A stretch of DNA of 64,000 nucleotides from an uncultured Synergistales bacterium (GTDB lineage: Bacteria > Synergistota > Synergistia > Synergistales > Aminobacteriaceae): the NCBI GenBank assembly GCA_905233565.1, contig CAJOCL010000003.1, forward strand, positions 1-64,000, given 5' to 3'. This document shows, piece by piece, positions 1-64,000 of the stretch. A program made the translations under genes and the position numbers. Numbering within the stretch: the stretch's first letter is position 1; each line of letters starts with the position of its first letter. A model generated the notes under the pieces. That model was not told the DNA's origin. It made no database searches and saw nothing but the letters and a program-made list of their open reading frames with translations.

Positions 1-3
1 CAT
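1..3 (-). CDS. Start codon of a gene leaving the left edge (partial)
   Basis: The first three bases read ATG on the minus strand, and just upstream (positions about 8-14) lies a GAGGTG-like ribosome binding site. A minus-strand gene therefore probably begins here and runs out of the window. Its neighbour upstream on the same strand is a TAXI-type TRAP receptor, so a TRAP permease is the natural guess, but no coding sequence is visible to test this. The 179 bases between the two genes hold no ORF or clear terminator that I can see. Confidence 0.4.
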
Positions 4-182
4 GTTTTTCACCTCACTTTCTGTAAAATTATATCATATCTCGCTAAGAAATTATCAATATAGCGAAAGAAAGAAGAGTGTAAGCGCAATTCCTCTCACA
101 GCTAAAGCCGCGAGTATCCTTGCGCAAATTTGATGAAAAAATCACAGCCGCCCTAAAATTTTAAGCGTTAAAAATAAAAATG

Positions 183-1157
183 CTATTTCCCTGCGACCTT
201 TATATCCTTTTCGCCGAAATACTTAACCGCGCCTTTATGATAAGGCACTGCCGTATACGATGCCGCAAAACTCAGATTCAGTTCCGCACCTTTAGCGTGA
301 GCAGCCGTAATTTCCTCAACGTTTTCAAAGACGCCGTAAAGGAAGTTATAAACGTCAGCTTCCGAAACGTCATCACGTGCAACGACTACGGCACCGACTG
401 CAACGGTTACTACATCGTCATCAGTTCCGTAAACGTCCTTTTTGATTACGTTCATGCTGTAATAAGGGGACTTTGCGATCAAGGCCATAACATGCTCATC
501 ATCGAAGCCGACAAGATGAATTTTCCTTGCTGCTGCCAGTGAAGTTACTGCAGTTGTAGGAGCGCCGGCAACTATGAAAGCCGCGTCAATTTTTCCGTCC
601 TGAAGTGCCTCTACGCTGTCGCCGAATGACTGATAAGTCGGCTTGATGTCCTTGTTGATGTCAAGCCCGTAAACTTCAAGAACGTCTACAGCGTTGAAAT
701 AAACGCCTGAACCCGCAGCGCCTACTGAGACGTTTTTGCCCTTCAGGTCAGCAACCGTCTTAATTTCAGGATTAAGCGTTACTATTTGAACCTGCTCCAT
801 GTAGAGATTGGCGACAGTTGAAAAACCCGTAAATTTTTCCTCAAACAGCCTTGTCCCCTTGTAGGCATATGCGCCGACATCTGACTGAACGAAAGCTAAC
901 TGTGCATCGCCGTCATCCATTGCCTCGATATTTGCCTTTGAACCGCCTGAAGTGATTACGGTTATAGTTGTTGAAGTCTTCTCGCCGACTTTCCCTGCGA
1001 GGACTCCGCCGAAACCGTAATAAGTTCCCTGAGCTCCGCCGGTCGCGAACACGAGTTTTGTACCGCCGGGCATTCCGCCTTTGGCTGATTCAGCAGCAAA
1101 AGAAGCACATGTTAAGAGCATGGCCAATACCATTGAAAGAATTATTGTTTTTTTCAT
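183..1157 (-). CDS. TAXI family TRAP transporter solute receptor
   Basis: Periplasmic substrate-binding protein of a TAXI-type TRAP transporter, which would hand organic acids or amino acids such as glutamate to a membrane permease. The 324-residue product begins with a lysine-start signal peptide (residues 1 to about 20, ending in an Ala-rich stretch). The mature part has the family pattern: FATGGAQGTYYGFGG near the N-terminus, an AGSGVYFNA stretch in the middle, and a late YxAVPYHKGAVKYF motif. A longer reading frame starts at 1220, but an AGGAGG site sits ten bases before 1157, so I chose 1157. The permease is presumably the gene leaving the left edge. The exact substrate cannot be read from the sequence. 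Confidence 0.88.
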   Translation of the reverse strand: MKKTIILSMVLAMLLTCASFAAESAKGGMPGGTKLVFATGGAQGTYYGFGGVLAGKVGEKTSTTITVITSGGSKANIEAMDDGDAQLAFVQSDVGAYAYKGTRLFEEKFTGFSTVANLYMEQVQIVTLNPEIKTVADLKGKNVSVGAAGSGVYFNAVDVLEVYGLDINKDIKPTYQSFGDSVEALQDGKIDAAFIVAGAPTTAVTSLAAARKIHLVGFDDEHVMALIAKSPYYSMNVIKKDVYGTDDDVVTVAVGAVVVARDDVSEADVYNFLYGVFENVEEITAAHAKGAELNLSFAASYTAVPYHKGAVKYFGEKDIKVAGK

Positions 1158-1241
1158 GGAATTTTTAACCTCCTGACAAAATTTTGGAATTTTTGTTATT
1201 ATAACATGAGTACTAATCACGGAACGGAGATTTATATTTTT

Positions 1242-2273
1242 ATGGACAATTTATACGATGCTTTGGAACTTACGCTTAACGACTGGCAGATTTTATTTGA
1301 AAACTGGAACGAACAGAAATTCAGGGCTTCGCAGGTCTGTCAATGGATATATTCAAAAAAGGAGTTCAGTTATCACGCAATGAGCAATCTCAGCAAGACA
1401 CTGCGCGAAAAACTCAGCGGTAATATTATTATGACACTCCCGATAATGATGCGTCAGCTGGTTTCAAAGGACGGAACTAAAAAATTTCTATGGAATTTGA
1501 ACGACGGCGCAAAAATTGAGAGCGTACTTCTAAATCACGGAGGGCATAAAACTGCCTGTATATCCTCACAGGCCGGCTGTCCTTTAGGCTGTACGTTCTG
1601 TGAGACGGGGGCAAACGGATTCACTCGGAATTTGACGAGGGGCGAAATCTTGGGGCAGTTTCTTATGATGGAGAAGATTAACGGTGCTGATATAAATAAT
1701 ATAGTCTTTATGGGAATGGGAGAGCCGTTTTTGAATGAAGATAACGTTTTTTCGGCTATACGTTCGCTAAATGACAAGAACATGAGGAATTTGGGCGCAA
1801 GGCACATAACCATATCAACTTCGGGAATAGTTCCGGGAATTGAAGACTTAGCGGATTTTGAAATACCGATAAGATTATCACTCTCGTTACATGCCCCGAA
1901 TGACGAACTGAGATCTAAATTAATGCCCGTAAACCGTCAGTATTCGCTGCAGAAATTAGTAAACGCTCTGAAACGCTACAGGGACAGGACGGGCGAGAGA
2001 ATAACGGTTGAATATGCACTGATTGACCGCGTTAATGATGATCCTGAATACGCCTATGAAACGGCGGCACTTCTTGACGGCCTCGAACCGTATATAAATA
2101 TAATACCGTTCAACCCAATACCTTCACGGCCTGAGCTGAAACGTTCGGGGCAATCAAGAATAAAGGCGTTCTGTAACGCTTTGTCCGAGCTGAAGATAGA
2201 ATTTGAACTGCGCAAAGAAAGAGGCGCTGACATAATGGCGGCCTGCGGTCAGCTTGCGGGTTCAAAACACTAA
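1242..2273 (+). CDS. rlmN: 23S rRNA/tRNA adenine-C2 methyltransferase RlmN
   Basis: Radical-SAM enzyme that methylates C2 of A2503 in 23S rRNA and A37 of some tRNAs, acting in the cytoplasm on translation accuracy. The radical-SAM CxxxCxxC motif is visible as CPLGCTFC near residues 113-120. It is followed by GEILGQF, the GMGEP motif, and the ISTSG and LSLHAP motifs typical of RlmN. The C-terminal ACGQL contains the second catalytic cysteine. At 343 residues it has the normal family length. A longer frame opens at 1206, but the start at 1242 matches the family N-terminus and has GGAG twelve bases upstream. It ends tail-to-tail with the fucose synthase gene, overlapping it by four bases. Confidence 0.95.
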
Positions 2274-3199
2274 GCACAGCGGTTTTTGAAATCTTCATAG
2301 GCCAGCTTTATGCCATCGCGTAAACTGGTCTTGTATTTCCAGCCTAATGCCTCTGCTTTGCTGACATCGAGAACTTTTCGCGGTGTTCCGTTGGGTTTTG
2401 AAGTGTCCCAGAGAATTTCGCCCTCATAGCCGACAACTTCAGCGACTAAACTGGTCAAATCCTTTATCGTAATTTCGAGGCCCGTACCTGCGTTTACCGT
2501 TTCGCTTCCCGAATAATTATTCATAAGGAAGACGCATAATTCCGCAAGATCGTCAACAAAAAGAAATTCGCGCAGCGGGCTTCCGTCTCCCCAACATGTT
2601 ACGGATTTCAGATCTTTAGATTTTGCCTCATGGAAACGCCGTATCAATGCCGGCAGGACGTGAGAATTTTCGGGGTGATAATTATCATTTATTCCGTATA
2701 AATTGCAGGGCATAACGGAGATGTAATCAGTCCCGTATTGTGTGTTTAAGTATTCGCAGTATTTAAGCCCTGAAATTTTTGCGAGTGCGTAAGCCTCGTT
2801 TGTCTTTTCGAGATAACCGGATAACAAATACTCTTCTTTTATGGGCTGTTCCGACATTCTGGGATAAATGCAGGATGAGCCGAGAAATTCAAGTTTTTTG
2901 CAGCCGTTCAGCCAAGACGAGTTTATGACGTTCATTTCTATCATCATGTTGATATACATGAAGTCAGCGGGAGCATGAGAATTTGCCGATATTCCGCCGA
3001 CTTTTGCGGCTGCTAAGAAAACATATTCGGGCTTTTCGGCCTCAAAGAATTTCATAACTTCATTCTGAGATGTCAGGTCAAGTTCTGAGTGTGAACGCGT
3101 TATTATGTTCCCGTAACCCTGACGCTCTAATTCACGCTTTATTGCTGATCCGACCATGCCTCTGTGTCCCGCAACATAAATTTTTGAGTCCTTATTCAT
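2270..3199 (-). CDS. fcl: GDP-L-fucose synthase
   Basis: NADPH-dependent epimerase/reductase that turns GDP-4-keto-6-deoxy-mannose into GDP-L-fucose for surface polysaccharides. The N-terminal Rossmann loop reads [10 protein letters not shown] (residues 10-19). The catalytic triad is visible as Ser in LGSSCIYPR (about 108) and the YxxxK pair Y137/K141. The 309 residues match the family length. GDP-mannose 4,6-dehydratase, the previous pathway step, is not in the window, but a mannose-1-phosphate guanylyltransferase is encoded at 20345-21406. An AGGAAGGA site lies upstream of the start. The gene diverges from queH across a 72-base AT-rich palindromic spacer. Confidence 0.93.
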
Positions 3200-3219
3200 A
3201 GATTTCTTTAATCCTTCCT

Positions 3220-3259
3220 GTTAAAATTTAAAAAAATAATATCATTTTTTAATTTTAAC
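3220..3259. repeat. AT-rich inverted repeat between divergent fcl and queH
   Basis: The spacer between the two divergent start codons is almost entirely an imperfect palindrome. A GTTAAAATT-type arm followed by an A-run mirrors a T-run followed by AATTTTAAC, with about six unpaired bases at the centre and one bulged base in one arm. It could be a symmetric divergent promoter or operator, or a cruciform. Nothing else explains the spacer. Confidence 0.55.
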
Positions 3260-3271
3260 GGGGATTTTGAC

Positions 3272-3808
3272 ATGAAAAATTTGCTTTTACATATCTGCTG
3301 CGCTCCTGACGGTTCAATACCTGTGCCGGATTTAATTTCTGAGGGCTGGAACGTTACGGGATTTTTTTACGGCTCAAATATTCACCCCCTCGATGAGTAC
3401 ATGAAGAGGCTTGAGGCCGTCAATATACTGAAATCTCACAATAATATCGAATGCGTTGCGGGTAAATACAATCCTGCTGAATGGTTAAAATCCGTTGAAG
3501 GGCTTGAAAATGAACCCGAAGGAGGAGAAAGGTGTACACGGTGTTTCAAAATTCAGCTTGAGGCCTGTGCAGATGAGGCCGTTCAACTGGGCTGTGAATA
3601 CATTTCAACAACTCTGACTATAAGCCCTCACAAGAATGTCAATCTCATTAATTCAATCGGTGAAAATGCGGCTTCAAGTCACGGCCTTAAATGGGAAGAA
3701 AGAATATGGCGGAAAAATAACGGTTTTCTGCGTTCGGTGAAAATGTCACGTGAACTTGGGCTTTATAGGCAGAATTATTGCGGCTGCGTGTTCAGTTTTA
3801 GAAATTAA
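3272..3808 (+). CDS. queH: Epoxyqueuosine reductase QueH
   Basis: Catalyses the last step of queuosine synthesis, reducing epoxyqueuosine to queuosine in the tRNA wobble position. It is the non-homologous replacement for QueG and belongs to the former DUF208 family. The diagnostic cysteine pairs are visible: HICCAPDG (C9, C10), CTRC (C88, C91) and CGC near the C-terminus (C170, C172), which bind an iron-sulfur cluster and a metal. The length of 178 residues fits the family. A GGGG site sits eight bases before the ATG. No other queuosine gene is in the window, so the gene stands alone, facing away from fcl. Confidence 0.93.
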   Translation: MKNLLLHICCAPDGSIPVPDLISEGWNVTGFFYGSNIHPLDEYMKRLEAVNILKSHNNIECVAGKYNPAEWLKSVEGLENEPEGGERCTRCFKIQLEACADEAVQLGCEYISTTLTISPHKNVNLINSIGENAASSHGLKWEERIWRKNNGFLRSVKMSRELGLYRQNYCGCVFSFRN

Positions 3809-3835
3809 CAAACTTTTTCACGCAGCTGAAATTTT

Positions 3836-4450
3836 TTAATACGGCAGAAAGTGCCACAACAAATTTATTATTGGATCAAATATTACGTCTATTATTCCCG
3901 TCATAAGCAATGCAAGAAGGATAAACATTCCATAACGTTCAAGCCAGTAATAATACTCCATGTACTTATACGGCAGAAACGCCTCAAGCACTCTTGAACC
4001 GTCAAGCGGAGGAATGGGAATTAAATTAAACGCCGCTAAACCCATATTTATATTTATCATCTGCAAAGCCACCGTGATTCCGGCTCTGCCCGTCAATGAA
4101 TACCAGTATTCACCAAAGAAACGCAGAAACAAAACGGTAAGTATTGCCGTTAATATATTTCCTGCAACCCCTGCAAGCGATACGATTATCAAATCTCTTC
4201 TGGGGTGCTTGAAATATCTCGTGTTAATCGGTACGGGTTTAGCCCAGCCGAAGCCCACGAAAAGAAGCATCAGAGTTCCTATAATATCAAAATGTGCAAA
4301 TGGATTAAGCGTCAGTCTTCCGTAACGCTGTGCAGTGGGATCGCCGACCATTCTCGCAGCAAATCCGTGACAAAATTCATGAAACGACAACGCCCAAAGC
4401 AATGCAGGTATAGTCAGCAGTAATCTTACAGGATCATTCAATAATCTCAT
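3836..4450 (-). CDS. Site-2 protease family zinc metalloprotease (M50)
   Basis: Multi-pass membrane metalloprotease of the rhomboid-like S2P/M50 group, which cleaves membrane substrates within the bilayer. The zinc motif HEFCH is at residues 24-28 in the first transmembrane segment. The third ligand lies in NLIPIPPLDG (Asp about 150). Several hydrophobic segments and the PxPPLDG loop define the short, PDZ-lacking YwhC/FwdE-like subgroup of about 200 residues. The substrate is unknown. It lies downstream of the rhamnose operon but is separated from it by a terminator, so it is likely its own unit. Confidence 0.88.
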   Translation of the reverse strand: MRLLNDPVRLLLTIPALLWALSFHEFCHGFAARMVGDPTAQRYGRLTLNPFAHFDIIGTLMLLFVGFGWAKPVPINTRYFKHPRRDLIIVSLAGVAGNILTAILTVLFLRFFGEYWYSLTGRAGITVALQMININMGLAAFNLIPIPPLDGSRVLEAFLPYKYMEYYYWLERYGMFILLALLMTGIIDVIFDPIINLLWHFLPY

Positions 4451-4502
4451 TAAAAATTATGCGCCTTTCTTTTTCTTTTATATACCCGTTAATATTATCA
4501 CA

Positions 4503-4536
4503 GCATAAAAATAACCCGGCATATTTCAGCCGGGCA
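4503..4536 (-). terminator. Rho-independent terminator of the rhamnose operon
   Basis: On the minus strand a six-pair CCCGGC/GCCGGG stem (4515-4520 with 4529-4534) with an eight-base loop is followed by a T-rich run. It lies directly after rhaM and marks the end of the rha transcript. Confidence 0.8.
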
Positions 4537-4557
4537 GTTAATTTCATTCGTTAATGA

Positions 4558-4875
4558 CTATGCAAGAAAGAAAACCTGTTCAAGTTTAGGCTGTGCCCCC
4601 GTTACAGGATCCATTTCCATAATCATAACGTCCTTCATGTACTCATTCCAGCGGTCGACTATTTCGCTCTCAGCCTGAGTACGTGCCGCGAAGTCGATTC
4701 CCTTTTCACACTCGTAATAACCGAAAAGCTCATTCCCAACGTTCCAGATCGTATAGTTGCAGATTCCTGCGGATTTAAGCAGGTCTTTAAGTTCCGGCCA
4801 TATATTGTCGTGGCGTTTCTTGTATTCCGCAAGCATTCCGGGCTTTACGGTCGCTTTCCATGCGTAACGTTCCAT
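4558..4875 (-). CDS. rhaM: L-rhamnose mutarotase
   Basis: Interconverts the alpha and beta anomers of L-rhamnose in the cytoplasm, supplying the anomer used by the isomerase. The 105 residues are the full family length. The motif EYKKRHDNIWPEL carries the catalytic Tyr18 and His22 at the same positions as in the E. coli enzyme, and later segments (NYTIWN, RWNEYMKDVM and a C-terminal LEQVFFLA) match the family. It is the last gene of the rhamnose operon, ten bases after the binding-protein gene and just before a terminator. This order resembles rhizobial rha loci, where the mutarotase (RhaU) is linked to the ABC importer. Confidence 0.95.
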   Translation of the reverse strand: MERYAWKATVKPGMLAEYKKRHDNIWPELKDLLKSAGICNYTIWNVGNELFGYYECEKGIDFAARTQAESEIVDRWNEYMKDVMIMEMDPVTGAQPKLEQVFFLA

Positions 4876-4885
4876 AATTTTAATA

Positions 4886-5899
4886 TTAAAGAATGTTAAT
4901 CCACGCGTCTACGGTCTCATTGTTGAAGATGTTCAACTTGTTGAGGAAGGTGATCGTACCGCCGTCGGCAGCAGCTTCAACCGTCAATTTCCCGAGCGAT
5001 CCTGCGTCGAACGTCTCGCCTGCTTTGCCCGTCAGCGTACCTTTTGCGAAAGCAACGGCAGCGTATGACGCAGCATAGCCAAGCTCAGTGGGATTCCATA
5101 AGAATGTCTCGTCAGCTATTCCCTTGTTGATAAATTCCTTCATGTCCGAAGCAAGCGTAAGCCCCGTAACTTTGACATTCCTTTTTGCGTCCATTATGCA
5201 CTTGCTTACGGCAGGTGCGCCTACGGTTGTAGGGACTATTATTCCCTTTAAGTTCGGGTATTTTTCCAAGAGTGCCTGAGTTTCGTTGAATGATTTCGTG
5301 TACTCGTCATCACCGTAGACAACTCCGACAAAATCAATCTTTGCATATTTCGGATCACCGCTCTTTAATGCCTCTTCCATGAATGAAATCCATAAATTCT
5401 GATTCGGTGCCGTTGCCATTGCTGAAAGTATGGCGATCTGACCTTCACCGCCGATTGACTTAACCATTGAGTCAAGCTGTGTCAATGCGATAACTTTTGC
5501 GCTTGCCGGTTCAACGTCCAAATCCCTGCCTTCAGGATCAACAGGAGCGTCCCAAGTTACAACTTTGATTCCGGCCTCTCTGGCCTCATTGCAGACATCA
5601 ACGAGCGATGCAGGGTCATTCGCGCTGATGCAGAGAACGTCAACGCCCTGAGCGATATAGTTCTCAATGATTCTTATCTGGCCGTCCGAGCTTCCGTCAT
5701 CGGGGCCGTCATGCATGAACGTAAAGCCTAATTCATCGGCTGCCTTCTGGAATCCTGCAACACCTGCCTGAAAATACGGGTTGCCTGACTGCTTATAGAC
5801 AACGCCGATCGTTATTCCCTTGCCGGGCTTGTCCTCAGCAAACGCGAAGCCTGTTAAAACTAACGATAAAACCAACACTAACGCTAATACTTTTTTCAT
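4886..5899 (-). CDS. rhaS: Rhamnose ABC transporter, substrate-binding protein
   Basis: Periplasmic sugar-binding protein (Peripla_BP_4, RbsB-like) that delivers L-rhamnose to the ABC importer. The signal peptide occupies residues 1 to about 21 (MKKVLALVLVLSLVLTGFA). The mature protein opens with the ITIGVVYKQSGNPYFQAG motif, and an AQGVDVLCISANDP segment follows. An AGGAGG ribosome site lies ten bases before the start. The substrate is inferred from context: the gene sits between two permease genes and rhaM in an operon with all rhamnose catabolic enzymes. The 337 residues are typical. Here rhaS (binding protein) should not be confused with the E. coli regulator of the same name. Confidence 0.9.
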   Translation of the reverse strand: MKKVLALVLVLSLVLTGFAFAEDKPGKGITIGVVYKQSGNPYFQAGVAGFQKAADELGFTFMHDGPDDGSSDGQIRIIENYIAQGVDVLCISANDPASLVDVCNEAREAGIKVVTWDAPVDPEGRDLDVEPASAKVIALTQLDSMVKSIGGEGQIAILSAMATAPNQNLWISFMEEALKSGDPKYAKIDFVGVVYGDDEYTKSFNETQALLEKYPNLKGIIVPTTVGAPAVSKCIMDAKRNVKVTGLTLASDMKEFINKGIADETFLWNPTELGYAASYAAVAFAKGTLTGKAGETFDAGSLGKLTVEAAADGGTITFLNKLNIFNNETVDAWINIL

Positions 5900-5921
5900 G
5901 ATTTTGTTACCCTCCTGAATT

Positions 5922-6998
5922 TTAATTATTTGCCGCCGCAGTTTCTGCCCTGCGTCTGGCTACTCTCCTGGCGTTCTGCCAATCCTCAATCAAATTCGGA
6001 ACTAAAACGCTTAGAATGAGTATTACACCTACTGACAAGTTTACAGCACTGTCGGCAAAACCGAAAAGCGTACCTAAGCCGAATTTAACAACGCCGAAAA
6101 TTACGAGCGATATTGCCGCGCCGATTACGCTGCCTTTCCCGCCGTCCGTTGAAAATCCGCCCAGTACCGCCGCCGCAATTGCATACATGTGGTAACCGTC
6201 CATAATGTCGGCTTTTACGCTTGATGACGAGTTGCCGACAAAGAATATCCCCGTTACTGCGCTCATTAATCCGGCGATTACGAAGCACCAGAACTTTATT
6301 TTATCTGTCTGAACTCCTGAATAATAAGTTGCAGAACGGTTTGTACCGATTGCAAAAATTTTGCGCCCGTTGCCCGTCATGTGAAGCCAGACAAAGAATA
6401 TCACTGCAAAAACTAAAAACACCGGGAGCGATACGGGAACTTTAATTCCTGCTACATCAATTAATTTGTTAAGTGCTGAAAGCGAACGGAATGTAGGATC
6501 TTTGAACGTCAGAGTTTCACCGCCTATGATTAAATAACTGAAGCCCCTGAAAAATAACTGTGTTGCCAGAGTTATTATCATTGAAAAAAGCTCCTTGAAT
6601 CTCGTACATAAAAAACCGTTCAGCGCTCCGCATATACAGCCGACAGCAAGACAGGCCATTAAAGACAGCGTTAGAGCCATAGCCCCGTTCATTCCGCCGA
6701 GAACAGCGAGATTATTGTATGTTACGCCGAGTGTAACAACGCTTAACGTTCCTATTGCGCCGACAGAAATATCAATATCTCCCATTGCGAGAATTAACAT
6801 CATTCCAAGCGTCATGAAACTGTAAAGGAAATACGGCCTCATGCTCCTGACAACGTTGGCAAAATAGAAAACTGGACGGCGTGAAATTCCTGCTGCAACA
6901 CGGCTTGCATCAACATAATAGAAAACGGCACAGACTACGGCAAGGAGAATAACGAGGAAAAATTCCCAGCTCGTAAAGAAATCTTTAATCTTTTTCAT
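5922..6998 (-). CDS. rhaQ: Rhamnose ABC transporter, permease subunit
   Basis: Inner-membrane permease of the ribose/xylose type (BPD_transp_2). The 358-residue protein has about eight to ten hydrophobic segments and the family motifs MILAMGDIDISVGAIGTLS and AIAAAVLGGFSTDGGKGSVIGA. It pairs with the second permease, whose end lies only two bases upstream. The symbol is assigned by position following the rhizobial rhaSTPQ naming. Some alternative sugar cannot be excluded, but the operon context makes rhamnose by far the likeliest substrate. Confidence 0.87.
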   Translation of the reverse strand: MKKIKDFFTSWEFFLVILLAVVCAVFYYVDASRVAAGISRRPVFYFANVVRSMRPYFLYSFMTLGMMLILAMGDIDISVGAIGTLSVVTLGVTYNNLAVLGGMNGAMALTLSLMACLAVGCICGALNGFLCTRFKELFSMIITLATQLFFRGFSYLIIGGETLTFKDPTFRSLSALNKLIDVAGIKVPVSLPVFLVFAVIFFVWLHMTGNGRKIFAIGTNRSATYYSGVQTDKIKFWCFVIAGLMSAVTGIFFVGNSSSSVKADIMDGYHMYAIAAAVLGGFSTDGGKGSVIGAAISLVIFGVVKFGLGTLFGFADSAVNLSVGVILILSVLVPNLIEDWQNARRVARRRAETAAANN

Positions 6999-7000
6999 GG

Positions 7001-8005
7001 TTATATATTCCTCCCTGCTAAATCCTGCTTTGCCGATATTCTCTGCAGTATGACGTTAAGGAGAATTGCGAACAGTAACAGAATGCCTTTTATAAATTCA
7101 GTAATCATTGAGTTGCCGATCTGCATCTGAGGTATTGCGCTGTCGATGAAAGCTACCATTAACGCGCCTATTACAACGCCCGTAATTTTCCCGTAGCCTC
7201 CCGTAACGCTGACTCCTCCGAGAACACATGCTGCAATCGTGAACATCTCATCACCCGTTGCCGAGCCCTTCTCGATAGCTGCATAGAACGCAAGCCACAT
7301 TATCCCTGCAAGCCCGGCTGAAGCTCCGCATATCGTGTGAGCCAATACCCTGATTTTGTTCAGGTGAACTCCGCGCATCTGTGCAGCCTCAGAATTTGAG
7401 CCGACCGCGTAAAGATTCCGTCCCGTCCTCGTGTAGTTAAGGAACAGGGCAGTTAATAAAACTACAAGGATTGCAAGCCACACAAGAAACGGCAGCCCTA
7501 GAAATTCATGATTTATTAAACTGTCCTTGAAACCCTGCGTTAATTGTGTCGGGTTAACTTTATTCATTCCTAAAAGCCAGTTCATGGGGATTAAGGCACG
7601 TACTATATAGCTCGTTCCCAACGTAACTATCAACGCTATGACACGCCCGTAGCTCATTAATATCCCGTTTACTGCACCGATGGCGGCACCGATTGCAATT
7701 CCAAGAACGAACATTAAAAGTGTATTCTGAATAACTCCCAAGCCCATTAATTTACCTGCGACCGCTCCTGCGAATGCAAGTACGGCAGTTGTTGAAATAT
7801 CAATCGAACCGACAAGCAGAACGCAGAGCATACCGCAGCACATGACCATATTAATAGAGCCGTTCTTTAAGACGTTAAGCCACGAATTAGCGAGATAACC
7901 CGGCACTCTGATATTGACAATCGCAAGCAGTAACGCAAGAACGCCTAAAAGGGGAAGTTCCCTGTGTTCAATCAGGAATGAATATATTGATTTATGTTTT
8001 GACAT
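7001..8005 (-). CDS. rhaP: Rhamnose ABC transporter, permease subunit
   Basis: Second inner-membrane permease of the importer, 334 residues with multiple transmembrane segments. It carries the family motif LLVGSIDISTTAVLAFAGAV, the YAVGSNSEAAQMRGV cytoplasmic loop that contacts the ATPase, and TIAACVLGGVSVTGGYGKI. Two different permease subunits are usual for rhamnose and autoinducer-2 importers of this class, whereas ribose importers use one. The gene sits 19 bases after the ATPase gene and two bases before rhaQ, which points to co-translation. Confidence 0.87.
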   Translation of the reverse strand: MSKHKSIYSFLIEHRELPLLGVLALLLAIVNIRVPGYLANSWLNVLKNGSINMVMCCGMLCVLLVGSIDISTTAVLAFAGAVAGKLMGLGVIQNTLLMFVLGIAIGAAIGAVNGILMSYGRVIALIVTLGTSYIVRALIPMNWLLGMNKVNPTQLTQGFKDSLINHEFLGLPFLVWLAILVVLLTALFLNYTRTGRNLYAVGSNSEAAQMRGVHLNKIRVLAHTICGASAGLAGIMWLAFYAAIEKGSATGDEMFTIAACVLGGVSVTGGYGKITGVVIGALMVAFIDSAIPQMQIGNSMITEFIKGILLLFAILLNVILQRISAKQDLAGRNI

Positions 8006-8024
8006 TTAACTTCCTCCCTTCGTT

Positions 8025-9530
8025 TTATGATGCTTCTTTTGTCTTAGGCATGGCAGCATTGAGAATCATTTCCTGAGTAAGCCCCTTAGTGTCCGTAAAT
8101 TCCGCCGTAACTTTTCCTTCACTCATGACATATATACGGTCAGACATGTTTATGACTTCCGGCAATTCTGAACTTATCATCAGGATTCCCAGTCCCTGAG
8201 ATGCAAGGTCGCTCATAATTTCATAAATAGCCGCTTTGCTCCCCACGTCAACACCCTTTGTAGGCTCATCAAGAATAATCATCTTCGGATTAGCCGCTAA
8301 CTGTTTAGCAACTACGACTTTTTGTTGATTCCCCCCTGAAAGTGCGCCGGCTAAAGTGTCAGTGTCAGGAGCCTTAATCGCAAGAAGATCTTTCATTCCT
8401 TCTGAGAGCTGATACTCTTTTGACTTGCTTATAAAAATACCGTTCTGGCATTCTTTTGACATTACGGGCAGCGAGATATTATGATTTATTGACCACTGCA
8501 ATAATAAGCCGTCTTTCTGCCTGTCTTCAGGCAAATATCCAAGACCTTTGGCCATCATCTGAGTTGGGGTATGTGAATGGATTTCCTCGCCCCTGAAGAT
8601 TATTTTTCCTGAATCCGGCTGATGTACTCCGAATACTGATTCCATGACTTCAGTACGTCCCGCGCCGACAAGACCTGTCAGCCCTACAATTTCACCGGCC
8701 TTGACATTAATATTAACGTCCCTGAAAAATCCCGTTCTGCTCAAATTTTCAAGGCGTAAAAGCTCCTCGCCCGTCTCAGTCTCTTTCTTTGGGTAAAGCT
8801 GGTTAATATCGCGTCCGACCATCTGGTGAATCAAAAATGACTGTTCTACCTCGTGCAGATTCCAGGTGCCTATATACTGAGCATCTCTGAAGACCGTAAC
8901 TCTTTCAGCAAGTCCGTAAATGTCCTCAAACCTGTGAGAGATTAGAATAATTCCCGTTCCGTTATCCCTGAGACGCAATGCAATTTTGTAAAGTGCTTCT
9001 GCCTCGCGCTGTGATAATGCCGCCGTAGGTTCGTCCATTATGAGAATTTTTGCGTTCATTGAGAGAGCTTTTGCAATTTCAACCAATTGCTGCTGGGCTA
9101 CCGACAAAGAGCCGACCGATACCGTAGGGCTGAAATCAGCGTCAACGGCTTCCAGTAATTTCTTTGCCTCACGATTCATTTTTCCCCAATCAATGAAAGG
9201 CCCTATCTTGTATTCATGGCCGGCGAAAATGTTTTCCGCAACGCTTAAATCAGGATAACTTGCAGCATGCTGATAAATTGCGGCGATTCCGCGTTCCTGA
9301 GCGATTATCGGATCAGACATTACTACGCGCTCGCCGTTGAGAACGATCTCTCCGCCGTCGGGCTGGTGCGCTCCCGTAATAACTTTTATGAAGGTAGATT
9401 TTCCGGCACCGTTCTCACCTGCAAGGGCGTGTATTTCCCCTGCTTTCAGGTTAAAGTGTACATTGTCGAGAGCCTTAACGCCGGGAAAAATTTTCGTTAT
9501 TCCGTTAAGTTCAAGTATGTATTCCGACAA
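8025..9530 (-). CDS. rhaT: Rhamnose ABC transporter, ATP-binding subunit (two domains)
   Basis: Energises the importer with two fused ABC ATPase domains, as in RbsA and XylG. The first domain has Walker A GENGAGKST near residues 40-48, signature LSVAQQQ and Walker B ILIMDEPTAAL. The second has a degenerate Walker A (GLVGAGRTE), signature LSGGNQQK and Walker B MIILDEPTKGVD. One degenerate site is normal in this family. The 501 residues match the family length. The gene is preceded by a 62-base gap holding a strong hairpin that separates it from fucO. The symbol follows rhizobial usage and is unrelated to the E. coli RhaT symporter. Confidence 0.9.
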   Translation of the reverse strand: MSEYILELNGITKIFPGVKALDNVHFNLKAGEIHALAGENGAGKSTFIKVITGAHQPDGGEIVLNGERVVMSDPIIAQERGIAAIYQHAASYPDLSVAENIFAGHEYKIGPFIDWGKMNREAKKLLEAVDADFSPTVSVGSLSVAQQQLVEIAKALSMNAKILIMDEPTAALSQREAEALYKIALRLRDNGTGIILISHRFEDIYGLAERVTVFRDAQYIGTWNLHEVEQSFLIHQMVGRDINQLYPKKETETGEELLRLENLSRTGFFRDVNINVKAGEIVGLTGLVGAGRTEVMESVFGVHQPDSGKIIFRGEEIHSHTPTQMMAKGLGYLPEDRQKDGLLLQWSINHNISLPVMSKECQNGIFISKSKEYQLSEGMKDLLAIKAPDTDTLAGALSGGNQQKVVVAKQLAANPKMIILDEPTKGVDVGSKAAIYEIMSDLASQGLGILMISSELPEVINMSDRIYVMSEGKVTAEFTDTKGLTQEMILNAAMPKTKEAS

Positions 9531-9555
9531 AATTTTCTGCCTCCTTTCGCTAAAT

Positions 9556-9585
9556 TAACCCCCTCTTTTATGACGGAGGGGGTTA
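9556..9585. repeat. GC-rich hairpin between fucO and the ABC ATPase gene
   Basis: A ten-pair perfect stem (9556-9565 with 9576-9585, core ACCCCCTC/GAGGGGGT) with a ten-base loop lies inside the rhamnose transcript. It has no T-run on the minus strand, so it does not look like a strong terminator. An intercistronic processing or stability element that sets catabolic-enzyme versus transporter levels is an inference. Confidence 0.6.
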
Positions 9586-9593
9586 GTGAGGGA

Positions 9594-10742
9594 TTACATC
9601 ATTGAGCGGTAGAGGGCTTTAATCTCTTCAACGTTTGTATCTCTCGGATTTCCCGGACAACAGGCATCAGCAAAAGCCGAATCGCTGAGGAACTGGACAT
9701 CTTCTTCCTTCAGAATGCCTTTGAGATTCGCAGGGATACCGACATCGGCTGAAAGTTTTTTAACCGCGTCAATCGTGGCCTTGCAGGCTTCGTCATCCGT
9801 CATTGTTCCGATACCTTCAACGCCCATAGCCGCGCCGATTGCCCTGTAACGTTTGCCGGCTGCGGGAGCGTTGTATTCAAGGCCGTAAGGAAGGATTATC
9901 GCACATGCAACGCCGTGCGGAGTGTCATAGAGTGCTGAGAGGCCGTGCGCCATGCTGTGAACGATTCCAAGTCCGACGTTTGAGAATCCCATTCCTGCGA
10001 TGTACTGTCCGAGTGCCATACCCTCGCGGCCTTCGGGAGTTCCTTCGACTGCTCCGCGTAAACTGTGGCTGATTAACTCTATTGCTTTCAGGTGGAACAT
10101 GTCGGAAATTGCGCAGTGTCCCTTTGTTATGTAGCCTTCAATTGCGTGTGTCAAAGCGTCCATGCCTGTTGAGGCTGTTAAGCCTTTGGGCATTGATGAC
10201 ATCATATCGGGGTCAACTACGGCGATTTCAGGAATATCATTCGTATCAACGCAGACAAATTTGCGCTTCTTTTCAACGTCCGTAATTACGTAGTTAATCG
10301 TAACTTCGGCTGCCGTTCCTGCTGTTGTCGGTACTGCAATCGTAAAGACCGCGTGAGCCTTTGTAGGTGCAACTCCCTCAAGTGAGCGAACATCTGCAAA
10401 TTCAGGGTTGTTGATGATAATTCCGACTGCCTTTGCTGTGTCCATTGCCGAGCCTCCGCCGATTGCAACGATGCTGTCAGCTCCTGCTTTCTTGAAAGCC
10501 GCTACGCCGTCCTGAACGTTCTTGATTGTCGGATTGGGCTTTATGTCGCTGTAAATCTCGTAGGCTATTCCAGCCTTGTCGAGGAGTTCGGTAACTTTCT
10601 GGGCAACTCCGAACTTGATTAAACTTGCGTCAGTGCATACAAACACTTTCTTTTTTCCGCGTGCCTTGAGGTCGTTGGGAATGTTTGCGATTGCGCCTTT
10701 TCCGTGATACGAAATATTGTTTAGTACTATACGATCTGCCAT
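9594..10742 (-). CDS. fucO: Lactaldehyde reductase (iron-dependent alcohol dehydrogenase)
   Basis: Reduces L-lactaldehyde from RhaD to 1,2-propanediol with NADH, which regenerates NAD under fermentation. The 382 residues match FucO. Visible are the NAD loop AIGGGSAMDTAKAVG, the PTTAGTAAEVT motif and the iron-ligand region GMDALTHAIEGY, followed by HSMAHGLSALYDTPHG with the three histidines. The gene lies inside the rhamnose operon, 26 bases after rhaD, which supports this substrate over other group III alcohols. Reduction to propanediol is the expected anaerobic branch; no propanediol utilisation genes are present in the window. Confidence 0.93.
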   Translation of the reverse strand: MADRIVLNNISYHGKGAIANIPNDLKARGKKKVFVCTDASLIKFGVAQKVTELLDKAGIAYEIYSDIKPNPTIKNVQDGVAAFKKAGADSIVAIGGGSAMDTAKAVGIIINNPEFADVRSLEGVAPTKAHAVFTIAVPTTAGTAAEVTINYVITDVEKKRKFVCVDTNDIPEIAVVDPDMMSSMPKGLTASTGMDALTHAIEGYITKGHCAISDMFHLKAIELISHSLRGAVEGTPEGREGMALGQYIAGMGFSNVGLGIVHSMAHGLSALYDTPHGVACAIILPYGLEYNAPAAGKRYRAIGAAMGVEGIGTMTDDEACKATIDAVKKLSADVGIPANLKGILKEEDVQFLSDSAFADACCPGNPRDTNVEEIKALYRSMM

Positions 10743-10768
10743 AATAATAAATGTTCCTCCTTAAAAAT

Positions 10769-11581
10769 TTATGCTAAATACCCTTCACGGGCTTTAACTC
10801 CGAATCTTCCTTCGAGCAGGTGCATCTGCTCATCAGTTATTGTGTTGACTAAGGGCAGGTGAGCTATTTTCATGTAAATTTCTGCCGCTTTTTCTGCCGT
10901 TTCAATCAGTCCGAAAGCCTCATCAAGATCAACGCCCGCGCCGTATAAGCCGTGCTGTGCCCAGACAACGAGCCTTGCAGTTTTCATTTTTTCAGCCGTA
11001 GCGATACCGATTTCATTTGTTCCGCAGAGCATCCAAGGGAGTACGTTCACGCCGTCAGGAAATACGACTATGCACTCAGTACACATCTGCCAGAGCGTAC
11101 GGGTAAAAGCCTTTTCGTCAAGGGTGTGTACGTATGTCATTGCGAGTAAATTTGTCGGGTGACAGTGCATTACTACCCTGTTTTCAGGATTGACGGCCAA
11201 TCTTGCAGCATGGCTCATCATGTGTGCAGGAAATTCGCTCGTAAACTTTCCGCCGTCAGAAAATCCCCATAATAACTGGGCATTCTCTCCGCCGTCAGCA
11301 ATCTTTACCAGCCCTAAATTTACATCGGGTGCGTACTGTACGTTTTTGAAATATTTCCCCGTTCCAGTAACAAGAAAATATTTCCCCTCAAGTTCAGGAG
11401 CCTTAAAGCCTGTAGGAATTGTCCTGAGTACGCGCCTGACATCGCCATATTCTGAAACTTCCTCTTCACTGAGCATGAGTGAAATGTTACCGCCGTTGCG
11501 TTCGTCCCAGCCGTGATTATACATGTTCGTTGTTGTCCGGATCATGTCAATCAGAAAAGGAGCCGTTAATATATCCTTCAT
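10769..11581 (-). CDS. rhaD: Rhamnulose-1-phosphate aldolase
   Basis: Zinc class II aldolase that splits L-rhamnulose-1-phosphate into dihydroxyacetone phosphate and L-lactaldehyde. It has 270 residues, the usual length. The N-terminal segment NHGWDERNGGNIS, the zinc-binding HCHPTN and the late AQHGLYGAG (third zinc histidine) are all present. Neighbours are rhaA upstream (seven-base gap) and fucO downstream, so the product lactaldehyde passes directly to the next enzyme of the operon. Confidence 0.95.
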   Translation of the reverse strand: MKDILTAPFLIDMIRTTTNMYNHGWDERNGGNISLMLSEEEVSEYGDVRRVLRTIPTGFKAPELEGKYFLVTGTGKYFKNVQYAPDVNLGLVKIADGGENAQLLWGFSDGGKFTSEFPAHMMSHAARLAVNPENRVVMHCHPTNLLAMTYVHTLDEKAFTRTLWQMCTECIVVFPDGVNVLPWMLCGTNEIGIATAEKMKTARLVVWAQHGLYGAGVDLDEAFGLIETAEKAAEIYMKIAHLPLVNTITDEQMHLLEGRFGVKAREGYLA

Positions 11582-11588
11582 TGCCTGT

Positions 11589-12845
11589 TTAACCCCTCTT
11601 GCTTAAAACTTCATGCTCATACTTTTCGACTTTTCCGAACCATTCGCCGTCCAAAGGCTTGCCGCAGACTGAACAGTATTCGTCCCAGACATCACCGAAG
11701 GGCATTGTCTTTAACTCTTCCTGAGCGATTAAAAGCCTGCTGAACTCTCCTTTATCCTGCATGGCCTTCAATGCGTCATTAGGCTGCAGAAGTGCGAAAA
11801 GCAATGCTTTCTGAGCGTTCCTGTAACCTGTTGCCCACGCAGCTATACGGTTTATTGAAGCGTCGAAATAATCAAGGGCGATATGGACTTTACCTTCAAG
11901 GCCTCCGCACCTGACGATTTCGCGGGCAATCTCTTTCATTTCGTCATCGAATAAGACAACGTGATCAGAATCCCAGCGTACCGGCCTCGTAACATGCAAG
12001 GCAATTTCAGGGAAAAATGCTAAAAGTGCCGGGATTTTGTCGCTTACAACTTCCGTAGGGTGATAGTGTCCGTTGTCCATTAACGGTATGCACTTGTCCA
12101 TATTCAAAGCCGCGTAGCTTAGGGCAAATTCGGCACTGCCTACGGTGTAAGCCTCAACGCCGATTCCGAAAACTTTGCTTTCAACACAGGGCTTTACTTT
12201 CCTGAAGTCGTAAGGTTCTTTGAGTATTGCGTCAATGGCCTCACGGTATCTCTTTCGCGGGCCTATCCTGTCGGCCGGAACATCTTTGAAGCCGTCGCCC
12301 GTCCATATATTCATGACACACATCTGGCCTAACTCTTCAGCAAGGTAATTGCTTATTCTTATACATGCCCTGCCGTGTTCAATCCAGAAGTTCCGAGTGT
12401 CTTCATTCGGTGATGCGAGAGTTAAGGGGTCGCATTTAGGGTGTGAGAAGAATGTAGGGTTGAAGTCGCAGCCTAAATTGCGCTCTTTGCAGAATTTCGC
12501 CCATTTTTCAAAGTGCTTGGGTTCGAGTTTGTCCCTGTCTACCCAATCATTGCCTTCAAAAATTGCGTAACTTGCATGAAGGTTCATTTTCGGAGTTCCC
12601 GGAATAAGGCTCATTACTTCATCTAAATCGGCCATGAGTTCATCAGGCGTTCTTGCGCGTCCGGGATAATTTCCTGTCGTCTGAATGCCGCCGGTTAAAG
12701 GCTTGCTGGGATCGGTGTCAAATCCCCTGACGTCATCGCCCTGCCAGCAGTGCAGCGAGACGGGTACATCTTTCAGCTTCTTTATTGCAGCGTCAGTATC
12801 AACGCCGATTGCTGAATATTTCTTTTTTGCTTCAGTGTAACTCAT
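11589..12845 (-). CDS. rhaA: L-rhamnose isomerase
   Basis: Converts L-rhamnose to L-rhamnulose, the first cytoplasmic step after anomer exchange. At 418 residues it is the same length as the E. coli enzyme. Recognisable motifs are VSLHCWQGDDVRGF near the N-terminus, MNLHASYA, LGCDFNPTFFSHPK, NIWTGDG, LMDNGHYHPTE and HVTRPVRWDSDHVV, which together carry the metal-binding acidic and histidine residues. The gene follows rhaB by two bases, suggesting translational coupling. Confidence 0.97.
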   Translation of the reverse strand: MSYTEAKKKYSAIGVDTDAAIKKLKDVPVSLHCWQGDDVRGFDTDPSKPLTGGIQTTGNYPGRARTPDELMADLDEVMSLIPGTPKMNLHASYAIFEGNDWVDRDKLEPKHFEKWAKFCKERNLGCDFNPTFFSHPKCDPLTLASPNEDTRNFWIEHGRACIRISNYLAEELGQMCVMNIWTGDGFKDVPADRIGPRKRYREAIDAILKEPYDFRKVKPCVESKVFGIGVEAYTVGSAEFALSYAALNMDKCIPLMDNGHYHPTEVVSDKIPALLAFFPEIALHVTRPVRWDSDHVVLFDDEMKEIAREIVRCGGLEGKVHIALDYFDASINRIAAWATGYRNAQKALLFALLQPNDALKAMQDKGEFSRLLIAQEELKTMPFGDVWDEYCSVCGKPLDGEWFGKVEKYEHEVLSKRG

Positions 12846-12847
12846 AT

Positions 12848-14131
12848 TTAGTTTACTGCCTCCATTTGTATTTTCAGATTGCCCAATGATGTAGCTTCAA
12901 TCGGAAGGGCAATAACTTTTTTGCCTGTTGCCTCTTCAGTAAGACGGTTTAAGAAAGCATTTTTTGCGCCTCCGCCGACAATGTAAATACTGCTGTATTT
13001 TTTGCCCGTAACGTTCTGTATTTCGTCGACAGCATGCTTATACGTCTGTGCTAATGAACGGTAAGCACATCTGAAATAACCTGCAGTTGTTGACGGTAAA
13101 TTTTTCCTGTTTTCAGCGAGAATATAATCAAATGCTTTTTTCATGCTTTCAGGAGCCATGAAAATATTATCGTTAGCGTCGACAATTTCGTTGAAATTAT
13201 CAGCTTCAGCCTCTTTTACGATTTCGCCGAAATCCTTATCCGGGCAAAGCTCATCACGTAAACGGTTGACCAACCACATACCCATGATATTTCTTAAATA
13301 ACGTATGTAATGAACGCCGCCCTCATTCGTAAAGTTTGAAGACATGCTGTTCATGTTAGTTACAGGGTGATTTAGTTTGACCCCGAGAAGGCTCCATGTT
13401 CCCGAAGAAATATAAATCTCTCTGCCCTCCATAGGTATGCCCTCAACCGCGCTTGCAGTATCATGAGTTGCACATAACATGCACTGAATGCCTTTGTAAG
13501 TTCCCAGCTTAGTACCCGGCATTTGGAGGAACTTGAAAAGCCCTGAAGGAAGACCGAGCCTTGAAATTATTTCCTTGTTGTACTGCCCTGTCCTTGCGTC
13601 AACCAGTCCTGTAGTCGTTGCGTTCGTGTATTCGTGTGATTTCACGCCGCACAGCTTATATAACAGATATTCTGGCATCATCAGAAAATCTGTAACACCT
13701 TCAAGCCTTCCTGCAATTTTGTCGGCGTAAAGCTGATATATAGTGTTGAAAGTCTGTAACTGAATGCCTGTCTTCTCGTAAAGCTCATTGAATGAGATTA
13801 TGTCATGCACTTCAGAAATTGCGCTGTCTGTTCTCGTGTCGCGGTAAGCATAGCAGGGTAACACTTCCCTGTCGCCCTTCATTAAAACGTAATCGACCCC
13901 CCAAGTATCAATAGAGAGGCTTGAAATTTCATACTGATCAAGAGCGGTATCGATTCCCTTTTTGACGTGGGCGAGCATTTTTTCAATGTCCCAGATTAAA
14001 TGTCCGCTGCTCTCAATCATTCCGTTAGGAAATCTGTATATTTCCCTTGTGATTATTTTTCCGTCTTCCTTCCAGCCTACTATATGACGGCCGGATGAAG
14101 CTCCTATGTCAACAGCAAGATAATATTTCAT
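12848..14131 (-). CDS. rhaB: Rhamnulokinase, C-terminally short
   Basis: FGGY-family kinase that phosphorylates L-rhamnulose at C1. The N-terminal VDIGASSGRHIVG, the LSIDTWGVDYVL segment, TATHDTASAV-like and SSGTWSLLG motifs and the C-terminal IVGGGAKNAFLN nucleotide motif are present. The protein is 427 residues, against about 480-490 for known enzymes. It stops right after the ATSLGNLKIQ segment, so roughly the last 40-50 residues seen in E. coli are missing, and rhaA starts two bases later. Upstream motifs look intact, so it may be a naturally short form or a trimmed gene. It is the first gene of the operon, behind a clear promoter and a GAGGAG site. Confidence 0.9.
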   Translation of the reverse strand: MKYYLAVDIGASSGRHIVGWKEDGKIITREIYRFPNGMIESSGHLIWDIEKMLAHVKKGIDTALDQYEISSLSIDTWGVDYVLMKGDREVLPCYAYRDTRTDSAISEVHDIISFNELYEKTGIQLQTFNTIYQLYADKIAGRLEGVTDFLMMPEYLLYKLCGVKSHEYTNATTTGLVDARTGQYNKEIISRLGLPSGLFKFLQMPGTKLGTYKGIQCMLCATHDTASAVEGIPMEGREIYISSGTWSLLGVKLNHPVTNMNSMSSNFTNEGGVHYIRYLRNIMGMWLVNRLRDELCPDKDFGEIVKEAEADNFNEIVDANDNIFMAPESMKKAFDYILAENRKNLPSTTAGYFRCAYRSLAQTYKHAVDEIQNVTGKKYSSIYIVGGGAKNAFLNRLTEEATGKKVIALPIEATSLGNLKIQMEAVN

Positions 14132-14191
14132 AGTTCATACTCCTCTGTTGCGGGTTAAATTCAGATACTGTTATGGAATTTTTATGTTTTA

Positions 14192-14220
14192 ATTATGCGT
14201 TATGAAGCTGTGAATTTCAA
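14192..14220 (-). promoter_or_regulatory. Sigma-70-type promoter of the rhamnose operon
   Basis: On the minus strand a TTGAAA -35 box (14215-14220) is separated by exactly 17 bases from a CATAAT -10 box (14192-14197). It points at rhaB, with transcription expected to begin near 14185, giving a leader of about 55 bases. The AraC-type activator is encoded just upstream, so its binding site should lie around or above 14220. I could not pick out a convincing direct repeat there. Confidence 0.65.
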
Positions 14221-14246
14221 GTTTTATAAAATCTCAAAAAGTATCA

Positions 14247-15197
14247 TTATGTGCAGTCCCTGTAGTGCTTCGGTGTTTTTCCGTAACATTGACAGAATAA
14301 TTTGTGGAAGTGCGTCATGTTTTCATAGCCCACAAGCAAAGCAATATCGTCAATTCTCTCATCCGTATTTAACAGGAACCATGCAGCCTGTGATAATCTT
14401 TTTTCCTGCAGAAGTTCCGTGAAAGTCCTTCCGGTTTTCTTTTTTATTAAACGTGAAAGGGTTGTGTGTCCGTAGTGAAGCATTCCTGAAATTTCGTTCA
14501 GGCTCCCTGTCCTGTAATTCTCTTCGATGTAACGCAGAACTTTCATTATTACGTTTTCAGATTCGTATGAAAACTCAAGAGTATCAGTGCATTCTAATAA
14601 TTCGACGAAAAGAAGCCCCATTGTGAGCTGGTAAATTCCGCGCTTGTTTGAAGGCTGTGTTATCAAAATCCATAATAGATTCTCGACCAGATTTTGAACT
14701 GGCAGAACGTCAGACACTTTGAAATATAAATATCCCGTCCCCCTTTCGCCCGTTATGCAGCTGAGTATAAAACGCCTCAAAGGTGTTTCCTCGTTCCCCA
14801 AGAATGATAAAACGCCGTTAAAGAAATCAGGCTTTACGATAAAATTCACGGCGATGTCATTTTTTCCTGCCGCTTCGATCTCCTGACGAGCATTCTGGCT
14901 CAGCATCAACAATTCACCCTGCTTCAAAGTTATATGGGTTCCGTTTACTATATGCCTTGTCATTCCCTGACACATGTAAACGAACTCAATATAATCATGA
15001 GTATGTTCGGGAAAATGTATAAATCTCGTGTGAGGACGTATCATTATGTTTTTTCCTTTGGGCAGTAATTTATCACCGCTTATAATATCCCTGTCTCCGG
15101 CCATGTAAATATTGCGGTCGATTTTCTTCCGGCCTGATAAAATTTCCCGCTCTTCTTCAGTAATGACACTAAGATGACGCATAATTTTTTCATTCAT
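14247..15197 (-). CDS. AraC family regulator, probable rhamnose-operon activator
   Basis: Transcription factor with an N-terminal cupin sugar-sensing domain (residues about 40-150, with HTRFIHFPEHTHDYIEFVYM) and a C-terminal AraC double helix-turn-helix (residues about 215-316, with SGMLHYGHTTLSRLIKKKTGRTF and DDIALLVGYENMTHFHKLF). The start at 15197 gives a compact 316-residue protein. The longer frame would need a TTG at 15257, and neither start has a good ribosome site. It lies upstream of rhaB on the same strand and diverges from putP. Control of the rha operon by L-rhamnose is the obvious inference, as with E. coli RhaR/RhaS. Confidence 0.82.
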   Translation of the reverse strand: MNEKIMRHLSVITEEEREILSGRKKIDRNIYMAGDRDIISGDKLLPKGKNIMIRPHTRFIHFPEHTHDYIEFVYMCQGMTRHIVNGTHITLKQGELLMLSQNARQEIEAAGKNDIAVNFIVKPDFFNGVLSFLGNEETPLRRFILSCITGERGTGYLYFKVSDVLPVQNLVENLLWILITQPSNKRGIYQLTMGLLFVELLECTDTLEFSYESENVIMKVLRYIEENYRTGSLNEISGMLHYGHTTLSRLIKKKTGRTFTELLQEKRLSQAAWFLLNTDERIDDIALLVGYENMTHFHKLFCQCYGKTPKHYRDCT

Positions 15198-15225
15198 GTA
15201 AATATAATAACAAAAACGTGAAAAC

Positions 15226-15253
15226 TTGCATGGCTTTTTTGTTATGATATACT
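15226..15253 (+). promoter_or_regulatory. Candidate promoter of putP
   Basis: A TTGCAT box (15226-15231), a 16-base spacer and a TATACT box (15248-15253) lie 35 bases before the putP start, in the short divergent gap next to the araC-type gene. A regulator bound here could act on both genes. Confidence 0.5.
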
Positions 15254-15287
15254 GCAAAGAATTTTTTGAACAGGAGTTTTTGATTAT

Positions 15288-16751
15288 ATGAACATTCAGG
15301 AAGTAAGCGTATTTATAATTTACCTAATATTCATGCTCGCCATAGGAGTATGGTTTTTCCTGCGCAACAATAGCCAGACGGAAAAAGGATACTTTTTAGG
15401 CGACAGGAAGATGGGCCCTTGGGTTGCGGCACTTTCAGCCGGAGCATCAGATATGAGCGCGTGGGTATTAATGGGGCTTCCGACATCAATATACGCACTC
15501 GGTCTGGGGCAGGTATGGATTTCAGCCGGTCTTGCGATAGGCTATTCGCTGAGCTGGATATACGAAGCTCCGAGACTCAGGACTTTTTCAATCGCTGCTA
15601 ACGACTCTATCACTATTCCTCAGTATCTGACTAACAGGTTTATGTCAGAATCGAAATCGCTGCAGATAATTTCAGCAGCAGTTTTCCTTGTTGCATACAC
15701 GATATATGCTGCATCAAGCATAAAGGCATGCGGAACGTTATTCAACACCGTAACGGGAATTGATACGACAATAGCAATGTATTTAGCGGCCGTAATCGTA
15801 ATAAGCTATACATTTTTGGGAGGCTTCAGCGCGGTATCATGGACTGATTTCTTTCAGGGAATGTTAGTTTTATGTGCAATGTTAATCGTTCCCATTGCTG
15901 CTGCAACAATGCTTGAGCCGGGCGCATCGTCAAAGATAGCTGCTGAAACGCCTAATTACTGGAATTTATTCACGTCATGGCAGGAAGTAATTTCGGGATT
16001 GGGCTGGGGACTTGGATATTTCGGAATGCCCCACATAATAATACGTTTCATGTCGATAAATTCACAGCGTGAACTCAGGAAGTCAGCAAAAATCGGTATT
16101 TCATGGACTGTAATAATCGTTATATTTGCTGCACTTGTCGGAGTTGTCGGGCGTATGTTTATCGGCTTTGATGAGGCTGTAAACAATAACTCGCTTGTAT
16201 TTGTCGTAATGACGCGCAGAATTTTCCCTGCTATAATTTCCGGCGTACTGCTCTCGGCAGTCCTTGCAGCTGCGATGAGTACGGCAGACAGCCAGTTACT
16301 TGCAGCGGCGAGCGCGTTTGCATCGGACGTATACAGGCCGGTAATACGCGGAGACAAGGCCGGAAATCGTGAAATGCTCTGGGCGGGGCGTATAGTCGTT
16401 CTTGTGATTGCAGTAGCGGCACTGATGATAGCTTCAAGCCCCAACGCAGGGTCTATAATGTCTCTGGTATCTAATGCTTGGGGAGTATTCGGGGCAGCTT
16501 TCGGACCTGCTATAATGTTGAGCCTGTTCTGGAAGAGATTTACTTTTTCAGGGGCAGCCTGCGGAATATTCACGGGAGCTATTGTTGATATAGCGTGGCT
16601 GATGTACATGTCCGACACGGGCGTATACGAGATAATACCGGGATTTTTCGCCGGATTGGCCGTAGCTGTTCTTGTGTCGCTGGTTTCACCTAAACCCTCA
16701 AAAGAAGTTGAGGAACTTTTTGATCGTGCCATTGGAATGGCTGGGGAATAA
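15288..16751 (+). CDS. putP: Sodium/proline symporter
   Basis: Sodium:solute symporter (SSS family) in the inner membrane that takes up L-proline with sodium. The 487 residues form about 13 transmembrane segments. The hallmark AGASDMSAWVLMGLPTSIYALGLGQVWI is close to the PutP consensus (positions about 48-75), and SAVLAAAMSTADSQLLAA contains the conserved sodium-site serine/threonine pair. An AGGAG site lies eleven bases before the start. Proline uptake suits an amino-acid fermenter. Because the gene diverges from the AraC-type regulator, a sugar substrate was considered, but the sequence resembles PutP rather than sugar symporters. Confidence 0.88.
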   Translation: MNIQEVSVFIIYLIFMLAIGVWFFLRNNSQTEKGYFLGDRKMGPWVAALSAGASDMSAWVLMGLPTSIYALGLGQVWISAGLAIGYSLSWIYEAPRLRTFSIAANDSITIPQYLTNRFMSESKSLQIISAAVFLVAYTIYAASSIKACGTLFNTVTGIDTTIAMYLAAVIVISYTFLGGFSAVSWTDFFQGMLVLCAMLIVPIAAATMLEPGASSKIAAETPNYWNLFTSWQEVISGLGWGLGYFGMPHIIIRFMSINSQRELRKSAKIGISWTVIIVIFAALVGVVGRMFIGFDEAVNNNSLVFVVMTRRIFPAIISGVLLSAVLAAAMSTADSQLLAAASAFASDVYRPVIRGDKAGNREMLWAGRIVVLVIAVAALMIASSPNAGSIMSLVSNAWGVFGAAFGPAIMLSLFWKRFTFSGAACGIFTGAIVDIAWLMYMSDTGVYEIIPGFFAGLAVAVLVSLVSPKPSKEVEELFDRAIGMAGE

Positions 16752-16802
16752 AAAGTTTTATTTATTATCGTAAAAACCTTGTCTTTTCCATCAGTCATTT
16801 CT

Positions 16803-16835
16803 GCGCCTCCCAACTTTGCGGGAGGTGCTTTTTTT
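16803..16835 (+). terminator. Rho-independent terminator after putP
   Basis: A nine-pair stem GCGCCTCCC/GGGAGGTGC (one G-U pair) with an eight-base loop is followed by seven T residues. It ends the putP transcript just where the convergent hydrolase gene stops. Confidence 0.9.
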
Positions 16836-17697
16836 ACCATTTTTTCAAAAGTCCGAGTATACGCTCGGCCGTTTCCTGTTCTTTACGCTGGTAAGTGTGC
16901 CCGGTTTTTTCAATGAATATTAATTTATTTTCTGACGCTGTGGGCATGTGTGAATTAATATTGCTCAGGAAACCTGAAGGATCTCCATACGTAAAATTAT
17001 CATATGTTCCGATTAACAACGCCCCTGTGTGAGTGATTTCCGCAACCTGCGAAAAATCTTTATCGGCCTCAACATGAACGTTATTGAGCGTATCGGTAAA
17101 AAGCCAGTCATAAGCCGTGTCGGCAATGCAGGGAACCCAGCCCATGAACGCAAAAGGCAGCATGTCTTTGCCCTTTCCGTTATCATGCATTGAACGGACT
17201 ATATTTTTTTCCTGAACCGTAACGCCTTTCATGAGCCATTCGAGATTTGCAGGACTTAACAGAAGGAAGTGTGATACTCTTTTTTTGTCATGATGTCTTG
17301 AAAGATAATATATTACCTTGTTGGCACCGAGTGAATGGCCGGCAAGAATAACATTCAAATACCCCTGACTTTCAGCGAAATCAAGATAAGCATCTATATC
17401 ATCATCAGTGTATGAAAAATATTCGTTATATGAGCCTATAATTTCGGCCTTTCCTGTCTTTGTGTTGAACGTCTCAATTCTGTTGAAAGCGTCATTGGTC
17501 TGCGCGTATATAAAATCAATTCCTCCGTTGTTCAGGGTGCTTCCTATATTGTAATAGAACGGGTTGGAATAAAAATTCCCGTGTATGCCCGTTATTGCAA
17601 TTAAGGCTGTATCTGATTTTCCGTCATCACTCCTGAATAATACGCCGTTAAGTACGCTGCCTCTTTTTGTAGGGACATCAAGTTTGTACGCGCTCAT
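16834..17697 (-). CDS. Alpha/beta hydrolase (DUF1749-like)
   Basis: Cytoplasmic serine hydrolase of the alpha/beta fold, 287 residues. The nucleophile elbow GHSLGA is near the middle, preceded by an oxyanion region (ITGIHGNFYSNPF). LLLSPANLEWL and the late GHTYQRKEQE carry the expected acid and histidine region. The preference for small carbohydrate-linked or ester substrates is unknown. The ATG at 17697 overlaps the stop of the upstream flavin oxidoreductase gene as ATGA, so the two are translationally coupled. A longer in-frame start at 17733 lies inside that gene and lacks support. The HxlR regulator next door may control both. Confidence 0.8.
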   Translation of the reverse strand: MSAYKLDVPTKRGSVLNGVLFRSDDGKSDTALIAITGIHGNFYSNPFYYNIGSTLNNGGIDFIYAQTNDAFNRIETFNTKTGKAEIIGSYNEYFSYTDDDIDAYLDFAESQGYLNVILAGHSLGANKVIYYLSRHHDKKRVSHFLLLSPANLEWLMKGVTVQEKNIVRSMHDNGKGKDMLPFAFMGWVPCIADTAYDWLFTDTLNNVHVEADKDFSQVAEITHTGALLIGTYDNFTYGDPSGFLSNINSHMPTASENKLIFIEKTGHTYQRKEQETAERILGLLKKW

Positions 17698-18711
17698 CTG
17701 AATATGCACCTGTGAGCGTGAGAGCCGTAACAAGAATTACAGGATACGCATTTTGATACTGTGCTTGAGCCTTCAAGAAATTTTAACGGGAGATTTGGTT
17801 CACGGAGTAAAGGCCGTGAGAGTGATAGAAGCTCAATTTTCGTTGTGTCGATAATTTCCTGCATTGTCTCAACGCTTCTTAATCCGCCGACAAGTATTAC
17901 AGGTACATTAACATTTTCCGCAAGCTCAGCAGCAAAATCAAGAAAATAAGCCTCGTTCACATGCGCCCTTATGCCCTGTACTGATGTACCGTTACCGCTG
18001 ACCTCGATAGAATCGATTCCGTTTTCAGCGAGCAGCCTGCAGATTTCGAGGCTTTCTGATTGGGTAAGTCCGCCGTGCATGAAGTCGCTTGAGTTGATTT
18101 TTGTCATAACGTGAAGGGCAGTTCTCTTTTATTCCTTTGAGTATGTCTATGATTATTCTTGAACGCCTTAGAGCATCGCCGCCGTAAGAATCATTCCTGT
18201 GATTTACTCTCGGACTTATAAAACGGCTCAGGAAAAAGAAATGTGCAGCATGAATCTGTACGCCGTCAAACCCTGCCTTTTCTGCCCTTACTGCTGCCTG
18301 AATGAACATATCCGTAACCTGCCTGATTTCGCTTTCGGTCATCTGATCGGGTTCTGCCTGCTGAGTTAAACCGTTCGGAAGTTTTCTGTAATATGCTCCG
18401 AGTGCAAGCTGAATAATTGCCGGACATTCAGCGGAATGAATTACATCTGCAAGTTTTCTGTACTGCGGGATTAAGTCATCGCGTGATAGTTTCATTGCGC
18501 CGTGAATGTAATAATCATCGTCCGAAATGTCCGTAAAACCTACGATTACCGCTCCTATTCCTCCGTTTGCCAATTCCCCGTAAATTTCGTAAGCCTCACT
18601 GCTTATTGAGCCGTCAAATTCCGCGATACCTTCCCAAATTGCCGAACGTATTAACCTGTTTTTCATGTTGATGTGATTTAATTTGACTGCTTCAAATATT
18701 TTTCTGCTCAT
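17694..18711 (-). pseudogene. NADH:flavin oxidoreductase (OYE family), frameshifted
   Basis: Old-yellow-enzyme-like FMN oxidoreductase split over two frames. The first part (18711 to about 18107) carries RLIRSAIWEGIAEFDG, the HAAHFFFLSRFISPRVNHR active-site region and the NDSYGGDALRRSR motif. The second part (about 18107 to 17694) resumes with MTKINSSDF, then VPVILVGGLRS, LSRPLLREPNLP and a CVSCNSC cluster-like motif. The frames join at a spot missing two bases, or carrying one extra, near 18106. Joined, they give about 338 residues, the normal length, with no other lesion. A genuine recent mutation or a sequencing error are both possible. It is coupled downstream to the hydrolase gene. Confidence 0.8.
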
Positions 18712-18781
18712 TAATTTTCACTCCTGTATTGAATTTTTACAGGGCGATATTATAATTACCTGCAAAAAAAAATGAAGTATG

Positions 18782-18793
18782 AAGAAATTTCTT
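18782..18793. promoter_or_regulatory. 12-bp perfect palindrome between oxidoreductase and HxlR gene
   Basis: AAGAAATTTCTT lies in the 150-base divergent gap, between a minus-strand TATAAT-like box (about 18750-18755) and the HxlR start. It is a reasonable candidate operator for the neighbouring HxlR protein. That is inference only, because a short AT-rich palindrome can arise by chance. Confidence 0.35.
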
Positions 18794-18862
18794 AGCAGCT
18801 ACAAAATTTATACTTATAAAAATATGAAATATAGAAAATAGAAAGAGAGAAGATGTTTAACA

Positions 18863-19219
18863 ATGCTGCCTGAAAGCGAGAATATTTACGATACGGAATG
18901 TCCGATACTGTATGCAATGAAAATAATCGGCCAGAAGTGGAAATTGCCAATATTATGGTATATTGCCGACTCAGAAAATCAGACGATGAGATATAAAGAA
19001 CTTGAACGGCGTGTAATAGGGATAACGGCAACGATGCTTACAAAGTGCCTGCGCGAACTCGAAGCCGACAGCCTCATTAAACGCAAGCAATACAGCACAA
19101 TTCCGCCTACGGTTGAATACAGCCTTTCAGAACGCGGAAAAACTTTAATTCCTGCACTTGAAAGCGTCTATAAATGGGCAGAAGAGCAGATGTCAAACAA
19201 AAAAATAACCTCCGATTAA
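18863..19219 (+). CDS. HxlR family transcriptional regulator
   Basis: Winged helix-turn-helix regulator of 118 residues, the usual size for single-domain HxlR proteins. The signature CPILYAMKIIGQKWKLPILWYIA opens the DNA-binding domain at residues about 13-35, and the wing region reads TATMLTKCLRELEADSLIKRKQY followed by VEYSLSERGKTL. Such proteins often respond to electrophiles or redox stress and regulate a divergent oxidoreductase, and here the divergent neighbour is an OYE-type flavin oxidoreductase. The ribosome site is weak (AGAGAAGA). The stop codon overlaps the rpsT terminator hairpin. Confidence 0.88.
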   Translation: MLPESENIYDTECPILYAMKIIGQKWKLPILWYIADSENQTMRYKELERRVIGITATMLTKCLRELEADSLIKRKQYSTIPPTVEYSLSERGKTLIPALESVYKWAEEQMSNKKITSD

Positions 19220-19229
19220 ATTTCGGAGG
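19199..19229 (-). terminator. Rho-independent terminator of rpsT
   Basis: On the minus strand a seven-pair CCTCCGA/TCGGAGG stem (19208-19214 with 19222-19228) is followed by TTATTTTTTT. It lies behind rpsT and overlaps the last codons of the convergent HxlR gene. Confidence 0.85.
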
Positions 19230-19253
19230 CATTAAAGTCTGTGATTAATATTA

Positions 19254-19520
19254 TTATGCGTTCATGGCTTTCATTCGGCGCGACATTAATTCTTTTCGTC
19301 TTGCGGCGGTGTTGCGGTGCATTACGCCTTTTACTACTGCTTTGTCAATAACGCTCTGTGCAGTATTGAAACTCTTTACGGCTTCTTCGTTATTCCCGGA
19401 AGCTGCGGCCTCAAGTACACGCTTTACGGCAGTTTTGCATCTTGAAGCCCAGTATTTGTTATACAGTCTGTTGCGCTCAGCTATTCTTACGCGTCTTTCT
19501 GCGGATTTCTTATTTGGCAT
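19254..19520 (-). CDS. rpsT: 30S ribosomal protein S20
   Basis: Small-subunit protein that binds 16S rRNA early in assembly. The 88-residue basic helical protein begins MPNKKSAERRVRIAERNR and ends in the typical HRNTAARRKELMSRR stretch. The start has a well-placed GGAG site (minus strand, about 19527). The gene sits alone, downstream of the tRNA-Leu gene on the same strand and followed by its own terminator. Confidence 0.96.
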   Translation of the reverse strand: MPNKKSAERRVRIAERNRLYNKYWASRCKTAVKRVLEAAASGNNEEAVKSFNTAQSVIDKAVVKGVMHRNTAARRKELMSRRMKAMNA

Positions 19521-19544
19521 TATATTCTCCTGCTTCTATAGTGA

Positions 19545-19630
19545 TGGTGCCGGAGGGGAGACTCGAACTCCCACAGAGTTGCCCCCGGCGGATTTTGAGT
19601 CCGCTGCGTCTACCATTCCGCCACTCCGGC
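19545..19630 (-). tRNA. tRNA-Leu (CAA)
   Basis: The 86-base molecule has acceptor stem GCCGGAG/CTCCGGC, an encoded CCA end, an anticodon loop CTCAAAA (anticodon CAA), the long variable arm of class II tRNAs and a GTTCGAGTC T-loop. It is on the minus strand, upstream of rpsT. Confidence 0.96.
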
Positions 19631-19773
19631 AATAAATGACTGTGCATAAAATACACTCGGTTTATAATTTTGTCAAATGGTCTAACGAATGAAAATATTT
19701 TGCAGGAACACATTTACAAGGGCACAACAAAAAGGCAAAGACTGTGTTATAATATTCTCGATATATAAAATTG

Positions 19774-19870
19774 TGCACACGACATACTTTGTCTTTTATC
19801 TTTGCCTATATTTACATTAAACATCATATAAATTATATCATATGGCAAAGCGGGCTTGTTGTTGTGTGCA
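19774..19870 (+). promoter_or_regulatory. Foldable 5' leader upstream of a small secreted protein
   Basis: A ten-pair outer stem (TGCACACGAC 19774-19783 with GTTGTGTGCA 19861-19870, one G-U pair) encloses a seven-pair stem (CTTTGCC 19800-19806 with GGCAAAG 19844-19850). The inner stem extends by three pairs past a bulged T. An AT-rich apical part completes the fold. A TATAAT box lies at 19748-19753 and the AGGAGGTG ribosome site follows at 19893. It matches no riboswitch I recognise. A cis-regulatory RNA is an inference from the nested pairing. Confidence 0.4.
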
Positions 19871-19908
19871 AATTTTCTTTAATCAATCATTCAGGAGGTG
19901 TCCCTTTA

Positions 19909-20277
19909 ATGAAGAAGTATAAGTTGTTTTTCTTATGTCTTCTGTCAGTTCTCGTTTTTACTGCGTTCGGATCCGGTACAGCTTTTGCCCGGTGGAAAAG
20001 CTATTCATTCCATAATCACAGCGGCCGTATCATCAAGTATCTCTATATCACCAGCTCTGGTAGCGGCGATTGGGGAGGAGATCTTCTCGGAAGCGAGGTT
20101 CTTGGCAGTGGTGATAGTGTATCATTACGGTATAACGATGATGTTCGCTTTTTCGATGTCAAAGTAGTATTCTCTGACGGCTCTGACGTAACTTTCTGGA
20201 AAGCCGATTATAAAAACGTGTGGAGAAAAACAATATTCCACAGGGGCGGTACTACCTACACATTAAGCAGCAATTAG
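19909..20277 (+). CDS. Small secreted protein, unknown function
   Basis: The 122-residue product has a clear signal peptide (MKKYKLFFLCLLSVLVFTAF, cleavage expected near residue 25 after AFA). The mature part of about 97 residues is beta-rich. It carries a spaced pattern NHSGRIIKYLYITSSGSGDWGGDLLG, then a GDSVSLRY step, FFDVKVVFSDGSDVTFWKADY and a TYTLSSN end. I have met this LYxxxSxxxxWGxDxLG layout in small periplasmic proteins of other Gram-negatives, but I know no function. The start at 19909 is fixed by AGGAGGTG eight bases upstream. It is monocistronic, behind a long foldable leader and before a hairpin terminator. Confidence 0.8.
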   Translation: MKKYKLFFLCLLSVLVFTAFGSGTAFARWKSYSFHNHSGRIIKYLYITSSGSGDWGGDLLGSEVLGSGDSVSLRYNDDVRFFDVKVVFSDGSDVTFWKADYKNVWRKTIFHRGGTTYTLSSN

Positions 20278-20296
20278 TTATAAAGTCCCGACAACA

Positions 20297-20339
20297 AAAG
20301 TCTCCCCATGCTTATATCAAAGAGGAGACTTTAACTTTT
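20297..20339. terminator. Bidirectional hairpin terminator
   Basis: A nine-pair stem AAAGTCTCC/GGAGACTTT (20297-20305 with 20324-20332) with an 18-base loop lies between the convergent secreted-protein and manC genes. T-rich runs follow on both strands, though neither is long. Confidence 0.65.
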
Positions 20340-20344
20340 ACTGT

Positions 20345-21406
20345 CTATATTATATCCTTCATTCCGTTGTCTTTCAGGAATTTAACGACATTCCTGACTT
20401 CCTGAGATGCTCCCCGCCTCGTTATGAAAAGCGTATCGGGCGTATCAATCACGACAATATCATTGACCATGTTCAGCACCGTCAATTTTCCCATTGAATG
20501 AACAAAACAGTTGTGAGCGTCAAGAATTACGGAATTTCCCTCAATGACATTATGATTTTCATCACACTCAAGAACATCTTCGTGAAGTGCATCCCATGAA
20601 CCGACATCGGACCAGCCGGAATTTACGAGGGGAACAACGGCTACTTTTTCGGCTTTTTCCATGACGGCATTGTCGAAAGAAATACTTTTAACGTTCTTGA
20701 AATTTGCGCGGATATTTCCATTCATGGCCGTTGAGAATAATTCAGGGTCAGAATGTTCAAGTTCAGAATACAATCTCTCGGGCGTAAAGATAAATATTCC
20801 CCCGTTCCAGAGATAAACGCCCTCAGATAAATATTTCTGTGCAGTCCTTAGATCCGGTTTTTCAACGAACGCTTCAGCTTCATAATATCCCCCGTCAAAT
20901 TCACAGCCCTGTTTAATATATCCGAATCCTGTTTCGGGTCTTACGGGAGCAATTCCAAGAGTAGCAATAAAGCCGTCACGCGCTGCCTTTACGCCGGTTT
21001 TCAAAGCGTTAGTGAAAGTTTTTATGTTGCGTATGAAACTATCGCTGGGAACAACGATAAAAACATCATCATCACATGCCCCCTGTAATTTAAGCTCTTC
21101 AACGGCAAGCAATATCGCCGGAGCCGTACTCTTTGCGCATGGCTCTTCAATTATGAAATTCTCAGGCAGGTTATCATCACCGAAAATTTCGCATGACTGC
21201 GACATGACTAAATCATGCCATTTTGAACCTGATATAACACGCAGATATTCAAGAGGTATCATGTTCACCATTCTCAGGGCAGTATTTTGTAACAGTGTCT
21301 TGTCGCCGTGAAGCCTGAGAAACTGTTTCGGGAAATTCTCGCGGGACAGAGGCCACAATCTTGTTCCGCTTCCTCCGCTCAATATAAGCCCGTAAATATT
21401 GCTCAT
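20345..21406 (-). CDS. manC: Mannose-1-phosphate guanylyltransferase
   Basis: Makes GDP-mannose from mannose-1-phosphate and GTP for surface glycans. The nucleotide-binding signature LILSGGSGTRLWPLSR is at residues about 6-21 and FPKQFL follows. FVEKPD, LWNGGIFIF and the late NSGWSDVGSWDAL are all typical. At 353 residues it is the guanylyltransferase domain alone, without the fused isomerase domain of bifunctional ManC/AlgA proteins. The start at 21406 matches the family. The GDP-mannose made here can feed the fucose branch through fcl at 2270-3199. Confidence 0.92.
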   Translation of the reverse strand: MSNIYGLILSGGSGTRLWPLSRENFPKQFLRLHGDKTLLQNTALRMVNMIPLEYLRVISGSKWHDLVMSQSCEIFGDDNLPENFIIEEPCAKSTAPAILLAVEELKLQGACDDDVFIVVPSDSFIRNIKTFTNALKTGVKAARDGFIATLGIAPVRPETGFGYIKQGCEFDGGYYEAEAFVEKPDLRTAQKYLSEGVYLWNGGIFIFTPERLYSELEHSDPELFSTAMNGNIRANFKNVKSISFDNAVMEKAEKVAVVPLVNSGWSDVGSWDALHEDVLECDENHNVIEGNSVILDAHNCFVHSMGKLTVLNMVNDIVVIDTPDTLFITRRGASQEVRNVVKFLKDNGMKDII

Positions 21407-21407
21407 C

Positions 21408-22322
21408 TTAATTAACCTGCTGAGGCTCACCGCTCTTTAGCATTTTAGTGATACTCGTTGAAAGCAGCGGAATCGGATCAACGAACTGACCGCCGAGTAT
21501 CAAACTGTAATGAAGGTGTGGGCCAGTAACTCTTCCTGTTGCTCCTGATTTTGCGATAACCTGTCCTTTTTCGATTTTGTCGCCTTTTTTTACGAGTATT
21601 TTGCTCAGGTGAAAGAAAGCTGTTATTACCCCGTTCCCTGAATCAATATAGACGCTTCCTCCCGCGTAATAGTGAAATCCTGCAAGCAGTACAGTTCCTG
21701 CGAATGGTGCGCGAACGTTCGTTCCAGTTACTGCCCTGATGTCTGCACCGTTGTGTCCTGCTCTGGGCTGACCGTTGTAAATCCTGCTTTTTCCGTAACT
21801 GCTTGTTAAAGTTATGCTGCTTAACGGTGGCTGAGGAGGTGTAGTCCATTTTCTTGGTACTGTCATCGTTCTCAACGCAGCGCCTATCATTTTTGATTCA
21901 TTGCGTATTCTCGGCATTTCTTTTTTCGGGGGGTTAACCATTTTAGGACTTACGGTTAAATTTTCTTTCGGGTACTGCCTTGCCCTGAGCAATATATTTC
22001 CTGATGCCCTGTATTTTTTACCGCCCTGTATAAATTCAAATAATATCTTGTAAGTTCCCGGCTTAACGTTCCTCACGTCAGAGCCTAAAAGCCCGTAGGA
22101 AATTATCCCGGCTCCTCCCTGTTCAACGTTTAACGCTATACTCCTGTTCATCCACGTAACTATCGGATTTGTATACGCTGCCGTTGACGTTACGGAGACC
22201 GCGAAAGCCTGCCCTATGTCCCAGCTTGCCGGGAAATTTACCCATGATGAAGCATATGATGATTTTGCCGTTAATAGCAGTAAAAATAAAATCGCAGCAT
22301 ATAATTTTTTTATCTTTATCAT
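21408..22322 (-). CDS. M23 family metallopeptidase, secreted
   Basis: Periplasmic zinc endopeptidase of the lysostaphin/LytM type, likely cutting or regulating peptidoglycan cross-bridges. A signal peptide covers residues 1 to about 24. A beta-rich N-terminal domain precedes the C-terminal M23 domain (about 190-290) with HNGADI (HxxxD) and GPHLHYSL (HxH), so all zinc ligands are present. The start at 22322 is chosen because AGGAG lies eight bases upstream; a GTG at 22331 would overlap that site. The gene overlaps the end of the nucleoside phosphorylase region by spacing only, forming an operon with manC. Confidence 0.87.
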   Translation of the reverse strand: MIKIKKLYAAILFLLLLTAKSSYASSWVNFPASWDIGQAFAVSVTSTAAYTNPIVTWMNRSIALNVEQGGAGIISYGLLGSDVRNVKPGTYKILFEFIQGGKKYRASGNILLRARQYPKENLTVSPKMVNPPKKEMPRIRNESKMIGAALRTMTVPRKWTTPPQPPLSSITLTSSYGKSRIYNGQPRAGHNGADIRAVTGTNVRAPFAGTVLLAGFHYYAGGSVYIDSGNGVITAFFHLSKILVKKGDKIEKGQVIAKSGATGRVTGPHLHYSLILGGQFVDPIPLLSTSITKMLKSGEPQQVN

Positions 22323-22327
22323 ATATT

Positions 22328-23149
22328 TCACTCCTGATTTAACTTGTCGATGATTGAAATTATGATTTCTGCGAGTTTATCTGAAAATTTTTCCATAACT
22401 TCAAGAACTTCTTGAGCCGTTAAAGTTTTGTCCGGCTCAATCCCTGCGGCCATGTTCGCAACGCATGAAAGCCCCGTAACCTTCATACCCATAGCATTAG
22501 CAGTTATCACTTCTGGAACTGTAGACATTCCGACCAGGTCAGCACCTAATATTCTAAGCATGTTTATTTCAGCCGGCGTTTCAAATGAAGGACCTGACAT
22601 CGCCGCATAAACTCCCTTTTTCAATCCAATTTCAGAAGAAAGAAAATCAAGAATTTTTGAATCATAAGTGTGTGTCATATCCGGGAATCTTTCGTTCCAT
22701 CTGTCCTCGTTCGGACCTGAAAGCGGATTCGATCCCATTAAATTAATGTGATCTTTCATTGCTATTATGTCTCCGGGATTGTATGACCTGTTTATGGCTC
22801 CTGAAGCGTTAGTTGCTATATATTCCTTAACTCCCATCATTCCGGCTATGCGTGTCGGGAAAGTTACAGCTTTCATTGAATAACCTTCATAACAATGTAT
22901 TCTGCCCTGAAGGAGAATGACGGGTCTTCCATGAATTTGGCCGATTATGATTTTTCCTGCATGTCCGGGAGCCGTTGAACCCGGCCAGTTCGGAATATCA
23001 CGGGCGTAAATCTGTACGCTGTCTTTGACCATGTCCGCAATGCCTCCGAGCCCAGAACCTGCCACTATTGCCGTTTTAGGCTTGAAGTGAGTGAATTTTT
23101 GTATATATTCTAACGTTTGTTGAGCATATCCGTAGCTGTAATCTGACAT
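22328..23149 (-). CDS. Purine nucleoside phosphorylase
   Basis: Cleaves inosine, guanosine or related nucleosides with phosphate to base plus ribose-1-phosphate, in purine salvage. The 273-residue sequence belongs to the trimeric PNP/MTAP family: GSGLGG phosphate loop (about 32-37), RIHCYEGY, TNASGAIN, GPSFETPAEI, and the purine-site GADLVGMSTVPEVITANAMG. The Glu and Asn of typical 6-oxopurine enzymes look conserved. It is the first gene of a minus-strand run with the M23 peptidase and manC, which have unrelated functions. Confidence 0.93.
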   Translation of the reverse strand: MSDYSYGYAQQTLEYIQKFTHFKPKTAIVAGSGLGGIADMVKDSVQIYARDIPNWPGSTAPGHAGKIIIGQIHGRPVILLQGRIHCYEGYSMKAVTFPTRIAGMMGVKEYIATNASGAINRSYNPGDIIAMKDHINLMGSNPLSGPNEDRWNERFPDMTHTYDSKILDFLSSEIGLKKGVYAAMSGPSFETPAEINMLRILGADLVGMSTVPEVITANAMGMKVTGLSCVANMAAGIEPDKTLTAQEVLEVMEKFSDKLAEIIISIIDKLNQE

Positions 23150-23238
23150 GAAAATTTAACCACTTTTCTAATTTTATTTTTCAATCATTCTAGCATAAGG
23201 CCATGTTACAATTAAAAAAAGAGGGGGGAAATTTTCAA

Positions 23239-23649
23239 GTGTCAGAAAAACAAGAAAGAGCCGTAGAACTGAAAAACAGAAAGGGCGATGCACATTATAA
23301 CTGCTGTCAGGCTGTAGCATGTGTCTTCAGTGAAGAGACTGGAATCAGCGAAGATGTGTTAAAGAGAATCGGCGCTGGATTCGGTCTTGGAATGGGCGGA
23401 ATGGAAGCAACCTGCGGAGCTTTATGCGGCGCCCAAATGGTATTTGGCTTAATGAAATATCAGGGTAAACCCATAAGGAACGAAGCAAAAGAACTTTACA
23501 ATAAATTTACGGAAAAATGCGGGGCATCAATATGCCGTGAAATTAAGGGAACAGGAACGGGGAAAGTATTATGCTCATGCGATGACTGCGTCAGAAACGC
23601 CGTAGAAATCCTTGAAACGTATTTTAATAAAAATCAAGGACTGTGCTAA
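23239..23649 (+). CDS. C_GCAxxG_C_C family redox protein
   Basis: Small cysteine-rich protein of a family named for its spaced motif. Here it reads [10 protein letters not shown] (about 17-26), then [17 protein letters not shown] and CSCDDCV. The cysteines suggest metal or cluster binding, and the family is common in anaerobes, but its biochemical role is not settled. A GTG start at 23239 is favoured because a GAGGGGGG site precedes it at 23221-23228. An ATG at 23203 in the same frame has no ribosome site. It diverges from the nucleoside phosphorylase gene and precedes rpmG by 47 bases. Confidence 0.85.
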
Positions 23650-23696
23650 AATATTTCCTGTTTTTGTATTTTCATGTGAAAGGAATTAATTTCAGA

Positions 23697-23846
23697 ATGG
23701 CAGATATAATCGGACTCACTTGTACACAGTGCAAGAGACGCAATTACACAACGACAGTCAACAAAAAGAAACAGGCAAAGAAACTTGAACTCAAGAAGTA
23801 TTGCAAGTGGTGCAAGGCTTCAGTTTTGCACAAAGAATCAAAGTAG
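23697..23846 (+). CDS. rpmG: 50S ribosomal protein L33
   Basis: Small large-subunit protein of 49 residues with the zinc-ribbon cysteine pairs CTQC and CKWC, a C-plus paralogue. The sequence [22 protein letters not shown] is typical. An AAAGGA site lies upstream of the ATG at 23697. The gene opens the conserved run rpmG, tRNA-Trp, secE, nusG, rplK, rplA, rplJ, rplL. Confidence 0.95.
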
Positions 23847-23897
23847 TATTGCCAAAGTGTTAAACCTGTTGTAGAATTTACCGCGTAATATTCACGC

Positions 23898-23973
23898 AGG
23901 TCCGTGGCTCAATTGGCAGAGCACTGGTCTCCAAAACCGGGGGCTGCAGGTTCGAGTCCTGCCGGGCCTGCCA
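23898..23973 (+). tRNA. tRNA-Trp (CCA)
   Basis: The 76-base tRNA has acceptor stem AGGTCCG/CGGGCCT, an encoded CCA end, D-loop GGCTCAATTGGCAGAGC, anticodon loop CTCCAAA (anticodon CCA) and T-arm GCAGGTTCGAGTCCTGC. Its place between rpmG and secE is conserved in many bacteria. Confidence 0.97.
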
Positions 23974-24001
23974 TTTTTTTATGAGGATAAGACAAAGCAA
24001 A

Positions 24002-24217
24002 ATGGCAAAATCAGCAACTGAGAAACCCACAAAAATGTCTTCGCTCATGAACTTTATCAGGGAAGCCAAAGCCGAACTCAAAAAAGTTACATGGCCGACG
24101 CGCAGACAAATATGGTACTGGACATTAGTAGTGATAGTTTTTACGCTTTGTGTATCGCTGTATCTGGGACTGATTGATTTTCTTCTTGCGTGGCTTTTCA
24201 GCGCGCTCTTGGGTTAA
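24002..24217 (+). CDS. secE: Preprotein translocase subunit SecE
   Basis: Essential small subunit of the SecYEG channel in the inner membrane. The 71-residue, single-span form has the conserved amphipathic helix with FIREAKAELKKVTWPTRRQIW followed by one transmembrane segment (about 42-62). The start at 24002 (MAKSATEKP) gives the usual length; an in-frame ATG at 23981 lies only eight bases after the tRNA. It precedes nusG by nine bases, as in most bacteria. Confidence 0.94.
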   Translation: MAKSATEKPTKMSSLMNFIREAKAELKKVTWPTRRQIWYWTLVVIVFTLCVSLYLGLIDFLLAWLFSALLG

Positions 24218-24226
24218 CGTGTCATC

Positions 24227-24763
24227 ATGCCTGGCGAACGTAAATGGTATGTTGTTCAGACATATGCAAGCTACGAAAAAAGAGTTAAAGACGACCTGAC
24301 GCAGAGAATCAAGGCCATGAATATGCAGGATAAAATATTCAATGTCTTGATTCCCACTGAGACAAGCATAGTCGTCAAGGACGGAAAAAGCCGCGAGATT
24401 ACACGGAAACTTTATCCGGGATATGTAATGATTGAAATGATGCTCGATGAGCAGTCATGGTACACGGTCAGGCATACGCCGGGAGTAACGGGTTTTATCG
24501 GCGCAGGTACTCACCCGATGCCGCTCTCAAGAGAGGAAGTAGACAGGATTATGTCCGGCATGAAAAAGGCCGAAGACAGCCCGAAGGTTGAAATTGACCT
24601 CAAGCCGGGCGATACGGTCAGGGTAATAGCCGAAGGGGACATGAAAGGATTTACCGGCCCGGTTATAGAAATCAACGTTAAGAAGGGCAGAGTTAAATTC
24701 AAGAGTGAAATACTCGGCGGTTCAGTACTTGAGACGGATTACAAAGCCTTAGAAAAAATATAG
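24227..24763 (+). CDS. nusG: Transcription termination/antitermination protein NusG
   Basis: RNA-polymerase-binding factor that affects pausing and Rho termination and links transcription to translation. The 178-residue protein has the NGN domain with KWYVVQTYASYEKRV and LYPGYVMIEM, then WYTVRHTPGVTGFIG. A C-terminal KOW domain follows with GDTVRVIAEGDMKGFTGPV (about 125-178). It lies in the standard place between secE and rplK. Confidence 0.97.
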   Translation: MPGERKWYVVQTYASYEKRVKDDLTQRIKAMNMQDKIFNVLIPTETSIVVKDGKSREITRKLYPGYVMIEMMLDEQSWYTVRHTPGVTGFIGAGTHPMPLSREEVDRIMSGMKKAEDSPKVEIDLKPGDTVRVIAEGDMKGFTGPVIEINVKKGRVKFKSEILGGSVLETDYKALEKI

Positions 24764-24811
24764 GGCAATAAAACAGAAACAGAAACGAAACAGAAAGGAA
24801 AAATTTTTATC

Positions 24812-25237
24812 ATGGCTAAGAAAGTAGTTGGGCAGGTAAAGTTACAGTTACCGGCCGGAAAAGCAACACCCGCACCCCCTGTAGGCCCCGCGTTAGGCCA
24901 GCACGGTGTAAATATTATGGAGTTCTGCAAGCAGTTCAACGCTAAAACTTCGGATCAGGCCGGCTTAATCATTCCGGCAGTAATAACTGTCTATGCTGAC
25001 AGAAGTTTCACGTTTGAGCTGAAAACTCCCCCCGCAGCAGTACTGCTTAAAAAGGCTGTAGGGATTGAGTCAGGTTCAGGAGTTCCGAATAAAACAAAGG
25101 TCGGCAAGATTGCACGTTCAAAAGTCAAGGAGATTGCCGAACTTAAAATGAAGGATCTCAACGCAAATGACGTTGAAGCAGCCATGCGCATGATTGAAGG
25201 CACGGCACGCTCAATGGGTCTTGACGTAGTGGATTAA
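24812..25237 (+). CDS. rplK: 50S ribosomal protein L11
   Basis: Large-subunit protein at the GTPase-associated centre, needed for RelA and factor functions. The 141 residues carry the typical opening [36 protein letters not shown] and the C-terminal rRNA-binding part with the [11 protein letters not shown] loop. An AAAGGAAAA site precedes the ATG. It forms an operon with rplA. Confidence 0.97.
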
Positions 25238-25302
25238 TTCACGGACTCACGGAATAAGCGGAAGGGTAAATCAGCCCGTTAATTACCGCAGGAGGTAAGA
25301 TA

Positions 25303-26007
25303 ATGAAGAGAAGCAAGAGATACAGGGAAGCAGCCGCCAAGATCGAAGAAGGGAAATTATACGGCCTTCGTGAGGCAGTTGACTTATTCAAACAGATAGC
25401 AACGGCAAAATTCAATGAGAGCATTGAAGTACACGTTCGTTTAGGAATTGACCCCAGACACGCAGACCAGCAGGTCAGAAGCACGGTTTCGCTGCCGCAC
25501 GGTACTGGTATAACAAAGAAAGTTCTCGTTATTACTCAGGGCGAAAAGATTAAAGAGGCTCAGGACGCAGGGGCTGACATAGTCGGCGGAGATGACATAG
25601 TGCAGCAGATTCAGGGCGGATTCATGGATTTTGACGCGGTAATCGCAACGCCCGATATGATGAAATCAGTAGGCCGTCTGGGCAAAGTCTTAGGCCCTCG
25701 CGGTTTAATGCCCAGCGCAAAGACAGGGACTGTAACTTTTGAACTTGCAAATGCCGTCAAAGAAATCAAGGCAGGGCGTGTCGAGTTCAGAGCCGACAAG
25801 ACCGGAATTACGCATAACGCCGTAGGACGCAGGGATTTTTCTGCTGATGAGCTTTTTGACAACGTCAAAGCGCTTTTACAGGCGATATACAGGGCAAGAC
25901 CGGCATCCGTCAAGGGTACTTACGTTCGCAGTATAGCTATTGCTCCTACAATGGGGCCCGGAATTTCTGTTGACCCGGCACTGGCTCAGAAAGAATTAGC
26001 ACTGTAA
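25303..26007 (+). CDS. rplA: 50S ribosomal protein L1
   Basis: Large-subunit stalk protein and, in many bacteria, a translational repressor of its own operon. The 234 residues include [13 protein letters not shown] near the start, the [15 protein letters not shown] block, [19 protein letters not shown] and a late [13 protein letters not shown]. An AGGAGG site is seven bases upstream. Repression by L1 binding to the rplK leader is known elsewhere; I did not identify its site here. Confidence 0.97.
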
Positions 26008-26035
26008 AAATTTTTCGTTCGTAAGCAGATATATA

Positions 26036-26153
26036 AATTAATTCCGAAGACGGCAGGAGCTTTTACGCTTAATAATTAACAAATCCTGCTCAGGAGTGAG
26101 ATAAACTGAGAGTAAGAATGCTCCTCCTGTGTTATTATGGGGGAGCATTTTTT
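26036..26153 (+). promoter_or_regulatory. L10 leader RNA with attenuator
   Basis: The 173-base gap before rplJ contains the conserved CCGAAGACGGCAGGAGC element (26044-26060) and a matching TCCTGC later on, as in the L10 leader that binds the L10/L12 complex. An attenuator hairpin (26117-26153) follows. Excess L10 is expected to favour termination before rplJ. Confidence 0.8.
26117..26153 (+). terminator. Attenuator terminator in front of rplJ
   Basis: The stem AATGCTCC (26117-26124) pairs with GGAGCATT (26142-26149), extends by a few further pairs, and is followed by six T residues (26148-26153). Lying inside the L10 leader before the coding sequence, it fits conditional termination rather than an operon end. 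Confidence 0.85.
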
Positions 26154-26180
26154 GAGGCTTAAAGGAGGTGAAAAGAAAAA

Positions 26181-26723
26181 ATGCCAGCAACGATAAAATA
26201 CGGTCTTGTTGACGGACTGAAAGAGAAGTTATCACGCACAAAAGCCGTCTTTGTCGGCGAATATCGCGGAATGACGGTTGAGCAGAGTACGGCGCTCAGG
26301 CACAAAGTACGCGAGGCGGGCGGAGAGCTTAAAGTTGCAAAAAATACGCTTTTCGCAATCGCAATGAAAGAGGCCGGCCTTGAGGTACTCCCTGAAGACA
26401 TGATGAAAGGGCCCAATATTTATGCCTTGTGCTATGATGACCCTGTAGCAGTCGCAAAAGTTCTCAAGGAATATGCGAACGACAAGACGCAGAAAGCCTT
26501 TATACTGAAGGGCGGACAGCTCGAAAATCAGCAACTTAACTTGGCTCAGTTAATGGCACTTGCAGATCTTCCGTCAAAAGAAGTTCTCAGGGGTCAGGTT
26601 GTCAGGACAATCGCCGCGCCGTTATCAGGACTTGTCAACGTTCTTTCAGGAACAATCAGGAATTTTGTTACATGTCTGGATCAGATCCGCGCAAAGAAAG
26701 AAGAGGAAAATCCGGCAGCGTAG
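26181..26723 (+). CDS. rplJ: 50S ribosomal protein L10
   Basis: Forms the base of the L7/L12 stalk and autoregulates its operon. The 180-residue protein has the rRNA-binding N-terminal domain (AVFVGEYRGMTVEQSTALRHKVREAGGELKVAKNTLF) and a C-terminal helix that holds L7/L12. AAAGGAGGTG lies just upstream of the ATG. The L10 leader and attenuator immediately upstream support autogenous control. Confidence 0.96.
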   Translation: MPATIKYGLVDGLKEKLSRTKAVFVGEYRGMTVEQSTALRHKVREAGGELKVAKNTLFAIAMKEAGLEVLPEDMMKGPNIYALCYDDPVAVAKVLKEYANDKTQKAFILKGGQLENQQLNLAQLMALADLPSKEVLRGQVVRTIAAPLSGLVNVLSGTIRNFVTCLDQIRAKKEEENPAA

Positions 26724-26772
26724 CAGTTTTTAGCAACACGAAAATATTATTATTACGGAGGAAATTATTATT

Positions 26773-27150
26773 ATGACCAAAGAAGAAATCATTCAGGCTA
26801 TTGAAACAATGTCAGTACTTGAGCTTTCAGAACTCGTTAAGGCTCTTGAAGAGAAGTTCGGCGTATCAGCGTCAGCAGCTCCCGTCATGATGGCAGCAAT
26901 GCCCGGCGCAGGCGCAGCAGCAGCACCCGCAGAAGAAAAGACAGAATTTGACGTCGTCTACAAAGGGCCCGGCGCAAACAAGATCGCAGTCATCAAGGCA
27001 GTACGTGAGATTACTTCACTCGGCCTGAAAGAAGCAAAAGAACTCGTCGACAATCCCCCCAAGAACATTAAAGAGGGCGTGTCAAAAGAAGAGGCTGAGG
27101 AGCTTAAAAAGAAGCTCGCTGAAGCCGGTGCAGACGTGGAAGTTAAGTAA
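26773..27150 (+). CDS. rplL: 50S ribosomal protein L7/L12
   Basis: Multi-copy stalk protein that recruits translation factors. The 125 residues show the N-terminal dimerisation part ([17 protein letters not shown]), an Ala/Pro-rich hinge (about 36-55) and the C-terminal globular domain ([24 protein letters not shown]). A terminator follows within 20 bases of the stop, so rpoB and rpoC are not in this transcript, which is unusual. Confidence 0.97.
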
Positions 27151-27167
27151 GTATTTTGCAGTTTAAC

Positions 27168-27193
27168 AGAGGCTCAAAAAGCCTCTTTTCTTT
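27168..27193 (+). terminator. Rho-independent terminator after rplL
   Basis: A six-pair AGAGGC/GCCTCT stem with a seven-base loop is followed by TTTCTTT. It closes the rplJ-rplL transcript; the next gene starts 24 bases later. Confidence 0.75.
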
Positions 27194-27216
27194 AATAATA
27201 TGGAGGTTATGGAGAC

Positions 27217-27606
27217 ATGAGCGCACAGAAAGACAAGAAAAATTCCCAGAAGCCGGACAATAAAAAGAAAATCATCATCGGCGCGATATGTGCTTTGATA
27301 GTCCTGAACATCGTTTGGACGATAACGCAGAACAGATTCTCACCGAAACTTGACGAGGTCAAAGCAGCAGTGGCAGCACTTGAACAGAGAGTTGCAAAAC
27401 TTGAGAAGGGCGGAATACCTGACGTTGCGAACTTAAAAGAGGATTTCGCGGCACTCAAGGCCGTATCTGATAAATTAACGGAGAAATTAACCCAGTCCCT
27501 CAAAGCCGAAGAAGATCAGCTCGCATATCTTGAAGCACAGGTCGAGGCACAGAAAGCAAGAATTGAGGCACTGAAGAAAATAACGGCAGAAGAACAAGCA
27601 CAATAA
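27217..27606 (+). CDS. Single-span membrane protein with coiled coil, unknown
   Basis: I do not recognise a family. The 129-residue protein has a Lys-rich cytoplasmic N-terminus (about 1-20), one transmembrane segment (about 21-38, IIIGAICALIVLNIVWTI) and a long coiled coil to the end with heptad-like LEQRVAKLEKG and LEAQVEAQKARIEAL. The layout suggests a spacer or scaffold anchored in the inner membrane. It takes the place where rpoB normally stands, but a terminator separates it from rplL. A GGAGG site and a second GGAG lie before the ATG. Confidence 0.75.
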   Translation: MSAQKDKKNSQKPDNKKKIIIGAICALIVLNIVWTITQNRFSPKLDEVKAAVAALEQRVAKLEKGGIPDVANLKEDFAALKAVSDKLTEKLTQSLKAEEDQLAYLEAQVEAQKARIEALKKITAEEQAQ

Positions 27607-27639
27607 CATCACCACATAACGCACCTCCTTTAGAATTTG

Positions 27640-27677
27640 CCCCAGTGAAATATATTAATATCGCACTGGGGTTTTTT
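27640..27677 (+). terminator. Rho-independent terminator
   Basis: An eight-pair CCCCAGTG/CACTGGGG stem with a 16-base loop is followed by six T residues. It ends the coiled-coil protein transcript where it meets the convergent membrane-protein gene. Confidence 0.9.
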
Positions 27678-27695
27678 GTATTATTATCACTATCA

Positions 27696-28412
27696 CTATT
27701 TTGAGTTAATTACATAGTCATTGCGTTCTTTCAATGCCCTTTCGGCAGCGGTGCAGGCATTTATTAAAGCCTGAGAATCGCCGGATTCTGAGGCTTGTTC
27801 AAGATTATTAACAGCATCTTCAAGAGAATTTTCGATTCTTCCGCTTGCCGGTGTGGGATCAGAATATTTCAGAGCCTCCGAAAATTTCACAACCCTTGAA
27901 ATAATTTCCTGTGATGCTCCTGAGTTTTTCAGGTCTTCAGCAAGATAAGCAATTTTTGATGACATTGAAGCCAGATTTGCGCGTCCTTCCGACTGCTTAC
28001 GCGAAACTGAATCCGATAATTTCAGCTCGGCCATGTTGATTAATCCCATAGGAACGAGGAATACTACAAGCCCGCCGACATGAACTAGAATGTAATGTGT
28101 TACGCTCCAGCCCGAATAAGCGTTCCAGACGGACACGATTATTACGAAAAGGAAATAAAGGCCGCCGAGAATTGCCCTTGAAAAACTTACGGGGATATTC
28201 TTTCCGTTGTTGCTCCTCATCGCTATGCCTGAGAATAATAACGTCTCAAGTACAAGCGCGAAAATCAGAAAGCCCGCTGAAATCCAGAATGTTGTCCCCC
28301 TCTGTTCAGGTGTCGTCAGATAATAGACGAACAAAGCCGCAGCAACGCCGATTAACGCCATAATCAGGAATATGTTAAAGACCTGACGGATTTTGTTGAA
28401 AAATTTTCCCAT
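27696..28412 (-). CDS. Four-span membrane protein, probable partner of the SPFH protein
   Basis: I do not recognise a named family. The 238 residues contain four hydrophobic segments in the first half (about 13-30, 42-60, 80-97 and 105-125). A soluble, Ser/Ala-rich helical tail of about 110 residues follows (from about NMAELKLSDS), with a final LINACTAAERALKERNDYV helix. It is 28 bases downstream of the SPFH/zinc-ribbon gene and surely co-transcribed with it, so it may anchor or modulate a membrane-microdomain assembly. Confidence 0.75.
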   Translation of the reverse strand: MGKFFNKIRQVFNIFLIMALIGVAAALFVYYLTTPEQRGTTFWISAGFLIFALVLETLLFSGIAMRSNNGKNIPVSFSRAILGGLYFLFVIIVSVWNAYSGWSVTHYILVHVGGLVVFLVPMGLINMAELKLSDSVSRKQSEGRANLASMSSKIAYLAEDLKNSGASQEIISRVVKFSEALKYSDPTPASGRIENSLEDAVNNLEQASESGDSQALINACTAAERALKERNDYVINSK

Positions 28413-28440
28413 TTTCTTACCACTCCTAAAAATTTATAAT

Positions 28441-29544
28441 TTATACCTGCTGACCGCAATTAGGGCAGAATTTCGCACCGGGTATCAGTGCATTTCCGCA
28501 TTTTGAACAGACTAATCTTGCTCCGCAGTTCGGGCAGAATTTCGCGCCCGGCGTAACAGGCTGATGACATGACGGGCAGACTGAACCCGAAGGCTGAGAA
28601 TTTGCAGGATTGACGGGAGTATTATTAACCGTATTCTGAGGGTTAATGAACTGTCCCATCTGTGCCGCCATTTGCCCGAAAGTCTGACCCATTCCCATAC
28701 CTGCACCCAAGCCGACCCCCGCGCCTAAAAGCGAGGAGCCTCCCTCATTCTTTGCAGCCGATTCCATAACGTCAAATGAGCGTTTCTGCTGGTAATTAGT
28801 TCCCATTATGTTCATGCTTGCACGTTCAGACATTGCGGATTTCAGCTTCTTTATTCCCTCGTCATCGTCATTTATGTTCACTGAACCGAAATAGAAATTT
28901 ACGGGCTCAATTCCGTAAAGCGAAAATTCAGGGCGCAGCTTCTCCACAGCTTCGTTTGACATGTCCTCAAGATATGCACTTATCTCGAAAATATTAATCT
29001 TCTTGTGAGCTATGTATGTTGCGATCATGTCGCCCATCCGGGAGAGAATCAAGCCCTTGAAATATCCTGCGACTTCGTCACGTGTAATCTGTGATTTGTT
29101 GCCCGAAAGTTTCAGAACAAACTGCCGGCTTTCATTCACCCTTATTCCGAACTGGCCGAAAGCACGGACGTAAATCGGAATCTGATACTCAGGGTCGCGC
29201 AGCAAAATCGGATTTTGAGTACCCCACTTTATGTCGAGTACGTTTACTTTGTTTACGAACCATACTGAGGCTTTGAATGCACTTTCACCGCCCGTAGCAA
29301 GGTTGATAACCCGCCTCAGCATCGGAATATTTCCCGTTGAAAGCGTGTGTCTTCCTGCCCCGAAAAGGTCTAAAGCCTGACCGTCCTTGAAAAGTATTGC
29401 TTCCTGAGTTTCGCGGACAACTAACTGGGTCCAGTTTCCGAGTTCATCGCTCTTTGCCGGATTCTTTTTGTCAACGTAACGCCATGCAAGTATCTCGTTT
29501 GAGTTTATGCTGTCGTCCCATTGTACTATTTGAACTATTGCCAT
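28441..29544 (-). CDS. SPFH domain protein with C-terminal zinc ribbons (YdjI-like)
   Basis: SPFH (band 7-like) protein of the so-called virion core protein group, 367 residues. The N-terminal half carries VQIVQWDDSINSNEILAWR and VRETQEAILFKDG. The middle is SPFH, and a Gly-rich GAGVGLGAGMGMGQTF stretch and a proline/asparagine linker follow. Two or three zinc-ribbon CxxC pairs end the protein (CPSCHQPV, CPNCGARLV, CSKCGN, CPNCGQQV). The start at 29544 matches the family; the frame opens further upstream without support. In B. subtilis the relative YdjI sits with a phage-shock-type stress operon, so a membrane-stress role is inferred. Confidence 0.85.
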   Translation of the reverse strand: MAIVQIVQWDDSINSNEILAWRYVDKKNPAKSDELGNWTQLVVRETQEAILFKDGQALDLFGAGRHTLSTGNIPMLRRVINLATGGESAFKASVWFVNKVNVLDIKWGTQNPILLRDPEYQIPIYVRAFGQFGIRVNESRQFVLKLSGNKSQITRDEVAGYFKGLILSRMGDMIATYIAHKKINIFEISAYLEDMSNEAVEKLRPEFSLYGIEPVNFYFGSVNINDDDEGIKKLKSAMSERASMNIMGTNYQQKRSFDVMESAAKNEGGSSLLGAGVGLGAGMGMGQTFGQMAAQMGQFINPQNTVNNTPVNPANSQPSGSVCPSCHQPVTPGAKFCPNCGARLVCSKCGNALIPGAKFCPNCGQQV

Positions 29545-29610
29545 TTCTGCACCGTCCTTATAATTTTTAATTAGTATATAACAAAAAGAAATCAGGCCGA
29601 ATATCCGTAT

Positions 29611-29640
29611 TTGCTTAAAGCTGAATTGAACATGTATAAT
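29611..29640 (+). promoter_or_regulatory. Promoter of the metallophosphoesterase gene
   Basis: TTGCTT (29611-29616), an 18-base spacer and a perfect TATAAT (29635-29640) lie 32 bases before the start codon, in the divergent gap with the SPFH gene. Confidence 0.65.
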
Positions 29641-29671
29641 TCGCGCAAAAATTTCAGGAGTGATGTTTATT

Positions 29672-30775
29672 ATGTATATGTTTATGCTTGTCCCGTTATT
29701 AATATGCCTGTATGAAATACTGAGCATGATAATACCCCTTCAAATTTCGTGGCAGATGAAAGTATTATGTGTCCTGATACTTCTTGCAGGTCTCGCTAAA
29801 TCCATGTTATACCGAAGGACAGCAACGGGCTTTGATGTTATAAATATGCCGTATATCATAACGCTGTCAACAACTTTTATATTCAATTTCATAATAGTAG
29901 CGTTATTCGTTCTGCTTGTTAAAGATATTGCGTTCATAATCTGGAAAGTAATTCTGCGTCAGTCATTCCCGATGAGTAATGCTTCACTTTTTGCGCTAAG
30001 TATTGCATTAGTTGCAACGGTTTACGGGACATTTGAAGGCTTGAAAGTTCCTGACGTTAAGACTTATGATGTTGAAATTTCAGGGCTTGGAAAGGATTTT
30101 GACGGGCTTAAAATTGCAATGCTTGTCGATATTCACGCCGATTCTCTGACAAACAGGGAAGCAGTACAGGCCATTGTTGACAGGACTAATTCCCTTAATC
30201 CTGATTTAATACTGATACCGGGTGATTTTGTTGACGGCCAGGTCATAACGCGCAGCAATGACACTGACCCCCTGAAAAATCTTAAAGCCCCTATGGGTGT
30301 TTACGCCGTAACCGGGAATCACGAATATTATTTTGATTATGAAGGCTGGATGAAAGAGCTTCCGAGTTTGGGAATAAAATTCCTCATGAATGAGCATGTA
30401 ATTTTATCGTCAGGGGATTCAAAACTTGTTCTCGCCGGAGTCCCTGACCCTACGGGAGGCAGTCACAACACCGAACTTGCTTTGAAAGGCATTCCCGAAG
30501 GACTGCCCATAATTCTAATGGATCATCAGCCGAGATTTGCTTCTGAAAACGCAAAATTAGGCGTAACCCTTCAGGTTTCAGGACACACTCACGGCGGACA
30601 GATGCCGGGCATTTACTCAATGGTCAGGAAAGCAAACAGGGGATTCGTTCGCGGCTGGTATGACGTTGACGGCATGAGGCTTTATGTAAGTCCGGGAACA
30701 TCTCAGTGGAACGGATTCGCATGCAGGTTATTTGACCCGTCGGAAATAACGTTATTCATTTTAAGAGTGTTATAA
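29672..30775 (+). CDS. Membrane-anchored metallophosphoesterase
   Basis: Calcineurin-like phosphoesterase with four or so N-terminal transmembrane helices (to about residue 125) followed by the catalytic domain. The metal-binding motifs are AMLVDIHAD, IPGDFVDG, GNHEYY, and SGHTHGGQMPG near the end; the first Asp-x-His is in DIHAD. The arrangement resembles YkuE/YaeI-like enzymes, whose substrates include phospholipids or UDP-lipid A precursors, though this one cannot be assigned. The start at 29672 has AGGAG eleven bases upstream. A GTG further up overlaps that site. Confidence 0.85.
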   Translation: MYMFMLVPLLICLYEILSMIIPLQISWQMKVLCVLILLAGLAKSMLYRRTATGFDVINMPYIITLSTTFIFNFIIVALFVLLVKDIAFIIWKVILRQSFPMSNASLFALSIALVATVYGTFEGLKVPDVKTYDVEISGLGKDFDGLKIAMLVDIHADSLTNREAVQAIVDRTNSLNPDLILIPGDFVDGQVITRSNDTDPLKNLKAPMGVYAVTGNHEYYFDYEGWMKELPSLGIKFLMNEHVILSSGDSKLVLAGVPDPTGGSHNTELALKGIPEGLPIILMDHQPRFASENAKLGVTLQVSGHTHGGQMPGIYSMVRKANRGFVRGWYDVDGMRLYVSPGTSQWNGFACRLFDPSEITLFILRVL

Positions 30776-30798
30776 TCTACAAGAGTGTTATAATCTAC
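30763..30798 (+). repeat. Exact 18-bp tandem duplication containing TATAAT
   Basis: The unit AAGAGTGTTATAATCTAC occurs twice with no gap (30763-30780 and 30781-30798). Its first copy covers the phosphoesterase stop codon. Each copy holds a perfect TATAAT (30771-30776 and 30789-30794), so the duplication gives two -10-like boxes in front of hydG. I see no good -35 partner. Confidence 0.9.
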
Positions 30799-30865
30799 CC
30801 AAAAAATTCTGACGGTAAAGACTGTCATTGACATTCTGACCCTGAAGAAGGAGGGTAAAATTATT

Positions 30866-32308
30866 ATGTATGATCCTGCCTCATTAAAAGCAGATGACTT
30901 TATTAATCATGATGAAATACTTGACACGCTTATTTACGCCGAAGCTCACAAGAACGATATTGAGCTGATTAACTCTCTTCTTGAAAAAGCGCGCCCGAAA
31001 TTCAACGAAAAAGGCTGTACATGTTCGGGACTGACACACAGGGAAGCATCGGTACTGCTTGCATGTGAAGACCCTGAAATAATCCGGCGCATTTACGACA
31101 CGGCAGCAGAGATAAAACAGGCTTTTTACGGAAACAGAATAGTACTGTTTGCGCCCCTTTACCTCTCGAATTACTGCATTAACGGCTGCCTCTATTGTCC
31201 TTATCACACGAAGAACAAGACAATTCCAAGAAAAAAATTAACTCAGGACGAAATCAGAGCCGAAGTTATAGCACTTCAGGACATGGGACACAAACGCCTC
31301 GCAATTGAAGCAGGCGAAGACCCAGTAAACAATCCGATAGAATACATACTTGACAGCATAAAGACGATTTACAGCGTACACCACAAAAACGGTGATATTC
31401 GCCGCGTCAACGTCAACATAGCTGCAACAACGGTTGAAAATTACAGGAAACTAAAAGAGGCCGGAATTGGCACTTACATACTCTTTCAGGAGACATATAA
31501 CAGAAAGAGTTATGAATATCTTCACCCCACAGGCCCTAAGCATGATTATGCGTATCACACTGAAGCAATGGACAGGGCAATGGAGGGCGGAATTGATGAT
31601 GTCGGACTGGGCGTTTTGTTCGGGCTTGAGGGTTACAAGTACGAATTTGCAGGGCTATTAATGCACGCTGAACACTTGGAGGCAGTTCACGGCGTAGGGC
31701 CTCACACGATAAGCGTACCGAGAGTTAAGCCGGCTGATGACATTGACCCGGAAGAGTTCAACAACTCAATACCTGACGAGGTCTTCACGAAAATTGCAGC
31801 ATGTATAAGAGTTGCAGTGCCTTACACGGGAATGATAATCTCAACGCGTGAAAGTGAAAAAGTCAGGGCTAAAATGCTTGAAGTCGGAATATCTCAAATC
31901 AGCGGAGCTTCAAGAACTTCTGTCGGAGGCTATACGACTGAGGAAAGGCCGCACGACACGGAACAGTTTGACGTTTCAGACCAGAGAACGCTTGATGAGG
32001 TTGTTCAGTGGCTTATGAAACAGAATCATATTCCATCATTCTGCACTGCCTGTTACAGGGCAGGAAGGACGGGAGACAGGTTTATGAGCCTCTGCAAGTC
32101 AGGACAGATACTGAACTGCTGCCACCCCAACGCATTAATGACGCTGACGGAATATCTTGAAGATTACGCCTCGCCTGAGACTAAAAAAATCGGTTATGAG
32201 ATGATTGAACGCGAACTGATGAGAATACCGCGTGAAAATGTCAGGGAAATTGCACGCAAGAACATCGAGGCAATGAGGCAGGGAAATGCAAGGGATTTCA
32301 GGTTCTAG
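30866..32308 (+). CDS. hydG: [FeFe] hydrogenase H-cluster maturase HydG
   Basis: Radical-SAM tyrosine lyase that makes CO and cyanide ligands for the H-cluster. The N-terminal cluster motif CxxxCxxC is at C104, C108 and C111 (CINGCLYCPYH). The C-terminal domain with the second, dangler-type cluster has FCTACYRAGRTGDRFMSLCK and NCCHPNAL. GVLFGLEGYKYEF and SVPRVKPA lie between them. At 480 residues it is full length. GAAGGAGG lies upstream of the ATG. It overlaps hydF by 23 bases, so the two are translationally coupled. HydE and the hydrogenase itself are not in the window. Confidence 0.96.
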   Translation: MYDPASLKADDFINHDEILDTLIYAEAHKNDIELINSLLEKARPKFNEKGCTCSGLTHREASVLLACEDPEIIRRIYDTAAEIKQAFYGNRIVLFAPLYLSNYCINGCLYCPYHTKNKTIPRKKLTQDEIRAEVIALQDMGHKRLAIEAGEDPVNNPIEYILDSIKTIYSVHHKNGDIRRVNVNIAATTVENYRKLKEAGIGTYILFQETYNRKSYEYLHPTGPKHDYAYHTEAMDRAMEGGIDDVGLGVLFGLEGYKYEFAGLLMHAEHLEAVHGVGPHTISVPRVKPADDIDPEEFNNSIPDEVFTKIAACIRVAVPYTGMIISTRESEKVRAKMLEVGISQISGASRTSVGGYTTEERPHDTEQFDVSDQRTLDEVVQWLMKQNHIPSFCTACYRAGRTGDRFMSLCKSGQILNCCHPNALMTLTEYLEDYASPETKKIGYEMIERELMRIPRENVREIARKNIEAMRQGNARDFRF

Positions 32309-33500
32309 CCTAAACGAAACGCCGTCTGGTGAACGCGTACACATAGCGTTTTTCGGATTAAGGAACGCAGGGAAATCAAGCCTCGTAAACGCCGTAACCG
32401 GTCAGGATTTAGCCGTAGTATCTGAAATTAAGGGAACTACAACGGATCCTGTAAGCAAGGCTATGGAATTATTGCCTCTCGGGCCCGTAGTGATTATAGA
32501 TACTCCGGGTCTTGATGATGAGGGGGCATTAGGTGAGCTGAGAGTTAAACGGGCTATGAATGTGCTTGCCAAATGTGATGTCGCTGTACTCGTCCATGAC
32601 GCATCGCAGGAATTTTCACGGGCTGAATATGATCTGTTAAAGCTCTTTGATGACAGAAAACTCCCATATATCATAGCCTGCAACAAATCAGACCTGCTAA
32701 ACTCATTCCCTGTTAATGAAAATTATATTTATGTCAGCGCGGTAACGGGTGAAAATGTAAACGAACTGAAGCAAAAAATAGCTGTCCTTTCAAAGAAAAA
32801 TGATACATCTAAAAAGCTCGTTTCAGATTTGTTAAAAGCAGGAGATGTTGTTATTCTCGTTGTACCTGTCGACAAGGCAGCCCCTAAGGGAAGATTGATA
32901 CTCCCTCAGCAGCAGACTATAAGAGATATTCTTGACGCTAAATGTTCGGCGTTGATCTGTCAGGATACGGAGCTATCGGCCATGCTTGAGGCAATGAAAA
33001 TACGCCCTAAACTCGTAATTACGGATTCTCAGGTTTTCGGAAAAGTTGATAAGATTGTCCCGCGTGATATGCTGCTTACCTCGTTTTCAATATTATTTGC
33101 ACGTTACAAGGGCGATTTGAGAATTTTAGTTAATGGCGCGGAAAAATTATCACGCTTAAAAGACGGCGACAGGGTATTAATTTCCGAAGGCTGTACGCAT
33201 CACAGACAGTGCGGTGATATTGGGACTGAAAAATTACCGGCATGGATAAGGAATTTCAGCGGTTCAAGTCCTGAGTTTTCCTTCACTTCAGGCGGTGAGT
33301 TCCCCGATTCTGAAAAACTGAAGGAGTTTTCGCTTGTCGTTCACTGCGGGGGCTGTATGCTGAATGAACAGGAAATGACTTCACGAATTGAACGCGCAAG
33401 AATTTCAGGCGTTCCGATCGTTAATTACGGTGTCGCAATCGCGCATATTCACGGGATATTATCAAGAAGCCTCGAACCGTTCAACATAAAAATTTCTTGA
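32286..33500 (+). CDS. hydF: [FeFe] hydrogenase H-cluster scaffold GTPase HydF
   Basis: GTPase that carries the two-iron precursor to apo-hydrogenase. The GTPase domain shows P-loop GLRNAGKSSL (about 24-33), Walker B IDTPGLDD and an NKSD motif. The C-terminal cluster-binding domain keeps the family cysteines in EGCTHHRQCGD and VHCGGCMLN. The 404 residues match the family. Its ATG lies inside the end of hydG and has GAGG seven bases upstream, so the two products are made together. Confidence 0.95.
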   Translation: MQGISGSSLNETPSGERVHIAFFGLRNAGKSSLVNAVTGQDLAVVSEIKGTTTDPVSKAMELLPLGPVVIIDTPGLDDEGALGELRVKRAMNVLAKCDVAVLVHDASQEFSRAEYDLLKLFDDRKLPYIIACNKSDLLNSFPVNENYIYVSAVTGENVNELKQKIAVLSKKNDTSKKLVSDLLKAGDVVILVVPVDKAAPKGRLILPQQQTIRDILDAKCSALICQDTELSAMLEAMKIRPKLVITDSQVFGKVDKIVPRDMLLTSFSILFARYKGDLRILVNGAEKLSRLKDGDRVLISEGCTHHRQCGDIGTEKLPAWIRNFSGSSPEFSFTSGGEFPDSEKLKEFSLVVHCGGCMLNEQEMTSRIERARISGVPIVNYGVAIAHIHGILSRSLEPFNIKIS

Positions 33501-33525
33501 CATTATTTTTCCTTTGAGGTATTTA
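33497..33525 (+). promoter_or_regulatory. Weak candidate promoter before the acyl-CoA synthetase gene
   Basis: A perfect TTGACA (33497-33502) overlaps the hydF stop codon. Seventeen bases later lies TATTTA, which matches only half of the -10 consensus. No terminator is visible between hydF and the next gene, so read-through is also possible. Confidence 0.3.
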
Positions 33526-33573
33526 TTTCACTTGTTAAATTTTTAGGATAAAGAAAGGGAATATTTTTCCGCA

Positions 33574-35205
33574 ATGCCCATAACAGACTTACTTGAAAGA
33601 AACGCAAAATTATACGGTGATGAGGTCGCATTAGTCGAAATCAATCCCGAACAGAAAGAGCCGATACGCATAACATGGAAAGAATACGCGCTCATTCAGC
33701 CTACATCATCAAAACCATACAGGCGCGAAATTGTCTGGTCAGTGTTTGACGAAAAAGCCAACAGGGTTGCTAACATGCTTCTATCAAGAGGCGTTAAGAA
33801 AGGCCAGAAAGTAGCAATACTTCTCATGAACTGCCTTGAATGGCTGCCGATTTACTTCGGGATTCTGAAAACGGGCGCGATCGCCGTACCCCTGAATTTC
33901 AGATACTCATCTGAAGAGATAGAATACTGCGTTAAACTAGCTGACGTTGATATATTATTTTTCGGCCCTGAATTTATCGGAAGGGTTGAAAATACGGTGC
34001 TTGCTCTGGGTGAAAGCTGTCTGCTGTTTTTCGTCGGCAACAACTGCCCTTCATTTGCCGAAAGTTATAACGATGCCGTCAATAACTGCCCCTCAACAGC
34101 TCCTAAAATTCTTATTGAAGATCATGATGAGGCTGCAATATATTTTTCGTCAGGGACAACAGGATTCCCGAAAGCAATTTTACACAGCCACACGGCTTTG
34201 ATGCAGTCGGCGAAAATGGAGGCCGTTCACCACGAAACTAAACATGATGATGTTTTTCTCTGCATTCCGCCCCTTTATCACACGGGCGCAAAAATGCACT
34301 GGTTCGGCTCACTCTATACTGGCAGCAGAGCCGTTATTCTGAAAGGAACTTCACCGCAGGCAATTCTTGATGTCGTTTCTTGGGAACGCTGTACGATAGT
34401 GTGGCTTTTAGTCCCGTGGTGTCAGGATATTCTGACGGCACTTGACAGGGGAGATATAAAACTTGAAGGCAGGAATTTATCGCAGTGGCGTTTAATGCAC
34501 ATCGGCGCGCAGCCTGTACCGCCATCGCTGATACGTCATTGGCTCGAATATTTCCCAAATCATAAATACGATACGAATTACGGGCTTTCTGAGTCAACGG
34601 GGCCGGGATGTGTTCATTTGGGAATGGAGAACATTCACAAGGTCGGAGCTATCGGGATTCCCGGTTACGGCTGGGAGATTAAGATTGTCGACATGGAAGG
34701 CAGAAACATTAAGCAGGGCGAAACGGGCGAATTATGCGTAAAAGGGCCGGGAGTTATGCTCTGTTACTACCATAATCCGGGCGCAACCCATGAGACCATA
34801 AAAGACGGCTGGCTTTTCACGGGAGATATGGCCATGATGGACGAGGACGGTTTTGTGTGGCTTGTCGACAGGAAAAAAGACGTTGTCATTACGGGCGGTG
34901 AAAATATATATCCCGTTCAGATCGAGAATTTCATTATTACACACCCGAAAGTCCATGATGTCGCAGTAATCGGACTTCCTGAGCCGAGATTAGGAGAGAT
35001 TGCGGCGGCCGTAATTCAGGTTAAAAAAGGAATGACCTGCACTGAAGAAGAGATTAACCACTTCTGTTTAGGGCTGCCGAGATATAAGCGTCCAAGAAAA
35101 ATAATATTTGCTGATGTCCCAAGAAATCCGACAGGCAAAATTGAGAAGCCTAAACTGCGTGAGATGTACGCAAAAGGAAGCAGCTTTTTTGTTGAAGGCG
35201 TATAA
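33574..35205 (+). CDS. AMP-dependent acyl-CoA synthetase/ligase
   Basis: Adenylate-forming enzyme that activates a carboxylic acid to its CoA thioester. The 543 residues include the P-loop-like SSGTTGFPKAILHSH, YGLSESTGPG, the GWLFTGDMAMMDEDGF A-motif with WLVDRKKDVVITGGENIYP, and the C-terminal catalytic lysine in TGKIEKPKL. The acid cannot be assigned; medium or branched acids are typical for fermenters. It ends two bases before the Lgt-like gene, indicating one transcript, though the roles look unrelated. Confidence 0.88.
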   Translation: MPITDLLERNAKLYGDEVALVEINPEQKEPIRITWKEYALIQPTSSKPYRREIVWSVFDEKANRVANMLLSRGVKKGQKVAILLMNCLEWLPIYFGILKTGAIAVPLNFRYSSEEIEYCVKLADVDILFFGPEFIGRVENTVLALGESCLLFFVGNNCPSFAESYNDAVNNCPSTAPKILIEDHDEAAIYFSSGTTGFPKAILHSHTALMQSAKMEAVHHETKHDDVFLCIPPLYHTGAKMHWFGSLYTGSRAVILKGTSPQAILDVVSWERCTIVWLLVPWCQDILTALDRGDIKLEGRNLSQWRLMHIGAQPVPPSLIRHWLEYFPNHKYDTNYGLSESTGPGCVHLGMENIHKVGAIGIPGYGWEIKIVDMEGRNIKQGETGELCVKGPGVMLCYYHNPGATHETIKDGWLFTGDMAMMDEDGFVWLVDRKKDVVITGGENIYPVQIENFIITHPKVHDVAVIGLPEPRLGEIAAAVIQVKKGMTCTEEEINHFCLGLPRYKRPRKIIFADVPRNPTGKIEKPKLREMYAKGSSFFVEGV

Positions 35206-35207
35206 AC

Positions 35208-35996
35208 ATGTACCCGACACTATTCAGCATAGGCAGCTTCAGAATTGATACTTACAGCGTCATATGGTTTATTGCGCTGTCAATGGCAATAATATGGAGT
35301 ATAAAACGCCTTGAACTTTACGGCCTTGACGAATACGAATCGCGGAAAATCATGGCCGTGTCGTTTTTTTTCATGCTTCTCGGCGCGAGGTCATTCGAGT
35401 ATATAAACAACTGGAAAATTTATCTTGATAACCCTTCATTTCTCCTTGACCTGAATCGCGGAGGGCTTCACGAGTTCGGAGCAATTTCGGGGGCTTTTCT
35501 TTCTGCTATGGCTATGTGCCTGTTCACGCGCAAGGTGTCATTCCTGAAGCTCTGCGATGTCTCAGCACCTCCGGCAATTCTCGCAATCGCTGTCGGGCGC
35601 TGGGGCTGTTTCATGAACGGCTGCTGTGTCGGTATACATTCAAAATCAATATTCGCTGTTCATTTTCCTTTTGACAGGGCAAACGTCTTCAGGCACCCCG
35701 TACAGATTTATTATTCCGTCATTGCTTCCGTAATTCTCTTAATATTGATTTATACTGAAAAAAAGATAATGCCCCTTCAAAAGAAAAGCAAAAATTATTA
35801 TTCAGTGATAGCTCCTATGTCTATAATTTCATATTCATTAATGCGTCTTGCCGTAATGCCTTTCAGGAACTGGCAGTCTTTTTCATGGATGATTAATAAT
35901 TCTTGGACTTACAGGGGAATCACTTTCATTCTGCCCCTTTCGTGCTTATGGCTGGTGTATAGTTTACGCAGGTTAAAATCAGTTAAACTCTATTAG
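35208..35996 (+). CDS. Lgt-like prolipoprotein diacylglyceryl transferase family protein
   Basis: Seven-span membrane protein (262 residues) of the Lgt fold, which in true Lgt attaches diacylglycerol from phosphatidylglycerol to lipobox cysteines. GGLHEFGAISGAF corresponds to the conserved GG(L/M)-H-G region. The signature, however, reads GRWGCFMNGCCVG, where catalytic Lgt has GR-x-GNFxNGExxG, so the Asn and Glu are replaced by Cys residues. This is a known divergent Lgt-like subgroup whose activity is uncertain. I therefore do not assign the lgt symbol. It lies two bases after the acyl-CoA synthetase gene. Confidence 0.75.
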   Translation: MYPTLFSIGSFRIDTYSVIWFIALSMAIIWSIKRLELYGLDEYESRKIMAVSFFFMLLGARSFEYINNWKIYLDNPSFLLDLNRGGLHEFGAISGAFLSAMAMCLFTRKVSFLKLCDVSAPPAILAIAVGRWGCFMNGCCVGIHSKSIFAVHFPFDRANVFRHPVQIYYSVIASVILLILIYTEKKIMPLQKKSKNYYSVIAPMSIISYSLMRLAVMPFRNWQSFSWMINNSWTYRGITFILPLSCLWLVYSLRRLKSVKLY

Positions 35997-36086
35997 TTAA
36001 TATAAGTAAAACAATGTATGAACTAATCTGCCCTAACCGTTAAAATACATGCCTGAAAAAAAAATTTTAGTGGAGGTACATTGTTT

Positions 36087-37550
36087 ATGAAAACAAGAAA
36101 ACTTTTAATATTTACGGTTGCAGCGGCGTTAATCCTCGCAGTATCAGGGAGTGCGCTGGCTCTTTCACCGCTGAGTACAAGCCAGTCAAATCCCCTCGTC
36201 CCGATAGTCAAGAAAGCGTCAGTCGCTGTCGTTAATATTGACGTTGAAAAGAACGAAAGGCGGCGTTCATCTTCACCGTTCCCGTTTGACGATGACCCGT
36301 TCTTCAAAAGATTCTTTGGGGACAGCTTCAAAGAGTTCACCCGTTCCGTTCCGATGAAGGGCAGGGGTTCAGGCTTCATAGTATCGAAAGAAGGCCAGAT
36401 ACTCACGAATAATCACGTTGTTGACGGCGTTGACAAAATCACGGTATCCCTTCAGCTCGCTGACGGCAGCAAAAAGACTTACGATGCTAAAATTCTCGGC
36501 AGCGACCCGACATATGATATAGCCGTAATAAAAATTGAACCTGATGAGGCTCTCCCCGTTCTTGAACTGGGCGATTCTGATGCAGTTGAAGTCGGCGAAT
36601 TTGTCATTGCTATCGGTAATCCTTTCGGCTTTGAACACTCAGTAACGGCAGGGGTAATCAGCGCAAAGAACCGCAGTATTCACACTCAGGACGTTCATTA
36701 TGATGACTTTCTGCAGACTGACGCGGCAATCAATCCCGGAAATTCCGGCGGCCCCCTGCTCAACATGGAAGGCAAAGTTGTCGGCATAAACACGGCTATA
36801 ATTCCATCGGCTCAGGGCTTGGGATTCGCAATCCCCGTAAACAAGGCAAAAGAAATCATGAGCGACTTGGTATCATACGGCCATGCAAAACGTGGCTGGC
36901 TCGGCGTAAGCGTTAGGAATATAACCCCTGAAATGGCAAGAGTATACGGCGTTGACGGGACTAACGGCGCAATGATTAACGATGTCTTCAAGGGTGACCC
37001 TGCGGACAAGGCCGGAATTAAGCGCGGTGATGTCGTTGTCGAACTTAACGGCGAAAAGATTAAAGACGCTAACGATTTCGTCTCCAAAGTCAGAAAACTT
37101 GCACCCGGAACAACCGCAAAAATTCAGGTTGTCAGAAAGGGCAAAAAGATGAATTTCAACGTCAAACTCGCTGAACGCAACAGCACAGGTGACGGGAGTG
37201 TCGACAGTGATTCAGGAAAAGATGACCGCGATAACAGGTCGAACAGGGGAAGCGATGTTCTGAAGGATTACGGAATTTTGAGAGTTACCCCGCTTACTGA
37301 GTCGCTCAGAAGACAGTACAGGATTGAAACTGGCAGTGAAGGGTTAATAATTACGAGGCTGGATCGAAATTCATCAGCATCATCTGACGGTGAACTGAGA
37401 GAAGGAGATTTAATCATTGAGGTAAACGGCCTTGAGGTGAAAAACACGAACGATGTTTCAAAGGCAGTCGGCAACGATAACTCAATCGTGCTGATGATTG
37501 AGCGCGATGGTTCAACGTATTTCATAATGGTAAGCAAGTCAGAAGACTAG
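36087..37550 (+). CDS. HtrA/Do family periplasmic serine protease
   Basis: Envelope quality-control protease of the DegP/DegQ group, 487 residues. A signal peptide covers residues 1 to about 26 (KLLIFTVAAALILAVSGSALA). The trypsin-like domain has the triad His110 (NNHVVDG), Asp144 (DPTYDIAVIK) and Ser220 (NPGNSGGPL). Two PDZ domains follow (about 260-360 and 395-485), linked by a Ser/Asp-rich stretch. The start at 36087 has GGAGG ten bases upstream. It is monocistronic and ends at a terminator. Confidence 0.94.
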   Translation: MKTRKLLIFTVAAALILAVSGSALALSPLSTSQSNPLVPIVKKASVAVVNIDVEKNERRRSSSPFPFDDDPFFKRFFGDSFKEFTRSVPMKGRGSGFIVSKEGQILTNNHVVDGVDKITVSLQLADGSKKTYDAKILGSDPTYDIAVIKIEPDEALPVLELGDSDAVEVGEFVIAIGNPFGFEHSVTAGVISAKNRSIHTQDVHYDDFLQTDAAINPGNSGGPLLNMEGKVVGINTAIIPSAQGLGFAIPVNKAKEIMSDLVSYGHAKRGWLGVSVRNITPEMARVYGVDGTNGAMINDVFKGDPADKAGIKRGDVVVELNGEKIKDANDFVSKVRKLAPGTTAKIQVVRKGKKMNFNVKLAERNSTGDGSVDSDSGKDDRDNRSNRGSDVLKDYGILRVTPLTESLRRQYRIETGSEGLIITRLDRNSSASSDGELREGDLIIEVNGLEVKNTNDVSKAVGNDNSIVLMIERDGSTYFIMVSKSED

Positions 37551-37577
37551 AGTTAAGAAAGAATAATTAATAAAACA

Positions 37578-37613
37578 CCGCCACTTTTCTTAAGGTGGCG
37601 GCTTTCTTTTTTA
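37578..37613. terminator. Bidirectional rho-independent terminator
   Basis: A CCGCCAC/GTGGCGG stem (37578-37584 with 37595-37601) is followed on the plus strand by a T-rich run and on the minus strand by GTTTTATT. It serves the convergent htrA and ptb genes. Confidence 0.85.
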
Positions 37614-37640
37614 TTCTTTTTTCATTAAATTCTGAAATTC

Positions 37641-38573
37641 TTATCCCTGATGATGTGCAAGCATTACCGCGCCGGCGATTGAGAGTAATTTTGCTCTCGG
37701 GGAATCTGCGCGGCTTGTCAATACTACGGGTGCTGCTGCTCCGATGATAAGTCCTGCTGTTTCGCTGCCCTTTGCAAAGAAGCTGATTGATTTTGCAAGC
37801 GCGTTGCCGACTTCAATCTGAGGAACGAAAAGAATATCCGCATGTCCCGCAACAGGCGATTTAATGTGCTTGATTTTTGCGGCTTCTTCGTCAATAGCGT
37901 TGTCAAGTGCCAAAGGTCCGTCAACAATGCAGTTCTTTATCTGTCCGCGTGCGTTCATCTGGACGAGTGCAGTTGCGTCAAGCGTGCAGGGCATATCGGG
38001 GTTGACCATTTCAACGGCTGCAAGACATGCAACTTTCGGAAGTTCAACGCCGAGCGAACGGGCAAAATTTACGGTGTTCTGAAGTATATCGGCCTTCATT
38101 TTAAGATCCGGGTACATGTTGAATGCGCCGTCAGCAATGAAAATAACCCTGTCATATCCCGGAATTGAATGGAAGTAGCAGTGTGAAATTGCTTTTTTGC
38201 CGACTCTGAGGCCGACTTCTTTGTTGAGCATTCCGCGAAGGAAGTTGTCAGTGTGCAGCTGGCCTTTCATGTAGATGTCAGCGCGTTTTGCTGAAACTTC
38301 GGTTACTGCGACTATTCCGCAGGCGGCCTCGTTATTTTCGGGGATAATGTGATAGCTTGATTCGCTTGCTCCTGCTTCAGCGATGCAGGCTTTGACTTTG
38401 TCGGGATTTCCGACGAGAGTTGCTTCGACAAGTCCGAGCTTTCTTGCTTCTTCGATTGCTGAAATTAAACCCGCATCCTCTGCCATTGCTACTGATATAC
38501 GCTTGCGGCCCTTTTCCGCGCATAACTTCGCGGCATCTTCGATTAACTGCGATAATGAACGAATCTGTTCCAT
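37641..38573 (-). CDS. ptb: Phosphate butyryltransferase (PTA/PTB family)
   Basis: Moves an acyl group from CoA to phosphate, giving butyryl-phosphate or a similar acyl-phosphate for ATP formation by a kinase. The 310-residue length fits Ptb rather than bacterial Pta, and the motifs ADIYMKGQLHTDNFLRGML, SHCYFHSIPGYDRVIFIADGAFN, NPDMPCTLDATALVQM and IVDGPLALDNAI are typical. The final substrate may be a branched acyl group, as in amino-acid fermenters. No butyrate kinase gene is adjacent. AGGAGG lies ten bases upstream. Confidence 0.9.
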   Translation of the reverse strand: MEQIRSLSQLIEDAAKLCAEKGRKRISVAMAEDAGLISAIEEARKLGLVEATLVGNPDKVKACIAEAGASESSYHIIPENNEAACGIVAVTEVSAKRADIYMKGQLHTDNFLRGMLNKEVGLRVGKKAISHCYFHSIPGYDRVIFIADGAFNMYPDLKMKADILQNTVNFARSLGVELPKVACLAAVEMVNPDMPCTLDATALVQMNARGQIKNCIVDGPLALDNAIDEEAAKIKHIKSPVAGHADILFVPQIEVGNALAKSISFFAKGSETAGLIIGAAAPVVLTSRADSPRAKLLSIAGAVMLAHHQG

Positions 38574-38664
38574 GAAAATATTACCTCCTGATATGGATTT
38601 GTATTTAATTTATATGTTGACTTCAAAGCCTTTAACGCTTTTAACTGCCTTGAAGGTGTTGCAC

Positions 38665-39489
38665 CTATTCGAGCCACTGCTCCATATATTTTTTATAAAG
38701 TTCGATTATTCTGCGCGTAACTTTTCCCGGTTTACCGTCAGCGATCGTAATCCCTCCGATTTTAACGGCAGGGACAACAAGTTTCATGCTTCCCGTAACG
38801 AATGCTTCTGTCGCTCCCGTCAATTCTGACCACAGGGGGCATCTTTCCTCGACCGTATAGCCGTCCTGTTTTGCAAGTTCAATAACTGCTCCTCTCGTTG
38901 TTCCTTTAAGTACACGGCTCAAAGGTGCAGTTATGATTTTATTTCCGCAGACAAGGAAGAAATTGCTGTGTCCGCACTCAGTTACTTCACCGTTCGGGCA
39001 GTAAATTATGTCATAGGCATCTTTGGGCATAATGTAAGTAGCGCGGTAATCAACGCTCTTGACTTCAGGATTATCGCGTCCGTATGATACGGGCTCAAGA
39101 ATAACGCCCCTGTTACGTTCCTCTTCAGTGATTAAACCTGCGTCATCAAATATTGCGAAAAATCTCGGCTCAGGGAAGCAGCCCTTTTCAGTGTCAAAAT
39201 AATCTCCGCCCGTCAGGAACGTTCTTATTCTGACATCCTTTCCTATTTTTGCTATGCCCTCGCGTACTATGTTTTTCATAAATTCTATATCAGGAATATT
39301 TGCAATCCCTGAAGTTTTCGCGCTCGCAATGAATCTTTCCATGTGAGGAGTGAGCATTAACGGCTTCAGCCCGAACGATGCGAACGCCTCGAATACTCCT
39401 ACACCGCGCTGTATGATTAAATCTGAAACGGGAAGATTTGCCTCTTCAGGTTTTACAAATTTTCCGTCAATGTAACATAAATGAATCAC
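38665..39489 (-). CDS. Class IV aminotransferase
   Basis: PLP enzyme of fold type IV, 274 residues, related to branched-chain or D-amino-acid aminotransferase and aminodeoxychorismate lyase. The sequence opens CYIDGKFVKPEEANLPVSD and has RGVGVFEAF, the PLP-site region SVDYRATYIMPK with the Lys at about 157, and ECGHSNFF. PLSRVLKGTTRGAVIELA ends the fold. The subgroup cannot be fixed by eye. The GTG at 39489 overlaps the lptD stop as GTGA and is preferred over a TTG at 39504; both lack a strong ribosome site. Confidence 0.82.
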   Translation of the reverse strand: MIHLCYIDGKFVKPEEANLPVSDLIIQRGVGVFEAFASFGLKPLMLTPHMERFIASAKTSGIANIPDIEFMKNIVREGIAKIGKDVRIRTFLTGGDYFDTEKGCFPEPRFFAIFDDAGLITEEERNRGVILEPVSYGRDNPEVKSVDYRATYIMPKDAYDIIYCPNGEVTECGHSNFFLVCGNKIITAPLSRVLKGTTRGAVIELAKQDGYTVEERCPLWSELTGATEAFVTGSMKLVVPAVKIGGITIADGKPGKVTRRIIELYKKYMEQWLE

Positions 39490-41219
39490 TGTAACTGATA
39501 CCAACTTTCTCTGATGATTTTTCCGTCCTTATCCGGAATATCAAGCGGCCTGTCAAACGGATCTGTTTCGACTTTTTGGCCGAATGCCGCCCCTCTGCTC
39601 GGAAATGCTTTCAGCATTATTGTTAAACCGATTGAGTCATCGCCGTGCCGTGTCCTGTCGTTTTTATAGTGAAGATCCCATATCATGCAGTCCGTATCCC
39701 ACTGTAAACTGTATAATGTCTCGTCAATAATAGATTCATCAAGATCATAACTTCCCCTGAATGCGAAATACACTTCACGCCCTAAAGGGAATCTTACTTT
39801 CTGGTGAATCCTTTCACGATCCCTGTACTGATCCCAGAACATGGAACTTTCGCCCCAGACAAACTGCCTTTCGTAACCCGTACCGAGTTCAAACGCTCCT
39901 ATTTTATAACGAACGCCCATAAAACTCCTCAGCATTTCCTGGTCTGATCCGTCGCCGTAACGCCATAAAACGCCCTCAGTGTTTGCGAAAAGTTCAGAAG
40001 TTCCGACAAGTCTTTCAGCGTAATTTCTGAAGCCGATACCGTAACGGTTTTCAAAGCCGCTTTCAGGAAGCCTGTATAAAGTTTCCTGATAACGTCCGTA
40101 AGATGCAAATACTCTTGACCATGAATATTGTGAAGTCTTGAACCACGGAGCCCAGATAACAAGTTCCGGCTGACGGTCGAGCCTTCCTTTGTATTCGTAG
40201 AGGCTGTTTTTCTTGTCTGAAATATATTCATTCCTGCTCCAGTGAAGATGGGCAGCCCAGCCGTTATGACTGTACATTAAAGTTGCGAAAGGGCGCGTAA
40301 TTCTCTCGTTCCAGACATCGTCCCATGAATATTCAAAACCTGCACGGATTGAAAAATCGTCGTTTATTTCCTGTTCAATTTCTAATCTGTACTCAAGGCC
40401 GGATTTTCTTGAATAAGATAAGCCGAGAGAGACCGAACCTGTCGCCCAGCCCAAAGTCCCCGTAATTCCTCCGTGATTTCCTTTAAGTTCGCTTCTCTGG
40501 AAAAATGGAAGGAAAGCATAACCGACTGTCCTGCGCTTCAGCTGTACGACATAATCAAGCGGAGATGTGAAAAGATAAGTATTGCCGAGATATACACGGG
40601 GTTTTTTTGCTACTACTCTTTTATTGGGGACAAAAGTTATAAGTTTTGATTCAAGCCTGTAATGAGGGTGATCGAGCTGACATGTCGTTATGGTAACGCT
40701 GCGCCACTGTATAATATAATCTTCCGGAGTTCCTTTAACCAAACCGCGTTCTTCTGCAAGTTCCCAAGGGATGACGTTAATTTCACCGCCGTAAATGTAA
40801 AGCATTTCGCCCTTTTCGCCTGCAGAGAGCCTTGAAGACGGGCCGGATAATATGCCTTCACCGCTGTTCAGGTCATAATCAACCTGATCTCCTCTTATTG
40901 TTCTTGTTCCGTTAGTGAGTATTACTTTTTCGCCGGGAAGGGGCATTGCTTTAACTTTCTGGCTGTCTGCGTCATATTCTATGCGTTCGGCCATTATAGT
41001 TGTGTCTTTATATTTGAGTACCGCGCTTCCTTGAGCGAGCGCGTGTCCTGTTTCGTCATTGAATGAAACTCTTTCGGCATTGAGAGTAACATTGTCGGGC
41101 TGTTTAATTTCCTGAGTATCAGTGCCGTAATAATCCTGAAAATCAGCAGAATAAATTATATTTGCCGATGAGAATATCAATACGAGTGAAAAAATTAACG
41201 CTTTAAGGGTTTTGACCAT
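39486..41219 (-). CDS. lptD: LPS assembly protein, LptD/OstA family
   Basis: Outer-membrane beta barrel that inserts lipopolysaccharide at the cell surface with LptE. A signal peptide spans residues 1 to about 25. The N-terminal OstA-like domain (about 45-150) has repeated beta motifs such as ALAQGSAVLKYKDTTIMAERIEYD, and a beta-barrel C-terminus follows with alternating aromatic strands. At 577 residues it is shorter than the E. coli protein (about 780), as in several other phyla. The start has GGAGG nine bases upstream and overlaps the end of lptC by 25 bases. Its presence supports a diderm cell with LPS. Confidence 0.83.
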   Translation of the reverse strand: MVKTLKALIFSLVLIFSSANIIYSADFQDYYGTDTQEIKQPDNVTLNAERVSFNDETGHALAQGSAVLKYKDTTIMAERIEYDADSQKVKAMPLPGEKVILTNGTRTIRGDQVDYDLNSGEGILSGPSSRLSAGEKGEMLYIYGGEINVIPWELAEERGLVKGTPEDYIIQWRSVTITTCQLDHPHYRLESKLITFVPNKRVVAKKPRVYLGNTYLFTSPLDYVVQLKRRTVGYAFLPFFQRSELKGNHGGITGTLGWATGSVSLGLSYSRKSGLEYRLEIEQEINDDFSIRAGFEYSWDDVWNERITRPFATLMYSHNGWAAHLHWSRNEYISDKKNSLYEYKGRLDRQPELVIWAPWFKTSQYSWSRVFASYGRYQETLYRLPESGFENRYGIGFRNYAERLVGTSELFANTEGVLWRYGDGSDQEMLRSFMGVRYKIGAFELGTGYERQFVWGESSMFWDQYRDRERIHQKVRFPLGREVYFAFRGSYDLDESIIDETLYSLQWDTDCMIWDLHYKNDRTRHGDDSIGLTIMLKAFPSRGAAFGQKVETDPFDRPLDIPDKDGKIIRESWYQLQ

Positions 41220-41758
41220 TTAATTACGCCTCCATGCTCTAATAATATCACGCCGCTGCTATCTGTGCTTGCCAATGGAGTGCGCAGAAGAAATTCTCCG
41301 TCAAAAATTGTAAGTCCTTCGGGAAAAGTGAAAGTATTATTTTTTTCCTGCCAGGTTAATTTAGGGCTTTCAAGAGTCCATGTTCTTTTTTTGTCTTCAA
41401 TTGAGCCGGTCAGGCCTGAAATTTCGGCGGTTTTAACATCATGTGAATATGTCCCCGACTGCCCGAAAAATGACCATACGCCTTTATCGCCGCTTAACTC
41501 GCGCTTTAAGTCAACGGATTTGAAGTTGACCGTATCGCCGTCACGGTCAAGATAAGGTATTCTTGCGCTCCAAATGTCGCCTGAAAATTCGCGTGAAAAC
41601 TTGATGTTTTCCATTACGATTCCGGGCATGTTCATCAGGCTTTCACGCAGCAAATCAACGTCTAACTCCATATCGCTCAAAGCATAGCGGACGAGGATTA
41701 TTATTCCGAAGCCTATTAAGGACATAAATATTTTTGCCAGAGATATTTTGAGTTTCAT
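41195..41758 (-). CDS. lptC: LPS export protein, LptC-like
   Basis: Inner-membrane-anchored periplasmic bridge protein of the LPS transport machine, 187 residues. One N-terminal transmembrane anchor (about 3-24) is followed by a beta-jelly-roll domain with the motifs SGDIWSARIPYLDRDGDTVNFKSVDLK and GQSGTYSHDVKTAEISGLTGSI, which fit the DUF1239/LptC pattern. The assignment rests on weak motifs plus position next to lptD. The start at 41758 gives the normal length. The upstream frame continues back but includes the stop of a small upstream gene. Confidence 0.72.
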   Translation of the reverse strand: MKLKISLAKIFMSLIGFGIIILVRYALSDMELDVDLLRESLMNMPGIVMENIKFSREFSGDIWSARIPYLDRDGDTVNFKSVDLKRELSGDKGVWSFFGQSGTYSHDVKTAEISGLTGSIEDKKRTWTLESPKLTWQEKNNTFTFPEGLTIFDGEFLLRTPLASTDSSGVILLEHGGVIKWSKPLKR

Positions 41759-41762
41759 TGCG

Positions 41763-41906
41763 TTATCTAGTGTCTTTCTTTTTGAACATATCGATAAATT
41801 TCTGGTCAGAGATTTTTCTATTCCTGAATGCTGCGCCCCATAACGGGACGGCAAAAATGATCAGCAATAAAACAGGAACAGTGATTAATAATCTGCGGTT
41901 TAACAT
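41763..41906 (-). CDS. 47-residue single-span membrane protein upstream of lptC
   Basis: A short gene not noted by standard length limits. Its start ATG at 41906 has GAGGAGG ten bases upstream, a very strong ribosome site. The product has a basic N-terminus (MLNRRLL), one hydrophobic segment of about 18 residues (ITVPVLLLIIFAVPLWGA) and a charged tail ending KKKDTR. Its TAA stop is four bases before the lptC ATG, so co-translation with lptC-lptD is likely. I know no family for it. A small LPS-transport or envelope accessory is an inference from position. Confidence 0.65.
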   Translation of the reverse strand: MLNRRLLITVPVLLLIIFAVPLWGAAFRNRKISDQKFIDMFKKKDTR

Positions 41907-41916
41907 TAAAATTTTT

Positions 41917-41957
41917 CCTCCTCGTTTGAGATTGTATTAGTTTATCACGCGAGGAGG
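41917..41957 (-). promoter_or_regulatory. Inverted repeat masking the ribosome site of the small gene
   Basis: CCTCCTCG (41917-41924 on the plus strand) is mirrored by CGAGGAGG (41950-41957), so a transcript coming from the toxin-antitoxin genes would fold the GAGGAGG ribosome site into a stem of eight to ten pairs with a 25-base loop. Transcripts starting inside the loop, for example from a TACAAT box at 41931-41936, would escape it. No T-run makes this a terminator. Confidence 0.45.
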
Positions 41958-41976
41958 AATTTTGCCGACAACTTAA

Positions 41977-42231
41977 TTATTTCTTGTATACGTCACCGCG
42001 TGAGCCAAGCGCACGAATAAATATCAGTTTTTCTTCCTCGTTAATCCTCATTATTAACCGCCAGCCTCCTACCCTAAGCCGGTATTCGTCACTCCCTGTA
42101 AGCGGCTTTATATCAAGCTCTTCACGCTTATATTGCAGCTTGAGAATCGCCTGTTTTATTCTTTCCTTATCCGAATTTGGTATCTTGGCAAGTCTGCGCT
42201 TTACAGCGTTACCCGTTATAACTGTCCACAT
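41977..42231 (-). CDS. RelE/ParE family toxin
   Basis: Type II toxin of the RelE superfamily, usually an mRNA interferase or gyrase inhibitor, 84 residues. The sequence AVKRRLAKIPNSDKERIKQAILKLQ, the GSDEYRLRVGGWRLIMRI core and FIRALGSRGDVYKK fit the RelE/ParE fold with its late Arg residues. The start at 42231 has GGAGGG nine bases upstream; the frame opens earlier, but that part overlaps the antitoxin. The antitoxin gene ends two bases upstream. Confidence 0.88.
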   Translation of the reverse strand: MWTVITGNAVKRRLAKIPNSDKERIKQAILKLQYKREELDIKPLTGSDEYRLRVGGWRLIMRINEEEKLIFIRALGSRGDVYKK

Positions 42232-42233
42232 GT

Positions 42234-42500
42234 CTATATTCCCTCCAATAATTCCTCGAGCGTCAAGCATGTGCCGTTTTTGAAGTCTTTTTCGCTCTCT
42301 TCGATCTGTGCTTCCTCGTCAGGCGTCAAAGGGGCATCGGCCCAGTCATCATCGTCATCTTCGCGCGACCATAGCAGATAGTCAGCGTATCTCAAAATTT
42401 CATCGAGTTCTTTATCTGTAAGCGAATGCAGTTTCATATTCAAAACTACATTACGAGTTTTTACGGGGCTTTCCGTTCTTTCCATTACTGCTGTACTCAT
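42234..42500 (-). CDS. Antitoxin partner of the RelE-type toxin
   Basis: Small acidic protein of 88 residues, encoded just ahead of the toxin. It has an N-terminal part with LHSLTDKELDEILRYADYLLW, then a run of acidic residues (DDDDDW) and a C-terminal segment (TCLTLEELLEGI) of the type that wraps a RelE partner. The AAGGAAG ribosome site lies ten bases before the start. The N-terminus could be the DNA-binding, self-regulating part, but it does not show a clear ribbon-helix-helix. Family unassigned. Confidence 0.78.
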   Translation of the reverse strand: MSTAVMERTESPVKTRNVVLNMKLHSLTDKELDEILRYADYLLWSREDDDDDWADAPLTPDEEAQIEESEKDFKNGTCLTLEELLEGI

Positions 42501-42535
42501 TAAGATATTCTTCCTTTCAATAAATTTTTATTATG

Positions 42536-43684
42536 CTACCATACTATGCGCCACGAAGACCCTTCACGCGTAACTCCCAAAGTTCTGGACGCAACAGACC
42601 TGAATATAAGCGTCTTATGTGTTGTTATAACTTTTGCCCTTTCCTCGCCTATCCAGTCAATACGGTAATCGCCGCCCTTAATCCCTGAGCGTATATCTGA
42701 AGCCTTCAATGCCTCTTTGGAAAAATTATCGCGTGATATGATTTTCCTTGTACCTTCCGAGAGCATATCATACATTTCACCCGTGTTGCCATCAGCCCAA
42801 AGCGTCAGAAAACGGCGCAGAACACTCTCACGGCTCGTGTAAGCATTTCCCGTATTCGTCAGTCTTTGAGGATCTGAACGCGTGTTCACCGTCCGCAAAT
42901 CCCTTGAGCCCTGAACGTCATTGCTTCCCCTGTTCCTTACGGAATTTACAAATTCGGCCATGTCCCTTGACTCTTCCTGAAATATCGGCTTTATGGGCTT
43001 AGGCGGAATTGCAGGAGGCGGAGGAGGCGTCGGAGCCGGCAAAACAGGTGCCGGCTGTCTTCTCGGCTGACGTTTCGGGAGTTCGACAACAACAACTTCC
43101 GGCCTTTTGTTGTCCTGAACGGGTGCAGGGGCTTCGGGCGGTGAAAATGAAAATATACGTTCCGTCCTTCCCATTCCCTTTATTGATATAACATAGTCCT
43201 TGTTTGTCTGTTTCGGGAAAAATACAAGCCCCTGAACTACTCCTACTGAAGGGTAATCCAAAGCGTTATCGTATTTTACGGGCTTTATGCGTTCTCCGCC
43301 CGATGCTAAAAGTGAAATATTATCACGCACGGGCGATAAATTAACCGGCCTTGCTCCGAATGAATATACGCTGACTAAGAAAGTTTCAGAAGTATTGAGA
43401 TTTAATTCTGATATGAAATTCTTCCTGAATCTCTCCTGTTCACTGTCGCTCATTCCTGAACGTACAGCCTCAGCCTCAGCCCAAGGCCCTGCAAGTTCCT
43501 CAGGGTAACGGACTACCCACACAAAACAGTCCTGCCCCCAATGCGATGATGTCCAGCGTTCAAGTATTCTTATTGTCTCATCTGCAGGATTAGGGCTGTT
43601 ATCCGCACAGTATGAGGGCGTAAAAAAAATACCCGCCGTTAAAGCAATGGCGAGTAATAACGAAATCTTAATGTTAATTGACAT
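42536..43684 (-). CDS. Secreted proline-rich protein with NTF2-like end, unknown
   Basis: A signal peptide occupies residues 1 to about 25 (MSINIKISLLLAIALTAGIF). The N-terminal domain of about 180 residues has WTSSHWGQDCFVWVVRYPEEL. A Pro-rich spacer (PPPPPAIPPKPIKP) follows, and then a C-terminal domain of about 90 residues with RRFLTLWADGNTGEMYDMLSE and SSWRIVW, resembling NTF2-like or DUF4878-type folds. Function unknown; a periplasmic or envelope role is likely. The start at 43684 overlaps the previous gene by 11 bases, so the two are coupled. The frame extends upstream to 43759 without support. Confidence 0.75.
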   Translation of the reverse strand: MSINIKISLLLAIALTAGIFFTPSYCADNSPNPADETIRILERWTSSHWGQDCFVWVVRYPEELAGPWAEAEAVRSGMSDSEQERFRKNFISELNLNTSETFLVSVYSFGARPVNLSPVRDNISLLASGGERIKPVKYDNALDYPSVGVVQGLVFFPKQTNKDYVISIKGMGRTERIFSFSPPEAPAPVQDNKRPEVVVVELPKRQPRRQPAPVLPAPTPPPPPAIPPKPIKPIFQEESRDMAEFVNSVRNRGSNDVQGSRDLRTVNTRSDPQRLTNTGNAYTSRESVLRRFLTLWADGNTGEMYDMLSEGTRKIISRDNFSKEALKASDIRSGIKGGDYRIDWIGEERAKVITTHKTLIFRSVASRTLGVTREGSSWRIVW

Positions 43685-44837
43685 TCTGTTCCGGCGGAAG
43701 TTCAAAGTCTCCTCCTGCTGTAGGTGTCGGCGCACCGTAACTGTTTCTGTTGAAGACATCGCGTTTTATTATCGTATCTCTTTCAGGATTGTAATTTGAT
43801 TGATTGTCCGTATTATTAGTTGTTGTCCGGGCTGTGCTTGTTATATTGTTCGTGCTTGACTGAAGGCTTATCGGTATCGGATAAGCTGAGACTGCGCAGT
43901 CTCCCGAAGTCTGAACGAACGTTACAGACCCGGCAGGAATCTTTATCGAGTTTCCGCGAATAAATACGCCGCTGACCAGTCCCAAAGGCCCTAACAACGC
44001 TGCGCCGGCTATGCTGACTGCACCGGCTCCGACGATTGCGCCCTCTCCCCTGTCTCCTGCCCTGCGGGCTTCTTTTATTGCGTTCTGTGCTTCCTCTCCG
44101 ACACTGACGGGCGGTCTTTGAGGCCCAAGCGGTATAAGTTCGTTGAATGACAATCTGACTTCGCCCGGTACTCCGAACATTCCCGGACGTTTTACATTCC
44201 GTACTTCAGTCATAAGCAATGAACCGGCAGGAGCTACAAGACACTGATTTACGATTAAATCATGGGTTAACTCAAGACGAACATAATCGCCGGCCTTTGA
44301 TTTTGCCGGGCTTAATTCGTCCATAAACCTGAATTTCATTACGGTATTTGCAGGAATTGTTACGATCTGTGCAGTTACGGGATCCATGATCAGTGTTGCT
44401 AAAAGGCTCTCTACCCTCATTACAATCGGATTTCCTGCCCTTGATGCCCCCGTTAAATTTGTTTCGATGTTTTCAAGGCGTTTCAGAGCAGGTTCAGAAG
44501 CACGGATTCTTTTGTCAACTACCCATTCAGCAACGCCTAGCTTGAACATCATTGAGGGCTGTTCGTCAGTGCCTATATCAAGGAAGTTCAGAATTGCGGC
44601 GTGTCTTTCCGCGATTGTTCCGGGTAAACTTCGGCCGAACAAATCCTCCTCAACCTTTGCAAGACGCTCTATTAATCCACCCTGAGATACATAGCCGTAT
44701 ATAATCTTCTCGATCTGACCCATCATCTGGCGCGATGAGCCTGAATTTAATTCAGGGTCGGGGACTGCCTCCGATGCGAGACAAACAGAAGACGAAAAAA
44801 CGAATACTAACAGAACAAAAATTTTTACAGCCTTCAT
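43674..44837 (-). CDS. Secreted protein, unknown
   Basis: The 387-residue product has a signal peptide (1 to about 21, MKAVKIFVLLVFVFSSSVCL). Next comes a helical part, QIEKIIYGYVSQGGLIERLAKVEEDLFG, which resembles the short repeats of some cyanobacterial and spirochete surface proteins. A beta-rich middle region follows (about 150-240), then a Gly/Ala-rich hydrophobic stretch (AIVGAGAVSIAGAALLGPLGLVSGVF) and an Asn/Ser/Thr-rich tail. I cannot name a function. It is co-transcribed with the gene at 42536-43684, overlapping it by 11 bases. Confidence 0.75.
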   Translation of the reverse strand: MKAVKIFVLLVFVFSSSVCLASEAVPDPELNSGSSRQMMGQIEKIIYGYVSQGGLIERLAKVEEDLFGRSLPGTIAERHAAILNFLDIGTDEQPSMMFKLGVAEWVVDKRIRASEPALKRLENIETNLTGASRAGNPIVMRVESLLATLIMDPVTAQIVTIPANTVMKFRFMDELSPAKSKAGDYVRLELTHDLIVNQCLVAPAGSLLMTEVRNVKRPGMFGVPGEVRLSFNELIPLGPQRPPVSVGEEAQNAIKEARRAGDRGEGAIVGAGAVSIAGAALLGPLGLVSGVFIRGNSIKIPAGSVTFVQTSGDCAVSAYPIPISLQSSTNNITSTARTTTNNTDNQSNYNPERDTIIKRDVFNRNSYGAPTPTAGGDFELPPEQNVN

Positions 44838-44855
44838 ATTTTGCGTTAAGCCTCC

Positions 44856-48081
<3,226 letters not shown>

Positions 48082-48319
48082 AAACAATTCCTCCCGACTT
48101 GCCGCGCAATTACGTAATATACGACATGTTAATTTTTTGATACCTCTAAAATTTTCAAATCAAGTTTGGCCGCTACGTATTATAACATATACAATAATCA
48201 TTATAAATACTTATACAGTAAATAAACTCACCTGTTCTTGATTGCGGTTATTATAACACAGCATAAACTCAGGTATTCAGCGGATTTTACCATTCTAAGA
48301 CGGTTAATTTTGCACTTTT
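48082..48319. promoter_or_regulatory. AT-rich promoter region before the LysM/M23-pyrG genes
   Basis: The 238-base gap holds no ORF. On the minus strand two perfect TATAAT boxes are visible (48250-48255 and 48179-48184), each able to serve transcription into the LysM/M23 gene. Their -35 boxes are weak, so neither promoter is certain. The alaX-like gene upstream on the same strand has no clear terminator here. Confidence 0.4.
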
Positions 48320-49528
48320 CTAAAATTGTTTCTTAAATTCCGAGACTGCTTCATCGAGTGCGGTGCTTAAAACTTCCTGATTTCTGCCCCAGCCTTGAGC
48401 GCAGAAAGAGCTTCCACCGCCTTTTCCGCCGAGAATATTTATTGCTTTCCTGAATGCCGGGCGGACATCAATATTTTTGTTATCCTTGCTGCTGCCGAAA
48501 ATAACGAAAACTCCTTCAGTATTTACACCTGCAAGAAAAGCGATTACATCGTGATCATTGTCAGTAACTAGCCTGAATAAATGCTTTATTTCGTCCTGTC
48601 CTGATGATTTCATGATGTGCCTGATGATTTTGTGAGTTCCGTGAGATTCTGAATCATTAACTAGGCTGTCGGCAAGCGGTTTCAGGAATCTTAAAACGGC
48701 AGCTTCATTCTGTACTTTAAGATCATGTATCTGAGATTTAAGTATTGCTATTTTTTCGTTGATTCCCTCATAGCCGCAGACTAATTCACTTTCAGCCTTT
48801 CTTACTTCAGAATACAGGGAGTTAAGCCACCTGTAAGCTGCTCTGCCTGATTTCAGATAAATTCTTGAACCGCCTTTGTGATTTTCGCATGAGGTTATTT
48901 TTATTAATCCTGCCTGACCTGTTGAGGATACATGAAGTCCGCAGCACGGCACGTAATCAACACCTTCAACTTTTACTATTCTGACGGGCGGAACTGCGTT
49001 TTCAGGCGGCAGCTTGCGGGCAAATTTTCGTATTTCTTCCATGTCAGGATAAATGACTTCAACGGGGATATCCTGCCATACTGCTTCATTGGCAGCCGCT
49101 TCAGCCTCGAGAATCTTGGCCATGTCTGCAGGAATGTCAGTGTCTATTGAGACGTTATCACCCTCAATTCTCATTCTGTCGGTGTGAATGTGATGTAAAT
49201 TCCAGAGGCTCCCGGCGAAAAGGTGTTCGCCTAAATGCTGCTGCATAAGTTCAAATCTGCGATCCCAGTCAAGAACGCCGTGAACTTTATTGCCGTCCGT
49301 GTCTACCGGTAATTTAGTGATGTGTGTTATTTCTTCGCCGTGTTCGGAAACTTCGAGGACTTCAACGCCGTTAAGAGTGCCTAAGTCGTAAGGCTGTCCG
49401 CCTCCGCTCGGGTAAAATAAAGTTTTGTCAAGAACTATGCTGTATTTTCCGTCATGCTCAGACTGTGAGATTATTTCAGCGTCAAATTCCCTTGCGTACA
49501 AGTCATCATAATATAATTTTTCGGTCAA
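48320..49528 (-). CDS. Alanyl-tRNA editing-like protein (AlaX/DHHA1)
   Basis: Free-standing relative of the editing domain of alanyl-tRNA synthetase that hydrolyses mischarged Ser- or Gly-tRNA(Ala). The 402-residue long form has the N-terminal part (FYPSGGGQPYD), the editing site with HLGEH where the family has HxxxH, and the second metal-binding pair in CCGLHVSSTGQ. A C-terminal DHHA1-like domain follows with a GGKGGGSSFCAQGWG motif. The start appears to be TTG at 49528, with AGGGAAG about ten bases upstream. It stands alone, divergent from serC. Confidence 0.85.
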   Translation of the reverse strand: MTEKLYYDDLYAREFDAEIISQSEHDGKYSIVLDKTLFYPSGGGQPYDLGTLNGVEVLEVSEHGEEITHITKLPVDTDGNKVHGVLDWDRRFELMQQHLGEHLFAGSLWNLHHIHTDRMRIEGDNVSIDTDIPADMAKILEAEAAANEAVWQDIPVEVIYPDMEEIRKFARKLPPENAVPPVRIVKVEGVDYVPCCGLHVSSTGQAGLIKITSCENHKGGSRIYLKSGRAAYRWLNSLYSEVRKAESELVCGYEGINEKIAILKSQIHDLKVQNEAAVLRFLKPLADSLVNDSESHGTHKIIRHIMKSSGQDEIKHLFRLVTDNDHDVIAFLAGVNTEGVFVIFGSSKDNKNIDVRPAFRKAINILGGKGGGSSFCAQGWGRNQEVLSTALDEAVSEFKKQF

Positions 49529-49632
49529 AATGTTTCACTTCCCTAAAAATTTTATGGGTGAATTATAATACAGTAATGAAGTAATGGTGCTTTATAAAAT
49601 AAATTTTTAATTTAGCAGGAGGAAATATAAAT

Positions 49633-50718
49633 TTGAGCAGAGTTTTTAACTTCAGCGCAGGCCCTGCCGTACTGCCTGAAGAAGTATTGATTACGGCACG
49701 TGATGAGATGTTAGAGTACGGAAATTCAGGCATGTCCGTAATGGAGATGAGCCACAGATCAAAGGACTTTGAGGAAATATTATTCACGGCAGAAAATGAC
49801 CTGCGTACACTGATGAATATTCCCGATAATTACAAAGTATTATTCCTTCAGGGCGGAGGCTGTACGCAGTTCGCAATGATTCCCATGAATTTAATGCGCA
49901 ACAGGTCAGCTGATTACGTAATTTCCGGCCAGTGGTCAAAAAAAGCAGCTCAGGAAGCAAAAATTTACGGTGAAATTCACGAAGCGGCAAGCTCAGCTGA
50001 CAAAAATTTTTCGTATGTCCCTGACTTCTCAAACATGAAAATAACGCCTGATGCTGATTACGTTTATATCTGTCAGAACGAGACCGTTCACGGCACGACG
50101 ATACGGACATTGCCGGACACAAAAGGGAAACCCCTTGTTGCTGACATATCGTCAATGTTCCTAAGCGAACCCGTTGATGTAAATAAATACGGCATAATCT
50201 GGGGAGGAGTTCAAAAAAACGTAGGCCCGGCAGGCGTTACGATCGTAATCATACGCGATGACCTTATACGTGATGATGTTATGCCCTTCACGCCTACAAT
50301 GATGAAATATAAAACTCATGCCGACAATAAATCACTCTATAACACACCGCCTTGTTATAACATTTATATATGCGGACTGGTCTTCAAATGGCTCTTAAAG
50401 TTAGGCGGAGTTCAGGCCATTCACAAAATAAATCAGAAAAAAGCAAAAATACTCTATGATTATCTTGACGGCTCGAAACTCTTTCACGGAACTGTCGAAA
50501 AGAAAGACCGTTCTTTAATGAATGTACCGTTTGTTACGGGCAGCAAAGAACTTGACGCGGAATTTTGTTCACAGGCTGAAAAAGCAGGATTACGGAACAT
50601 TAAGGGACACCGTTCAGTCGGAGGAATGAGAGCATCTCTATATAACGCAATGCCTGTTGAAGGGGTTAACGCCCTTGTTGATTTCATGGCCGGATTTGAG
50701 GAGAAGCATAAATGTTAG
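49633..50718 (+). CDS. serC: Phosphoserine aminotransferase
   Basis: PLP enzyme that makes 3-phosphoserine from 3-phosphohydroxypyruvate and glutamate. The 361 residues start with VFNFSAGPAVLPEEVL; SGMSVMEMSHRS and FLQGGGCTQFAM follow. The PLP lysine is K195 in WGGVQKNVGPAG. The late KGHRSVGGMRASLYNAMP is typical. The start is TTG at 49633, nine bases after AGGAGGA. It overlaps serA by seven bases, so the first two steps of serine synthesis are translationally coupled. Confidence 0.95.
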   Translation: MSRVFNFSAGPAVLPEEVLITARDEMLEYGNSGMSVMEMSHRSKDFEEILFTAENDLRTLMNIPDNYKVLFLQGGGCTQFAMIPMNLMRNRSADYVISGQWSKKAAQEAKIYGEIHEAASSADKNFSYVPDFSNMKITPDADYVYICQNETVHGTTIRTLPDTKGKPLVADISSMFLSEPVDVNKYGIIWGGVQKNVGPAGVTIVIIRDDLIRDDVMPFTPTMMKYKTHADNKSLYNTPPCYNIYICGLVFKWLLKLGGVQAIHKINQKKAKILYDYLDGSKLFHGTVEKKDRSLMNVPFVTGSKELDAEFCSQAEKAGLRNIKGHRSVGGMRASLYNAMPVEGVNALVDFMAGFEEKHKC

Positions 50719-51908
50719 CACCTAAAGAACGCAAAATATTTTGTCTCAACAACATAGCTGATGCAGGGCTGGCAAAATTCAGGAAGGGTTACAGCATAAC
50801 GGAAAATATTGACGAAGCTGCAGGGATTTTAGTACGTTCAGCGGACATGAAGACTATGGATTTTCACGAGGGATTAAGAGCCATTGCCCGCGCCGGTGCA
50901 GGTGTCAATAATATCCCGATTGATAAATGTTCCGAGAGAGGTATAGTAGTCTTCAACACTCCCGGAGCAAACGCAAACAGCGTTAAAGAACTCGTAATCG
51001 CCGGACTGCTTTTAGCCTCAAGGGATATTTACGGCGGTATCTCATGGATAAAAAATAATTCAGATAATGAAGACATAACGAAACTTGCTGAAAAAGCAAA
51101 AAAGAATTTTTCAGGCCATGAAATAAAAGGCAAAACACTCGGAGTTATAGGGCTGGGGGCTATAGGCGTTCAGGTTGCTAATGCCGCCATATCTCTCGGA
51201 ATGCAGGTACTTGGTTATGATCCGTATCTGTCATTAAAATCTGCGTGGATGTTAAGCCCGATGGTAAAACATGCCGACACTCCAGAAGAAGTTTACTCCG
51301 CTTCAGACTTCATAACTATTCATGTTCCCGCAATGGACTCAACAAGGCACATGATTAACGCCGATGCAATATCAAAAATGAAATCAGGCATAAAAATAAT
51401 GAATTTTGCGCGTGATGTTCTTGTTGACGAAGAGGCACTCAAAGACGCAATGACTTCAGGCCATGTTAAAGCGTATGTCTCAGATTTCCCGAACACGATG
51501 AGCGTAAATCTTCCAAACGCCATAATCCTTCCTCATTTGGGAGCGTCAACGGAAGAGGCCGAAGAGAACTGCGCAATAATGGCAGCATTGCAGCTTCAGG
51601 ATTATCTTGACAACGGGAATATAACTAACAGTGTTAATTTCCCTGAAACTAACGCGGGAACCTGCGGAGCTGAAGCAAGAGTTGCGATACTTCACAGGAA
51701 TATACCGAACATGCTCTCAGGGATAACGTCATTTTTCGGCAGCAACGGCCTTAATATCGAGAATCTCATAAACAGGGCCAGAGGCTCATACGCGTACACG
51801 CTCGTTGATATTTCGCACAAGATGCCTGATGACACGACAGAAAGATTGCGCGAGATTAACGGAGTTTTGAGAGTAAGAAGGGTAAAAGAAAGAAGTCAGG
51901 GCTGGTAA
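50712..51908 (+). CDS. serA: D-3-phosphoglycerate dehydrogenase
   Basis: Oxidises 3-phosphoglycerate to 3-phosphohydroxypyruvate, the entry to serine synthesis. The 398-residue short form has the NAD domain with LGVIGLGAIGVQVANAA and the catalytic Arg, Glu and His in a typical order. IARAGAGVNNIPIDKC, FNTPGANANSVKELV and LPHLGASTEEAEENCA are recognisable. A C-terminal ACT-like domain (about 325-398) probably gives serine control. It follows serC with a seven-base overlap and ends at a bidirectional terminator. Confidence 0.93.
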   Translation: MLAPKERKIFCLNNIADAGLAKFRKGYSITENIDEAAGILVRSADMKTMDFHEGLRAIARAGAGVNNIPIDKCSERGIVVFNTPGANANSVKELVIAGLLLASRDIYGGISWIKNNSDNEDITKLAEKAKKNFSGHEIKGKTLGVIGLGAIGVQVANAAISLGMQVLGYDPYLSLKSAWMLSPMVKHADTPEEVYSASDFITIHVPAMDSTRHMINADAISKMKSGIKIMNFARDVLVDEEALKDAMTSGHVKAYVSDFPNTMSVNLPNAIILPHLGASTEEAEENCAIMAALQLQDYLDNGNITNSVNFPETNAGTCGAEARVAILHRNIPNMLSGITSFFGSNGLNIENLINRARGSYAYTLVDISHKMPDDTTERLREINGVLRVRRVKERSQGW

Positions 51909-51917
51909 AAAAAATTT

Positions 51918-51949
51918 CCCCTTGCAGTGAATTGCAGGGGGATTTTTTT
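51918..51949. terminator. Bidirectional rho-independent terminator
   Basis: A nine-pair stem (51918-51926 with 51933-51941, one T-G pair) is followed by seven T residues on the plus strand. On the minus strand a run of eight T residues follows after three bases. It separates the convergent serA and mutS genes. Confidence 0.9.
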
Positions 51950-51953
51950 ATAT

Positions 51954-54527
51954 TCAGGATGCAAGAGCAACACTGCTTCGGTTTTTCATTTTGTTTAATA
52001 TTTTTAACGCCTCCATAGGCGTAATATTATCCGTATCAAGCGAGGAAAGTTCTTCAAGTATTGCATCACTTTCAGGCGAAAGCAGCATTATTTGTCTTTT
52101 CAGTGCTGTCTGTGGCAAAGGCTCGGGAATTTCAGCAGTTTTCAAACCGTCCTTCTCAAAAATTCCAAGAAGTTCAAATGCTCGTCTCAAAACAACATCA
52201 GGAAGCCCCGCGATTCTTGCTACTTCAATGCCGTAAGATCTTCCAGCTGCTCCCGGCACTACCTGATGAAGGAATAATATTCCGTCTTTGCCTTCTGAAA
52301 CCGTCATGCTGTAATTTTTAACGCCTTCTAATCTTTCCTCAAGGCATGTAAGCTCATGATAGTGAGTTGCAAAAAGCACCCTTGATTTTGACGCTCCATG
52401 CAAATATTCAAGAACTGCCCAAGCTATGCTCATTCCGTCATATGTTGCAGTACCGCGCCCGACCTCGTCAAGTATTATCATGCTCCTGTCAGTAACGTTG
52501 TTTAATATATTAGCCGTCTCTAGCATTTCTACCATGAATGTACTTGACCCCTTCACTAAATCATCACGCGCACCGATCCTCGTGAATACCCTGTCAACAA
52601 GTCCGATTCTCGCGTTTTCTGCCGGAATCCATAACCCTGCCTGAGACATTATCACGAGAAGTGCGGACATTCGGAGCCATGTCGATTTCCCGGCCATGTT
52701 CGGCCCCGTCAGTATGATTACGCGGCTTTCACGGCTCATGTTTACATCATTAGGGACAAAACCGGCCTCTTTAAGCTCGTTTTCAATAACGGGGTGTCTT
52801 CCTCCCTTTATGTCTATTACGTCAGAATCATCAACAACGGGCGAAACATAATTCCTTGAGCGCGCAATCTCAGCCGATGACGATACGCAGTCAAGTATTC
52901 CGAGCAGCCTTCCGGTAAGCTGCAATTCCCTGCTGTTTTCGAGTACTTTATTTATGACTGATTTATACAGTTCACCTTCAACCCTTGAGATTTCGGCACC
53001 GCTGTTTTTCATTTTAATTTCAAAATCTTTAAGCTCAGGTGTAGTGTAACGCTTGGCATTAACAAGAGTCTGTGTCTGTTTGAAATAATCGGGCTGAACC
53101 GTAAGCCCTGATTTCCCGGCCTCAAGATAATATCCGAATGCGTTCGTGTAACCTGCCTTTAATTTCGGGGTTGATGTAGCCTGCCTCTCACGTTCGACAT
53201 AATCGGAAAGCCATTCCTCGCCCCTCTGTGAAATCTCGCGTAAAGATGCAAGTTCCCCGCTGAATGATGAGCGTATAACGGGCGATGCTCCGAGAAGACG
53301 CGGGAGCTTATCTTCTAATGCGTCCTCAAGATAATTGCTTAAACCGCTTAAATCAGGCAGAGTTTCAAGAAGTCCTTTGAGAGGCTCATCAAGTTTTATA
53401 TTCTTTATATTCGGTATAACTCTTAAAGTGTCCCTGACTGATCCTAAATCTATAGGGTTACCTGTTCCAAGTGCAAGCCTTGAAATTGAGCGTTCAATGT
53501 CCCTTGTTCCTGATAAATAATCCTGAAGTTCAGCACATTCCCTTTTTGATTTGACTAAAACTCCGATCGCGTTCTGTCTCCGTTCGATTGCCTTAATATC
53601 CATTAAGGGACGTAAAAGCCAATCTCTGAGCGTCCGCCGTCCCGTGTTAGTTCTGCATTTGTCTATTGACGAAAAGAGCGAGACACTTCCGGCTGAAGTT
53701 TCGGGGATTAACTCAAGATTTTTCTGTGCTGACGAATCAAGGCTCATTCTGTCTTTTATTATTAACGGCGAAAGTTTAAGAACGTTATTGAGCATGCTGA
53801 ACTGAGTTGCGCTCAGATAATCGAGTGCAGCCCAAGCAGGGCCGGTGCATAAATCGCCCTCGCTTATTCCGAACCCGTCAAGTTTAACGGCGTGAAGTGC
53901 ATTTTTCAGCCTTGCGGAAGCGTTTTCAGGCTTGAAAGTTTCAGGCGGTACGGGCCTGAGATTATAGGCGTTCAAAAAATCAGGAAGCGTCTTTATATTT
54001 GAAGGGTAAAGGACTTCTCCCGGCGCAAAAGCTGACAGCATCGCCTCAGCGTCCCTTGTGTTCAAAGTACCGGCCTCAAGCTGCCCCGTATTAACCGAAA
54101 GAAGAGCCATAGCAGTTTTGTTTTTCATCGGCCAGACTGACGCTAAATGCGCCGATTCTCCTGCCTCGTCTTCAGGTACGTAAGTTCCGGGCGTAACGAC
54201 ACGGATTACACGGCGTTCAACAAGACCTTTCGGATTAGGTTCGCTGACCTGATCGCATATTGCAGCCCTGTAACCTGCCTTTATTAGACGCGATAAATAA
54301 GAGTTCAAAGCGTGATGGGGAATCCCGGCCATTGGGATTTTCTTGTCGGCACTCTTTGATGTCAGTGCTATATCAAGGACGGCTGAAGCAGTACGGGCAT
54401 CATCGAAAAATATCTCATAAAAATCTCCCATTCTGAATAATAATATCGTGTCGGGATACTGCTCTTTGAATGTCTTGAACTGTTCAAGCCAAGGTGTCAT
54501 TTTTACATCAGAAGGTATAATGCTCAT
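51954..54527 (-). CDS. mutS: DNA mismatch repair protein MutS
   Basis: Recognises mispairs and starts methyl- or strand-directed repair. The 857 residues have the mismatch-binding domain I with DTILLFRMGDFYEIFFDDA (Phe-x-Glu of the wedge), the lever and clamp domains, and the ATPase with Walker A LTGPNMAGKSTWLR (about 620), STFMVEM, LDEVGRGTATYDGMSIAW and FATHYHEL. The length is normal. Its start overlaps the stop of ttcA by four bases. No mutL is in view. Confidence 0.97.
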   Translation of the reverse strand: MSIIPSDVKMTPWLEQFKTFKEQYPDTILLFRMGDFYEIFFDDARTASAVLDIALTSKSADKKIPMAGIPHHALNSYLSRLIKAGYRAAICDQVSEPNPKGLVERRVIRVVTPGTYVPEDEAGESAHLASVWPMKNKTAMALLSVNTGQLEAGTLNTRDAEAMLSAFAPGEVLYPSNIKTLPDFLNAYNLRPVPPETFKPENASARLKNALHAVKLDGFGISEGDLCTGPAWAALDYLSATQFSMLNNVLKLSPLIIKDRMSLDSSAQKNLELIPETSAGSVSLFSSIDKCRTNTGRRTLRDWLLRPLMDIKAIERRQNAIGVLVKSKRECAELQDYLSGTRDIERSISRLALGTGNPIDLGSVRDTLRVIPNIKNIKLDEPLKGLLETLPDLSGLSNYLEDALEDKLPRLLGASPVIRSSFSGELASLREISQRGEEWLSDYVERERQATSTPKLKAGYTNAFGYYLEAGKSGLTVQPDYFKQTQTLVNAKRYTTPELKDFEIKMKNSGAEISRVEGELYKSVINKVLENSRELQLTGRLLGILDCVSSSAEIARSRNYVSPVVDDSDVIDIKGGRHPVIENELKEAGFVPNDVNMSRESRVIILTGPNMAGKSTWLRMSALLVIMSQAGLWIPAENARIGLVDRVFTRIGARDDLVKGSSTFMVEMLETANILNNVTDRSMIILDEVGRGTATYDGMSIAWAVLEYLHGASKSRVLFATHYHELTCLEERLEGVKNYSMTVSEGKDGILFLHQVVPGAAGRSYGIEVARIAGLPDVVLRRAFELLGIFEKDGLKTAEIPEPLPQTALKRQIMLLSPESDAILEELSSLDTDNITPMEALKILNKMKNRSSVALAS

Positions 54528-55246
54528 ATCGTCCAGCTTTCAGAATCTGATAAATTTTTCAGTACATTTAATATTTTACCGTATAAATCAGGTATAGTCT
54601 TCCTTAATTCGGCTATGTACTCACGTATTCTCTGTCTTTCAGTCTTTCCGTTGAAAGGGCAGGGGCTTGAAATTACGGGCAGATTCAGGCGTTCAACCTC
54701 GTCAATAATTGCCTGTTCAGTTGAAAGTACAAGAGGACGTATGACGGTTACGCCGGTTCTTGACATTAAGGCTTTAGGCTTGAAACTTTTTGCGCGGCCT
54801 GAATTAAACATGTTCATAAAGAAAGTTTCTACAGCGTCATCAAGAGTGTGTCCGAGTGCCAATTTTCCGTAATTGTTCTGTGATGCCCATGAGCTTAATA
54901 TTCCGCGCCTCATGTTAGCACAGAATGAACAGGGTGATTTTTCCTGCCTTGCGCGGATTATGCCGATAATGTCTTGTTCAATTTCAATATATTTTATTCC
55001 CTTGAAATCACAATAATCTTTCAGGGGCTGCGTATTCATTCCTGAAAGTCTGACGGTCAGAGCTGCAACTGAAAATTTAACGGGGCTTCTTCTTGAAAAT
55101 TCATGAAGTGCATGAAGCAGTAGCAAGCTGTCTTTTCCGCCTGAAAGCCCGGCCAGAACATTATCGCCTTCGTTTATCATCTGCCATTGAGATAATGCCT
55201 GTCCGATTTTCCGCCTCACTGAATTGTTCAACGAATCATCAATCAT
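54524..55246 (-). CDS. ttcA: tRNA 2-thiocytidine synthetase TtcA
   Basis: Thiolates C32 of certain tRNAs with an iron-sulfur cluster and ATP. The 240-residue PP-loop enzyme has the loop AGLSGGKDSLLLL (about 32-44). The three cluster-ligand cysteines are in SPCSFCANMRRG (C106, C109) and SSPCPFNGKTERQRIRE (about C196), with GHTLDDAVET between. The spacing matches TtcA of E. coli. It stands between the MacB-type permease (upstream by one base) and mutS. Confidence 0.92.
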   Translation of the reverse strand: MIDDSLNNSVRRKIGQALSQWQMINEGDNVLAGLSGGKDSLLLLHALHEFSRRSPVKFSVAALTVRLSGMNTQPLKDYCDFKGIKYIEIEQDIIGIIRARQEKSPCSFCANMRRGILSSWASQNNYGKLALGHTLDDAVETFFMNMFNSGRAKSFKPKALMSRTGVTVIRPLVLSTEQAIIDEVERLNLPVISSPCPFNGKTERQRIREYIAELRKTIPDLYGKILNVLKNLSDSESWTI

Positions 55247-55247
55247 T

Positions 55248-56468
55248 TTATTCTGTCCTCAAAGCCTCAATGGGATCAAGGTTTGACGCTTTCCAGGCCG
55301 GCCATAAGCCGAAAAGAATCCCGACAAATGCAGAAAAACCGGCAGCAAGGACTATAGAATGAGGTGATATTACCGTTATCCAGCCGAAAAATATTGTTAC
55401 TGCCTTTGATATTCCTACACCGATTAAAATTCCTATTGCTCCGCCCAGAAACGATAAAACTACGGACTCAGTAAGAAACTGTACCCTTACATTTGACGGC
55501 CTCGCACCTACAGCCATTCTTATGCCGATCTCGCGTGTACGTTCACTGACTGAAACCAGCATGATATTCATGATACCTATTCCGCCGACAAGAAGAGATA
55601 TTGACGCTACAGAACCGAGCAGTATACTCATTACGTTTACGGTATTGGTCATATTTTCTTCTACTTCCGTCATGTTGCGTATAGTGAAATCGTTGTCCAT
55701 GCCTTCAGTAAGTTTATGCCTCTGCCTTAAAAGCGTTATTATTTCCTTTTCTGCAAGTTCTACGGAATGTTCGTCTTTTGCCTGAACGTTTATGCGCCTG
55801 ACTGAATTATTATTCGCTCCGCTGCGTGACAGTCTGTGCTGTGCCGTCGTTACGGGTATAAGAATGAAATCATCCTGATCCTGCCCCCATGAATTGGCAC
55901 CTTTTTTTGTCGTCATACCTATAACCCTGAAAGGCACGTTTCTTATTCTTATAGTAGCGTCTATGGGATCGGCATAACCGAATAATTCCTTTGCTACAGT
56001 CTGGCCGATTACGCATACTTTCGTGCCGGATCTTACGTCCTGTTCGGTAAACATGACTCCGCTTGCCATCGTCCAGTTTCTTATCTGCATAATATCCGGA
56101 GTACTGCCCGTAACGCTGGTGTTCCAGTTTGAATTTCCGTAAATAGCCTGAGCTGAGGCATTCACTTCGGGTGCTGTACGGGCAACATAAAAAGTGTCTT
56201 CTGCAATAGCGTACGAGTCATCAAGCGTCAATGAAAAGCCTGAACCTGCCGCGCCCCTTGCGCCCGTTGAATTTGGCGGTGCCGGCATGACGATTAACAG
56301 GTTGGAACCGAAATTCGATATTGCCTCTTCAACCTGCATTGATGCTCCAAGTCCTATGGCTACCATTGTGATTACTGCTCCGACACCGATTATTATTCCC
56401 AGCATTGTTAAAAGTGAACGGGTTCTGTTGCTCATCAAAGAGCGTAAAGCAGTCTTTATAATTTCCAT
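55248..56468 (-). CDS. MacB-type ABC transporter permease
   Basis: Membrane subunit of a MacB-class efflux or export system, 406 residues. It has the N-terminal transmembrane segment with SLMSNRTRSLLTMLGIIIGVG, a large periplasmic MacB core domain (about 40-270) and a C-terminal FtsX-like block of three transmembrane segments (GGIGIMNIMLVSVSERTREIGIRMAVGA). It lacks the ATPase domain of fused MacB, and no ABC ATPase gene is adjacent, so the ATPase must be elsewhere. It is the first gene of an operon with ttcA and mutS, and the export substrate is unknown. Confidence 0.88.
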   Translation of the reverse strand: MEIIKTALRSLMSNRTRSLLTMLGIIIGVGAVITMVAIGLGASMQVEEAISNFGSNLLIVMPAPPNSTGARGAAGSGFSLTLDDSYAIAEDTFYVARTAPEVNASAQAIYGNSNWNTSVTGSTPDIMQIRNWTMASGVMFTEQDVRSGTKVCVIGQTVAKELFGYADPIDATIRIRNVPFRVIGMTTKKGANSWGQDQDDFILIPVTTAQHRLSRSGANNNSVRRINVQAKDEHSVELAEKEIITLLRQRHKLTEGMDNDFTIRNMTEVEENMTNTVNVMSILLGSVASISLLVGGIGIMNIMLVSVSERTREIGIRMAVGARPSNVRVQFLTESVVLSFLGGAIGILIGVGISKAVTIFFGWITVISPHSIVLAAGFSAFVGILFGLWPAWKASNLDPIEALRTE

Positions 56469-56571
56469 GTTTTATATAATCACTCCGCCTCAAAAATTTT
56501 TTTGTTGTAATGCTATAATAACTCAAATTGTCAAAATTGTATTTTTTGAAACGGAGGAATTGTTAATCATC

Positions 56572-57132
56572 ATGGAACCATTCTACAAAACTTATAAGCC
56601 GGCTTGGAAGAGTTTTTATAAACTCTTATGCCCTGCAATAATCCTGCTTATTATTGCAGCTATCGGAAGCGTCTGGGGGCCTTTCAACGAGGGCGCAAAG
56701 CTCAAATGGATGTGGATAATTGTCATTGTTATTGAAGTACTCGTATTCCTTTATGTCCTCATTCAGCGCGCTACGATGTCGCTTGTTCTCAGGGACAACC
56801 CGGAGAGGGTCGAAGATCAGGAAGTTGCGTTTGTCGTCTGCCACCCCCTGAAGCCGTTCAGCTCAGATTTCCGCGAGTCCTTAGAGATAGGACTTTCAAA
56901 CATTACTCATATAAGAGTAGGCCAGACGATGATGCAGACGCTCTTAAACGTCGGTGATGTAATCATAACATCATCAGGGACAAGCGGAGAAGAGATTCAC
57001 GCGCATAATATCCCGTCGCCTCTTGCAGTGCGCGATGAGATTCAGGTTCACGCGAGGAAATATTCAACACCCGTTCAGCCCCAGTCCCAAGCCTCAGCGC
57101 CAGCAGCACCTGAAGTACAGGCTGATGCATAA
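56572..57132 (+). CDS. Membrane protein with bacterial PH (bPH2) domain
   Basis: YdbS/YdbT-like protein of 186 residues, with two transmembrane segments (about 20-38 and 50-67) and a soluble PH domain (about 75-160). The domain pattern is visible in SLEIGLSNITHIRVGQTMMQ and LNVGDVIITSSGTSGEEIHAHNIPSP. An Ala/Pro/Gln-rich tail follows. The function is unknown. A GGAGG site lies about 15 bases before the ATG, rather far, but the ATG at 56572 fits the domain start. The frame also extends upstream, antisense to the permease start, with no support. Confidence 0.8.
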   Translation: MEPFYKTYKPAWKSFYKLLCPAIILLIIAAIGSVWGPFNEGAKLKWMWIIVIVIEVLVFLYVLIQRATMSLVLRDNPERVEDQEVAFVVCHPLKPFSSDFRESLEIGLSNITHIRVGQTMMQTLLNVGDVIITSSGTSGEEIHAHNIPSPLAVRDEIQVHARKYSTPVQPQSQASAPAAPEVQADA

Positions 57133-57160
57133 ATAAAGCCGAATTTACACGCAGAAAATT

Positions 57161-57212
57161 AACGGGAGCTTTGCCGGATTTGACACTGCTCCCGTTTTAT
57201 TATTTTATTTTT
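57161..57212 (+). terminator. Rho-independent terminator
   Basis: A nine-pair AACGGGAGC/GCTCCCGTT stem (57161-57169 with 57188-57196) with an 18-base loop is followed by a long T-rich run. It separates the PH-domain gene from the convergent sensor kinase gene. Confidence 0.85.
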
Positions 57213-57214
57213 TA

Positions 57215-59083
57215 TTATTTCTTGTTAAGGCACTCTTTTAATACGTTCATCATTTCCATGCTCTTAAAGGGTTTTGGGAGATAATCATCAAATCCCATTG
57301 CTATATATTCAGCCCTTGCGTTGCCTCCTGCGTTTGCGGTGAGTGCTATAAATTTAGTGCCTTCAGCGTATTTCTTTGCATGGCCGAGAGTTTCCGGGCC
57401 GTCCATTCCGGGCATTTTGTGATCAAGGAAGACTATATCATAATGAGAGGCTTTTATTTTTTCCAAAGCCTCATCACCTGATTCAGCCGTCTCAATCTGA
57501 GCCATTGAATCTTTCAGCATTCCTTTTGCAACAACAAGATTAACCGGCGTGTCGTCAACAACAAGAATTTTTGCGTCCGGCCATTTTGTCGGCTCATTAG
57601 CATCATCAACGGCAGCCTCAGCGGGAGCGGCGTTTTTCATGAACTCTTCATACTCCTGCAGCGTTATATTCTCGCCTCGTGCAATTCTCTGAGGAATGAC
57701 GAACGTTATTTTTGTTCCCTTTCCGTATTCGCTCTCGAGTTCAATTCTTCCGCTCATTATGTCAATAATATTTTTTACGAGCGAAAGCCCGAGTCCTGCG
57801 CCTGCGATGTGCCTAGTTTCCAGAATATTTGCCCTCTCGAAAGGTTCAAAGATTTTCAGCCTGTCTTCCTCTCTCATTCCGATTCCCGTATCTTCAACAG
57901 TGAATGAAAGAATAAGCCCCGTATTTCTTGTGTCTCCGCCCGTTACTTCATTGCCTGAAACCGTGAGGGTAATACTTCCTTTCTGAGTATAATTCGCTGC
58001 GTTGCTCAACAGGTTATTTAATACCTGCTTCAATCTCAGGACATCGCCGTGAAGATGTTCTGGCATATCGTCTTTTTTGTTGAGTATAAATCTCAATCCC
58101 TCTTTTCCCGTTATCATTGAAGTAACGAAACTTTCACAGTCTTTCAGAACTTCCCATAAATGATAATCGCTCTCGAAAAGTTCCATTTTACCGGCCTCTA
58201 TCTTTGAAATATCAAGAATGTTGTTGACGATGTTTAACAGGTGTTCCCCTGCTTTCTTTATGTCAAGGGATGCTTTTCTTGTCTCATCGTCTTTTGCCTC
58301 GTTCATTAACATTTCATTAATTCCGAGTATTGCATTCATCGGCGTTCTTATTTCGTGCGACGTGCTGGCGAGAAAATTGCTTTTTGCCCTGTTTGCTGCA
58401 GCTGCCCTCTGCATTGACTCTTCAGCCATCAAGCGGGCCTGTTCCGTCTCATGCTGTGCAGTGATTAAACGCCTGTAAGTCGGTGCTTCAAGATAAAAGA
58501 AAGTGAAAACAAGCATCATCGTTGCAATCGTATACACTAACGGCAGATTCTGACGGAAAAGGTACTGCAGTATAAAAGAGTCAATAAGCAGTATAAATAA
58601 AAGATTCATGACGATGAATTGTCCGTTGCCGTAATATTCCTGATATATAAGCTGCAGTATAAAGCCCTCAACAACAAACATAACGGCAAAGCCCGGCGAA
58701 AATATCATGTAAAGATATTCATCATTCCTGAAAACAAAAAGCATCAAGATACTCATTACGAGAATTAAGAAATGTATTTCTGTGAATCTCCTGCTTATCT
58801 TGTGCGAATACGCCGCAACGTAGCACATAAGGCAGTAAGCGTTAATATTTATTGTCGCATAGAACAGCTTAGTAAAAATCGTAACTGTCTTAAAATCCGT
58901 GAACAATTCGAGGACAGTTTCAAAACATGCTGCAATAAGAGTTGAGATTACAAGCAGAAGGAAACGCCGGTTAATCTCAGATTTCGTTGCCATCCTGCCG
59001 CCCAAGAACGCAGAAAGAACAAACAGGAACGGCAGCACGGTAACTTCAAGAAATGTTTCATTTATATTATTCAAAGCCGTCAT
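57215..59083 (-). CDS. Hybrid sensor histidine kinase/response regulator
   Basis: Membrane sensor with a linked receiver. About seven or eight N-terminal transmembrane helices (1 to about 205) are followed by a coiled linker and a HisKA domain with FLASTSHEIRTPMN (the phosphorylated His at about 240). The HATPase has NLLSNAANYT, DTGIGM and GAGLGL. The C-terminal receiver (about 505-620) has Asp in FLDHKMPGMDG and a late PKPF. The start at 59083 has AAAAGGGG thirteen bases upstream; an ATG at 59113 is possible. No partner regulator is adjacent, so targets are unknown. Confidence 0.9.
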   Translation of the reverse strand: MTALNNINETFLEVTVLPFLFVLSAFLGGRMATKSEINRRFLLLVISTLIAACFETVLELFTDFKTVTIFTKLFYATININAYCLMCYVAAYSHKISRRFTEIHFLILVMSILMLFVFRNDEYLYMIFSPGFAVMFVVEGFILQLIYQEYYGNGQFIVMNLLFILLIDSFILQYLFRQNLPLVYTIATMMLVFTFFYLEAPTYRRLITAQHETEQARLMAEESMQRAAAANRAKSNFLASTSHEIRTPMNAILGINEMLMNEAKDDETRKASLDIKKAGEHLLNIVNNILDISKIEAGKMELFESDYHLWEVLKDCESFVTSMITGKEGLRFILNKKDDMPEHLHGDVLRLKQVLNNLLSNAANYTQKGSITLTVSGNEVTGGDTRNTGLILSFTVEDTGIGMREEDRLKIFEPFERANILETRHIAGAGLGLSLVKNIIDIMSGRIELESEYGKGTKITFVIPQRIARGENITLQEYEEFMKNAAPAEAAVDDANEPTKWPDAKILVVDDTPVNLVVAKGMLKDSMAQIETAESGDEALEKIKASHYDIVFLDHKMPGMDGPETLGHAKKYAEGTKFIALTANAGGNARAEYIAMGFDDYLPKPFKSMEMMNVLKECLNKK

Positions 59084-59195
59084 TATTAAAAGCAAGCCCC
59101 TTTTTATAATCATAATAATTGATAAAGACTAATTCAGTATAGCACGTGATATAATGCAAATCACAATTATTTCCAGAAAAGGACAGAGACCGCAC

Positions 59196-60650
59196 ATGTT
59201 TTTCATAATTGATACAGACAGACACCTTAAAAGAAGCCTTACACCCTTAAACGTATGGTCATTAGCTTTCGGCTGTGTCATAGGCTGGAGTGCTTACGTT
59301 ATGCCGGGAACAGTTTTCCTTAAAAACGCAGGTCCTCTCGGTACTCTAATCGCTATGGAAATTGCTACGTTAATCATGCTCATCATTGCCTATAACTACA
59401 GCTATATGATAAAAAAATTCCCGATGACAGGAGGCGAATTTATATATGCAAAAATGGCCTTCGGTGTACATCACGGCTTTATATGCGCGTGGTTCCTCAG
59501 CCTGTCGTATTTATCAGTAATACCCCTGAACGCTACGGCTTTGAATTTAATCATGCGTGCAGTTTTAGGCGATACTTTCAAGTTCGGATTTCATTACATT
59601 GTAGCCGGTTATGATGTATATTTCGGCGAAATGCTTTTAGCCGTAGGAGCTTTATTCATATTCATGATGATAAGTTCATGGGGAGTTATATTCACTGGCA
59701 AACTTCAGACATACTTAGTCATGATACTTTTAGGCGGTATATTCGTGATTATGTGCGCCGCGTTCCTCAGCCCCGAAGCGTCATCGGCAAATCTTCATCC
59801 GATGTTCCACCCGGTTGACGCTGATTTCACAAAGGGAATAATGGCACAGATTACGGCAGTGGCAGTTACGGGGCCTCAGTCATTCGTGGGCTTTGACACC
59901 GTACCGCAGTTAATGGAAGAGTCAAAATTTTCATCTGACCGCGTAAAAGTCGTAATGGATACAAGCATTATATGCGGAGGATTTGTTTATATAGCTCTGA
60001 CAGTTCTTGCGTGTTCCGTATTTCCTTCGGCTTATTCCTCATGGTCGGCATATATAAACGATCTTCCCAATCTTGACGGAGTATCGGGAATAGCAACCCT
60101 TAACGCTTCTTTCACTATTCTCGGCAAAACAGGGCTTTATGTAATAACGGCTTCAGTAATTGCTGCAATGCTGACGGGGATGTTAGGATTTTACACGGCG
60201 ACAAGCAGGTTATTATACTCAATGGCAAGAGACGGAATGATCCCTTCATGGTTCAGCTATCTCAATGAGAACGGAGTCCCTTCACATGCCGGCTTGTTCT
60301 GTACGGTAATATCGGCTTTGACATGCCTTTTAGGTCGTGCGGTAATGGGCTGGGTTTTCGACATGGCCTCAATAGGGGCTGCGATAGGCTTTGCCTACAC
60401 TTCAATATCAGCTGCGAAATATGCTCTCCGTGAAAAACGTGCAGACATTTTAATCTTTGGAATTATGGGCTTTATTTTTTCGCTTGGAATGGCCGTACTT
60501 CTCCTCGTTCCTATACCCGGTCTCAATGTATCACTCGGCAATGAATCTTATTTCCTTTTAATCGGATGGGTAATATTAGGCATAACATTCTACGTAATAC
60601 GGCGTAGATGGGGGGGGGGTATAAGCAAAAATGACTACCAGGAAACTTAG
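59196..60650 (+). CDS. APC family amino-acid permease
   Basis: Twelve-span amino-acid transporter of the APC superfamily, 484 residues. The opening SLTPLNVWSLAFGCVIGWSAYVMPGTVF contains the substrate-binding glycine motif of transmembrane segment 1, and FTGKLQTYLVMI and GFYTATSRLLYSMARDG are typical later. The start at 59196 has AAAGGA about twelve bases upstream. It is the first of two related, overlapping permease genes (20-base overlap). Its last codons are encoded by a G10 tract. The substrate cannot be named, though an amino-acid fermenter is consistent with it. Confidence 0.87.
   Translation: MFFIIDTDRHLKRSLTPLNVWSLAFGCVIGWSAYVMPGTVFLKNAGPLGTLIAMEIATLIMLIIAYNYSYMIKKFPMTGGEFIYAKMAFGVHHGFICAWFLSLSYLSVIPLNATALNLIMRAVLGDTFKFGFHYIVAGYDVYFGEMLLAVGALFIFMMISSWGVIFTGKLQTYLVMILLGGIFVIMCAAFLSPEASSANLHPMFHPVDADFTKGIMAQITAVAVTGPQSFVGFDTVPQLMEESKFSSDRVKVVMDTSIICGGFVYIALTVLACSVFPSAYSSWSAYINDLPNLDGVSGIATLNASFTILGKTGLYVITASVIAAMLTGMLGFYTATSRLLYSMARDGMIPSWFSYLNENGVPSHAGLFCTVISALTCLLGRAVMGWVFDMASIGAAIGFAYTSISAAKYALREKRADILIFGIMGFIFSLGMAVLLLVPIPGLNVSLGNESYFLLIGWVILGITFYVIRRRWGGGISKNDYQET
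60610..60619 (+). repeat. G10 homopolymer at the junction of two permease genes
   Basis: Ten G residues lie within the last codons of the first permease gene and twelve bases before the ATG of the second. As sequenced, the first gene ends at 60650, overlapping the second by 20 bases. With one G more its frame would end at a TGA that overlaps the second ATG as ATGA. With one G less it would end at a TAA just after the tract. The tract also serves as the only G-rich ribosome site for the second gene. Confidence 0.9.
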
Positions 60651-62037
60651 GGAGTGTCTGACAGCTTTTAACGTATGGTGCATAGCGTTCGGGGGTGTTA
60701 TAGGCTGGGGATCCATAGTTATGCCCGGTACAACGTTCCTGAAGAGGGGCGGGACTATGGGGACGCTGATAGCTATGGAGATTGCGGCATTCATAATGTT
60801 AATAATCTCTTATAACTATGCCTATATGATAAAGAAATTCCCTGAATCAGGGGGACAGTTTATATTTGCACAAAAAGCATTCGGAAAGACACACGGTTTT
60901 ATATGCGCCTGGTTCTTGGGGCTATGCTATATAATGATTATTCCCATGAATGCTACGGCTTTGTGCTTGATCTTCAGGGCATTATCCGAAAGAAGCATAT
61001 TTCAGTACGGTTTTCATTACACTGTAGCCGGCTATGATATATATACGGGTGAAGTGATTCTTGCTTTGTCATCACTTGCCGTTTTTGCGTTCATAAGCTG
61101 CAGGGGGATAAAGGCTGCCGGTTTTGTGCAGTCATTATTTGTAATAATTCTGCTTGCAGGAATCCTGATATTTCTCGGAGCATCGTTATTCAGTCCTGCC
61201 ACTGACAGTTCAAAACTTCATCCGATGTTTTACCCTGAAGATTCGACACACGGAAACGCGCTTGTTCAGATAATATCAATCCTTGTTATAGCCCCTTGGA
61301 TGTATGCAGGATTTGACACGGTTCCTCAGCTTTCGGAAGAGTCAAAATTTCCGATTCAACGCTCAAAATTCATAATGGACACCAGCATATTATGCGGATG
61401 TTTCGTTTATGTTGCTCTGACTTTGATAGCAGCGTCGGGGATCCCGGAAGGCTATGAAAATTGGGTCAGCTACGTTAATGACATTCCTAACCTGAAGGGT
61501 TATCACGGTATTGCGTCATTTGCGGCGGCTTTCAACGTACTTGGGAATCCCGGAATATTTATCATAAGCGTAACTGCATTAATGGCCATGCTTACGGGGA
61601 TACTTGGATTTTACACGGCAACGAGCAGGCTTCTTTACTCGCTTGCAAGAGATGACATGTTACCTTCATGGTTCGGGAATCTCAACGGTAACTGCGTCCC
61701 TTCAAATGCCGTAAAATTCTGCATGTTAGTATCAGCCTTTGCGCCTTTCATGGGACGCAACGCGCTTGCATGGACGGTTGACATGTCATCGATCGGGGGT
61801 GCCGTGAGTTTCGGCTATACATCGTTAGCGGCTCTGCATTTTGCACGGGCTGAAAAAAGGACGGACATAATGATATTCGGGATTACGGGTTTTATTTTTT
61901 CGTTTATGTTTGCATTTTTCCTTCTTGTTCCCGTTTCGGGGCTTGACTGTTCTCTTGAACTGCCCTCGTATGTTTTGCTCTTAATCTGGATAATAATCGG
62001 TGCTGAATTATTTTCACGCATGAAAAAGGAAATATAA
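60631..62037 (+). CDS. APC family amino-acid permease
   Basis: A 468-residue paralogue of the preceding permease, with the same opening (LTAFNVWCIAFGGVIGWGSIVMPGTTF) and matching blocks throughout, for example GFHYTVAGYDIY and GFYTATSRLLYSLARDD. The two clearly arose by tandem duplication. Its only ribosome-site candidate is the G10 tract, so its translation depends on that tract and on coupling to the first gene. The substrate is not known, but separate specificities after duplication are likely. Confidence 0.87.
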   Translation: MTTRKLRECLTAFNVWCIAFGGVIGWGSIVMPGTTFLKRGGTMGTLIAMEIAAFIMLIISYNYAYMIKKFPESGGQFIFAQKAFGKTHGFICAWFLGLCYIMIIPMNATALCLIFRALSERSIFQYGFHYTVAGYDIYTGEVILALSSLAVFAFISCRGIKAAGFVQSLFVIILLAGILIFLGASLFSPATDSSKLHPMFYPEDSTHGNALVQIISILVIAPWMYAGFDTVPQLSEESKFPIQRSKFIMDTSILCGCFVYVALTLIAASGIPEGYENWVSYVNDIPNLKGYHGIASFAAAFNVLGNPGIFIISVTALMAMLTGILGFYTATSRLLYSLARDDMLPSWFGNLNGNCVPSNAVKFCMLVSAFAPFMGRNALAWTVDMSSIGGAVSFGYTSLAALHFARAEKRTDIMIFGITGFIFSFMFAFFLLVPVSGLDCSLELPSYVLLLIWIIIGAELFSRMKKEI

Positions 62038-62039
62038 AC

Positions 62040-62080
62040 GCCTCCCCTGATTTCTCACAAGAGGAGGCAGATTTATATTT
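62040..62080. terminator. Possible bidirectional hairpin terminator
   Basis: A six-pair GCCTCC/GGAGGC stem (62040-62045 with 62063-62068) with a 17-base loop is followed on both strands by AT-rich runs with few consecutive T residues. It sits where the permease gene meets a convergent small gene. Confidence 0.5.
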
Positions 62081-62381
62081 ATCGCCCTAACATTCTGATT
62101 ATTGACGAACCTGTCATTACAAGCGCGAAAAGATAGCTGAAAAGCATAAAGAACTGAAGTACTCTGGGGCTTGGGTGAAGTACGATTGCACCGACGAGGA
62201 ATATTGCGCCCAATATTAATGATATTAATACTACTGCAACGACATTGGCGATTGCATCGGCGAACATGATACCGTTGAACAGGTCTTCACGCTTCCATTT
62301 CTTTTCGAGGCCGAGATACGTTCCGTAAATTCCTGCCGTATTTGCCGCATTAGTGCTAACATATGCTACGGTAATCGTCAA
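62079..62381 (-). CDS. Small membrane protein, unknown
   Basis: I do not recognise a family. The 100-residue frame has two or three hydrophobic segments (about 43-67 and 75-92), with NVVAVVLISLILGAIFLVGAIVL, and a polar N-terminus containing GTYLGLEKKWKREDLF. The start is uncertain: the frame begins with a TTG at 62381 just eight bases after a TATAAT box (62397-62402 on the minus strand), and no ribosome site is seen, so either a near-leaderless message or an internal start is possible. It lies downstream of the ankyrin protein on the same strand. Confidence 0.5.
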   Translation of the reverse strand: MTITVAYVSTNAANTAGIYGTYLGLEKKWKREDLFNGIMFADAIANVVAVVLISLILGAIFLVGAIVLHPSPRVLQFFMLFSYLFALVMTGSSIIRMLGR

Positions 62382-62415
62382 TTCTGGTGTAGAGGATATT
62401 ATAGCGTTATTTTTT

Positions 62416-64000
62416 TTACCCTTCCAGTCTGTTTAACGCTTCAGTATCGGCAAGCCTGTAATTCAGTTTCGCATAATCAGCGGCCTTATGACCGAGCGAA
62501 TTTGTTACGGCTTTATCGGCACCGGCATTAATGAGAACGTCAACGACATCATCAGTGTTAAACGATGCCGCATAAATCAGCGCGGTATTTCCCTTATTGT
62601 CCTGAGCGTCAATACATGCCCCTGCATTGATGAGAATTTCGACAGCCCCTGCAGTATTGCTCTGTGCCGCGAACATCAGGGCAGTTGATGATGATTTGTT
62701 AGTTACGTTTATGTTTACGCCTGCATTGACGGCCTCGCTGATTTCTTCCTCACTTCCTGAACGGCATATCTTGAGGAAATCCTTCTGTAAAGTTATTTTC
62801 AGAACGTTTCTTGATTCCTCTTCCTGTTCCTGAGTTAAGGGGCGATCCTCTCCGCTGTCGTTGTTATGCCCCTCATGGTCGGGAAGTTCAATCTCATAAT
62901 ATTGTGTTTCCGGCTCATCTTTAAGAAGCCGTACTATATCCGTACCGTTTAATTTTCTGTTCGTCATTGCGTAATCAGCTGCCTTCTTTCCTACACCGTT
63001 TACGGCCTCAATATCTGCCCCAGCGTCATAAATTGCCCGTACAGTTTCGGGATTGTTCCTCATTGCCGCATACATGAGGGCTGTATTGCCTTTGTGATTT
63101 TTCGCGTCAAGTTCAGCTCCGGCCTCGATAAGGGCTTTAACAACTTTTGAATTTCTGTTGAACTGTGCAGCCATCATGAGAGCCGTAGTACCCCTGTTAT
63201 TTTTTGCGTTCGGGTTTGCGCCGTCTTCGAGAGCCTGCAGAACTTCCCCGTAAGAACCTGTTTTACATAACAGCCTGAAATCCAAATCAGACATGGCCGT
63301 TTTAATTTTCTGTTCTTTATAATCTTTATGCTCTTTATGTTCTTTCTGTTCGTCTTCAACGTCTTTTACTGATAACAGCATTGGAGGGTATTCTTTCAGG
63401 CTGAACCATTTAACGCGTGCCGTAGTTTCATATTTCAGCAGTTTTTGATTTGTCTTGTCATCATAACGGTAAATCTTTTTCCCGAGTTCTGACGGGGGTA
63501 TTCGTGCCTCCAATCCATCTTTGAGTTCAACGATTGCGCCGGTTGAATTGCTCATGCTTTTTATTTTTACGTTGACATCCTGACCGGGCTTGTATTTTGC
63601 GTAAAGTTTTCCGACAGACAGATTATAATCATTATCAGCGTCATTAAGGCTGAGTTTTATAATATCCTGTTCGGTGTCAATAATCTTGAAAACGTATTTT
63701 CTTCCTTTAATTAAGCTCCTGCTTTCGGTAATTTCATTTGAAGGAACAAAAGCCCTGATAATTCCTATTGACGCTGAAAATCCCCCGTTTTCTTTTTCAC
63801 CCGTTATTCTTGCCTTTACTATATAGCCGTTTTTTATTATGAGCCTGAAAAGATATTCTGAAAGTTTTAACGCCTCATCAAGCAGCCTTGAAGCCTCTTT
63901 TTCTGAATTATATTCATCGTTGTATCTCTCGTGAAGTGCCTTGTTCCTTGCTATTCTTAACTCATGAAGGATACTGAGCATATTTTCATCAACTGAGCCT
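62416..64000 (-). CDS. DUF4145-S1-ankyrin protein, cut by the right edge
   Basis: The frame runs open to the window edge, so the N-terminus is missing. It begins with the end of a DUF4145-like domain (LHELRIARNKALHERY and a following helix). Two S1-like beta domains follow (about 50-115 with GYIVKARITGEKENGG; about 125-165 with PGQDVNVKIKSMSN), then a Lys/Glu-rich spacer. Two blocks of ankyrin repeats end the protein, each with GNTAL(M/I)YAA. Both blocks open with a CKTGS/CRSGS motif and close with KAADYA, which points to an internal duplication. S1 domains often bind RNA and ankyrins bind proteins. The role is unknown. Confidence 0.8.
   Translation of the reverse strand, partial: GSVDENMLSILHELRIARNKALHERYNDEYNSEKEASRLLDEALKLSEYLFRLIIKNGYIVKARITGEKENGGFSASIGIIRAFVPSNEITESRSLIKGRKYVFKIIDTEQDIIKLSLNDADNDYNLSVGKLYAKYKPGQDVNVKIKSMSNSTGAIVELKDGLEARIPPSELGKKIYRYDDKTNQKLLKYETTARVKWFSLKEYPPMLLSVKDVEDEQKEHKEHKDYKEQKIKTAMSDLDFRLLCKTGSYGEVLQALEDGANPNAKNNRGTTALMMAAQFNRNSKVVKALIEAGAELDAKNHKGNTALMYAAMRNNPETVRAIYDAGADIEAVNGVGKKAADYAMTNRKLNGTDIVRLLKDEPETQYYEIELPDHEGHNNDSGEDRPLTQEQEEESRNVLKITLQKDFLKICRSGSEEEISEAVNAGVNINVTNKSSSTALMFAAQSNTAGAVEILINAGACIDAQDNKGNTALIYAASFNTDDVVDVLINAGADKAVTNSLGHKAADYAKLNYRLADTEALNRLEG

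Follow-up and report, generated by a model that had tools for sequence, protein, structure and literature searches.

The window, as the whole 64,000-nucleotide stretch is called here, carries at 19909-20277 on the plus strand a gene for a small secreted protein, with a divergent tRNA-Leu gene on the minus strand as its upstream neighbour. The start of the protein is signal-peptide-like by eye and no Pfam family was detected in it above cut-off. NusG relatives place the host genus among gut Synergistaceae, mostly of ruminants. The 5' leader of the gene contains a nested hairpin, and further elements lie around and inside it. In order of position these are:

19727-19825, minus strand: predicted antisense RNA of about 95-100 nt, one end placed from the -10 and the other from the stem and U-run
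19729-19733, minus strand: A-run (a U-run on the antisense strand, directly after the stem), from the base composition of the copies
19733-19740, minus strand: P arm (AGGCAAAG on the plus strand), predicted 3' arm of the closing, terminator-like stem of the antisense RNA; pairs with 19800-19807
19743-19753, plus strand: sense promoter, extended -10 TGTGTTATAAT, a pattern match with no recognisable -35
19748-19753, plus strand: TATAAT box, read from the sequence
19761-19908, plus strand: sense 5' leader, its start estimated from the -10; fold z -3.5
19774-19784, plus strand: left arm of the outer helix, TGCACACGACA, from sequence, fold and alignment pairing
19800-19807, either strand: M arm (inner left arm CTTTGCC at 19800-19806), from fold and own-versus-foreign pairing; it serves the sense leader as left arm of the inner helix and the predicted antisense RNA as 5' arm of its terminator-like stem
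19832-19842, minus strand: antisense promoter, extended -10 TATGATATAAT, in the hairpin loop, a pattern match
19844-19850, plus strand: right arm of the inner helix (R), GGCAAAG, from fold and own-versus-foreign pairing (z -5.4; weak within the pilin class alone)
19860-19870, plus strand: right arm of the outer helix, TGTTGTGTGCA, from sequence, fold and alignment pairing; a T-rich stretch follows
19893-19900, plus strand: Shine-Dalgarno sequence AGGAGGTG, from the sequence
19909-20277, plus strand: small secreted protein of 122 aa, ATG at 19909

The original prediction was of a nested hairpin in the leader of the small secreted protein, and this hairpin is present: its arms can be read from the sequence and its fold is more stable than those of shuffled sequences. 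The 97-base stretch 19774-19870 has a fold energy of -25.9 kcal/mol (z -3.9), equalled by 1 of 200 dinucleotide shuffles; with its flanks included, as in the sense leader, the energy is -34.1 kcal/mol (z -3.5; 0 of 200). The inner helix has the seven pairs proposed, CTTTGCC/GGCAAAG, and the placement between TATAAT (19748-19753) and the ribosome site AGGAGGTG (19893-19900) is as claimed. The outer arms are indeed complementary but form 11 pairs, one of them G-U, rather than ten. Two features had been missed, namely the minus-strand extended -10 inside the loop (19842-19832) and the arm at 19733-19740 upstream of the promoter, which also pairs with 19800-19807.

The hairpin is a single instance of an element that is dispersed through the genomes of a genus of gut Synergistaceae ("Fretibacterium" MAGs) and covaries among its copies. 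The first recurrences came from a same-genus protein search with the small secreted protein and from a DNA search with the leader, pieces of which were found in other genomes, sometimes many times. At E<=0.1 a sequence-only model built from 17 seeds (R1) had matches in 42 of the 43 genus genomes, with about 4 chance matches expected in all. The richest genomes have 42, 40, 28 and 28 matches, a few of which may be second-strand echoes because the element is near-palindromic; the list for G047 has at least 35 distinct places. When 149 genomes were drawn evenly from the order, 29/30 genomes of the genus and 3/119 others matched at E<=0.01, among the matches listed. The window genome has five copies at E<1e-4. 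They precede the small secreted protein, a lipoprotein (L113) that has a List_Bact repeat, a secreted protein (L114) the start of which resembles the GLUG protein of L123, a pair consisting of a helix-turn-helix and a radical-SAM protein (by eye), and a prepilin.

Loss of the pairing where the gene is kept had been named as evidence against the original prediction, and this was partly observed. When R1 was run on 32 loci of relatives, the element was strong at two of the four close orthologues of the small protein (G001 and G043) and in the window, and weak and partial at the other two (G022, E 1e-6; G004, E 1e-5). At 26 loci of distant homologues no R1 match was found at E<=1. The element therefore goes with gene sets and not with this protein family. 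The family itself has two members in the window genome (19909-20277 and G000:C2:163537-163854) and matches in 20 of the 43 genus genomes; a search of the small protein against genome contigs gave no match.

On the plus strand the copies share one order: an A-run, the P arm, the sense extended -10, the outer left arm, a variable stretch or hairpin, the M arm, the complement of the second extended -10, the inner right arm, the outer right arm and the ribosome site. The 9 nt located 5' of the P arm are 72% A (32% across copies), and the 12 nt past the outer right arm have a T fraction of 0.51 in 52 copies (0.32 overall). The variable hairpin between the arms is weak in the window genus, with a mean z of -1.2 in the 18 copies long enough.

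Covariation in relatives had been proposed as the check on the hairpin, and it was found both by own-versus-foreign pairing and by alignment. In the first, alignment-free approach the pairing of each copy's own segments was compared with that of segments mixed and matched from other copies (54 copies, 5000 permutations). The outer helix pairs at -19.3 kcal/mol with its own and -16.4 with foreign partners (z -6.6), the inner helix at -13.7 and -11.7 (z -5.4). The P and M arms form a third helix, at -14.3 versus -12.0 kcal/mol when read as antisense (z -7.1) and -12.7 versus -10.1 when read as sense (z -8.4). None of the 5000 permutations reached the own-pairing values of P-M, outer or inner helix, and five control pairings, one of them tried on both strands, gave z from -1.2 to +1.0. 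For single copies the effect is modest: the own partner ranks in the best tenth for 12-15 of the 54. In the 32 copies outside the pilin class all three helices hold (P-M, outer, inner: z -5.6, -5.1, -4.9; controls -0.1 to +0.5). In the 22 copies of the pilin class P-M (z -3.4) and the outer helix (z -3.2) hold, and the inner helix (z -2.1) hardly beats two of its three controls (-1.8, -0.2, -1.8).

On a sequence-only alignment 95.8% of the outer helix cells are paired, against 14-54% when the arms are slid. Its changes are mostly one-sided, with 5 cells changed on both sides versus 1.3 in shuffles. For P-M, where register slips are visible, 76.1% of cells are paired (43-61% when slid) and 31 are changed on both sides (15.9 in shuffles). 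M pairs with either P or R, mutually exclusively. The inner right arm also pairs with sequence further downstream, copy-specifically in the non-pilin class (z -3.8, 0/3000) and not in the pilin class (z -0.6), with no fixed target.

The loop of the hairpin contains a conserved stretch, AATTATAnCAYA, which might be taken for an aptamer core and is an extended -10 promoter on the opposite strand. In the 54 copies the minus strand reads TRTGnTATAAT with only R and n varying (n is A in 20, T in 17, G in 11 and C in 6), part of this constancy being imposed by the locating pattern, which fixed TG and part of the hexamer. The sense strand has TRTGnTATAAT in nearly all of the 54, with n as C in 47 and T in 7. 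These copies were gathered by a model already containing both -10s and are those in which both motifs were found; two of 56 were dropped, one with a degenerate antisense -10 (L080) and one with a degenerate sense -10 (L130). The extended -10 consensus has a free base at n, the position where the motif of the copies varies. In the window TRTGnTATAAT occurs 5 times, against a shuffle mean of 0.25. A strict -35/-10 scan of the window lists neither promoter, and the antisense -35 is weakly better than in shuffles (3.35 vs 2.90 of 6).

The conservation of the loop bears on another reading of the leader, a cis-regulatory RNA acting on the sense strand only (a riboswitch, a thermometer or a protein-binding RNA), with AATTATAnCAYA as an RNA motif and the minus-strand -10 as a coincidence. 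The outer and inner helices lie wholly within the sense leader and covary, as this reading expects, and part of the copies have extra hairpins after the element. However, the loop reproduces on the minus strand the same promoter form as the sense -10, free base included, and the third covarying helix draws on sequence upstream of the putative sense start. No Rfam family was placed on the element, and the Shine-Dalgarno sequence is not in the hairpin. A sense-only leader is therefore unlikely.

The Rfam scans covered the window at the gathering threshold and 14 loci up to E 5, and no match overlapped the element, in agreement with the earlier statement that the fold is not a recognised riboswitch. 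A riboswitch was rejected on this ground and because the Shine-Dalgarno sequence (19893-19900) lies outside the hairpin (19774-19870); the same position led to rejection of an RNA thermometer. The suggestion that the leader exerts control in response to temperature or a ligand thus survives in its first half, a structured and probably regulatory leader, while temperature or ligand sensing found no support. Translational control by occlusion of the Shine-Dalgarno sequence was also rejected, since antisense cover makes no difference to its predicted accessibility in 41 copies (p 0.35).

Among the 46 copies with an upstream frame of 600 nt or more, this frame lies in tandem in 27 and in divergent orientation in 19, which often leaves the minus-strand promoter without a gene to serve. 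The idea that this promoter exists only for a divergent neighbour was rejected: a mechanical neighbour call puts the upstream frame in tandem in 33 and in divergent orientation in 21 of the 54 copies, but this call is wrong for the window itself, where the tRNA-Leu neighbour is divergent. In the window the minus-strand promoter could also feed this tRNA-Leu gene.

Two further observations concern promoters. On the minus strand of the window, TRTGnTATAAT occurs twice without mismatch within 48179-48260, at a spacing of 71 bases. In pilin-class copies (e.g. L068, L070, L076) a dyad like TTATG-N6-CATAA was seen by eye about 40 nt upstream of the putative sense start; it is centred near -41.5 at a promoter without a -35, a position typical of a class II activator site.

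An RNA started at the minus-strand promoter would be stably folded. The predicted antisense RNAs, taken from the start to the U-run (mean 94 nt), have a mean z of -3.25, with z<-2 in 48/54, whereas control stretches 450 nt upstream have a mean z of 0.08 (z<-2 in 1/52). Sense leaders have a mean z of -3.14 (z<-2 in 45/54), and fold z does not discriminate between the strands. The antisense RNA of the window alone is weakly better than shuffles (z -1.4), with a stem loop of about 60 nt, and a terminator scan of this copy listed no terminator.

Because P lies upstream of the putative sense start, an RNA that starts from the sense -10 lacks this arm and the P-M helix with it; the helix needs either an antisense transcript or a sense transcript begun further upstream. 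Read on the minus strand, P-M joins the 5' end of the predicted antisense RNA to the 3' arm before the U's. In the alternative a longer sense transcript from upstream would hold P, M and R, and M would switch between P and R as in a classical attenuator. The mutually exclusive pairing of M suits such a switch. The own-versus-foreign z of P-M is also larger in the sense reading (-8.4 vs -7.1), which speaks against the antisense strand, and the only irregular P-M pair in the four aligned copies of the sister genus is a G-U when read as sense. However, nearly all copies have an extended -10 separating P from M, and it is on the minus strand that the P-M stem is followed by a U-rich stretch; we regard the long sense transcript as very unlikely. 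The counts of G-U versus A-C pairs in P-M favour the antisense strand (6 vs 22), but foreign pairings lean nearly as much; as a proof of strand this comparison failed its foreign-pair control and was dropped.

Many copies of the element stand before genes of secreted or surface proteins. In 49 of the 56 copies examined a gene with a ribosome-site-like motif follows within about 420 nt, genes having been called in the sense direction only. The 49 products comprise 18 prepilins, 6 with a lipobox-like start and 25 others, and the N-terminus is strongly hydrophobic in 40 of them. The small secreted protein to which the original prediction tied the leader does follow it, but the same leader also stands before many other surface or secreted genes. 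Nine products were scanned for domains. One is a prepilin and one has no domain; the others include List_Bact with Ig-like, GLUG with Ig-like, C-type lectin with LRR, tRNA_anti-like, WavE, ankyrin and radical-SAM/SPASM/PqqD domains.

The Pfam prepilin domain N_methyl lies just downstream on the same strand in 15/19 listed copies in G010 and 14/20 in G057, as matched by eye among the matches listed. This recurrent arrangement weighs against a mobile or invertible element, such as a MITE or a phase-variable promoter, which the inverted repeats and the many copies per genome might suggest. The arms moreover vary between copies and covary, while recombinase sites should be constant. Such an element is hardly credible and was rejected.

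Taken together, the conserved double -10s, the covarying helices, the stable potential antisense RNA and the association with secreted and surface genes are best read as a cassette of convergent promoters, with the structured leader of surface and secreted genes under the control of a cis-antisense RNA. The probability of this reading is estimated at roughly 0.57. We infer the strand and the mode of action of the cassette from sequence, and likewise the firing of both promoters, the end of the antisense RNA at the U-run and lowered expression.

In the proposed mechanism the sense extended -10 would drive the mRNA of a surface or secreted protein, the 5' leader of which folds as the conserved nested hairpin, as its covariation suggests. 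From the loop promoter, on the other strand, an RNA of about 95 nt antisense to the start of the leader would be made. Its end-to-end stem followed by a U-tract, to which sequence and covariation point, should stop it just beyond the sense -10. The antisense transcript would most likely repress the gene in two ways, through transcription across the sense promoter and through base pairing with the leader as it is made. Convergent promoters acting by transcriptional interference alone, with the antisense RNA itself inert, would account for the conservation of both -10s and for an antisense path that crosses the sense -10. They would need neither a stably folded antisense RNA nor a covarying leader hairpin, and this explanation is quite unlikely. 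Within the antisense cassette, transcriptional interference and attenuation remain as modes of action, attenuation having some support from the sister genus.

A diverged form of the element is real in this sister genus of the family (G143). It keeps the antisense -10 and has an outer helix TGTCCACACGACC/GGTCGCGTGGACA with one mismatch and a complementary variable hairpin; variants of the outer helix are TGTTCACCCG/CGGGTGAACA and, in G153, TGTCCACTCGGCC/GGTCGAGTGGACA. The helix lengths computed there allow for the odd mismatch and do not serve as pair counts. A model of the sister-genus copies (R2) matched 2/4 genomes of its own genus, 9/43 of the window genus and 0/34 other genomes of the family at E<=0.01, and five of its hits in the window genus are places which R1 also found. 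The predicted antisense RNAs of the four sister-genus copies have z of -4.3, -3.9, -4.3 and -5.3. The sense leader of all four copies has a terminator-like stem, ACAGGGG/CCCCTGT, with TTT after it (in one copy a long T run) and CCCCTGTTTT as the putative termination site. Antisense cover is predicted to favour this stem in two of the four copies, as in pT181-type attenuation, raising its probability from 0.20 to 0.998 and from 0.41 to 0.999; in the other two it is unchanged (0.64 to 0.66; 0.995 to 0.999).

Several known systems resemble parts of the cassette. The DonS RNAs are described as cis-antisense RNAs of 78-128 nt in Bacteroides PULs, several per genome, which negatively affect susC-homologue genes (PMC7366714). 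The likeness lies in a family of short cis-antisense RNAs at surface-protein genes, several per genome, and is one of description. DonS belongs to another phylum and targets susC homologues of glycan loci, and the relevant part of PMC7366714 does not mention for DonS a covarying leader hairpin whose loop carries a convergent -10. For the cassette, the short RNA opposite the leader of its target is a prediction in promoter, length and fold. The pT181 repC attenuator, as outlined in PMC4878617, has an antisense RNA that can pair with the 5' part of a leader capable of two folds, and the sister-genus copies have a terminator-like stem, the 5' arm of which competes with the leader fold. The cassette differs in being chromosomal, present in many copies and linked to surface genes, and in the window copy no terminator was found. 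An antisense RNA is also reported at the type IV pilin gene pilE of Neisseria meningitidis; according to the account in PMC4402397 that transcript is long, starts 3' of the gene and affects antigenic variation, not pilin level. The nearest systems in function are the DonS family and pT181 attenuation.

The element was not found in searches of open-licence papers, which offered analogues at most and, for noncoding RNA and pilins of Synergistetes, gave no paper; the best 12 of 1,740 records of one search showed no such element. The regulatory cassette is apparently undescribed. Type I toxin-antitoxin loci have overlapping sense and antisense RNAs and encode small toxins, unlike the varied secreted proteins downstream of the cassette. 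They were rejected, as the products here are prepilins, lipoproteins and other mostly long proteins and not small hydrophobic toxins.

Cis-antisense RNAs are often taken for noise, since their conservation is seldom shown. Their relevance as a class is described as unclear in the part of PMC7366714 that treats them. Here the antisense promoter, the predicted RNA and the overlapped leader are conserved and covary together, which makes the functionality of such RNAs directly testable. The cassette also points to a way in which uncultured gut Synergistota may regulate a large repertoire of pilins and surface proteins. Since arms from one copy pair better, on average, with each other than with arms from elsewhere, antisense control may be largely private to each gene. 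It is possible, if doubtful, that the copies form a genome-wide network of private antisense switches, in which the covarying arms would keep each antisense RNA gene-specific and a subset of surface proteins, chosen or random, would be displayed. Bacteroides have invertible promoters, and such a network, with 35 or more places in the richest genome, would if true be their RNA-based counterpart.

A few other features were noted in the leaders and genes of individual copies. Eight copies (L068, L069, L070, L071, L073, L074, L078, L080) have a second module between the element and the ribosome site, with a hairpin like GTGCAGTAACCATTCTGCA; some of these have another hairpin like TTCATC..GATGAA that by eye varies in both arms. 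The module may be an additional domain of the leader. At L074 a full-length match to the cspA thermoregulator was found on the minus strand (2923-3371; 71.7 bits, gathering score 78), and window positions 26026-26161 are an ordinary ribosomal protein L10 leader by Rfam match. The downstream regions of L130, L146 and L152 look like a RiPP cluster under the leader of the element: at L152 a short, peptide-precursor-like open frame (MAYSKPKTVAKSAKKS...) precedes a radical-SAM-type gene, and a relative at L146 has radical-SAM, SPASM and PqqD domains.
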